Below are positions 1 to 34,812 of a DNA stretch of 34,812 bases, in pieces. Each line of letters starts with the position of its first letter. Positions within the stretch are counted from its first letter, which is position 1. This stretch comes from a bacterium (GTDB lineage: Bacteria > Patescibacteriota > Patescibacteriia > UBA9570): assembly GCA_030698395.1 (NCBI GenBank), contig JAUYKW010000021.1, positions 1 through 34,812 on the forward strand, read 5' to 3'. Made by a program: the position numbers and the translations under genes. Under the pieces are notes generated by a model that ran no database searches, was not told the DNA's origin, and saw only the letters and a list, made by a program, of their open reading frames with translations.

Positions 1-40
1 TAGTTCAATATATTATCATCGTACGGAATTGAACTAAAAA

Positions 41-271
41 TTGTATCCTGTACTATCAGAAGAACTTGGTTTTGCTTTAGATCAGTTTAATTCTTGCTTC
101 GAATCACAGCAGTATCTAAAACAAGTTGAGCAAGATGCTAAAGAAGCAAATGATTTAGGTATTAAAAGTCAGCCAAACTTAATTATTTGGTACGAAGATG
201 GATCAATTGAGTTGATTGATGGATATGTGAATCGTTCATATTTAGAAAGTATATTGTCCGATCATTTATGA
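41..271 (+). CDS. C-terminal part of a DsbA-like thioredoxin-fold protein (5' part missing or broken)
   Basis: The 76 residues resemble the end of DsbA-family thiol oxidoreductases: a helical stretch (LDQFNSCFESQQYLKQVEQD), then LGIKSQPNLIIW, which matches the cis-Pro strand region (usually GVxGTPTFxI), and a final helix. The CxxC active site would lie further upstream and is not visible. An in-frame TAA at 35-37 precedes the TTG at 41, and there is no Shine-Dalgarno, so this is unlikely to be an independent gene start. Another frame (4-45) could read FNILSSYGIELKIV, which looks like a thioredoxin helix and strand, so a frameshift or deletion is possible. The stop overlaps the lgt start as ATGA. 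The fold assignment is moderately supported; whether the gene is intact is unknown. Confidence 0.45.
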   Translation: MYPVLSEELGFALDQFNSCFESQQYLKQVEQDAKEANDLGIKSQPNLIIWYEDGSIELIDGYVNRSYLESILSDHL

Positions 272-1050
272 TACCAGATTTACATTGGGCAGAAATTCCT
301 TTAGGATCCCTATCTTTACAAGTTTGGGGTTTGTTTGTGGCTACTGGTATTGCAGTTGCAATTTATGTAGCTAAGAAAGTTGCTGATAAAGAAGGTTTGC
401 AGGGGAATGCAATTGTTGACGCATCGTTTTGGATAATTATTGGTAGCATGGTTGGTGCAAGACTATTTTTTGTACTTACTGAATTAGGAAATTATACTAG
501 TGATTGGTTGGGAATATTCCGAGTATGGGAAGGTGGCATGTCTATCAATGGAGGCTATTTAGGTGCATTGATTGCTGCTGTGATATTTTTCCGAAAAAGG
601 AAGCTATCATTCTGGCGCTATGGAGATATTATTGTGTATGCACTGCCTCTTGGGAAGTTTATTGGTAGATTAGGCTGTTTTTTTGTGTTTGATCATCCTG
701 GTTCGGTAACTGAGTTCTTTTTAGGGGAGGAATACTACGTAGATCAGCTAATTCGTCATAATCATGGATTGTATTTATCGTTGAATGGGTTAGTAATGTT
801 TTTGGTGTTTGTATTGTTAAAAAAGAAATTTTCGCCAAAAGCACCTTATTTTATGATTTTATTCCTACCTTGGTATGGCTTAACCAGGATTTTGCTAGAT
901 TCAGACCGGATTTTAGATTCTGCAATTGCTGGCCAAACACCTGCTCAATGGGTAGGTATGTTCATGATTGTGCTAGGATTAATCCTTTTTGGTCAAAGGC
1001 AGAATATTAGAAAAAAGATGATTAAAGCTAGAAAAAAAGAAGCTAATTAA
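268..1050 (+). CDS. lgt: Prolipoprotein diacylglyceryl transferase
   Basis: Lgt moves diacylglycerol from phosphatidylglycerol to the lipobox cysteine of prelipoproteins in the cytoplasmic membrane. The 260-residue protein has about seven hydrophobic segments and the family landmarks in order: GARLFFV (63-69), RVWEGGMSINGG (85-96), GRLGCFFVFDHPG (133-145) and a late WYGLTRILLDS segment that carries the second conserved arginine. The Asn in SINGG sits where the well-studied E. coli enzyme has a His (HGG), and GRLGCF replaces the usual GRIGNFxNGE. The ATG shares bases with the preceding TGA (ATGA), which suggests translational coupling. At least the ZnuA-type protein at 19953-20870 is a likely substrate. 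Confidence 0.93.
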   Translation: MIPDLHWAEIPLGSLSLQVWGLFVATGIAVAIYVAKKVADKEGLQGNAIVDASFWIIIGSMVGARLFFVLTELGNYTSDWLGIFRVWEGGMSINGGYLGALIAAVIFFRKRKLSFWRYGDIIVYALPLGKFIGRLGCFFVFDHPGSVTEFFLGEEYYVDQLIRHNHGLYLSLNGLVMFLVFVLLKKKFSPKAPYFMILFLPWYGLTRILLDSDRILDSAIAGQTPAQWVGMFMIVLGLILFGQRQNIRKKMIKARKKEAN

Positions 1051-1101
1051 TACATTTAGCATAAGTAGCTAACATTAGCTAAAAGATACGCCAGAGAACA
1101 G

Positions 1102-1130
1102 TTGACAAAAAGCTGTTTTTTTTGTATTCT
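1102..1130 (+). promoter_or_regulatory. Sigma-70-type promoter TTGACA-N17-TATTCT
   Basis: A perfect -35 hexamer (1102-1107) lies 17 bases before TATTCT (1125-1130). A start near 1137 would give a leader of about 535 bases for the G+C-rich operon, or a separate small RNA. The -35 overlaps the loop of a weak terminator hairpin behind lgt, so part of the signal could be terminator. Confidence 0.5.
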
Positions 1131-1240
1131 GTTCGGTCGATAAGTTATGCACCAGTTGGGCATTGTTGGCGCGCAAATTGGATTCTATACTTAATAGTTG
1201 CCTAAATTTTAGGCAATAAAAAAGAGATATGCACTATATA

Positions 1241-1314
1241 TGCATGTATCTAGTTAATAATTAAGGATATACTTGTATGTTGCTGTAATTGATTATTTTG
1301 CTAGTAATTATGCA
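1241..1314 (+). repeat. Imperfect hairpin 1 with apical motif copy 1
   Basis: Nested arms TGCAT (1241-1245)/ATGCA (1310-1314), CTAG (1250-1253)/CTAG (1301-1304) and TAATAATTA (1255-1263)/TAATTgATTA (1286-1295, one bulge) enclose GGATATACTTGTATGTT (1265-1281). The same 17-base motif, with two changes, fills the loop of the next hairpin. Confidence 0.5.
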
Positions 1315-1326
1315 CTTTTCTATCAT

Positions 1327-1380
1327 TGAGAGTCTGTTAATTCAGGGATATACTTAAATGTTCTGAATTGCAGCCTCTCA
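1327..1380 (+). repeat. Hairpin 2 with apical motif copy 2
   Basis: TGAGAG (1327-1332)/CTCTCA (1375-1380) and AATTCAG (1339-1345)/CTGAATT (1363-1369) are exact inverted arms. The loop is exactly GGATATACTTAAATGTT (1346-1362), 15 of 17 bases identical to the motif in hairpin 1, starting 81 bases downstream of copy 1. Confidence 0.6.
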
Positions 1381-1456
1381 TGTGTAGAATCTGTTGCGAA
1401 AAAGGTAAAAGCCAGATCTTTGACAATTTAATCGGTAATAAAATTACTTGTTTAAC

Positions 1457-1521
1457 AGCAGGTAGGCCGTGAGTTTCGTCTATAAATACTATATATAGGC
1501 ACATCTCTCGGCCTGCCTGCT
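1457..1521 (+). promoter_or_regulatory. Stable leader stem-loop before the SPFH-like gene
   Basis: AGCAGGTAGGCCG (1457-1469) pairs with CGGCCTGCCTGCT (1509-1521), 13 pairs with one G-U, enclosing an A/T-rich loop of about 39 bases with an extra GAG/CTC helix. No T run follows, so it looks like a leader structure rather than a terminator. Its role is unknown. Confidence 0.5.
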
Positions 1522-1671
1522 ACTCGAAAGAGGGCTAGGATTAATCTCCTTGCCCATGCGGGCGGGAAAACAGACCGAAAAACAACTAGCTAACATCTGG
1601 CGCATTCTCGCGCTAAGGTGGTAAATCTGCTGGTTTCGTTCTCAGTGTGCTTCAATCAATTAGGAGAAGCT

Positions 1672-3231
1672 ATGACTCCCCAACTCGTCATCCTGTTCGT
1701 CCTCTGTGTCATCTCCGGCATCACCTCGATTCTGACCTTCGGTTGGGCGACTCCGTTCGCGCCGTTGTGCGCCGGCATCTTCCTCTCGGCCATCATGAGT
1801 GGATGGTTCGGACGGCAGCACGAGGGAGTGATGGTCGGCAACGGCAACGTGCCGTGGCCGTGGACCAACTCCGTTGTCGCTATCGGCGTGTTCTTCCTCC
1901 ACTACATTCCGATCGCTTGGGGCTGGTGGGAGTACCCCGGTTGGTTTGCTTGGTGTGTGATTGGGGCGCTGGCATGCGCCGCGATCTTCATCCTGTATCC
2001 CTCTCGGAGAACGCCACCCGGAGCCTACTTCTGGGGCTTCCTCACGGCCCTCGGTGGCATCATGCTCCGTTGGGGTCTGTACTACATGCAGGACTGGATG
2101 ACCACGCACAGTGGCTCCACTTCCTCGGCTGGCTTGGCCTTCATCATGACGGCTACCACCATCGGCATCGTCGGTTCGCTGGTGCTGCTGATCACCATGG
2201 CTGTTCGGCTGTCGGAGAAGAACGTTATCTTCTTCCGTCTCCCGGGTCCGGGCATGCTGAAGTACATCTTGAGCGGCAGCACCATGGTTGGCGCAGTAGC
2301 CGACCTGACTGGTGTCCCTCTGTCTCCGGTTCCAGTTCCTGCTGATCGGCAGGGCGACCTGACGGCTACCTGGCGTTGGATGCTCGGCAACCTCCGGCGA
2401 CGTGGGGACCCGAGGGCGTTCCTGACCAACCACGTGTGGGTTGGCCCGGCCTTCTTCTATCCTGGCATTCCCTTCTTCACGGTCGTGGGTAATTTGATCC
2501 ATGCGATCTTGCCACGACTCGGCACAGAGTACGCGACCCTCCAGCAAATGCCGGACCGCGACTTCAAGAAGGGACCCTTCAGCACCGGCCAAGGTGGCCC
2601 GGAACTCGAGGTAACGGTGGGCTTCAACATGAGGCTCATCAATCCCTTCGTGCTGTGGGGACAGGAGAACTGGAACGAGAGCCTGGATCACCTCATGGAT
2701 GTCTTCACCGCCGATCTCGTGTCGGTGATTGGAGACAGACTGTATGGTGTTCACGGTTCGCTGATCGGACGCAACCTGCCCAACGGTGGCAGGGTTCCCG
2801 GCATCGCCGTGGAAGGCATCCCAGCGCGTGCACAGACTCGGATCCACTTCGGCAACGAAGCGATTGACCCCATTCAGGTGGTGGCCTTCCTCGTCGCAGC
2901 TTTCGAGCGCGGCGTGGCGGAAACCATCGGCATGATGGTCACTTCGGTTCGCGTCAAGGACGTGGACGTGTCTGCTCTGGTGCGTGGCATCAACGACGAA
3001 ATGGTGAAGACCTGGGCCGAGCGTTCCCTCGCAGAAGCCAAGGCCGAAACCATCCGTCTCACGGCCGGAGCGCAAGTGCAGGCCCTGATGGATGCTGCAG
3101 AGCATCACGGTGTCCCGGAGGCAGATCGTGGCAAGATCCTCATGGAGGCGGCCAAGTTCTACTTCCTTTCGGGTGATGCCGATGGCGCCATCCTAGGAGT
3201 TCTGGCCAACACCAGGACCGGCAGCAGGTAA
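1672..3231 (+). CDS. Multi-pass membrane protein with SPFH/band-7-like domain (G+C-rich)
   Basis: The start is set at ATG 1672 because AGGAG (1662-1666) lies just upstream; the earlier GTG at 1618 lacks such a site. The 519-residue protein has about five or six hydrophobic segments in its first 200 residues. A soluble part follows: ELEVTVGFNMRLINP recalls the SPFH strand signature (tests of type VxVxVxYRIxDP), then come VVAFLVAAFERGVAETIG and an Ala/Glu-rich helix (ERSLAEAKAETIRLTAGAQ) as in the C-terminal coiled region of flotillin/prohibitin relatives. SPFH proteins scaffold membrane microdomains. Codons are strongly G/C-ending (CTC, ATC, GGC), unlike lgt upstream; two 60-base lines counted (2401-2460 and 2881-2940) each have 39 G/C. 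The next gene is probably a partner in one operon. The family call is moderate. Confidence 0.6.
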   Translation: MTPQLVILFVLCVISGITSILTFGWATPFAPLCAGIFLSAIMSGWFGRQHEGVMVGNGNVPWPWTNSVVAIGVFFLHYIPIAWGWWEYPGWFAWCVIGALACAAIFILYPSRRTPPGAYFWGFLTALGGIMLRWGLYYMQDWMTTHSGSTSSAGLAFIMTATTIGIVGSLVLLITMAVRLSEKNVIFFRLPGPGMLKYILSGSTMVGAVADLTGVPLSPVPVPADRQGDLTATWRWMLGNLRRRGDPRAFLTNHVWVGPAFFYPGIPFFTVVGNLIHAILPRLGTEYATLQQMPDRDFKKGPFSTGQGGPELEVTVGFNMRLINPFVLWGQENWNESLDHLMDVFTADLVSVIGDRLYGVHGSLIGRNLPNGGRVPGIAVEGIPARAQTRIHFGNEAIDPIQVVAFLVAAFERGVAETIGMMVTSVRVKDVDVSALVRGINDEMVKTWAERSLAEAKAETIRLTAGAQVQALMDAAEHHGVPEADRGKILMEAAKFYFLSGDADGAILGVLANTRTGSR

Positions 3232-3325
3232 ACAAACCGTGGTCGTGGCAGGTGCTGGAAGCGTGTATTCGCAACCACCCTGCCACGGCCATCCCCAAAA
3301 AATCTTCAACGAAAAGGAGGGGGCC

Positions 3326-3787
3326 ATGTGGTTCGCCATTACGCTCCTGATCATCGGCCTCGTCTGCCTCGGGGGCATCGCCCTCACCGGCAGCAAGAAG
3401 GCTGACGATAACTCCCCGAAGAGCAACTTCCGCATCTACCTCGAGTCGGTGTGGGACGCGCTCCCCGGAGCTCTGTTCCTCAGCCTGGTCTGGACGGCGG
3501 GAGGGAAGCTCGGCCTGGGATTCCTGAACATCTTCGTCCTGACCAGCGATGACATCTGGACTCCGCAGGTTCTGTGGGGTCCGCTGGTTGATGTGAATCT
3601 GACCACCAAGTGGTTGGGCATCAACCACATGCTTGAAGGCTTCCTCACCTTCGACATGATCTGTGTGTGGGGACTGTGCTTCTTCTTGATACAGTTCCCT
3701 GGGCCGAACTGGCTGAACAGGATCCTCTTGGTAGGCATGGTGGCATCAATTATCGGGGCCATCCTGATGGTCCTCACCGCCTACTGA
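3326..3787 (+). CDS. Small G+C-rich four-helix membrane protein, partner of SPFH-like protein
   Basis: The ATG at 3326 follows AGGAGG (3315-3320) at good spacing; an ORF from 3239 is open but has no ribosome site. The 153 residues show about four hydrophobic segments: an N-terminal helix (MWFAITLLIIGLVCLGGIAL), one near residues 45-65, FDMICVWGLCFFLIQF, and a C-terminal helix ending VLTAY. Between them is a Trp-rich loop. I do not recognise the family. It lies 94 bases behind the SPFH-like gene, shares its codon bias, and ends directly in front of the structured trailer RNA, so the two proteins and the RNA probably form one transcription unit. Confidence 0.6.
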   Translation: MWFAITLLIIGLVCLGGIALTGSKKADDNSPKSNFRIYLESVWDALPGALFLSLVWTAGGKLGLGFLNIFVLTSDDIWTPQVLWGPLVDVNLTTKWLGINHMLEGFLTFDMICVWGLCFFLIQFPGPNWLNRILLVGMVASIIGAILMVLTAY

Positions 3788-3795
3788 GGATCCCA

Positions 3796-4098
3796 ACCGT
3801 AATACTCTACGGTATCAGAGGAAACATAACTTAGAGGAGTATCTCTAAGATGGATGGTCTGTCCATTCCCTGCATGGTGAGCTTAGCAGCCAAGACCCAT
3901 GCATGACTGCTAACAACAGGGTTCTGTTAACAGGATCCCGCCATTACGAAAGTATTGGCTCAAAAGTTCTGGAGCGCGGAACTTTATAAAATAATACGCA
4001 CCTCTAGGCGAAAGCCTCCGAGGAAAGGCCTGACAGGTTGTATCAAAGTTGACGTTCGCGTCGATGGAGATCAATACCTGTCAGGCCTTCTTCTTTTT
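3796..4098 (+). ncRNA. Candidate structured RNA (trailer of the G+C-rich operon or separate RNA)
   Basis: Seven or more helices occur in about 300 bases without a gene. H1 ACCGTA/TACGGT (3796-3801/3808-3813) has loop ATACTC. H2 CTTAGAG/CTCTAAG (3830-3836/3843-3849) has loop GAGTAT, the exact reverse complement of the H1 loop. TGCATGG/CCATGCA (3871-3877/3897-3903) interleaves with TTAGCAG/CTGCTAA (3883-3889/3907-3913). Then come a CTGTTAACAG hairpin (3919-3939), AAAGTTC/GAACTTT (3963-3969/3979-3985) inside GTATT/AATAC, an AGGCgaaaGCCT tetraloop stem (4006-4017), and a terminator (4025-4089). The sequence directly shows the pairing potential; that it acts as an RNA is inference. It does not match RNase P, tmRNA or 6S RNA as far as I can judge. 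Confidence 0.55.
4025..4098 (+). terminator. Strong terminator with 14-bp stem
   Basis: AAGGCCTGACAGGT (4025-4038) pairs perfectly with ACCTGTCAGGCCTT (4076-4089), followed by a pyrimidine/T run. The loop holds an inner GACG-ttcg-CGTC stem (4051-4062) with a UUCG tetraloop. It closes the structured trailer of the G+C-rich operon. Confidence 0.8.
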
Positions 4099-4162
4099 CA
4101 TTTTTAATTTCAGCATTGATTGGATGCAATATTAGTGTTATTATTTCATTGTTAAGCGCACC

Positions 4163-4750
4163 ATGATCTGGGGCGTTTTTATATTTAAAAATCGTAAAAG
4201 CATTAGATTGAAGCGATATGATTATCGTTCACCTGGTAGTTATTTTATAACTGTAAATATTAAAGACCGAAGACATTTTTTTGGTATTGTTATCAACGGT
4301 GTTATGTGTTTATCCAGCAATGGATCTGCTACATATAGATATTGGGAAAATATCCCATATCATTTTAAGTTTGTAACATTAGATACATTTATCATAATGC
4401 CGGATCATATGCACGGTATAATAAATATTTACGACATTAATTCGAAAAAACCTGTGGGGACATGCCATGGAAAAGAAACAATCAACACATGCACAAAGCC
4501 TGTATGGACATGCCATGACATGTCCATACAAAGGTGCAACAAGTTTTCAAAACCAGTGTCAGGTTCATTATCAATGGTCATAAATCATTACAAAGGATCA
4601 GTTACCAGATATTGCAGACAAAACGGCTATTCATCATTCAAATGGCAATCGCGTTATTGGGATCGAGTCATCCGAAATGATGAAGAGTATAATAGGATTA
4701 AACAATATATTTTAAACAATCCAAAAAAATGGAATAAACAGAATAGTTGA
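4163..4750 (+). mobile_element. REP-associated tyrosine transposase (RAYT), copy 1
   Basis: RAYTs are domesticated relatives of IS200/IS605 Y1 transposases that process REP palindromes as single-stranded DNA. The 195-residue protein starts with the typical RLKRYDYRSPGSYFITVNIKDR, has the HUH motif in MPDHMHGII (His82 and His84), and ends with WDRVIRNDEEYNRIKQYILNNP, in which Tyr182 is the likely nucleophile. The linker between the two halves (residues about 95-120) is unusually Cys/Thr-rich because a REP-like palindrome is embedded in the reading frame. No IS ends or target duplications are visible. The start is uncertain; no Shine-Dalgarno is seen. A second, diverged RAYT lies at 7350. Confidence 0.85.
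4458..4530 (+). repeat. REP-like element inside RAYT copy 1
   Basis: A half copy GGACATGCCATG (4458-4469) is followed by an exact palindrome: TGTATGGACATG (4501-4512), six-base loop, CATGTCCATACA (4519-4530). The second copy repeats GGACATGCCATG at 4506-4517. The element is in frame with the RAYT gene. Confidence 0.7.
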
Positions 4751-4795
4751 GGTCTAGCAGAGAAGATGTACCTATTGGGAGATAAATTGGAGAGA

Positions 4796-4804
4796 TGTTA
4801 TACT
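4796..4804 (+). promoter_or_regulatory. Extended -10 (TGtTATACT) directly before the NHL gene
   Basis: TG (4796-4797) and TATACT (4799-4804) lie six bases before the ATG at 4811, so transcription would begin at or near the A of the start codon (leaderless mRNA). Confidence 0.45.
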
Positions 4805-4810
4805 AATTAT

Positions 4811-7279
4811 ATGAAAAAATACTTATTTATTATAACATTTTTAATTGCACTACCTTTTGTGGTCACAGCTTCATTTGGTGATAGCACAACTTATGTTGGC
4901 AAACTAAAAGCAGGAGATGGCGAATTTCGTACAGACGCTAACTTTGATTTTCCAGAAGATATCACTGTTGATAGCAATGGAAATTTTTATTTAGCAGATA
5001 CTTTTAATAATGTAATTCGCAAGATTGATACTAATGGCACTGTATCTACAGCCGTTGGAGCTGGCGGATATGGAGATTTAAATAGCACTGGTGCAAAAAC
5101 TAGATTTTCGCATCCTGGCGGTGTTGCGGTTGATGATAGCGGAAATGTATATATTGCGGATTCTGGAAATGGTAAAATAAAAAAATATAATGGCAGCAAA
5201 ACTACTACTTTGAAAAGTGGGCTAGGTAGACCTGAGGGCATATTTTACCGAGGGGGTAAAATTTATTTCACAGATTACGAAACTGGACGACTTTATTCCA
5301 TGAATACAAATGGTGGTGGTGAGCAAACAATTACTTCATCTCTGAATGGACCCAAAAAGATATACGTTCGTACTGATGGTAAATATGCATACGTAACGAA
5401 TGCGCTGGATTATACAGTAGTGCGAATAAAAATAGATGGAGGTTATACATCTGTTATTGCTGGTATGTCGGGAACATCTGGAAAAACTAATGGTGCTTGC
5501 TTAGCATCTAGTTTTAAAAACTTATGGGGCATAACTATAATGGAGGGTGCTTCATTAGATGAGGATGATATTTATATAACCGATGGTACTGGTGATCCTG
5601 GCAATATTGTAGATCGTGACACCTTTATTCAAAATACAGCAGATGCTGGCAAAGTAAGGGTAATTGATCTTAATGGATCTGATGTGCCGGAAGGTGCAGT
5701 TGAATCCCAATCTAGTTTAGCCAGTACTGTCTGCGAAACATATTTATTACTAAAAGATAGTGATGATTTTGCTGTGAATTATCCAAATTCTATTACTTCC
5801 TACAATGATTATTTATATGTAGCTATCACGGGGATTAGTAATGTTTCAAAACTAAGTCCTACTGATTTTACAGATGTAGAAATTTGGGCAGGCAAAGATA
5901 GGTTTCATAATAAAAATGGACTAAACGGATTGCCAGGAAGACCGAAAGATATAGTAATTACTCGAGATAAATCTAAAATATATTATAGTGAGAATAATCA
6001 GATAAAAAAAATTATTACTAATAGAAAACGCATTAAGCATGTAGTTGGAAATACAGTAGATAATTATCAGAAGAATGATGATAAAGGATGGGCCAAAACT
6101 AATGGTAGATTTTCTGATGCTTTATCAATAGCTTTATCAAAAAATGAACGAAAATTATTCGTAGTAGATAGAAATAATAATAGAATTAGAGAAGTGGATA
6201 TTGCTAGTAGAACGGTTTATTATTTAACTGGAGCAGGTGAAGTTAATTCTGGCGGTGGCACTTCTAATGGCTATCAAGAAGGTACGTCTTGCGCTAATCA
6301 ATTTGAAAATGGCGTAGTTGGTTGTGCTTATTTTTCTCGACCAGGTGGCATTGTGGTGGATCGTGATGGTAAATATGGATACGTGGTTGATACTGGTAAT
6401 CATGTTGTACGACGAGTAACATTACGTGGCAAGAATAAAGGCAAAACAAAGTTGATTGCTGGAAATCCAGGTCAGCGTGGTTTTAAAAATGGCACTAGAA
6501 AAAAATCCCGTTTTAATGTTCCAATCTCAATCACGATAGATAGTAAGAGTAAAAATCTTTATATTGCTGATCGTAATAATCATGCAATTAGGAAAGTTCG
6601 CATCAGAGACGGGAAGGTTACTACTTTAGTGGGAGATCCAGATAAAGCCGGGTATTTAGACGGAAAGTTTAGTGATGCTATTTTAAATCTTCCAGTAGAA
6701 GTATATTACAATAAAGGTAATGTATATTTTTCTGAAGCAGGTACACATATGGTAAGAGTAGCGGATCGTTCAGTTAGAGCTGTAAAGCTTGTAGCTGGAG
6801 ATGGAAATAGAGGATATTCCAATGGTGATCGTGATAATACACAATTTGATAACCCGGTTGGAATTGTTCGGAAAGGAAATAATTTATTAGTTGCCGATAG
6901 TCAGAATGATTTGATCCGGAAACTAGACTTAGGAAATGGAATGGATATTCCTTATACAGATCCTGTAGCTGAAGTTACAAGTATTTCTCCAGCAAGTAAT
7001 AAACTATCTGATACTTACACAGATACTAAAGCATTGCAGGTTTTTGGTAATAAATTTAGGCACGGAGCAATTGCATATTTTGGCATACATAAGGCCAATC
7101 AAACATATGTAAATTCTGAGAATGAAATTAGCGTTGTAATACCGTTTGGTCATTTAGAGCCAGGTTATTATCAAATTCGAGTAGAGAATACAGATGGCCA
7201 ATCGGGATATTTATTGCGCGGTTATTCAGTATCGGATGAAAGTGGAAATGTTCCAGAAGTAGATCATTGGGCAAATTAA
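4811..7279 (+). CDS. Secreted NHL-repeat beta-propeller protein with C-terminal IPT/TIG-like domain
   Basis: The ATG at 4811 gives a good signal peptide (MKKYLFIITFLIALPFVVTA) and an 822-residue product; the upstream in-frame ATG at 4766 would spoil it. The body has many NHL-type repeats of the form GxFxxPxGIAVDxxGNVYIADxxNxxIRKI, for example VDSNGNFYLADTFNNVIRKI, VDDSGNVYIADSGNGKIKKY and IDSKSKNLYIADRNNHAIRK, enough for two propellers. The last ~100 residues (VTSISPASNKLS… to YYQIRVENTDGQS) resemble an IPT/TIG immunoglobulin-like fold. It is probably secreted; no anchor is seen at the C terminus. Such propellers usually bind proteins or glycans; the ligand is unknown. It is flanked by two RAYT genes, so the block may have moved. 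Confidence 0.8.
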   Translation: MKKYLFIITFLIALPFVVTASFGDSTTYVGKLKAGDGEFRTDANFDFPEDITVDSNGNFYLADTFNNVIRKIDTNGTVSTAVGAGGYGDLNSTGAKTRFSHPGGVAVDDSGNVYIADSGNGKIKKYNGSKTTTLKSGLGRPEGIFYRGGKIYFTDYETGRLYSMNTNGGGEQTITSSLNGPKKIYVRTDGKYAYVTNALDYTVVRIKIDGGYTSVIAGMSGTSGKTNGACLASSFKNLWGITIMEGASLDEDDIYITDGTGDPGNIVDRDTFIQNTADAGKVRVIDLNGSDVPEGAVESQSSLASTVCETYLLLKDSDDFAVNYPNSITSYNDYLYVAITGISNVSKLSPTDFTDVEIWAGKDRFHNKNGLNGLPGRPKDIVITRDKSKIYYSENNQIKKIITNRKRIKHVVGNTVDNYQKNDDKGWAKTNGRFSDALSIALSKNERKLFVVDRNNNRIREVDIASRTVYYLTGAGEVNSGGGTSNGYQEGTSCANQFENGVVGCAYFSRPGGIVVDRDGKYGYVVDTGNHVVRRVTLRGKNKGKTKLIAGNPGQRGFKNGTRKKSRFNVPISITIDSKSKNLYIADRNNHAIRKVRIRDGKVTTLVGDPDKAGYLDGKFSDAILNLPVEVYYNKGNVYFSEAGTHMVRVADRSVRAVKLVAGDGNRGYSNGDRDNTQFDNPVGIVRKGNNLLVADSQNDLIRKLDLGNGMDIPYTDPVAEVTSISPASNKLSDTYTDTKALQVFGNKFRHGAIAYFGIHKANQTYVNSENEISVVIPFGHLEPGYYQIRVENTDGQSGYLLRGYSVSDESGNVPEVDHWAN

Positions 7280-7282
7280 TAT

Positions 7283-7310
7283 TTGACATAATTTGATTAG
7301 ATAATATAAT
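7283..7310 (+). promoter_or_regulatory. Consensus promoter TTGACA-N16-TATAAT before RAYT copy 2
   Basis: Both hexamers are perfect (7283-7288 and 7305-7310) with 16 bases between them. The transcript would start near 7317, just before the hairpin that precedes the RAYT start codon. Confidence 0.75.
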
Positions 7311-7322
7311 CAATATATTGAG

Positions 7323-7344
7323 CGCCACCTATCTACGGGTGGCG
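7323..7344 (+). repeat. Hairpin in the leader of RAYT copy 2
   Basis: CGCCACC (7323-7329) pairs exactly with GGTGGCG (7338-7344), five bases before the ATG at 7350. RAYT copy 1 has a degenerate counterpart around its start (GCGCACC…GGGGCG, 4157-4175). It could mark an ancestral element end or restrain translation. Confidence 0.55.
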
Positions 7345-7349
7345 TTGTT

Positions 7350-7856
7350 ATGTGGTATCGCAAATCCAATAGAATGCATGGGTATAATTATTCCCGACCA
7401 GGTGTATATTTTTTAACAATTGTTACCAAAAATAGAATATGTTGGTTTGGTAGCATTTATCATGGGATTATGAAATTAAATGATTATGGGAATGTTATTC
7501 TTGAACAATTATTATGGTTACCAAAACAATATACATATATGTCATTGGATGAATGGGTAATAATGCCAAATCATATACATGTTATTGTTGTAATTCATGA
7601 TGTTGACAGGAGAGGGACAGGTCGCGGTGTAGGGACAGGTCGCGACCTGTCCCTACTACCGGATAATAAAACGTTTATACATCGAAAATCGATATCATCA
7701 TTAATTGGTGCATTTAAAACAACGTCATCAAAACGTATTCGTTTAATGGAAAACAATTTTCGTTGGCAACGGTCATTTTATGATCATATAATTCACGGTG
7801 AAAATGAATTATACAATATACGGCGTTATATACGAGATAATCCGGAGAAAGGTTAG
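7350..7856 (+). mobile_element. REP-associated tyrosine transposase (RAYT), copy 2
   Basis: The 168-residue protein has the RAYT layout: RMHGYNYSRPGVYFLTIVTKNR, HUH motif in MPNHIHVIV (His75 and His77), then FRWQRSFYDHIIHGENELYNI and RRYIRDNP with Tyr160 as probable nucleophile. Residues about 87-101 (RRGTGRGVGTGRDLSL) are encoded by a REP-like palindrome. Transcription is probably driven by the consensus promoter at 7283-7310. It is clearly diverged from copy 1, so it is not a recent duplicate. No flanking IS ends were found. Confidence 0.87.
7612..7656 (+). repeat. REP-like element inside RAYT copy 2
   Basis: A half copy AGGGACAGGTCGCG (7613-7626) precedes a perfect 28-base palindrome at 7629-7656, whose left arm is GTAGGGACAGGTCG. 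The arrangement, half site then full palindrome in the linker region of the gene, is the same as in RAYT copy 1 but with a different sequence. Confidence 0.8.
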
Positions 7857-7911
7857 ATGATAAAATTAATGTTTGACATGCTACTGCTTAATATGGTTCG
7901 ATATTTATAAT

Positions 7912-8967
7912 ATGACAGATAGCTTATCAAAAAAAATTGAACAGATAGCAAAAGAAGAATTTGGTTTCGCCCAAGTGGGAATCTTGCCATTGGAGCCTAC
8001 AGAAACATTTGGTGAGTATGCCAACTGGTTAGAGCGCGATTATCATGGAGAGATGGATTGGATGCATAGTGAAGGTAGAAAAGAAAAGCGGGAAAATGTA
8101 AAAAATATTATGCCTAGCGCAAAAACAATCGTTACTCTGGCATATTCATATTATACGGCAGATATTCCGGAAGCAGTATTAAATGATCCATCTCGTGGCA
8201 TCTTTGCAAAGTATGCTTGGGGCAGAGATTATCATAAGATTCTTAAAAAGAAATTATTACTATTAATAAATAGGATCGAAGAAGTTGTTGGTCAGGATGT
8301 TGACGCCAAGGCCTATGTTGATACGGGGCCAATTTTAGAAAGAGCCTTGGCTAAGCGAGCTGGCTTAGGTTTTGTAGGAAAAAATTCTATGATTATAAAT
8401 TCTGCTCTAGGATCGTATTTCTTTTTATCAGAGATAATTTTAGATTTAGAGTGTGAACCTTTGGTACAGAACAATGCTAGAGGAGGGTGCAGGGCTTGTA
8501 CAAAATGCATTGATACTTGCCCTACCAAGGCTATAGTGGAGCCTTTCGTGATTGATGCTCGAAAATGTATATCGTACTTAACTATAGAAAATCGTAGTTC
8601 AATTCCGGAAGCAATCAGACCCCTAATGAAGAATCGAATTTATGGATGCGATATATGCCAAGAAGTTTGCCCTTGGAATTCTACTGCTAAATCTAAATCT
8701 CATAGTTCTGATTGGCTGGAAGCTGACATTGAAAAGCAAGCACCTTTATTAACAGATTTAGCGTTATTAGATGAACAAGCTTTTCTGGAGCGATTCCAAG
8801 GCACGCCAATCATGCGCGTGAAGCGAGTAGGATTATTGCGTAATGTTGCGATAGCTCTGGGAAATTGGGGTGATGATAAAGCTATACCAAGTTTAGAATT
8901 ACTGGCTGCAGATGAAAATGGCCTCATAGCAGAACATGCGCGGTGGGCAATGGATCAAATTCATTAA
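7912..8967 (+). CDS. queG: Epoxyqueuosine reductase
   Basis: QueG reduces epoxyqueuosine to queuosine at wobble position 34 of tRNAs with GUN anticodons, using a cobalamin cofactor and two [4Fe-4S] clusters. The start is set at ATG 7912 (MTDSLSKKIEQ, 351 residues). Landmarks: YVDTGPILERALAKRAG with the probable catalytic Asp137, the ferredoxin motif CRACTKCIDTC (Cys193, 196, 199, 203), the second cluster motif CDICQEVC (Cys246, 249, 253) and a C-terminal HEAT-like stretch (LRNVAIALGNWGDDKAIPSL). No other queuosine genes are in the window. A TATAAT lies immediately before the ATG, too close to serve this start. tRNA-Asp(GUC) at 27641 is a candidate substrate. Confidence 0.93.
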   Translation: MTDSLSKKIEQIAKEEFGFAQVGILPLEPTETFGEYANWLERDYHGEMDWMHSEGRKEKRENVKNIMPSAKTIVTLAYSYYTADIPEAVLNDPSRGIFAKYAWGRDYHKILKKKLLLLINRIEEVVGQDVDAKAYVDTGPILERALAKRAGLGFVGKNSMIINSALGSYFFLSEIILDLECEPLVQNNARGGCRACTKCIDTCPTKAIVEPFVIDARKCISYLTIENRSSIPEAIRPLMKNRIYGCDICQEVCPWNSTAKSKSHSSDWLEADIEKQAPLLTDLALLDEQAFLERFQGTPIMRVKRVGLLRNVAIALGNWGDDKAIPSLELLAADENGLIAEHARWAMDQIH

Positions 8968-8980
8968 ACAGTTTCGATAA

Positions 8981-9340
8981 CTAGGAGAATGCTTTGTAGC
9001 CAAGTTCGTAGCTGTATTGCATCAGTATAATTAATATATGTGTAAGAATTATTATTTCAGCCCAACCGGCTAGTAGGCCGGTTATTAATCGTAGCGAGTT
9101 TGTGCTGGTACGAATTCTTATTAGCTGTGTTCCAGCGTCAATCAAGAGTGGAATTAATAACAATATACCTACCCACCATACAGGTAGGTAGAAGGCAGTA
9201 ATAATTATACCAACTGCGTATCCTAACCAAATTCCAGTACAACGTGCGCATACTGGAAATTGATGTTGGTTATAGAAGAATGATCGCTCAGGTCTGCGAT
9301 GACAGATCCAAACGTATCTTTGTACTTGAATTAAACGCAC
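8981..9340 (-). CDS. DUF2085 family membrane protein
   Basis: The 119-residue protein has the DUF2085 signature CHRRPERSFFYNQHQFPVCARCTGIWLGY near its N terminus (His14, Cys13 and the CARC cysteines could bind metal). Two or three membrane segments follow (IIITAFYLPVWWVGILLLIPLLID and IIILTHILIILMQY). The start is GTG at 9340; no ATG fits. It converges on queG with a 13-base gap and is followed on the same strand by nothing else, while the upstream neighbour on its strand (9358) is 17 bases away, so the two small membrane proteins are probably cotranscribed. The biochemical role of the family is unknown. Confidence 0.75.
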   Translation of the reverse strand: MRLIQVQRYVWICHRRPERSFFYNQHQFPVCARCTGIWLGYAVGIIITAFYLPVWWVGILLLIPLLIDAGTQLIRIRTSTNSLRLITGLLAGWAEIIILTHILIILMQYSYELGYKAFS

Positions 9341-9357
9341 AAAGAATTGATAAGTTA

Positions 9358-9741
9358 TTAGTAGTTACTCATTGCATCTATCATGCCTCCAGCAAACCCT
9401 AGAAAAAAGAACATGGCTAGTATTAATATTGCGACACTGGCTGTTATAATCGTAACTAATAATATCGTCTTTGCAGTTTTGGGCTTTTCATCCTTCCATA
9501 CAAAATATAAAATTATTCCTGTAATTGTAGAGAATAAGCTTGGAACACAATAGCATGCTGGTCCACAACATACATTTGTTGCTCCGATGCCAATGTTAAT
9601 GCCTGCTTGTGCGCCACCACTTAGTTCTTTCACTGTTACTTTTTCAACCACAGTTCCTTGGACTACTGTTTCTTTTACTGTAACAGTTTTTTTTGGAGCC
9701 GATTTTTCCGTAGATACACTTTTAGTTTTATTTTCTATCAT
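9358..9741 (-). CDS. Hypothetical membrane protein with Cys-rich turn
   Basis: Unrecognised 127-residue protein. The first 45 residues are Lys/Thr/Val-rich and probably cytosolic or extended. A Cys-rich segment (NVCCGPACYCVPSLF) runs into the first hydrophobic helix (TITGIILYFVW), then a charged loop KDEKPKTAK, then a second long helix (TILLVTIITASVAILILAMFFFL). This two-helix hairpin with a short KDEKP loop resembles small DUF4190-like membrane proteins, but I would not assign it. It precedes the DUF2085 gene on the same strand by 17 bases. Confidence 0.65.
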   Translation of the reverse strand: MIENKTKSVSTEKSAPKKTVTVKETVVQGTVVEKVTVKELSGGAQAGINIGIGATNVCCGPACYCVPSLFSTITGIILYFVWKDEKPKTAKTILLVTIITASVAILILAMFFFLGFAGGMIDAMSNY

Positions 9742-9809
9742 ATATTTTTATAATGAATCTGATGTATTGATTATAGCAACAAGTTTCGTTATTCACAATT
9801 TTTCTTAGA

Positions 9810-10763
9810 TTATTTTTTTAATTTATCTTGAGCCAGTAGCACTGCACCCCAAACTGGTGGAACATCTGGTGAAATTACATTAGCATGAGGTGCAATTTTT
9901 TTAACACCTGTTTTAAATTTCTTTAGAAAGGGGTACTTTGCCATTTTAAATGAACCACCTGCAACGACTAAATCAAATTCACTTTTTTTAAGATCAAGCT
10001 TTGTTGATAGTGTTTCTACATTCAATAATAATTCATCTATCGCTTCTTGGAGGATTTGTTTAGCGCGCCAATCATTTTTCCCAGCTGCATCTTCCACGAT
10101 AAAAGATATTTTTGCTATATCAGATTTGCTTAGACTTTTGGCATAAATTATTGGTACTAGATTACGTATATTTGTCTGTTGGAAATGTTTTAGAATAGCT
10201 GATTGTAAATTTGTAGGTTTAGTTCTACCATCAGCTGATTTTGTTGCTGCCTTTAATCCTTTAAGTCCAATTTCATAGCCACTGCCTTCATCGGCCATAA
10301 TGTATTCTAATCCACCCACATATGATTCTTTACCTGTTTGGCTAACGCCGTAGCCATGCGAACCAGTTCCAGAAATGATTGCGATACCAAATTTTTTATC
10401 ACTTCCACTACGGCGAACTATCTTAATATCATTAATGATTTCTATGTCTGTGCTTTGGAGTATTCTTCTTTGCAGTGCCTTTAAAACAATAGCTTCAGCT
10501 TTTTGTTGATCACTTGCTGAATCAATGCCTGCCATACCTACAACAACATGAGAGAATTTTACTCGACTGGGAATATTTTTATTTTTTAAAGCTTGTCTAA
10601 TTGCAAGTTGGATATGTTTTTTAATATCTTTTGAAGAGTTAATATGGATATTAGCTGGACCAGAACGACCTTTACCAATAATGTGTTTATCGTTACCAAT
10701 GGCAGCTGCCGTTTTTGTTGCTCCGGCATCAATACCTAGAACAAAATGTTGTTGGTTACTCAT
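9810..10763 (-). CDS. BadF/BadG-type ATPase, N-acetylglucosamine kinase-like
   Basis: The 317-residue protein has the ASKHA (actin-like ATPase) phosphate-1 motif LGIDAGATKTAAAIG at its start, a second phosphate motif GIAIISGTGSHGYG, and the NagK-like DEGSGYEIGLKGL segment, in which the Asp-Glu-Gly-Ser-Gly-Tyr pattern is typical of eukaryote-type GlcNAc kinases and the BadF/BadG family. It probably phosphorylates an amino sugar such as GlcNAc or a muropeptide sugar; the exact substrate is not readable. It lies 8 bases behind the cyclase-family gene on the same strand, so they are likely cotranscribed. Confidence 0.82.
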   Translation of the reverse strand: MSNQQHFVLGIDAGATKTAAAIGNDKHIIGKGRSGPANIHINSSKDIKKHIQLAIRQALKNKNIPSRVKFSHVVVGMAGIDSASDQQKAEAIVLKALQRRILQSTDIEIINDIKIVRRSGSDKKFGIAIISGTGSHGYGVSQTGKESYVGGLEYIMADEGSGYEIGLKGLKAATKSADGRTKPTNLQSAILKHFQQTNIRNLVPIIYAKSLSKSDIAKISFIVEDAAGKNDWRAKQILQEAIDELLLNVETLSTKLDLKKSEFDLVVAGGSFKMAKYPFLKKFKTGVKKIAPHANVISPDVPPVWGAVLLAQDKLKK

Positions 10764-10771
10764 ATTTTTCT

Positions 10772-11419
10772 TTATAAATCTTGAAGTATAACTCTTGCTG
10801 GACTACCGTCACTGCCAACGTATGGTATAGGTAGGGCCATGATGAAGTATTCTCCAGCAATAATATGTTTTAGATAAACTCCTTCTATAATGACAATGTT
10901 ATTTTGTAAGAAAGCTTTATGTACTTCCTGGCTTGTATTATTTTGATTTTCAACTGATAAATAGTCTATTCCCACTAAATGGACATCTTGTTTTATCAGG
11001 TGATGAGCAGCCTCAATATCAATAGATATATATGTGTCTTCAAAGTCTTCTTTATCGAGCAGATTATTTTTAGTGTTACTTGTTTTAAATAGTACCTTAG
11101 GATGTTGAATATTTAATTTTTCTATATCTTGCTTTGTAATAACATTATTTAAGCGGGATTCTGTATCTTCGATTTCAAAAACGTGACAAGGACCTATAAG
11201 TTTTTCTAAATCTATATCGGTGATACTATTTTCATTGTCACTTAAAAAATGACGTGGTGCATCAATGTGAGTGCCAGTGTGAGAATTCAGAGTTAAAGTT
11301 GATGTTTCACTACCATCAAATTTTATGATCGAGTCTAATTGACGCTGTGGTTTTCTTTCGCCAGGCCATATTACCATATCGCTGGTAATAGGCATGGTTG
11401 CGTCATATAGTTTTTTCAT
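10772..11419 (-). CDS. Cyclase-family (kynurenine formamidase-like) metal hydrolase
   Basis: The 215-residue protein has the family hallmark HTGTHIDAPRHF (about 70-81), which binds the metal ions, preceded by DATMPITSDMVIWPGE and followed by VGIDYLSVEN and a C-terminal ALPIPYVGSDGSPARVIL. Members hydrolyse N-formylkynurenine or related cyclic or amide substrates; here tryptophan catabolism is unlikely in such a small genome, so I give only the family. It sits between ubiE (37-base gap) and the kinase (8-base gap) on the minus strand. Confidence 0.8.
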   Translation of the reverse strand: MKKLYDATMPITSDMVIWPGERKPQRQLDSIIKFDGSETSTLTLNSHTGTHIDAPRHFLSDNENSITDIDLEKLIGPCHVFEIEDTESRLNNVITKQDIEKLNIQHPKVLFKTSNTKNNLLDKEDFEDTYISIDIEAAHHLIKQDVHLVGIDYLSVENQNNTSQEVHKAFLQNNIVIIEGVYLKHIIAGEYFIMALPIPYVGSDGSPARVILQDL

Positions 11420-11456
11420 AAGAGACGGAAGTGTAAAAATTACAGTACTTAGTATA

Positions 11457-12197
11457 CTAAATTTTTTCCTCTAACGCATCTTCTTGGTGTTCTCCTACAT
11501 AAATTGTGGCGATACCCAGAGTTTGCGGAAATGCATTGGCGTTTTTAAATCCAGCTTTTTTCATGAGGTTGCAGAAGTCGTCGCCATAGGGAAATGATTC
11601 AACCGTTTGGTTTAAGTATTTATACGCCTCTGTATTTCCAGATATGATACCACCAATAATTGGTAAAATGTGCCGGAAATAAAATAAATACAAACTTCGT
11701 AGTAGGCGATTATTGGGGAGAGATAGTTCTAGAACTATCATCCTGCCATTCGATTTTAATACACGATGCATGGATTTTAATGCTTGAGATACATCTGTAA
11801 CATTACGGATGCCAAATGCAATAGTGATTATGTCGAATGAATCATCTGGATATTGAATATTTGTTGCATCGCATTGTTCAATTAATATTTCTGCAGATAA
11901 GTTTTTTTTCGCTACTTTTTTCTTGGCTACATCTAACATGCCGGTGGACATGTCTGTGATTAGGACTTTTTTTATGTTTTTATTACGTTCAACTAACTCG
12001 ATTGCCAAATCACCAGTACCGGCAGCCAAATCAAGTAATTTCATATTTGGTCTGTTTGGAAGGTGTTCAGCGACTTTCTTTCGCCAGATTTTATCTTGCC
12101 CAGCGGAAAGTAACAAATTTAATAAGTCGTAGCGATGTGCAATCCGATCAAACATTAACCATGCTTCTTTACGTGAAGGCCCCTCAGGTTGATTCAT
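11457..12197 (-). CDS. ubiE: UbiE/MenG-type quinone C-methyltransferase
   Basis: The start is set at the ATG at 12197 because it overlaps the TGA of the upstream gene as ATGA; an in-frame ATG four codons earlier is also open. The 246-residue protein has the UbiE motifs: MFDRIAHRYDLLNLLLSAG, the SAM-binding loop LLDLAAGTGDLAIEL, ITIAFGIRNV, and ALKSMHRVLKSNGRMIVLEL. Classical members methylate demethylmenaquinone or the ubiquinone precursor at the membrane. No other quinone pathway gene is in the window, so in this organism it may act on a scavenged quinone or a different substrate. The ATGA overlap points to coupling with the adenosyltransferase. Confidence 0.88.
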   Translation of the reverse strand: MNQPEGPSRKEAWLMFDRIAHRYDLLNLLLSAGQDKIWRKKVAEHLPNRPNMKLLDLAAGTGDLAIELVERNKNIKKVLITDMSTGMLDVAKKKVAKKNLSAEILIEQCDATNIQYPDDSFDIITIAFGIRNVTDVSQALKSMHRVLKSNGRMIVLELSLPNNRLLRSLYLFYFRHILPIIGGIISGNTEAYKYLNQTVESFPYGDDFCNLMKKAGFKNANAFPQTLGIATIYVGEHQEDALEEKI

Positions 12198-12760
12198 TTG
12201 GATTCCCAAAGTAACTCTTGTTTTCCCTCAGCTTGATTAACAAGTCTAGCAAGATCAAATAAAAAATCAGATAGACGATTTAAATATTGCATTATATAGG
12301 GATCAACTTGTTCTTTTTCAGCAAGTGCAACAACTCTTCTTTCAGCTCGTCTACAAACAGTTCTGGCAACATGTAGCATACTGCCAGCAGGGGATCCGCC
12401 GGGTAATATAAAACTTTTCAGGGGTGCTAAATTATCATCTATCTTATCAATAGCATCTTCTAACCAAGTAATGCCATCTGGCCTAAATTCTGGTAGAGAT
12501 TTTAGTTTTTTTTCTACGTCTGGATGACTAGCAATATGCGTACCAATTATAAAAATGTCTTTTTGAATAATTTCCAGTAATGGTTTAAGCTCAAAAGGTA
12601 GATCAATATCTTGTGGTAACAAGGCTTGAGCTGCTCCGATCATTGAGTTTAGTTCATCTAACGTACCGTAGGTTTCAACTCGTGGTTCATTTTTTTGTGT
12701 ACACCTACCACCATATAAGCTAGTGGATCCGTCATCACCTTTGCGGGTATATATTTTCAT
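12194..12760 (-). CDS. PduO-type ATP:cob(I)alamin adenosyltransferase
   Basis: The enzyme attaches the 5'-deoxyadenosyl group of ATP to cob(I)alamin. The 188 residues begin with KIYTRKGDDGSTSLYGGR, the N-terminal ATP-binding loop of the PduO/MMAB family, followed by VETYGTLDELNSMIG, and end with LPGGSPAGSMLHVARTVCRR and YLNRLSDFLFDLAR, the cobalamin and trimer-interface helices. It is the first gene of a minus-strand set; a TATACT box six bases before its ATG suggests a leaderless message. No B12-dependent enzyme other than QueG (cobalamin, not the adenosyl form) is visible, so the user of the product is unknown. Confidence 0.9.
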   Translation of the reverse strand: MKIYTRKGDDGSTSLYGGRCTQKNEPRVETYGTLDELNSMIGAAQALLPQDIDLPFELKPLLEIIQKDIFIIGTHIASHPDVEKKLKSLPEFRPDGITWLEDAIDKIDDNLAPLKSFILPGGSPAGSMLHVARTVCRRAERRVVALAEKEQVDPYIMQYLNRLSDFLFDLARLVNQAEGKQELLWESK

Positions 12761-12766
12761 ATTTGC

Positions 12767-12772
12767 AGTATA
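12767..12772 (-). promoter_or_regulatory. -10 box TATACT, six bases before the adenosyltransferase ATG
   Basis: The minus strand reads TATACT-gcaaat-ATG. A weak TTGCAA -35 lies 15 bases upstream (12788-12793). Transcription would begin at or next to the start codon. Confidence 0.45.
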
Positions 12773-12815
12773 TCAAAAGAATTTCACTTGCAATAGGGGA
12801 TTAAGATACATTTGT

Positions 12816-14054
12816 TTACTCGTATCTGAGAGACTCGATTGGATGTAATTTAGAAGCCTTTAAGGCTGGATATAATCCAAAGATAATACCGGTGGTAATA
12901 GAAACTCCGCAAGCTAGAATTGGTGCCAGTGGTACGAATACAAATGATACATCCCATGCAGGAAGAGCGAGGTTAACTGCAAATACAGCAAAAGCTGAAA
13001 GGCCTAGGCCAAATATGATTCCGAATATACCGCCCACAGTTGTCAGGACAATAGATTCTATTAAGAATTGAATTAAGATTGATTGATTTTTAGCGCCTAC
13101 AGCTTTACGTAAACCAATTTCTTTCGTTCGTTCGTTTACAGTAACAAGCATGATATTCATAATGCCAATGCCACCAACAAATAAGGAGATACCGGCTATC
13201 GCAGAGACAAATAATTGAATGGCCAATAAGATCGTATCAAATATTTCAATAAACTGAGTACGACTAAGAATCAAGAATGGCTCTGTGCCTTCTTCAGCGC
13301 CAGTAATTCGTTCTAATTCATATTTTAGTCTGCGTTCAAAGCTAACAGAATCTGTGCCCTGAGCAAACTCTATTAAAATATAAATAACCTCATCTTGCTG
13401 TTCAGCTGGCGCATACAATCTTCTCACTGTAGTAAGTGGCGCATATACTATTATTTGTTGGATAAAGCCACTCATGGCAGCAGGCTCTTCAACGACACCT
13501 ACAATTTTAAACGTGGTGCCATCAATACTAATTTGTTTGCCCACTGCGTTGTCATAAGTTTCAAATACATCCTCTGCAAATGTATTACCAATTACAACAA
13601 CTTTTGCACCATTATGAACCTCGCTTTCGGTAAAGAACCTCCCTGCAAGTAGTTGGTAGTTATTGATAGCAAAATAATCTGGCCAATCTCCAAAAATACT
13701 CAGGGAATAATTTTCTCCATTATATTCTGCAGTTTTGGCTGTAGTATATCCTGCGGAGAGCGCTGTTATTTCTGGTAATAAATTTGAATCTTTTAATTCT
13801 TTTATATCATCATCAGTGATTGCAACTGGATCTGAATCTCCTAATGGTCCAAACTCTCCGCTACCGGCTACTTCTATGACATTTGTGCCGAATTGAGTAA
13901 CTTGTGATAGGAGGAAGTTTTTTGCTACCTCACCTAAAGTCATAATAAAGATCACAGAACCAATACCAATTACAACACCAAGCATGGTAAGAGCCGACTT
14001 GCCTTTATTGGCTAAGAGTTGTCTAAAGGAAGTTGTGATATGAGTAATTAACAT
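12816..14054 (-). CDS. MacB-like ABC transporter permease (FtsX domain)
   Basis: The 412-residue protein has the MacB architecture: an N-terminal membrane helix after SFRQLLANKGKSALTMLG, a large periplasm-type MacB_PCD domain (about 45-270; TALSAGYTTAKTA, FGDWPDYFAINNYQLLAGRF), then a FtsX domain with three helices containing GGIGIMNIMLVTVNERTKEI and GLRKAVGAKN. It should work with the ATPase at 14048 and the fusion protein at 14753 to export peptides, lipoproteins or toxins. The start overlaps the ATPase stop by 7 bases, consistent with one operon. In cells lacking an outer membrane such systems act at the single membrane. Confidence 0.92.
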   Translation of the reverse strand: MLITHITTSFRQLLANKGKSALTMLGVVIGIGSVIFIMTLGEVAKNFLLSQVTQFGTNVIEVAGSGEFGPLGDSDPVAITDDDIKELKDSNLLPEITALSAGYTTAKTAEYNGENYSLSIFGDWPDYFAINNYQLLAGRFFTESEVHNGAKVVVIGNTFAEDVFETYDNAVGKQISIDGTTFKIVGVVEEPAAMSGFIQQIIVYAPLTTVRRLYAPAEQQDEVIYILIEFAQGTDSVSFERRLKYELERITGAEEGTEPFLILSRTQFIEIFDTILLAIQLFVSAIAGISLFVGGIGIMNIMLVTVNERTKEIGLRKAVGAKNQSILIQFLIESIVLTTVGGIFGIIFGLGLSAFAVFAVNLALPAWDVSFVFVPLAPILACGVSITTGIIFGLYPALKASKLHPIESLRYE

Positions 14055-14746
14055 TTTTCTGTCATTTTACCGTCTTTCATACATAGTTGAGTTTTGGCAT
14101 GTTTTGCAATGCTTGGTTCATGAGTTACCATAACTATCGTTTTGCCTTCGTCGTTTAATTTATCAAAAATATCCATGATTTCTTTAGCAGTTTTCGAATC
14201 TAAATTACCAGTAGGTTCATCACAAAATATTATTCTTGGATTGTTAACTAGTGCTCTAGCAATACATACTCGCTGTTGTTGACCACCGGAAAGTTCATTA
14301 GGGTTATGATAAATGCGGTGTTCTAGGCTAACTTTTTGTAGTACATCGTAGGCCTGTTCACGTGCTTGGCGTTTTTTCTTACCCGCGTACATTAAAGGCA
14401 TGGCTACGTTATCTAATGCAGTAGTTCTAGCTAAAAGGAAAAATTGTTGGAACACAAATCCAATAACAGCATTTCTTAGTTCAGCACGGTAATCTTCGTC
14501 AAATGCTGTAATGTCTTGTCCACCGAATTGGTATGTTCCAGAGTCAGGTGCATCTAAGAAGGCCAGTAGATTCATTAGGGTAGATTTTCCAGATCCGGAT
14601 GGTCCAGTTAAGGATACGAAGTCACCCTCTTCAATGTCGAGATCTACTCCGCGGACAGCTGGAATTGCCACATCTCCATTCCAGTACGTTTTGGTTAAAC
14701 GTCGGATGTGGATGATTGGTGGCACTGGTGGTTCTTTTTCAGTCAT
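14048..14746 (-). CDS. MacB/LolD-type ABC transporter ATPase
   Basis: The 232-residue nucleotide-binding protein has Walker A GPSGSGKST (about 45), Q-loop VFQQFFLLARTTALDN, signature LSGGQQQR, Walker B RIIFCDEPTGNLD and H-loop MVTHEP. The pattern QFFLL…TALDNVAMPLMY is typical of the LolD/MacB/FtsE group. Second gene of the three-gene efflux operon: six bases behind the fusion protein and overlapping the permease by seven. Confidence 0.95.
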   Translation of the reverse strand: MTEKEPPVPPIIHIRRLTKTYWNGDVAIPAVRGVDLDIEEGDFVSLTGPSGSGKSTLMNLLAFLDAPDSGTYQFGGQDITAFDEDYRAELRNAVIGFVFQQFFLLARTTALDNVAMPLMYAGKKKRQAREQAYDVLQKVSLEHRIYHNPNELSGGQQQRVCIARALVNNPRIIFCDEPTGNLDSKTAKEIMDIFDKLNDEGKTIVMVTHEPSIAKHAKTQLCMKDGKMTEKC

Positions 14747-14752
14747 GAAAGA

Positions 14753-15760
14753 TTAGTTGAAGATTCCGCCACTATCAGAAATACCATTTGGTGTATACAG
14801 CAGAACTTTATCACCATCTTTTAATCCAGAGGTAATTTCAATATAATCATTACCTTCAAATCCGGTTGTAATATCTTTAGTTTCTAGCAAGTCTGTTACT
14901 GAATCAGCTTTCATTGCATCACTGATGAATTGAGGATTAATTTCTGGCACTAAGTATACGTAAGGATTGTCATCATCATCATGTTGAATAGCTCTTAATT
15001 TTAGAGAGTTAACTTGACTTGTTTCATAGATATCAACAATTAGATCTACGCTTAAACCGATAATATCTCTGATTTCGTCTGGCATTTCAGTTGTACTTAC
15101 TTTTACTAAATATCCAGATTCGGCTACTGCGCCAGATGTTGCTTGAGCCCCAGCTGCAGCCACTTGTTTTTTAACGTCTACAAATGTAACTTCGCCGTCA
15201 TATTCATCACGACCATTGTTATAGGAAGGAACTGTTATCGTTGTGCGTTGGCCAGTGCGGAGGTCAATAACTTCAGATTCTGAAGCAATAAACTCGATAT
15301 GGTTTGAACGATATCCTATTTCCATAACAGCAGTCGTTTGGTTAATAACATCACCTACAAATGTGTTGATAGATAAAACTTTTCCATCAAAAGGAGATTT
15401 TAATTCATCATTTCCACTCCGTGTAAAATCACCACCGTCAATTCGCATTAATACTTTATCTTTATCAACATTATCACCAACATTTACATCAATTGCCGTA
15501 ACTTCTCCTGGAATGCTAAAGAAAAGATAGGTGCTGTTATCTGGTACTACATGACCATTTGTAGAAATGGTTTTACTAATATTACGTCTTTTAACTTCTA
15601 CATTGTCTTCTAAATAGCTGTATGCATTTAGTTGAGCATCTGCATATTGTTGGGAAAGGACGGAGGCTAAACCAGCTCCAGATAGAACTAAGATAATTAG
15701 AGTCCAGAACCACCATTTTTTATAAAAACGTTTCTTCTTCGGTTTTGGTAGATTACTCAT
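14753..15760 (-). CDS. MacA/HlyD-type membrane fusion protein
   Basis: The 335 residues start with a basic stretch (KPKKKRFYKKWW), one membrane helix (FWTLIILVLSGAGLASVL), and a periplasm-type region with lipoyl/barrel-sandwich features: VVPDNSTYLFFSIPGEVTAI, VNVGDNVDKDKVLMRIDGG, then LKSPFDGKVLSINTFVGDVI, and a C-terminal beta domain ending in DGDKVLLYTPNG. The coiled-coil hairpin between the lipoyl halves is almost absent, so this is a short form. It is the first gene of the operon and should link substrate to the ABC pump. A promoter with TTGTAA-N17-TATACT lies 58 bases upstream. Confidence 0.88.
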   Translation of the reverse strand: MSNLPKPKKKRFYKKWWFWTLIILVLSGAGLASVLSQQYADAQLNAYSYLEDNVEVKRRNISKTISTNGHVVPDNSTYLFFSIPGEVTAIDVNVGDNVDKDKVLMRIDGGDFTRSGNDELKSPFDGKVLSINTFVGDVINQTTAVMEIGYRSNHIEFIASESEVIDLRTGQRTTITVPSYNNGRDEYDGEVTFVDVKKQVAAAGAQATSGAVAESGYLVKVSTTEMPDEIRDIIGLSVDLIVDIYETSQVNSLKLRAIQHDDDDNPYVYLVPEINPQFISDAMKADSVTDLLETKDITTGFEGNDYIEITSGLKDGDKVLLYTPNGISDSGGIFN

Positions 15761-15817
15761 AGATAAATAAATTTATTTCTTTGATTTTTATTGAAAAATC
15801 ATTTTTTAACAACTATA

Positions 15818-15846
15818 AGTATACGGTAAATTTCATTAATTTACAA
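15818..15846 (-). promoter_or_regulatory. Promoter of the MacAB-like operon
   Basis: On the minus strand TTGTAA (15846-15841), 17 bases, TATACT (15823-15818). It gives a leader of about 50 bases to the ATG at 15760. It stands back to back with the promoter of the small G+C-rich gene. Confidence 0.55.
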
Positions 15847-15874
15847 TCAATTTGAATCAAATTTTTTATTTCTA

Positions 15875-15902
15875 TTGACAAATCTTGAAATTTTATTATA
15901 AT
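15875..15902 (+). promoter_or_regulatory. Perfect promoter TTGACA-N16-TATAAT of the small G+C-rich gene
   Basis: TTGACA (15875-15880) and TATAAT (15897-15902) are both exact. The predicted start near 15909 precedes a CAGTGC-gtgttt-GCACTG hairpin (15914-15931 region) and a GGAGG ribosome site before ATG 15954. Confidence 0.82.
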
Positions 15903-15953
15903 TATCCCGCTCACAGTGCGTGTTTGCACTGGTTATCCATGGAGGAACTGAGC

Positions 15954-16190
15954 ATGAGTCAGATGATCGAGGTAGTACGGCGTAGCAGTGGCAACAGGGG
16001 CAACGTGCGGGAAGCCAAGTCCCGTCAGCAGGGTCACGGCGGCAAGGCTGGCAAGCCTGGGCAGACCGGTCGTGACTTCAGCAGGAAGTGCGATGCACTG
16101 TCGCGGCTGCATCCCGAGGCCTCGAAGGAGGAGATCGAGCGCAAGGTGGCCAACCCGGACGTCCTCGTCCGGCACATTGACTACTTCTAG
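15954..16190 (+). CDS. Small basic Gly/Arg-rich protein, G+C-rich gene
   Basis: I do not recognise this 78-residue protein. The ATG at 15954 is chosen because GGAGG (15941-15945) lies at good distance; an in-frame ATG at 15885 would lie inside the promoter. The first 45 residues are basic and Gly-rich (RRSSGNRGNVREAKSRQQ; HGGKAGKPGQTGRDF), likely disordered and possibly nucleic-acid binding. The rest (CDALSRLHPEASKEEIERKV) looks like a short helical domain, ending VRHIDYF. Codons are G/C-ending, unlike both neighbours. A consensus promoter, strong ribosome site and structured 3' region argue that it is expressed. It stands alone between divergent and convergent A+T-rich genes. Confidence 0.65.
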   Translation: MSQMIEVVRRSSGNRGNVREAKSRQQGHGGKAGKPGQTGRDFSRKCDALSRLHPEASKEEIERKVANPDVLVRHIDYF

Positions 16191-16199
16191 TTCTAGCAT

Positions 16200-16270
16200 C
16201 CCTTCTGGGGAGCGCTAGCGCTTGATCTATGGGAAGGGCGTCGGTTGGTTCACACCAGCCGGCGTCCGAC
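16200..16270 (+). repeat. Hairpin-rich trailer of the small G+C-rich gene
   Basis: CCCTTC (16200-16205) pairs with GAAGGG (16233-16238) around the self-complementary AGCGCTAGCGCT (16211-16222). Next, GTCGG (16240-16244) pairs with CCGAC (16266-16270) around TTGG/CCAG. No T run follows directly; the terminator is at 16341. Confidence 0.5.
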
Positions 16271-16340
16271 CCCAATCACAATTAATAATGTTTGATTGCT
16301 GGTAGGCCCAGTTGTTTGGAGAGGTGCTGGAGCAAGAAAT

Positions 16341-16372
16341 AAAAAAAGCGTCATTTAAATGAAGCTTTTTTC
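16341..16372. terminator. Bidirectional terminator
   Basis: AAAAAAGC-g-TCATTT pairs with AAATGA-a-GCTTTTTT, one mismatch, with A and T runs on both sides. It ends the small G+C-rich gene on the plus strand and the 16376 gene on the minus strand. Confidence 0.85.
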
Positions 16373-16375
16373 ATA

Positions 16376-16681
16376 TCATTTTTTTTGTGCATAATCAATC
16401 CATCTTTTGATACGTTCACCTTCAGCTTCTACAACCGGACCATCATATTCACCAGCATGACGTTTTAATCCCTTTAGATTAATTGTATTTTGTTTTTGAT
16501 CTAGATGCATATTAAAAGCATTCTTTTCTGGATAGAGATGAAAGCGGGGATAGTGACCACGTCCTAAATTACGCACCCAACTTTCTTGAGCAGCTCTTCT
16601 ATCTAAGATTGGATGATAGCCCATTTGCTTTAAAAGCATTGGTACATTCATCTTTAGTTTTTCTGGTAATGCAATTTTCAT
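16376..16681 (-). CDS. Conserved small protein of Patescibacteria type, function unknown
   Basis: The 101 residues (KIALPEKLKMNVPMLLKQMG; RRAAQESWVRNLGRGHYPRF; FNMHLDQKQ; KRHAGEYDGPVVEAEGERIK) match a pattern I recall from many Candidate Phyla Radiation genomes: a small soluble protein with QESxVRxLGxxxYPRFH, NLHLDQK and HxGEYDGxVVxxEAxRI. The function is unknown to me. The conserved His/Asp/Glu residues could bind metal. The gene follows thiN by nine bases on the minus strand and ends at the bidirectional terminator. The resemblance is from memory and is one reason for the organism call. Confidence 0.75.
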   Translation of the reverse strand: MKIALPEKLKMNVPMLLKQMGYHPILDRRAAQESWVRNLGRGHYPRFHLYPEKNAFNMHLDQKQNTINLKGLKRHAGEYDGPVVEAEGERIKRWIDYAQKK

Positions 16682-16690
16682 CTACATTGA

Positions 16691-17308
16691 TTATAGCTGA
16701 TCCAGTGTTATGTATACAATTACGGATCCCTCGATAACTTTTATCGTAGCGGGTGATTTCGCGATTTCATTGGAGATGCCAGAATTTTTGCTATCTAATG
16801 TTATGTTGTCACCACTCCATTTGAAGTTTGTTAATTTCAGGTAGGCTGTTTTTCCAAAGGGCAGTATCGAGATATTTGTACCAACAGGTTCTGTAAGTTC
16901 TATTATATTTGCTGTATGCATAATTTTTTGATATTCAGTAATGATTGAATTTATTTGCGGAACCAACATGAGAGACATTAATGCTGCGAATGAGTGATCA
17001 ATCCGATCTGAACTAGTTACGCAAAATAAATCAATTTCGTAATCATCATCAATTTTTTGTTCGATAAATTGCAGTGCTTTATCTAAATCTGTATTTGATT
17101 GGCCAGATTCTTCAATTAAATTGACATCGCTAAATTTCTCTTTAGTTGCTGGCTCAATGGAATCTTGATCACCAATAATATAATTTGGCGTAATATTCAT
17201 ATCTTTGCAGTGATTAGCGCCACCATCAATGGCTACAATCAAATCATATGTAGCTAATTCTTTACTACAATCAAATTTTTTCCCATTGCCGATTAATGCT
17301 ATTTTCAT
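16691..17308 (-). CDS. Thiamin pyrophosphokinase
   Basis: The enzyme transfers pyrophosphate from ATP to thiamin. The 205-residue protein shows the TPK N-terminal pattern: IVAIDGGANHCKDMNITPNYIIGDQDSI (about 25-52), then the QSNTDLDKALQF segment with the conserved Asp residues, and SSDRIDHSFAALMSL (the GxRxDH-like motif, here with Ser). The C-terminal beta sandwich (SILPFGKTAYLKLTNFKWSG) is the thiamin-binding TPK_B1 type. A salvage enzyme of this kind suits an organism that takes up thiamin. It is the first gene of a two-gene minus-strand set, divergent from the STAS-like gene. Confidence 0.88.
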   Translation of the reverse strand: MKIALIGNGKKFDCSKELATYDLIVAIDGGANHCKDMNITPNYIIGDQDSIEPATKEKFSDVNLIEESGQSNTDLDKALQFIEQKIDDDYEIDLFCVTSSDRIDHSFAALMSLMLVPQINSIITEYQKIMHTANIIELTEPVGTNISILPFGKTAYLKLTNFKWSGDNITLDSKNSGISNEIAKSPATIKVIEGSVIVYITLDQL

Positions 17309-17396
17309 AATGTATCCACTAACAAGTTCATAAAGTCTATGTTATAATTGCTAACTGGGAAATATTCTTCGGTATTAATTAATAATGTTTTAATCA

Positions 17397-17809
17397 TGGC
17401 ATCAAAATTGGAAAGATATCGTTACGAACCTACAGATACTACTTTAACACTTACATCAGATAAAGTATTGCACGTGCAGTTTGGTCATGCAACTTCAGAT
17501 TTACATGAGAATACAACAGAATCAAAGTGGACTAAGCAAAAGTTTGACGAGATAAAGAGTAAGTATCCAGATGACTATATTTTAGTATTGTTAGATATGA
17601 GAAATATAGGCGATGCAGAATTCAATTCTAAAGAATCAAATGATTTATACAGAGAAATGCTACAAGATGAATATACAAAAAAAGTAGCAATTGTTGGAAT
17701 ATCAAGTGGTTGGGAATTATTGTTGAAATTTTTTCTAAAATTTGCTGATAATAAAATGATGTCTTTTAAATATGAAGAAGAGGCTCGGGCTTGGTTAGTA
17801 ACTGATTAG
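17397..17809 (+). CDS. STAS/SpoIIAA-like domain protein
   Basis: The ATG at 17397 (MASKLERYRYE) gives 137 residues; an upstream TTG at 17348 would start inside the -10 box. The pattern, an early beta strand (KVLHVQFG), a helix, YILVLLDMRNIGD, a helix, VAIVGISSGWELLLKFFLKF and a final FKYEEEARAWL, resembles STAS/SpoIIAA-like proteins, in which the C-terminal FxxxEEAxxWL is common. A TATAAT at 17343-17348 could drive it. TruB starts two bases after its stop, so the two are cotranscribed; a functional link is not evident. Confidence 0.6.
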
Positions 17810-17811
17810 TA

Positions 17812-18492
17812 ATGCCGATTTTAATAAATAAACCAAAAGATTTTACTTCGCACGATGTAGTTGCTGTTGCTCGTGGTAAATTAGGTATTAAGAAAATTGG
17901 TCATGCTGGCACTTTAGATCCGCTAGCTACTGGTTTGTTGATATTGTTAGTTGGTAGAGCTGAAACAAAACAGCAGGATGCATTTATGAATCTTGGCAAA
18001 GAATATGTGGCTGAAATTACTTTAGGCAAAGTTAGTGAAACTTATGATGCACAAGGGCCAATTACAGAAAGCGCAGATTCAGTTGAGGTTACGCAAGAAC
18101 AGATAGAGCAAGCGTTAGAAAAATTTACAGGAACGATTCAGCAGAAGCCACCAATTCATTCGGCTGTACATTTGGATGGTCAGCGATTATATAAACTTGC
18201 CAGAAAGGGAAAGGTAGATGCTTCTATGGTACCGAGTAGGGAAGTGAGCGTATATGAAATTGAATTGCTAGAATATAATAAACCAGTAATCAAAGTCAGA
18301 ATAAGTTGTGGCAAAGGAACGTATATTAGATCTTTAGCACATGATCTGGGTCAAGAACTTGGTGTTGGTGCTTATCTTTCAGAATTAGTTCGAACTAAAA
18401 TTGGCCCACATGAACTTAAGGACGCAATTGAATTGGATAAATTATCGGCGTCTGATTATAGTGGTGATAATGAAGCAACTAGCGCCAACTAA
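17812..18492 (+). CDS. truB: tRNA pseudouridine-55 synthase
   Basis: TruB makes pseudouridine 55 in the T loop of tRNAs. The 226-residue protein has the catalytic motif GHAGTLDPLATGLL with Asp36, the KEYVAEITLG and QKPPIHSAVHLDGQRLYKLARKG segments, and SCGKGTYIRSLAHDLG. It is shorter than the roughly 310-residue E. coli enzyme, because the C-terminal PUA-like part is missing. Its last 51 bases overlap the end of the convergent znuB-type gene, and the tail after residue ~215 (SDYSGDNEATSAN) may be a late extension created by that overlap. Confidence 0.93.
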   Translation: MPILINKPKDFTSHDVVAVARGKLGIKKIGHAGTLDPLATGLLILLVGRAETKQQDAFMNLGKEYVAEITLGKVSETYDAQGPITESADSVEVTQEQIEQALEKFTGTIQQKPPIHSAVHLDGQRLYKLARKGKVDASMVPSREVSVYEIELLEYNKPVIKVRISCGKGTYIRSLAHDLGQELGVGAYLSELVRTKIGPHELKDAIELDKLSASDYSGDNEATSAN

Positions 18493-19248
18493 GATAATTG
18501 AAGGCCCAGAAGGTATATCAAGGTAGTAAGAAATTATTATTCCACTAATTGCAGAAAAGACACTAAATATTAAAGACCAAAACACAGTTTGCTTGAATGA
18601 TTTTCCAAGATTTTTTCCGATTGCTCCTGGAATTATCAATAAGCCAGTAATCAAAATTATTCCTACAACTTTTATACTCATAGCAATGGTTAATGCTGTG
18701 ATTGCAAAAAAACTATATTCAAGCCAGACTGTTTTAATGCCACGAACGATGCTAAAATCTTCTGAAAAAGTTGATAGCAAGAGTTGCTTGCTGGTATAAA
18801 GTAGATAAATAAGTATTACAATTGTGAGAACAGTAGAGACTAAAATGTCATTCCATGTAACAGCTAGCACATCACCAAATAAAAATGTGAATAGATCTGT
18901 TCTGAATTCTTGTAAGCGACTAATTAAAGCTACACCTAATGAAATTCCGGCAGCAAATAATACACCGATTATTGTATCGATAGATACAGTGGAACGATTT
19001 TTAATATAGACAGTTCCTAAGCCTAGAAAAACACAGAAAACAATGGCAGCCGGAAATGGTGCAACACCCAACATTATTCCGATAGCTATACCAGCGAGGG
19101 CAGAATGAGAAATTGCATCAGCATAAAAGGACATATTGCGCAGAGTAACAAAAACAGACAAGAAAGCAGTAGAGATAGCAATTATACAACCAGCGATGAT
19201 TGCTCGTTGAATAAAAGGATATGACAATACAGTTATTAGACTATCCAT
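18442..19248 (-). CDS. Metal ABC transporter permease (ABC-3 family, ZnuB/MntB-like)
   Basis: The 268-residue protein has seven or eight membrane helices and the ABC-3 family patterns: RNMSFYADAISHSALAGIAIG near the N terminus and KVVGIILITGLLIIPGAIG in the second half. It forms the membrane channel of a Zn2+/Mn2+ importer with the ATPase (overlap 8 bases) and the binding protein. Its 3' end overlaps truB tail-to-tail for 51 bases. Confidence 0.92.
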   Translation of the reverse strand: MDSLITVLSYPFIQRAIIAGCIIAISTAFLSVFVTLRNMSFYADAISHSALAGIAIGIMLGVAPFPAAIVFCVFLGLGTVYIKNRSTVSIDTIIGVLFAAGISLGVALISRLQEFRTDLFTFLFGDVLAVTWNDILVSTVLTIVILIYLLYTSKQLLLSTFSEDFSIVRGIKTVWLEYSFFAITALTIAMSIKVVGIILITGLLIIPGAIGKNLGKSFKQTVFWSLIFSVFSAISGIIISYYLDIPSGPSIILVGASCFIITTIIRRR

Positions 19249-19984
19249 TTCTGTGTTCGTGTTGTTTCAGCTTAGTTAGGGGAATGCCGTACATTTTTTC
19301 GAAATTCTCAGCTGTGAATACCTCATGTGGGCGACCATTACAAACCATTTCTTTATTTAAGCAAAATACGGTGTCTGCATATTGTGAGGTAACTTCAATA
19401 TCATGGGAAATCATAATAATGGAAATCTTATCTACTTCATTGAGGCGATGTAGTTGATTGAATAGTTCCGATCGACCATGCGGATCCACACCACTAGAGA
19501 ATTCATCCAAAAACAGAATCTTCGGTTTAGTGCTTAACACCGCTGATAGCATTACTCGTTGTAATTGTCCGCCAGAAAGTTTGCCGACTTGTTTATCGAT
19601 TAAATCTTCCACCATTAAGTTTTTGTCGAACTTCGGCATTTCATTTGATATCCAAAATCCCTTAGGACTAAGATAGGTGATTAAAAATTCTCGTACAGTA
19701 ATTGGGAAAGAAGGATCGATGAATAATTTCTGTGGTACATATCCAACATCGCTCATTTTATAATTTCGCTTTATTACGCCATCAGTAGGTTTAACCAAGC
19801 CGAGCATTACTCGCATTAATTGAGTTTTTCCAGCACCATTCGGACCAACTATACTAGAAAAGGAACCACGATCAACACTAATGCAGACGTCAGAAAAAAC
19901 CTTTGTTTCTCCATACGTCAACGATAAGTGATCGGTATGAATGAGAGTGGATTTATTTGAGTGCTGTTGCGAATGTTTTTGCAT
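19241..19984 (-). CDS. Metal ABC transporter ATPase (ZnuC/MntA-like)
   Basis: The 247-residue protein carries Walker A GPNGAGKTQ, signature LSGGQLQR, Walker B ILFLDEFSSGVD and H-loop MISHD; PQKLFIDPSFPITVREFL is typical of the Mn/Zn ATPase group. The second gene of the operon, it overlaps the binding-protein gene by 32 bases at its 5' end and the permease by 8 at its 3' end. The exact start is therefore uncertain; later internal starts would leave out the first 15-20 residues. Confidence 0.92.
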   Translation of the reverse strand: MQKHSQQHSNKSTLIHTDHLSLTYGETKVFSDVCISVDRGSFSSIVGPNGAGKTQLMRVMLGLVKPTDGVIKRNYKMSDVGYVPQKLFIDPSFPITVREFLITYLSPKGFWISNEMPKFDKNLMVEDLIDKQVGKLSGGQLQRVMLSAVLSTKPKILFLDEFSSGVDPHGRSELFNQLHRLNEVDKISIIMISHDIEVTSQYADTVFCLNKEMVCNGRPHEVFTAENFEKMYGIPLTKLKQHEHRNG

Positions 19985-20870
19985 TTGATATCATTGTATC
20001 TTCATAGAGGGTTTCTGAAAAGGTGCCAGACCCCAAGGGATCAATTTCATGGATAGGTAGGCCTGTATCATTGGCGATCGTTTTTATTACGCGGTCAGAT
20101 AATTGTGGTTCTGAAAACAGAGTTGTAACGTCACTTTCTTTGATTTGATCTATTATTTCTATCATTTGCTTAGCGGAAGGTTCTTGCCCAGGGACTACTT
20201 CAATGGCTGCTTCTTGAGTTAAACCATATTCATTTGCAAAATATTCCCAAGCTGGATGAAGCGCGATAAAGTTGTGTGTTGATATGGATTGAAGTTGTTG
20301 TTCGATAAAAGCATCAAGTTCGGATAGTCTCTGCTTATAAGCCTCAGCATTTACATTATAGATCTCAGCATTAGTTGGATCTGTTGTAGCCAAGCCGGTA
20401 GCAATATTATCTACCATAATTTTTGCATTGTGTACAGATAACCAAATATGAGGATCTGCTGTTAATTCCTGGGAATCGTTTTCGTCGACATTTCCTAATA
20501 TTAAATTCACGCCTTTACTAGCATCAATTATAACTAAATCAGGATTTGCCGAACTAATAATTGCATCTTCTAAAAAAGTTTCCATGCCCAAACCGATGAT
20601 GATTAATACATCGGCCTTGGCTAAACTAGTGAGATCACTTGGGGTAAGACTGTATTCATGCGGAGAAGCTCCGGCAGGTAGTAAATTTTCTACTATAGCA
20701 ACTTCACCCCCTATATTTAAAGCCATACTATGAAGCGGTGGAATGCTTGCTAATACAAAGAAATCTTCATCTGAAATTTCTGTATTTCTGGAATTTGGAT
20801 CATCTAAAGCAGCACAACCTGAGAGACTTATGCTGATAACTGCCAATATCAATAATGATTTTAATTTCAT
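19953..20870 (-). CDS. Zn/Mn-binding lipoprotein of ABC importer (ZnuA/TroA family)
   Basis: The 305-residue protein begins with a lipoprotein signal; the lipobox is LSGC with Cys19. The TroA-fold metal ligands can be placed: His71 (PHEYSLTPSD), His141 (DPHIWLS), His205 (ALHPAWEYF) and Asp277 (HEIDPLG). The His-rich loop of many zinc-specific ZnuA proteins is replaced by an acidic GNVDENDSQELT segment, so zinc versus manganese cannot be told. First gene of the operon, with a TAGTAT -10-like box six bases before the ATG. No clear Zur or MntR operator was seen upstream. Confidence 0.92.
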   Translation of the reverse strand: MKLKSLLILAVISISLSGCAALDDPNSRNTEISDEDFFVLASIPPLHSMALNIGGEVAIVENLLPAGASPHEYSLTPSDLTSLAKADVLIIIGLGMETFLEDAIISSANPDLVIIDASKGVNLILGNVDENDSQELTADPHIWLSVHNAKIMVDNIATGLATTDPTNAEIYNVNAEAYKQRLSELDAFIEQQLQSISTHNFIALHPAWEYFANEYGLTQEAAIEVVPGQEPSAKQMIEIIDQIKESDVTTLFSEPQLSDRVIKTIANDTGLPIHEIDPLGSGTFSETLYEDTMISNAKTFATALK

Positions 20871-20939
20871 GCTGTCATACTATGCGTATCGCGCGCTTTG
20901 AGCAAATAATTTATCCACACTAATTAGTCATTTTAGCCA

Positions 20940-20964
20940 CCGGCGTAAAGCCGGGGATTCCCGA
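20940..20964 (+). repeat. Short palindromic element between znuA and the exchanger gene
   Basis: CCGGC-gtaaa-GCCGG (20940-20954) is followed by GGGattCCC (20954-20962). It is a G+C-rich island in an A+T-rich spacer. It could be a stray REP-like or IS200/IS605-end-like palindrome; no second copy is in the window. Confidence 0.35.
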
Positions 20965-20990
20965 TTTAGATAGAAAAATATATAAGTTAC

Positions 20991-20999
20991 TGCTATACT
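20991..20999 (+). promoter_or_regulatory. Extended -10 TGcTATACT before the Na+/Ca2+ exchanger gene
   Basis: TATACT (20994-20999) with an upstream TG lies eight bases before the ATG at 21008; no clear -35 is seen. This predicts a leaderless or nearly leaderless message. Confidence 0.5.
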
Positions 21000-21007
21000 G
21001 CTTTAGT

Positions 21008-21967
21008 ATGTTAAATTATATTTTTCTCCTAGTTGGATTCGTTCTCTTAATTAAAGGAGCGGACTTATTGGTTAGCGGTGGATCCGCTATTGCTAAGAGG
21101 TTCAATATCTCCAATATTGTTATTGGTTTAACAATTGTTGCATTTGGTACCTCGGCTCCGGAATTTGTGGTAAGTACGTTTGCAGCTTTTGAAGGAGCAA
21201 GCGATTTATCATTAAGTAATATTGTAGGATCTGTAGTAACAAACGTTTTGCTAGGCTTGGGTATTGCAGCAGTAATATTTCCGTTAAAAGTTACTAAAGG
21301 TACGGTTTGGAAAGAGATTCCTTTGAGTGTGTTAGCAATTCTAGTTGTATTGGTATTAGCGAACGATCAATGGATCGTTAATGGTGGAGTACCTCAGCTG
21401 GCTTGGACAGATGGCTTAGTACTTCTGGCATTTTTTGGCATTTTCATGTATTACACTTTTGGTTTAAGTAAAACAAGCTCAGATGATCCGGATGTTGCTA
21501 AAAGTAAAGAGATGAGTGCTTTAAAATCCGGTTTGTATATTGTTGGGGGTTTAGTTGGCTTAGCTTATGGCGGAGATTTGATAGTTAATAATGGAATTGA
21601 AATAGCTCAGCAACTTGGTGTTAGTGAAAAGTTAATTGGTTTGCTGATTGTTGGTCCGGGAACTTCGTTGCCAGAGATAGCTGCAACAGCTATTGCCGCT
21701 AAAAGGAAGAATGTAGATATGGCGGTTGGTGGAGTTGTGGGATCAAATATATTTAATCTTTTCTTGATTATTGGAACAAGCTCTATTGTTGGTTCTTTGG
21801 CTTATGATACGGTATTGAATGTAGATATGGTACTCATTTTAGGCGTTTCTTTATTGTTATTCTTTGCATTATTTGTTGGCAAAAAACACATCTTGGAAAG
21901 ATGGCAAGGTGTTGCTTTTTTAGCTACATACGCAGCTTACGTAGTTTTTTTAATTATTCGAGGATAA
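21008..21967 (+). CDS. CaCA-family Na+/Ca2+ exchanger (YrbG-like)
   Basis: The 319-residue protein is almost entirely hydrophobic, with about ten helices in two inverted halves. Both alpha repeats are intact: GLTIVAFGTSAPEFVVS near residue 40 and LIVGPGTSLPEIAATAIAA near residue 215, the latter followed by GVVGSNIFNLFLIIG. The GTSxPE glutamates bind Ca2+/Na+ in this family. A GADLLVSGG start is typical. It meets the DUF389 gene tail-to-tail with a one-base gap. Confidence 0.93.
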   Translation: MLNYIFLLVGFVLLIKGADLLVSGGSAIAKRFNISNIVIGLTIVAFGTSAPEFVVSTFAAFEGASDLSLSNIVGSVVTNVLLGLGIAAVIFPLKVTKGTVWKEIPLSVLAILVVLVLANDQWIVNGGVPQLAWTDGLVLLAFFGIFMYYTFGLSKTSSDDPDVAKSKEMSALKSGLYIVGGLVGLAYGGDLIVNNGIEIAQQLGVSEKLIGLLIVGPGTSLPEIAATAIAAKRKNVDMAVGGVVGSNIFNLFLIIGTSSIVGSLAYDTVLNVDMVLILGVSLLLFFALFVGKKHILERWQGVAFLATYAAYVVFLIIRG

Positions 21968-21968
21968 G

Positions 21969-22976
21969 TTATTCCGAATATATATTTCGTTCCTTGTATG
22001 GAATGATCTGTAAATCTAAGTTCACTGGTTTATCATAGATATTACTTAGACGATTTGTGAATGTTTGTAGATCTTCTCGGGGGAGGGAATCTTTCACATA
22101 TAGAGTTCCGCTTACGGTGTAGGCGTATTTTCCTTTTGAAACAGAAAATTGAGTGATATCTTTTTCTGGAAATTGTTGATGGAATAGATCACTTGCTTCA
22201 TTTTGGCGGATAGTGTCACTAATAACATTCCATGACAAGATCAAGATTGGAATTAAAATTACAAAAAAAGAACCTAATGCCCAGACCAAGGCTCGTTTAC
22301 GTCTTTCTTCTCCTATTTTGGAATTTATTTTACTGAAATGCCCGTAAAGATATATTAAGCTTGAAGTTAGTAGTATGGCAAGAAAGTTAGTAGTAAACAG
22401 AAGTAGTGCACCGGTTGCATTTTCAAAATCAAAGTTTCCAACTAAAATTCCGGCAACTGATATTGGTGGTACTAAGGCAACAGCTATTGCAACTCCAAAT
22501 AATGCAGCTGCAGCTTTGTTAGAATAAACAACTGTAAAGGCACCACCTAGTCCAGCAGCTATCGCAATCATAAGTTCAAAAATTGTTGGCTCTGTATGAA
22601 CCAGTACCTCTTCTCCCAATTCTTTGAATGGGCTAATTAAACCAAAGATCACGCCAATTATGAAGATGACGATAAATGATTTGATTAGGGTTATAATAGA
22701 AGTGGTTAACAATACTTTTTTACCACGCATCATTGCCAGAGCTAAAGCTGTAATTGGCCAAAATAATGGTGCAATGAGCATACCGCCGATAATAGTGGCT
22801 TCAGAATTTATGATTAAACCTAATGCTACGATAACAGCAGATAAAGTAAGCAAAATAAAATAATCAGCATCAGGCCTTGCTTCTTCCTGAATTCTTTCTT
22901 GAATTCGTTCGCGGTGTTCTATATTTGGTTGTTTAACGCTTTGGAGGATTGGTATTTTTTTTAATAGTTCTGACAT
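21969..22976 (-). CDS. DUF389 family membrane protein
   Basis: The 335-residue protein has the DUF389 core: DYFILLTLSAVIVALGLI, then SEATIIGGMLIAPLFWPITALALAMMRG (about 60-85), GLGGAFTVVYSNKAAAALFGVAIAVALVPPISVAGI, with six or seven helices. A soluble C-terminal domain of about 90 residues follows (FHQQFPEKDITQFSVSKGKY…). The transport substrate or role of DUF389 is not established to my knowledge. It is divergent from the VIT1-like gene with a 73-base spacer. Confidence 0.85.
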   Translation of the reverse strand: MSELLKKIPILQSVKQPNIEHRERIQERIQEEARPDADYFILLTLSAVIVALGLIINSEATIIGGMLIAPLFWPITALALAMMRGKKVLLTTSIITLIKSFIVIFIIGVIFGLISPFKELGEEVLVHTEPTIFELMIAIAAGLGGAFTVVYSNKAAAALFGVAIAVALVPPISVAGILVGNFDFENATGALLLFTTNFLAILLTSSLIYLYGHFSKINSKIGEERRKRALVWALGSFFVILIPILILSWNVISDTIRQNEASDLFHQQFPEKDITQFSVSKGKYAYTVSGTLYVKDSLPREDLQTFTNRLSNIYDKPVNLDLQIIPYKERNIYSE

Positions 22977-23049
22977 ATATTAATAAGATTACAGCATTTA
23001 TGATCATTATTCAATTAATATTAATTCTAGTGTATACTATAAAATAATT

Positions 23050-23769
23050 ATGATATATAATACACCAAAATTATCAATTCTAGATAGAACGAAATATGTT
23101 TGGATTAGCGATTTTGTTTATGGAGGTATTGATGGCTCAGTAACTACATTTGCTGTTGTTGCAGGTGTGCAGGGCGCTCAACTATCTACGGCTATTATAT
23201 TAATTTTAGGATTTGCTAATTTGTTTGCTGATGGTTTTTCTATGGCGATTGGAAAGTATTCTAGTGATAAAGCAGAGTTAGAACGCATTAAAAAAATAAA
23301 ACGTTTAGAATATGAATCTATTAAAGGAAAGCCTGCTGAAGAGCGCCAAGAGATAAAGGATATATTGGCGGGTAGTGGTTTTTCGGGAGATTGTTTAGAT
23401 TGTGCTACCAAAGTTATTACAAAAGATAAAAAAATATGGGTAGATATGATGATGAAGTACGAATTTAACGTAGCTGACGAAACTATTTATCCAGTAAAGA
23501 GTTCGCTGACAACTTTTTTCGCATTTAACATTATCGGTATAATTCCATTACTGAGTTATTTGTTTAAACCGTTATTGCCATTTGGCGATAATTCAATTTT
23601 TGTTTTAACTATAGTATTTACGTTATTTGCTTTATTTATTGTTGGTGCAGTGAAATCTAGATTTTCTGATCAAAAATGGTGGTTGTCTGGACTTGAAACA
23701 TTAATTATTGGTGGTGTAGCTGCATCATTGGCTTATTTGATAGGATTTTTACTGAAGGGATTGGCATAG
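23050..23769 (+). CDS. VIT1/CCC1 family metal transporter
   Basis: The 239-residue protein has the VIT1/CCC1 pattern: SDFVYGGIDGSVTTFAVVAGVQGA in the first helix, LGFANLFADGFSMAIGKYSSDKAE in the second, an acidic cytosolic loop with several Glu (about 80-145), and three C-terminal helices ending in GLETLIIGGVAASLAYLIG. Family members move Fe2+ or Mn2+ out of the cytosol. The loop has an unusual CLDCATK pair of cysteines that could bind metal. A TATACT box (23033-23038) lies 11 bases before the ATG. The PEBP-like gene follows after six bases. Confidence 0.88.
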   Translation: MIYNTPKLSILDRTKYVWISDFVYGGIDGSVTTFAVVAGVQGAQLSTAIILILGFANLFADGFSMAIGKYSSDKAELERIKKIKRLEYESIKGKPAEERQEIKDILAGSGFSGDCLDCATKVITKDKKIWVDMMMKYEFNVADETIYPVKSSLTTFFAFNIIGIIPLLSYLFKPLLPFGDNSIFVLTIVFTLFALFIVGAVKSRFSDQKWWLSGLETLIIGGVAASLAYLIGFLLKGLA

Positions 23770-23775
23770 CAAATT

Positions 23776-24357
23776 ATGTATAAACCACAATTGGAGAAAC
23801 GAGCACTGATGAGCATGGTTGGTTTGATGTTGTTAGTACTGTTGGTTACAATTGTGATGCGTTATGAAAAAAATTCATTAAAGGATAATAGAGGGTTAAA
23901 TATTAATCAAGACAGTACTATGCAATTAACAAGTTCTGACTTTACTCACGAATCATCTATTCCAATGGAGTTTTCTTGTGATGGTGCTGATTTGTCACCA
24001 GAACTAAGCTGGAACGAAGCGCCTGAAGCAACAAAAAGTTTTGTATTAATAGTGCGAGATCCAGATGCACCCATGAAAAAAGAATGGATTCATTGGATTG
24101 TAAAAAATATTTCAGCTGATACAAGATCAGTAGCTCAAAATGCAGTGCCAGCTGGTGGAATTGAAGTGGTAAACGATTTTAAGAAAACATCATGGGGTGG
24201 GCCTTGTCCACCTGATGGAGAGCATCGTTATTTTTTCGTTCTTTATGCATTAGATATTGAATCGGTAGCTGGCGATACTTTAGACGATATTGAAACAGCT
24301 ATGGAGGGACATATTCTGGAAAAGGCAGAGTTAATGGGTAGATATAATAGACAGTAA
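23776..24357 (+). CDS. Membrane-anchored YbhB/YbcL (PEBP) family protein
   Basis: The 193-residue protein has one N-terminal membrane helix (MSMVGLMLLVLLVTIVM) and then a phosphatidylethanolamine-binding-like domain: SSDFTHESSIPMEFSCDGADLSPELSW, IVRDPDAPMKKEWIHWIVKNI, WGGPCPPDGEHRYFFVLYAL. The DPDAP and GPCPPxGxHRY motifs are the conserved anion-pocket segments. The domain faces outward if the helix is an anchor. The ligand is unknown. It follows the VIT1-like gene by six bases and probably belongs to the same message. Confidence 0.9.
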   Translation: MYKPQLEKRALMSMVGLMLLVLLVTIVMRYEKNSLKDNRGLNINQDSTMQLTSSDFTHESSIPMEFSCDGADLSPELSWNEAPEATKSFVLIVRDPDAPMKKEWIHWIVKNISADTRSVAQNAVPAGGIEVVNDFKKTSWGGPCPPDGEHRYFFVLYALDIESVAGDTLDDIETAMEGHILEKAELMGRYNRQ

Positions 24358-24388
24358 TAATTTTTTAATCACTTCACAAAGAATCACA

Positions 24389-26656
24389 ATGAATCATAAA
24401 TATATAACTAACAAAACTAAATTAATTAGTTTGCTAGGAACATTTATTGTGATGCTAGTTTTTGCTGGGACGAGTTGTTTGCCCCAGACTGTACAACCTG
24501 TTAAGCCGTTGCCACCGGAAGTAAAAACAAATACAGAAGTGGTTGCTAATACAAATTCAGATGTTACGGAACCAAGTGTAGCTACAGAAACATCGCGTGG
24601 TTTTGGTGAATGGATTGGATCAGATGTTACCGTTGATCCTCAGATACCAGAATATGATGTGAAATCTGATTTAAGTAACGTTCAGCAAACTGAAATAATG
24701 AGTTTTTATTCGGATGCAACAAAACAGCAACTAAGTGAAAATTATTTTTTTATTACCCCTTCCTATAATAAGGAGTTCTTTACTATTTATGAACAGAATC
24801 GTTATAGCTTCACTCCGAATTTTGTTACCGTTGATTCTGTGTTGCATACTTACCATTTATATTTTAATTATTTATTAGAAAGTGTAGAAAATGAATACTT
24901 GATTGATGAGCTAACATCTTTATCAAGAAACATGTTTGACAATTCAGTAGAGCAATATATTTTTTTAGAAGGGACAGAGTGGGAAATTGCTGCTTTAAGG
25001 AATGTTGGATTCTTTAATGTAGCCTTGAAAATTTTAGATCCTGAATCAGAAGTGTACCCAGCAGTTGAAACTGTAGTTGCGGAAGAATTGGCATTAATGG
25101 ATGAACATGCTGATATTGTAGAATCTCCTTTGTGGAAAAGCATGGGCAGTGATATGAAAGAAGATTATTCGCAATATGTTCCGCGCGGACATTATTCTAA
25201 ATCTGATGAGTTGAAAAAATATTTTAAAGCCATGATGTGGTATGGACGTTTATCGTTCCGAGTAAAATCTGAAGATGAAACTAGATCTGCTTTATTGATT
25301 ACTAATATGATGAATCTTGATTCATTAAGTAATGAGAGTTGGAAAAAGATATACGAACCAACTAACTTCTTTGTGGGTGCATCTGATGACTTGGGGTATT
25401 TTGAATATAACGACTTAATAACAGAAATTTACGGCGATAAAGTTGCATTAGCAAAAATAACAAATGATGAATTATTTGCTGATTTTTATGCACAAGCTAA
25501 AGAATTGGAAGGCCCCAAGATAAATTCCATGCCTGTGATGGCAACTACAGCTGGTGGTAGCGAAGATTTAGAAGAAGAAATTAAAGCGTTTCGATTTATG
25601 GGGCAACGTTATACAATTGATGCTGATGTGTTTGGAAATTTAATTTGTAGAAAGGTTGGAAATAAAGATGGTACAATGCCGTGTCCTAATTTAGCTAGCG
25701 AATCTCGCATGTTGCCAATGGCTTTGGATATTCCAGCAGCTATGGGCTCTGAAACTGCATATGCTATCTTGAATGATTTAGGTGAAACTGAATATGCTCA
25801 ATATTCAGAGAATATGTTAACTATGCAAGATTATATTAGTGATTTGGATAAAGATACCTGGACACAGAATTTATATTGGGGTTGGATGTATACATTAAAA
25901 CCGTTAACAGAAGAAAAAGTAGCAGGATATCCAAGTTTCATTACTACTGATGAGTGGGCGCGCAAACAATTATTAACGTACATTGGTAGTTGGACCGAAT
26001 TAAAGCATGATACAATTTTGTACGCTAAGCAGGTTTATGCAGAAATGGGAGCAGGTATGCCAGACGAAACTGATGATCGTGGTTATGTGGAGCCAGAGCC
26101 AGAATTGTATGCACGGATGACAGCTTTAATTGGTTTAACTCGTGATGGTTTGAAGACAAGGGGATTATTAGCAAGTGACGATGAAGATAACTTAGATAAA
26201 TTAGAGATACTAGTTTCTTCATTACAAACTATTGCTGAAAAAGAACTGGCGGATGAACTTCTTACGGATGATGAGTATGATTTAATCAGAACATACGGAG
26301 GATCTTTAGAGCATTTTTGGCTAGAAACTATGAGTGAGGAAGAAAAAGGAGAAAAATCCCAAACTGATTTACTCAATGATAATCCTGCGCCGCTGGTTAC
26401 AGATGTTGCAACCGATCCAAATGGTTCTGTATTGGAAGAAGCTACTGGTTATGTAAATGACATCTATGTAATTGTGCCTGTAGATGGAGGATTAAGAGTT
26501 GCGTCTGGCGGAGTATATTCTCATTATGAGTTTACTCAACCTTTGGCGGATAGATTAACTGATGAAGCTTGGCGAGAACGTCTTGAAACAGGTGAGGATG
26601 TGCCAGAAACTGCGAGTTGGCAACAAGGGATGTTGTTAGATAGTATCTATGAGTAA
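24389..26656 (+). CDS. DUF3160 family exported protein
   Basis: The 755-residue protein starts with a hydrophobic signal (LISLLGTFIVMLVFAGTSC); Cys30 could be lipidated, but the lipobox AGTSC is not canonical. A Pro/Thr/Val-rich linker follows to about residue 75, then a large mostly helical domain with the DUF3160 features: FVTVDSVLHTYHLYFNYLLE, MMWYGRLSFRVKSEDETRSA, FRFMGQRYTIDADVF, SRMLPMALDIPAAMGSETAY, LYWGWMYTLKPL, WTELKHDTILYAKQVYAEMG, VASGGVYSHYEF. The family is common in Candidate Phyla Radiation and archaeal genomes; its role is not known to me. It overlaps the next gene by eight bases. Confidence 0.85.
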   Translation: MNHKYITNKTKLISLLGTFIVMLVFAGTSCLPQTVQPVKPLPPEVKTNTEVVANTNSDVTEPSVATETSRGFGEWIGSDVTVDPQIPEYDVKSDLSNVQQTEIMSFYSDATKQQLSENYFFITPSYNKEFFTIYEQNRYSFTPNFVTVDSVLHTYHLYFNYLLESVENEYLIDELTSLSRNMFDNSVEQYIFLEGTEWEIAALRNVGFFNVALKILDPESEVYPAVETVVAEELALMDEHADIVESPLWKSMGSDMKEDYSQYVPRGHYSKSDELKKYFKAMMWYGRLSFRVKSEDETRSALLITNMMNLDSLSNESWKKIYEPTNFFVGASDDLGYFEYNDLITEIYGDKVALAKITNDELFADFYAQAKELEGPKINSMPVMATTAGGSEDLEEEIKAFRFMGQRYTIDADVFGNLICRKVGNKDGTMPCPNLASESRMLPMALDIPAAMGSETAYAILNDLGETEYAQYSENMLTMQDYISDLDKDTWTQNLYWGWMYTLKPLTEEKVAGYPSFITTDEWARKQLLTYIGSWTELKHDTILYAKQVYAEMGAGMPDETDDRGYVEPEPELYARMTALIGLTRDGLKTRGLLASDDEDNLDKLEILVSSLQTIAEKELADELLTDDEYDLIRTYGGSLEHFWLETMSEEEKGEKSQTDLLNDNPAPLVTDVATDPNGSVLEEATGYVNDIYVIVPVDGGLRVASGGVYSHYEFTQPLADRLTDEAWRERLETGEDVPETASWQQGMLLDSIYE

Positions 26657-27128
26657 TAACGTAAAGATATTAATTGCTATATCAATTCTGTTAGTAGGTT
26701 TTGTGTGCGCGATTATGTTTTATCCTAAGCAGGCTGTTTCCTATGAGGGTAGATATTTTGTATTACGGAGAAATGTATTAAGTATTCATGATGATGATGA
26801 TGATTTAATATGGGAATCAGAAGAAGGTTTTAAGGTGAGTAATTTTATGATTGCTGATGTTGATAATGACGGAGTTGATGAATTAATCATTTCTGTATGG
26901 AAAGAGGGATATTATGGTGTTGATTTACCGTTTTGGGAAGAAGATAATATTCAGGATTTGGGTAATCATATATTTGTGTATAATTTGATTCCAGATCCGG
27001 AAATGCAGTGGGGTTCTTCTACTATTGGATATACTATTAAATCATTAGACTTTCAGGATGGGAACATGGTTATTAATGGTGATGAATATTGGCAATGGGG
27101 AGATTTTCATTTTGAGCGAGTAAAATAG
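26649..27128 (+). CDS. Membrane-anchored FG-GAP/VCBS-like small protein
   Basis: The 159-residue protein has one N-terminal anchor helix (ILIAISILLVGFVCAIMFY) and an outward domain containing MIADVDNDGVDELIISVW, the Ca2+-binding DxDxDGxxE loop of FG-GAP/VCBS beta-propeller blades, in a single or partial copy. ATG is inside the end of the DUF3160 gene (ATGAGTAA), so the two are translationally coupled and may act together at the cell surface. Beyond that loop no family is recognised. Confidence 0.7.
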   Translation: MSNNVKILIAISILLVGFVCAIMFYPKQAVSYEGRYFVLRRNVLSIHDDDDDLIWESEEGFKVSNFMIADVDNDGVDELIISVWKEGYYGVDLPFWEEDNIQDLGNHIFVYNLIPDPEMQWGSSTIGYTIKSLDFQDGNMVINGDEYWQWGDFHFERVK

Positions 27129-27212
27129 TAATAAGAGGTGGACAAAATATAGATCTTGTTATATAGTATTTTTTGCGTATGAGCGTTCCTTCACAATTCG
27201 GTGGTTTTTACT

Positions 27213-27488
27213 ATGTACTATGTATATATTTTAGAGAGTATTTCAGCAAAGAAGTTGTATATTGGATTTACAAGTAATTTTAACAGACGATTAAGAGAGC
27301 ATAATTCTGGTAAACATGGTTATACTAGTTCGTTTATTCCATGGAAAATTATTTATTTTGAAGCATATTTGAACAAATATGATGCAACTAGTCGTGAGCG
27401 TAAGCTTAAAGCAAAATGGGGCAAGAATATAATACAAAGACAATTAAATCACTATTTTAATTTCGGTAGTAGCTTGATGACTGAATAG
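27213..27488 (+). CDS. GIY-YIG domain protein (UPF0213/YhbQ-like)
   Basis: The start is placed at ATG 27213 (MYYVYILES); the earlier in-frame ATG at 27201 adds four residues. The 91 residues hold the GIY-YIG nuclease core: YYVYIL…KLYIGF (the GIY and YIG strands), the Arg in NRRLREHNSGK, and the Glu-containing SRERKLKAKWG helix. Such single-domain proteins are abundant in Candidate Phyla Radiation genomes; some are DNA nucleases, but most are untested. The gene ends at a dense palindrome cluster. Confidence 0.87.
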   Translation: MYYVYILESISAKKLYIGFTSNFNRRLREHNSGKHGYTSSFIPWKIIYFEAYLNKYDATSRERKLKAKWGKNIIQRQLNHYFNFGSSLMTE

Positions 27489-27603
27489 GTCTGGACGTTT
27501 TTTTTCGCAATGCGAAAAAACCGAACAGACCCGTTCGGTTACGAAGTAACCGTCCGGGGGGCGTAGCTCAGTTTCAGCCAAAGGCTGATCCGCCTATGGC
27601 GGA
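27488..27603 (+). repeat. Palindrome cluster (REP-like) between GIY-YIG gene and tRNA-Asp
   Basis: Inverted repeats stand side by side and nested: GGTCTG/CAGACC (27488-27493/27526-27531), GGACG/CGTCC (27493-27497/27551-27555), TTTTTTCGCA/TGCGAAAAAA around 27510, AACCGAAC/GTTCGGTT (27519-27526/27533-27540), GGTTAC/GTAACC (27537-27542/27546-27551), TCAGCC/GGCTGA (27574-27579/27583-27588), TCCGCC/GGCGGA (27589-27594/27598-27603). Several are mutually exclusive. A tRNA 5' fragment lies inside. Confidence 0.7.
27556..27573 (+). pseudogene. tRNA 5'-end fragment
   Basis: GGGGGGCGTAGCTCAGTT closely matches the first 18 bases of the intact tRNA-Asp at 27641-27658 (acceptor stem, D arm entry) but is followed by unrelated palindromes, so it cannot fold into a tRNA. 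It looks like the remnant of a duplicated or interrupted tRNA gene. Confidence 0.6.
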
Positions 27604-27640
27604 GGTTAAGTCACCATATTAAAATTAGTCCCAAGAAATT

Positions 27641-27714
27641 GGGGGTGTAGCTCAGTTGGTTAGAGCGCCTGCCTGTCACGCAGGAGGTCGCGAGTTCGAG
27701 TCTCGTCGCTCCCG
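27641..27714 (+). tRNA. tRNA-Asp (anticodon GTC)
   Basis: The full cloverleaf is readable: acceptor GGGGGTG/CGCTCCC (27641-27647/27707-27713) with two wobble pairs, D arm GCTCAGTTGGTTAGAGC, anticodon arm CCTGC-ctGTCac-GCAGG, T arm GCGAG-TTCGAGT-CTCGT, discriminator G at 27714. CCA is not encoded. A wobble G34 makes it a possible queuosine tRNA, linked to queG at 7912. Confidence 0.95.
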
Positions 27715-27721
27715 CATAAAT

Positions 27722-27755
27722 AAAAAATTGATCCTTCGGGATCGATTTTTTATTT
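27722..27755 (+). terminator. Terminator behind tRNA-Asp
   Basis: AAAAAATTGATCC pairs with GGGATCGATTTTTT around a TTC loop, with a T run downstream. Confidence 0.85.
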
Positions 27756-27842
27756 CTTCGTGTTGAATCCGGTGAGAGTATTAAATCACGACTTGATACA
27801 TTAAAGAGGATTGCGCAAGCGCTTAAAATATGCTCTAATTAG
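27756..27842 (+). pseudogene. Remnant of an XRE-family HTH regulator
   Basis: The frame ending in TAG at 27840-27842 reads LRVESGESIKSRLDTLKRIA and continues QALKICSN. This matches the end of the HTH_3 domain (typically SRIESGxxxPSLDTLKKIAKAL). No start or first half is present; the upstream part is the tRNA terminator. It appears truncated, perhaps by insertion or deletion at the tRNA gene. Confidence 0.55.
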
Positions 27843-28002
27843 CTATTTTTGACAGCTAGTCTTGTGGAGTTTTCGGGGATAGAGTATAGTATTTAAAGGT
27901 CTTGAATTAAGAGAAAATTTAGTTAAAAAAACAATAACAATAATTTAGTTAAGTGTGAATGCCTATCATTCATACGATTATATAATCAATAGTAAAAAAT
28001 CT
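27843..28002 (+). other. Spacer before the DUF3494 gene
   Basis: A+T-rich spacer. A TATAAT about 16 bases before the chosen ATG (around 27981-27986) is a likely -10 box giving a leader of under ten bases. An earlier in-frame GTG start at 27955 is open but would put 16 extra residues before the signal peptide. Nothing else is recognised. Confidence 0.4.
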
Positions 28003-29421
28003 ATGGGGAAAGTTTATAAAAGTTCAATAAGTGCATTGGTCATTGCTTTTACACTTGGAATGGCTAGTTTAGTTATAGCTGCAACTTCGGTAGATCTTGG
28101 CACTGCTGATGATTTTGCGATTTTGGCTGGCTCTACTGTAACTAATACCGGTTCCAGCGTAATTACCGGAGATTTGGGTTTAAGTCCGGGTACTTCAGTT
28201 ACGGGTTTTCCACCTGGCACTCTAGATGGAACAGAACATGTAGCCGATACTACCGCGGATCAAGCTAAAACAGATTTAGTCACAGCATATAATGATGCCG
28301 CTGGACAAACACCGGTTTCCACTGTACCTACGGAACTCGGCGGAACGACTAAGACCGCAGGCATTTATGATTCTACGAGTGGTACATTTGGTATAACAGG
28401 AACACTAACGTTGGATGCGGCTGGCGATCCTAACGCAGTCTTTATCTTCCAGACCGCTTCTACACTTATCACGGCAGGAGCGAGCGAAGTAGTACTTACA
28501 AATGGCGCACAGGCTTGCAATGTTTTTTGGCAAGTCGGTAGTTCTGCGACACTCGGAACAGATTCTACTTTTAAAGGTAATATTCTAGCTTTGACGTCTG
28601 CTACTCTCACGAACGGTGCAAGTGTGGAAGGTAGTGTGTTAGCTCGTAATGGTGCCGTCACATTAGATACAAACACTGTTACTAAAGCAACATGTGCAGC
28701 TCCTACAGAACTTACCGTGACTAAAACGGTAGTTAATACAGGTGATGGCACTATGACTGTTTCTGATTTTTCACTTTTTATCGACGGCGATAGCGTAACA
28801 TCCGGAGATTCGAACTGGGTCATAATTGGAGAGCACACGGTTTCTGAGACTTCCGATTCTGATTACACTTCTGTTATCGGCGGTGATTGCGCCGCTGACG
28901 GTACAGTCACAGTTGCGCTTGGTGAATCCCTGACTTGTACTATTACTAACACGTATATAGTTCCTGCTGCTGATATAACGCCTGAACTTACCGTGAATAA
29001 GGTAGTTATTAATGATAATGGTGGCACGAAGGTTATTTCTGATTTCTCTCTCTTTATTGACGGTGATAGCGTAACGTCAGGAAATACGAATTCAGTCACC
29101 ATAGGAGAGCACACGGTTTCTGAAACTTCCGATTCTGGCTACACGTCTGTTATCGGCGGTGATTGTGCCGCGGACGGTACGATTACTTTAGCACTGGGCG
29201 ATGTGAAGACCTGTACCATTACCAATGATGATGTCGTATTGGTTTCAGACACCGGCGGTACGAATTCAGACACCGGCGGTACGACGACAACAACACCCAA
29301 ATTACCTAGTACAGGACTTTCTTCCAGTGAGAATAATATTCCGTGGAATATTATTGTACCTGCTGGTATCTTTGCAATTTTGACCCTATTTCATTTAGCT
29401 CGAAGAAAACAAACATCTTAG
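28003..29421 (+). CDS. LPSTG-anchored DUF3494 (ice-binding-like) surface protein
   Basis: From ATG 28003 the 472-residue protein has a signal peptide (MGKVYKSSISALVIAFTLGM…VIAA), a DUF3494 ice-binding-like domain to about residue 230 (LGTADDFAILAGSTVTNTGS; VITGDLGLSPGTSVTGFPPG; NAVFIFQTASTLIT; VFWQVGSSATLGTDSTFKGN), two near-identical 81-residue beta domains resembling prealbumin-like (SpaA/DUF5979) repeats, a Thr/Gly linker and a sorting signal: LPSTG (434-438), membrane helix, LARRKQTS. DUF3494 proteins bind ice or act as adhesins; which applies here is open. A sortase gene follows directly. It should be displayed on the cell surface. Confidence 0.88.
   Translation: MGKVYKSSISALVIAFTLGMASLVIAATSVDLGTADDFAILAGSTVTNTGSSVITGDLGLSPGTSVTGFPPGTLDGTEHVADTTADQAKTDLVTAYNDAAGQTPVSTVPTELGGTTKTAGIYDSTSGTFGITGTLTLDAAGDPNAVFIFQTASTLITAGASEVVLTNGAQACNVFWQVGSSATLGTDSTFKGNILALTSATLTNGASVEGSVLARNGAVTLDTNTVTKATCAAPTELTVTKTVVNTGDGTMTVSDFSLFIDGDSVTSGDSNWVIIGEHTVSETSDSDYTSVIGGDCAADGTVTVALGESLTCTITNTYIVPAADITPELTVNKVVINDNGGTKVISDFSLFIDGDSVTSGNTNSVTIGEHTVSETSDSGYTSVIGGDCAADGTITLALGDVKTCTITNDDVVLVSDTGGTNSDTGGTTTTTPKLPSTGLSSSENNIPWNIIVPAGIFAILTLFHLARRKQTS
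28708..28950 (+). repeat. Surface-protein beta-domain repeat, copy 1 (243 bases)
   Basis: Encodes ELTVTKTVV… to CTITN, 81 codons. It differs from copy 2 mainly in the first third; the second half shares long identical runs such as GGAGAGCACACGGTTTCTGA and TCTGTTATCGGCGGTGATTG. Confidence 0.85.
28984..29226 (+). repeat. Surface-protein beta-domain repeat, copy 2 (243 bases)
   Basis: Encodes ELTVNKVVI… to CTITN, also 81 codons, starting 276 bases after copy 1. Each copy has one Cys in SVIGGDCAADG and one in CTITN, which could form a disulfide. Confidence 0.85.
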
Positions 29422-29447
29422 TCTAAACATAGGAAGAGCGAGTAAGT

Positions 29448-29477
29448 AAATGCCAGACAAAAATTTGTTTGGCATTT
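29448..29477 (+). promoter_or_regulatory. Intercistronic hairpin between surface protein and sortase genes
   Basis: A 14-pair stem with one G-U: AAATGCCAGACAAA (29448-29461) and its partner ending in GGCATTT (29477). No T run follows, so it is more likely a stability element or attenuator that sets the surface-protein to sortase ratio than a full terminator. Confidence 0.55.
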
Positions 29478-29502
29478 GCGGTTAAGAGCTTTTACAAACT
29501 TT

Positions 29503-30153
29503 ATGCATTTAAAATTATTATCGAAACGCGGGTTGTTGATAGTTATCCTTTTTGAGTTGCTTTTCTTTATGATTCTTCTTTTCATTTTTTTTGTAAAAAA
29601 CTCAGCTCATGATACTTCAGGATTACTTGTTCAGGAACAAACAAAAAAATCAACCTGGACATTATTTGCTAAAGATTTTTTTGCTAATTCTAATCAAGAA
29701 CAAGCAAATGTTGGATTGCCAGCGCGCCTAACGATTCCGGTGATTAGTGTTGACGCTGTTGTTATTCCAGTAGGCCTTACATCTGACGGAGCAATGGATG
29801 TACCGAAAGACCCTGCCGAAGTGGCTTGGTATAGTCTCGGGCCACGCCCCGGAGAGAAAGGCAGTGCTGTTATTGCCGGACACTACGACTGGATAAATAA
29901 TGAATCCGCAGTATTTGATAATTTAAGTAAATTAAGCAAGGGAGACAAGATATTCGTTGAAGATGAAAATGGCGAAACTATCACGTTTGTTGTTCGTGAA
30001 ATTCGAACATACGGTAAAGATGATGACGCATCAGATGTATTTGGATCGGACGATGATAAAGCGCATCTTAATCTCATCACTTGCACTGGAGTGTGGAATA
30101 AAGCGGAAAAGACTTACTCCGAACGACTCATAGTATTTACTGATAAAGAATAG
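29503..30153 (+). CDS. Sortase
   Basis: Sortases cut LPxTG-like signals and attach proteins to the cell envelope. From ATG 29503 the 216-residue protein has an N-terminal membrane helix (LLIVILFELLFFMILLFIFF) and a sortase barrel with the catalytic triad visible: His127 (VIAGHYDW), Cys194 (LITCTG), Arg208 (SERLIVF). RLTIPVISVDAVVIPVGLT and DGAMDVPKDPAEVAWY are typical of class D/E-like sortases. It lies 81 bases behind the LPSTG protein, which is its obvious substrate. An upstream in-frame start at 29476 would lie inside the intercistronic hairpin. Confidence 0.93.
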   Translation: MHLKLLSKRGLLIVILFELLFFMILLFIFFVKNSAHDTSGLLVQEQTKKSTWTLFAKDFFANSNQEQANVGLPARLTIPVISVDAVVIPVGLTSDGAMDVPKDPAEVAWYSLGPRPGEKGSAVIAGHYDWINNESAVFDNLSKLSKGDKIFVEDENGETITFVVREIRTYGKDDDASDVFGSDDDKAHLNLITCTGVWNKAEKTYSERLIVFTDKE

Positions 30154-30228
30154 CTAAGAAAATTTTAGCCTGTGGCACATTTTTACTGTCAGACAGTATC
30201 AAAAAATTGCGTAAGATTATAGTGAATG

Positions 30229-30281
30229 TGGGTCTCCTTGGTAAAGGCGAGACCCAATGGTGGAAACGCGAGCGTTTTCAC
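30229..30281 (-). terminator. Double hairpin downstream of the MgtE-like gene
   Basis: TGGGTCTC/GAGACCCA (30229-30236/30249-30256) and GTGGAAACGC/GCGTTTTCAC (30260-30269/30272-30281, one G-U). They follow the minus-strand gene; no clear T run, so termination efficiency is uncertain. They may also separate it from the convergent sortase gene. Confidence 0.45.
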
Positions 30282-30302
30282 AGCCTTTTCTCGTGTCAGT
30301 TC

Positions 30303-30857
30303 TCACAGTTGCATGATGATCGTGCAAGTAGTGAAGTAGATGGAGAGCGCGAGAATATCGGCTATTGTTGTTACGACCGGACCCAGTGCTACGGATGTGT
30401 CGAATCCCAGACGGTACAGGATAAGGGGCGCTATCATTCCCCAAGTCGCCGCAGCAACTAGTTCGAACGTTGCAGCGGTTGCAACTGCAATGCCGAGTCG
30501 ATGGTTGTCGAAGCGTAGGCCGGCGTAAATACCGATGGAAAGAGCGAAGGCGATTCCCAACAGCGCGCCGACTTTGATCTCGTGTGCGATTTTCTCTCTC
30601 AACTTGCCATTTTCGTTGGTTTTGTTGATAAAGCTGTACACCGAAATGGTGGCTGCTTGGATTGCCACGTTGCCACTCATACCCATCATCACGGGGATGA
30701 AGCCGGCGAGAGCAGTATCGTTGCTGATGGCCCAGGAGAACTGACGGACTAGTTCCGTCATTGCAACTCCTCCCAGAAGTGTGATCATCAACCACGGCAG
30801 TCGCTGGCTGGTAGAGTGGAATGCCCGATGGGTAGGGTTCTCGACTGGCATTGTCAT
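30303..30857 (-). CDS. Minimal MgtE/SLC41-type divalent cation channel domain (G+C-rich gene)
   Basis: The start is the ATG at 30857, five bases behind GGAGG; a GTG/ATG pair up to 30875 is also in frame. The 184 residues correspond to the membrane domain of MgtE alone: about five helices, with FIPVMMGMSGNVAIQAATISV and the late GPVVTTIADILALSIYF, whose Asp lies in the Mg2+ pore of known MgtE channels. The usual N-terminal and CBS regulatory domains are absent. The gene is G+C-rich like the cassettes at 1672 and 15954. A perfect TTGACA lies at 30994-30989, but no good -10 at normal spacing; the leader is about 110 bases. Mg2+ or Co2+ uptake is likely; gating must differ from full-length MgtE. 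Confidence 0.8.
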   Translation of the reverse strand: MTMPVENPTHRAFHSTSQRLPWLMITLLGGVAMTELVRQFSWAISNDTALAGFIPVMMGMSGNVAIQAATISVYSFINKTNENGKLREKIAHEIKVGALLGIAFALSIGIYAGLRFDNHRLGIAVATAATFELVAAATWGMIAPLILYRLGFDTSVALGPVVTTIADILALSIYFTTCTIIMQL

Positions 30858-31052
30858 CGCAGCCTCCGTCATCACCGCTTTCCACCGCGGATTGAATGGT
30901 TTTATCTACAGAATGTGGCATGATGAACCTCTCTGCGTGTTGAATAAGGTCTCTCGGACTTCTATAGCATGTTCTCTTATATATGCTATGTCAATATGAA
31001 ATATATGATATTTTCTTTCTTGTTTTTCGAACTTAATATATTTAGCTACAAA

Positions 31053-32348
31053 CTATATTTCCTGTAAATATCCCCAGGTATGCAATTTATCAAAATCTTC
31101 ATACCAACGGTCACCGATATCTGTTCGATAATACATATTTGGAATAAGAATGTTTTTAATTCTACTATATGCTTGTTGTTGGGCTAATTTCATTGTATTT
31201 CCACACCCTCCAACAATGAGCGCAACCCCACTGGATCCAGTTACTACCCATTGATTGTTTTCTAATTTTACATCTTCAATATGAATTCCTTCGAGATTTT
31301 TTTTCTTAAATACAATCGTAGCACCTTTAGAATAAGTATCAAATGTTTTTCTATCTCTAAATGGATAAGGTGGAACAACAACACGTACGCCAACTTGGTA
31401 TCCATTTTTTACTTTTAATTCAATGTCCGGTTTACCTGATGCAAGCTCGAATAAGAATTGTCCGATTGGTGTTAGCATGCCTTCTTGTTGAATACTGATA
31501 GTAGGATAGCCGAATCTGGTAGTAAATTCTAAGGGATGCACTCCGTTGTTGTTAACAATACAATTTATATCAATATAGCCATGGAATTTTTCTTCTTCTA
31601 ATTTCTTCTCAAATTTCTTAAGTGTGTTATTGAATATTCTATTGTTTCCACACCAGAACATACTGGTTCCCATTTCTCCGGTAGCTGGTCCAAGGTTTCC
31701 GGGAAATAATTTTTTATTTTCAAAGTTAATGTTAATTGGGTAAATAAATTTATTGCCATTAAAGAATGCACCAACTGCTACTTCTACACCATTTACTTTT
31801 TTTTGCAAAGCAAACTCTTTCATAATTTTAGACCACACTCTACTATATGCTTCTAATACTCTAACTACATCATTGCCGTCTTCTTCCATTCCTACGAATA
31901 AAAGACGTTTGATATTTTGTGCTTCACCACTTGGTTTGATGACATATTTAGCTGGATTTTTTTTAACATAATCTATAGCTTCTTTAAAATCTGTAAATAA
32001 TTTATAGGTGAGAATGTTTACTCCATGATTTTTTAATTCTTCTTGGCCAAAACCTCTGTCGTCTTCTAGCATATCAGTATATGCGGTTCCACCGATAACT
32101 TTTTTACCTTCAGCTCTTAGTTTTTCTGCTTTTTTTCCTTGTCCTAAAACATCATCAAAAATTATAATATCGGCCCAATTTGTTTGTTTTCTCCAATCAT
32201 CAGTTTTAGGAATGAATCCATCGGCTATATCAGTTTCGTCTTTATTGCTGATGTAGTATTTAACATCATGGCCTTCTTTATATATCTGCCATGCTAAATC
32301 GCTTGTTAGGCCATCGATTGATACAAAAAGAAAATTCTTTTTTTCCAT
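31053..32348 (-). CDS. PurD-like ATP-grasp enzyme
   Basis: The 431-residue protein follows the layout of phosphoribosylamine-glycine ligase: an N-terminal Rossmann part (FLFVSIDGLTSDLAWQIYKE), ATP-grasp domain with AKYVIKPSGEAQNIKRLLFVG, VNGVEVAVGAFFNG, GPATGEMGTSMFW, HGYIDINCIVNNNGVHPLEF and TTRFGYPT, then a C-terminal GSSGVALIVGGCGNTMKLAQ and IPNMYYRTDIGDRWYE. PurD normally carries GxNPEFNxRFGDPE; here it is HPLEFTTRFGYPT. No other purine genes are nearby, and such lone PurD-like genes are common in Candidate Phyla Radiation genomes, so the substrate may not be phosphoribosylamine. Start at ATG 32348; no Shine-Dalgarno. Confidence 0.78.
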   Translation of the reverse strand: MEKKNFLFVSIDGLTSDLAWQIYKEGHDVKYYISNKDETDIADGFIPKTDDWRKQTNWADIIIFDDVLGQGKKAEKLRAEGKKVIGGTAYTDMLEDDRGFGQEELKNHGVNILTYKLFTDFKEAIDYVKKNPAKYVIKPSGEAQNIKRLLFVGMEEDGNDVVRVLEAYSRVWSKIMKEFALQKKVNGVEVAVGAFFNGNKFIYPININFENKKLFPGNLGPATGEMGTSMFWCGNNRIFNNTLKKFEKKLEEEKFHGYIDINCIVNNNGVHPLEFTTRFGYPTISIQQEGMLTPIGQFLFELASGKPDIELKVKNGYQVGVRVVVPPYPFRDRKTFDTYSKGATIVFKKKNLEGIHIEDVKLENNQWVVTGSSGVALIVGGCGNTMKLAQQQAYSRIKNILIPNMYYRTDIGDRWYEDFDKLHTWGYLQEI

Positions 32349-32497
32349 AGTATGTATTATTAAATTATGATATCAGTATAATACTAACGGCAATAAAAAC
32401 AATGTCTATAATGTCTTTCAAAAAAAACGCGTTAATATAAAAAACATTGCCACTTTCGATCTAGGTAGTTTGGTTAGAGGATATTTATTTTTTACAA

Positions 32498-33382
32498 TTA
32501 TTGAACTGTGTCTAGATCTCTATTTTGATGAGCGCGATAAGGAATGACTGGGAACTCCAGACTACTGGTTTTATTCAGATATTCGTTAGTCTTACTTTTT
32601 TTTAGATATTCAACATTCAGAATGAGTTTATCTTTTATAGCAAAGCGTTTAAATAATGTTTTGCGATATTTTCTATCAGACTTAGTGGAGTGATAAAATA
32701 AATCTTCCACTCCAATGCAGTCGATACTATTCCAATACTTACGTCTGTATTTTTTGCTGGCGTCATCAATTATTGCTTCACCATTTTGTGGACATACAAT
32801 TGGATCGTTCGTTGTATTGAGGTTTGTCCGGATTTTTTTAACCACTCGTGCCATCCGGTTAGCTGAAACTTTTGTACTATAGCCGTGGTTGCTCCAATAT
32901 TCATAGCTATCAATAATATCTAAATACACTCCATCAAAACCAGCTGCTTCAATTCTCTCCAAATAAGGAAGTAAACCTTTATTCCACCAGCCTTTCATCC
33001 AATATTTAACCTTGTAATTGCCTTGCCAATTTGGATTTTCATTTCCTAGCCATGCAGGAGGATTAGTATTCCATTCATCTTGCCAGTAAAATCTATAATC
33101 CTCAGCTTCACCGATGGAGAAATATGCCAGCACTATTTTACAGCTGTCTCGCAGACGTTTTATTTGCTTGCGAGTATATGCTGTATCGTCAGTGCCATCT
33201 TTTGCGTAATCAATCACCACTAAATCATAATCAGTTTCTGATAGTTCTTTGATATTCGCATCTTGTAATTGATAAACCCAAGAGTCGATATTATTTAATG
33301 CATTTTGCTCGACTGCATTAACAGGTAAACTAAAAAGAAAAATAGATGTGATGAAACTGAGTAAGAAAGATATTCTTTTCAT
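32498..33382 (-). CDS. Secreted TM1410/GH114-like glycoside hydrolase
   Basis: The 294-residue protein has a signal peptide (MKRISFLLSFITSIFLFSLP…VNA) and a TIM-barrel of the GH114/TM1410 type: SWVYQLQDANIKELSETDYD, LVVIDYAKDGTDD, VLAYFSIGEAEDYRFYW, GFDGVYLDIIDSYEYW, IVCPQNGEAI, IDCIGVEDLFY. GH114 enzymes are endo-alpha-1,4-polygalactosaminidases; the Asp in VVIDY and the Glu in SIGEAED are the likely acidic residues. It may cleave envelope or biofilm polysaccharide of a host or neighbour. A TATACT box lies seven bases before the ATG (33390-33395). Confidence 0.85.
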   Translation of the reverse strand: MKRISFLLSFITSIFLFSLPVNAVEQNALNNIDSWVYQLQDANIKELSETDYDLVVIDYAKDGTDDTAYTRKQIKRLRDSCKIVLAYFSIGEAEDYRFYWQDEWNTNPPAWLGNENPNWQGNYKVKYWMKGWWNKGLLPYLERIEAAGFDGVYLDIIDSYEYWSNHGYSTKVSANRMARVVKKIRTNLNTTNDPIVCPQNGEAIIDDASKKYRRKYWNSIDCIGVEDLFYHSTKSDRKYRKTLFKRFAIKDKLILNVEYLKKSKTNEYLNKTSSLEFPVIPYRAHQNRDLDTVQ

Positions 33383-33389
33383 TACATGA

Positions 33390-33395
33390 AGTATA
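33390..33395 (-). promoter_or_regulatory. -10 box TATACT seven bases before the GH114-like ATG
   Basis: The minus strand reads TATACT-tcatgta-ATG, predicting a leaderless message. It is divergent from the promoter at 33430-33435. Confidence 0.45.
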
Positions 33396-33429
33396 TCAGA
33401 AATTTCTTTGCAGGTAATGTATCGCGTAG

Positions 33430-33435
33430 TATACT
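33430..33435 (+). promoter_or_regulatory. -10 box TATACT eight bases before the DUF4013-like ATG
   Basis: TATACT-gtagctat-ATG predicts a leaderless message for the gene at 33444. Confidence 0.45.
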
Positions 33436-33443
33436 GTAGCTAT

Positions 33444-33941
33444 ATGGCAATTACATCCGATCATTTTCTAGAAATATTAAAATATCCATTCCAAGATAAA
33501 CAATGGTTTTCTAAACTTATTCTTCAAGGTGCAGTTTTATTTATGCTTTCAATGATTTTTGTTGGCATACCTTTTATGGCTGGTTACGTTATTGTCTTAA
33601 AGCAAAAGGCGATTGATAGTGATTCTTCTTTGTCCGGATGGTCAGATTGGGGAAATTATTGGAAGCTTGGTTGGAAGTCTATTTTGGTTGGTTTCGTGTA
33701 TGCTCTGCCAATTTTTTTCGTGTCAGGCTTCGTGATGTTTTTGGGTTTGTTCGTTGCGTTGTTTTTAGAAAATGCTGGTTCTGGAGAAGAATGGATTGCA
33801 TTTCTATTTTTTATACCACTTGGTATTGCCCTGTTGCTTATCATTGCAACAAGCGTGGCACTCTATTTTATTCAGCCGGCTTATCAGGCAGCAATTGCAG
33901 CCGGAGCTACGGTAAGACAATGTTTTCAAATTAAGCTGTAA
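33444..33941 (+). CDS. DUF4013-like membrane protein, short at the C terminus
   Basis: The ATG at 33444 (MAITSDHFLEILKYPFQD) is chosen because a -10 box ends eight bases before it; the earlier in-frame start at 33408 would precede the promoter. The 165 residues have three or four helices with the DUF4013 look: KYPFQDKQWFSKLILQGAVL, GYVIVLKQKAID, GWKSILVGFVYALPIFFV, LIIATSVALYFIQPAYQAAI. Family members usually run some 50 residues longer past the AATVRQCF region; here a stop follows at 33941. The tail may be lost through a frameshift, or this is a short form. Function unknown. Confidence 0.65.
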   Translation: MAITSDHFLEILKYPFQDKQWFSKLILQGAVLFMLSMIFVGIPFMAGYVIVLKQKAIDSDSSLSGWSDWGNYWKLGWKSILVGFVYALPIFFVSGFVMFLGLFVALFLENAGSGEEWIAFLFFIPLGIALLLIIATSVALYFIQPAYQAAIAAGATVRQCFQIKL

Positions 33942-34021
33942 CAGGATATGCATACGGTGTTGTTTATAGAGAATCGCCTGTAAAAATAAAACCAGTTACA
34001 AAGTAGTGTATGTAGTTCATT

Positions 34022-34812
34022 ATGACACCATTATTACCACAAAATTTTGAACGTATGCGCCAGGATAAAGAGCCTGACGTAATTGGAGAAGAAGGAGCGT
34101 TATTTCATTTTGGCAGTCATTGGTTGAAACAGTGGTCATCAGCGCATGAGCAAGGCGTAAGTGTTCCGGATAGACATGCCGAAAATTCTTCTTTATCACC
34201 TTATTGGCATAAAATGCAATTTTATGAAAATAAATTGATTAACGGTTTGTTTCCTGATAACACAATACATATTTCAGCTGGATATGATAATCGAATTACG
34301 AAAGATGGTGATGAACACAGATTTACGATGAAGGGTGAAAAGCCAGCTACGATCTCGGAAGATGCTACAGGTGATGGAGAGCGTGCTGAAAAATATCGTT
34401 CCATTGTTTATCCATTATATAGAGACACTAAACATACTTTGGATGCGATTAGAACAGGCCGAGATTTTAATGACAGATTTGCAGATAGATATGATAAAGC
34501 ATTTGATGAGGCCGAGGATAAGTTGCTAGAAAACTTAGATGCTGAAGAATTTAGGTTGTTTCATGGTTATCACCCAGAGCTAGCACATGGAGTAGAAGGT
34601 TTAATATCTCACCTAGAGAAAGAAGTAAAAAAAATAAATCCTGATAGCGATGTATTAGAATTATTAAAAGCAGGTATAGTGCCAATGCATCCATCATTGA
34701 ATTTTGTGCCAGACGAGGATCAGAGTGGTGGCAGGGGGCCACGGGGTACTTATCTTGAATTAACAATAATGAGCGTAGGTCGTTTTATGGATTATGCCGG
34801 AAAACAGAATAG
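34022..34812 (+). CDS. Unknown soluble protein, 3' end beyond the window
   Basis: From ATG 34022 the frame stays open for 263 codons to the window edge. The product starts MTPLLPQNFERMRQDKEPDV and includes GALFHFGSHWLKQWSSAHEQ, EDATGDGERAEKYRSIVYPL, EFRLFHGYHPELAHGVEGLI and GGRGPRGTYLELTIMSVGRF. It is hydrophilic and charged with several His, no signal peptide and no membrane helix. I do not recognise the family. Normal A+T-rich codon use supports a real gene. Confidence 0.6.
   Translation, partial: MTPLLPQNFERMRQDKEPDVIGEEGALFHFGSHWLKQWSSAHEQGVSVPDRHAENSSLSPYWHKMQFYENKLINGLFPDNTIHISAGYDNRITKDGDEHRFTMKGEKPATISEDATGDGERAEKYRSIVYPLYRDTKHTLDAIRTGRDFNDRFADRYDKAFDEAEDKLLENLDAEEFRLFHGYHPELAHGVEGLISHLEKEVKKINPDSDVLELLKAGIVPMHPSLNFVPDEDQSGGRGPRGTYLELTIMSVGRFMDYAGKQN

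Follow-up and report, generated by a model that had tools for sequence, protein, structure and literature searches.

Among the large noncoding RNAs, OLE RNA is associated with membrane proteins, as is the RNA described here through its operon. In the ColE1 RNAI/RNAII and TAR-TAR* kissing complexes, two hairpins have fully complementary six-base loops, and the window copy of the present RNA has such a pair. boxA is also known outside rRNA, and non-rRNA boxA such as that of suhB has a repressor or autoregulator role (PMC5725501). At the 3' end of messages, terminator strength has been linked to the stability of the upstream mRNA in other bacteria, according to one report (PMC11696848). The locus compared here with these systems lies in a window of 34.8 kb, by which the whole stretch of DNA analysed is meant.

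The candidate RNA was placed by the initial annotation in a gene-free stretch directly behind a G+C-rich membrane-protein operon, and both descriptions hold. The operon has a GC content of 0.58-0.61 and a GC3 of 0.76-0.84, and the gene order in the window is lgt, two GC-rich membrane-protein genes and then the RNA. The leader and the genes comprise the following features.

1102..1130 (+), promoter-like site TTGACA-17-TATTCT, with 10 of 12 consensus matches
1415..1434 (+), boxA-like element GATCTTTGACAATTTAATCG in the operon leader, the best match of the window to the 16S rRNA leader matrix
1457..1521 (+), long leader hairpin GCAGGTAGGCC...GGCCTGCCTGC (fold of 1440-1680, z -5.6)
1675..3231 (+), gene 1, about 518 aa, predicted membrane protein of no known family, GC3 0.76
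3326..3787 (+), gene 2, 153 aa, predicted membrane protein, GC3 0.84, its stop codon just before the trailer

The start codon of gene 1 is uncertain, and the mechanical open reading frame begins at 1618. No sigma-70-like promoter site was found on the + strand between 1354 and 4116, and a single transcript from about 1131 to 4098 would be the simplest reading of the sequence. The 12-mer GATCTTTGACAA has one exact occurrence genome-wide, in the leader of this operon; when one mismatch is allowed, six matches are found genome-wide, a number that is not above the control. A helix joining leader and trailer as in pre-rRNA was considered and found unconvincing, the longest exact complementarity being 9 nt in either copy of the RNA.

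The RNA spans 3828-4098 (P1-P8), about 270 nt at the 3' end of the GC-rich operon. The fold of 3785-4110 has a free energy of -120 kcal/mol (z -7.4), and of 462 segments scored over both strands of the window, the one at 3901 on the + strand has the lowest z. The terminator ahead of which the candidate had been placed is intrinsic, with arms (4025-4038 and 4076-4089) that are 100% complementary and are followed by CTTCTTTTTC. A DNA search of the same genome and its relatives returned one convincing homologue, a second copy in the same genome (G000) on the minus strand of contig C14 at about 16355-16690 (locus L009), with 71% identity over the aligned part. This copy also folds strongly (z -6.4) and carries a 28-nt insertion. 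Both copies lie directly 3' of a GC-rich operon, in sense orientation and with the terminator at the end; on C14 about 14 bases separate the upstream stop codon from the equivalent of P1. The parts of the trailer are listed below with their state in the C14 copy.

3796..3813 (+), hairpin 1, ACCGTA ATACTC TACGGT; absent from the C14 copy
3830..3849 (+), P1, which is hairpin 2, CTTAGAG GAGTAT CTCTAAG; in C14 CTCAGAG CGGCAT CTCTGAG, with one compensatory pair, the stem being conserved and the loop not
3852..3868 (+), P2, GGATGG TCTGT CCATTC; two compensatory and two one-sided pair changes, the loop TCTGT unchanged between the two copies
3872..3902 (+), P3, GCATGG/CCATGC with the conserved loop TGAGCYTAGCAGC; two compensatory pairs and one broken
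3883..3913 (+), proposed pseudoknot, set by hand, of TTAGCAG (3883-3889, in the P3 loop) with CTGCTAA (3907-3913)
3919..3938 (+), P4, GGGTTCTG TTAA CAGGATCC; two one-sided changes, of G-U to G-C and of U-G to U-A
3940..3959 (+), P5, GCCATTACGAAAGTATTGGC; variable hairpin that folds in both copies with differing sequence
3965..3983 (+), P6, AGTTCTG...CGGAACT; identical in both copies, without covariation
3987-3998 (+), conserved single-stranded TAAAATAATACG directly after P6; the same in both copies
4001..4023 (+), P7, CCTC TA GGC GAAA GCC TCC GAGG; seen in the fold only, the C14 alignment being uncertain here
4025..4098 (+), P8, terminator stem AAGGCCTGACAGGT/ACCTGTCAGGCCTT and T-rich tail; four compensatory pairs over the stem and its inner hairpin

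P1, P2, P3, P4, P6 and the terminator stem are thus common to both copies, and P5 and P7 are variable. Comparison of 61 pairs between the copies gave nine two-sided changes that are still paired, five one-sided changes that are still paired and two broken pairs. The shuffle null for two-sided changes has a mean of 2.1 and reaches nine in 0 of 20,000 shuffles; the helices had been picked on the same two sequences, which the null leaves unaccounted for. The balance of nine compensatory against two broken pairs suggests that the structure of the trailer has been conserved by selection, as judged from two copies. G-U pairs in place of G-C or A-U in P2 and P4 fit selection on the + strand RNA better than selection on a DNA palindrome. 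The pseudoknot pairs in both copies except for one end pair in C14; the two copies show no covariation in it, with a one-sided change only.

No Rfam family reaches its gathering score in the window copy, nor did a search at E<=10 yield one that reaches its threshold. The best match in Rfam 15, ctRNA_pGA1 (RF00236), scores 30.7 bits against a gathering score of 45 and covers the terminator hairpin only; the C14 copy has no Rfam match. With compensatory changes between two genomic copies and the strongest fold signal of the window, the suggestion of an undescribed structured RNA at this position is strengthened.

The same annotation read hairpins 1 and 2 as a kissing-loop pair, that is, as part of an RNA in which two hairpins are joined by a six-base contact. 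Both hairpins exist exactly as described, with perfect stems; their loops ATACTC and GAGTAT are exact reverse complements, and the linker of 16 nt is, by our own estimate, long enough for the contact. Both are present in the MFE and centroid folds of 3785-4110. The pair is the sole instance on the + strand of the window in a scan for perfect stems of at least 6, with loops complementary over at least 6 nt and lying at most 60 nt apart, and 2 of 300 first-order Markov simulations of the whole window contained at least one such pair on this strand (~0.7% per strand per window). The claim that the pair is unlikely by chance therefore stands in so far as such pairs are uncommon, and loses force in so far as the search that produced it was open-ended. 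As the pair is unusual yet was drawn from an open search, homologues must decide. The C14 copy keeps the stem of hairpin 2 and has CGGCAT in place of the loop GAGTAT, while hairpin 1 is absent; ATGCCG, the partner that this loop would need, does not occur, down to 5 nt, from 300 bases upstream through the element. One loop has thus altered without its partner, the kind of change that the annotation itself had set against the contact. This evidence indicates that P1 is kept and the loop-loop contact is not, and the contact was rejected as a feature of the family. Hairpin 1 and the loop complementarity are incidental or, at best, private to the window copy, and we regard an RNA built on the kissing contact as highly improbable.

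For the wider search, the C14 loop and insertion letters were trimmed by hand for MAFFT in the first covariance alignment. The resulting covariance model of the RNA core (R1) recovered both full natural sequences, whose scores are given by construction. Run on 192 genomes of relatives and 380 drawn from the phylum (about 570 in all, in overlapping sets), the model returned only the two known copies, and searches of phage, plasmid and viral-contig sequences gave no match to the RNA. A pattern scan of an 85,000-species collection gave two matches, both of which the covariance model assigned to chance. In the literature, covered through open-licence papers only, neither trailers of this kind nor boxA elements of this group were found described.

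The operon that the second copy ends consists of a vWA gene and a Tubulin_2 gene (L009 4689-9482). It too is GC-rich, and no protein family common to the two operons was found; GC3 is 0.74-0.84 in both, against a median of 0.25 for the genes of the genome. The C14 leader has a promoter-like TTGACA-17-TACATT, noted by eye, and a long hairpin (z -6.5), so that the two leaders have in common a TTGACA-17 promoter-like site, an TTGACAATTT element and a long hairpin. A weight matrix derived solely from the element upstream of 16S rRNA in the window genome and five relatives has its top match in the operon leader in three cases, at 1415 in the window, at L009 9650 for C14 and at L015 10500 for the syntenic operon of the relative G001. 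With a 20-base matrix the C14 leader match drops to second, and the best match in the relative G003 falls inside gene 1, which makes these boxA cases weaker. We also note that the 16S rRNA matches in two relatives come in several pieces (G001 C12 38588-39761; G004 C5 6093-8461), as if interrupted or misassembled. Computation thus places a conserved structure at the ends of two operons whose leaders are themselves structured, with the boxA match in that of the window.

In our preferred reading, which we judge about evenly balanced in probability, the RNA is a cis-acting 3' trailer of about 270 nt that would terminate and protect the mRNA of genes 1 and 2, and it would be transcribed from the operon promoter rather than as a separate gene. 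Transcription, antitermination and a stabilising role are inferred. RNA polymerase would start at the operon promoter and could be modified at the boxA-like element of the leader as in rRNA operons. The modified polymerase might then escape Rho-type termination over the long GC-rich genes and halt at the P8 terminator. The stable chain of hairpins, the probable pseudoknot and the terminator would guard the message against exonucleases at its 3' end, as the leader hairpin may at the 5' end.

A mere barrier has no need of the invariant unpaired segments TGAGCYTAGCAGC and TAAAATAATACG, which leave room for protein binding or a role in trans. The trailers of two operons could in that case be processed into a regulatory RNA, acting in trans or through a bound protein, that coordinates the two operons or other genes, and RNAs processed from 3' UTRs are a known kind in other bacteria. 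One fold does end two unrelated operons, its long unpaired stretches do not differ between the copies, and it may contain a pseudoknot; this reading is nevertheless set back by the lack of a promoter-like site belonging to the RNA itself and by the other GC-rich trailers described below, which are unrelated in sequence and better fit a general cis role. We hold it to be possible, on the unlikely side.

The operon can be viewed in relatives as well. Three genera of one family have in common the gene order lgt, gene 1, gene 2, trailer and NHL-repeat gene, from which the window deviates by the insertion of a transposase gene. The orthologues of gene 1 adjoin lgt in G001 and G003 and have 33% and 23% identity to the window gene, with GC3 of 0.85 and 0.70. 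Over the orthologous operons GC3 is 0.69-0.85 (window 1675-3787; L015 7838-10212; L016 5097-5594 and 6947-8635), and their neighbours have a GC3 of 0.2-0.46. Recent transfer with normal amelioration does not easily account for high GC3 retained at 23-33% identity. In G003, two low-GC genes that appear by eye to be MNT (nucleotidyltransferase)/HEPN-like are inserted between genes 1 and 2 (L016 5935-6820, minus strand).

The syntenic trailers of the relatives are structured and end in terminators (z -4.5 in G001, z -3.9 in G003). In the G001 trailer, a hairpin of 9 bp with the loop TAAA resembles P4; in the G003 trailer, the TTGAGCGCAT loop of one stem can, by eye, pair with a downstream ATGCGCT. 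Beyond the P4-like hairpin, the covariance model recognised nothing in these two trailers, and their homology to the window RNA is therefore unproven. A further long palindrome, imperfect and possibly a miniature element (CCTCACCC...GGGTGAGG; L015 7485-7625, minus strand), follows the G001 trailer.

The position of the terminator ahead of another gene raises the question of a riboswitch or attenuator of the downstream gene, with the terminator as the switch. The downstream gene differs from case to case: a transposase gene in the window, an unrelated gene for 178 aa behind the C14 copy and the NHL gene in the relatives, where promoter-like sequence of its own was seen by eye just before the start codon. 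In the predicted fold, moreover, the hairpins and the terminator stem use separate bases. A riboswitch of the downstream gene was rejected because the downstream genes differ, and we consider it scarcely probable.

The inserted gene itself (4163-4750), for a REP-associated tyrosine transposase, bears on a further reading, in which the trailer plays no part in gene expression and is the end of a cassette, mobile or duplicated, that carried the GC-rich genes. The window and C14 operons have their end sequences and the features of promoter and leader in common but enclose different genes, and REP-like GTAG..CCATGGCATG..CTAC palindromes stand behind GC-rich genes on contigs C15 and C31. The element itself, however, lacks the CCATGGCATG REP palindrome and has two copies only, where REP elements have many; the 10 kb examined at C14 contain no transposase gene, the operon is at the same place in three genera, and selection on RNA pairing is visible. 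Such a cassette appears unlikely. The window contains two REP-associated (Y1, IS200-like) transposase genes, the one named above and another at 7350-7856, and the GTAG..CCATGGCATG..CTAC palindrome is present also on C25. Integron attC sites were considered and set aside; no core-site pattern was seen by eye, and the copies are not in arrays.

Trailers of other GC-rich genes were surveyed in 385 kb of the genome around the known loci, a small and non-random sample, in which the median fold z is -5.1 for the trailers of GC-rich genes and -1.2 for those of other genes (p 0.008). Six GC-rich trailers were counted, among which one is an antisense artefact at the contig end of C20 and two (C15, C31) include the REP-like palindrome; with terminators or REPs removed where separable, GC-rich trailers still have z of -3.4 to -6.1. 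No sequence likeness was found among these trailers, or between them and the RNA of the window and C14. The survey suggests that structured trailers are characteristic of GC-rich genes as a class, within which the window and C14 copies are one homologous pair. The class includes scattered genes of GC3 0.68-0.83, among them genes for PLP aminotransferases on C15 (L063 18328-19902) and C31 (L073 16732-17907), and, truncated at the start of contig C20, a gene for a secreted protein (L067 ~1-814). In the window, a GC-rich gene for 79 aa of no family (15951-16345, + strand, GC3 0.80) has a structured trailer of its own, and the window's most structured segments include those at 16051 and 16201.

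A broader proposal, which we advance tentatively and regard as rather doubtful, is that the lineage has long retained a class of genes at GC3 of about 0.7-0.85, at least some of which would be expressed through a dedicated cassette that combines an rRNA-like boxA leader with a leader hairpin and a large structured trailer. If this is true, the window RNA would be the first recognised trailer of the GC-rich gene class. The hairpin pair from which the analysis started becomes a testable RNA element, namely the folded trailer of two unrelated GC-rich operons with rRNA-type leader features. If real, the arrangement would mean that a lineage of small genomes applies rRNA-style transcription and message protection to a special set of genes, and it raises the question of why GC-rich genes resist the AT drift of the genome.

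Comparison with the described systems places the RNA as follows. The likeness of the window copy to ColE1 RNAI/RNAII and TAR-TAR* does not extend to the C14 copy, in which complementarity is lost and one hairpin is missing. The operon leader of the window resembles the rRNA-type boxA/Nus-factor leaders in its boxA match to the 16S leaders of the group and in the hairpin nearby; in contrast to these, the element precedes GC-rich protein genes, and binding of Nus factors is putative. Large noncoding RNAs of the OLE, GOLLD and HEARO type, which came to light through comparative genomics (PMC2864571), likewise have multiple helices, compensatory changes and no assigned function, whereas the present RNA is an mRNA trailer with its own terminator, found in one genome only and without an Rfam match at gathering score. 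The stabilising 3' structures, terminator stem-loops and REP/BIME elements, occupy the same place, with hairpins behind the last gene and an intrinsic terminator at the end. The window copy differs from them in having no REP palindrome, and the RNA is set apart by its length of about 270 nt, by at least seven helices and perhaps a pseudoknot, by unpaired segments that do not vary, and by a sequence common to two unrelated operons.
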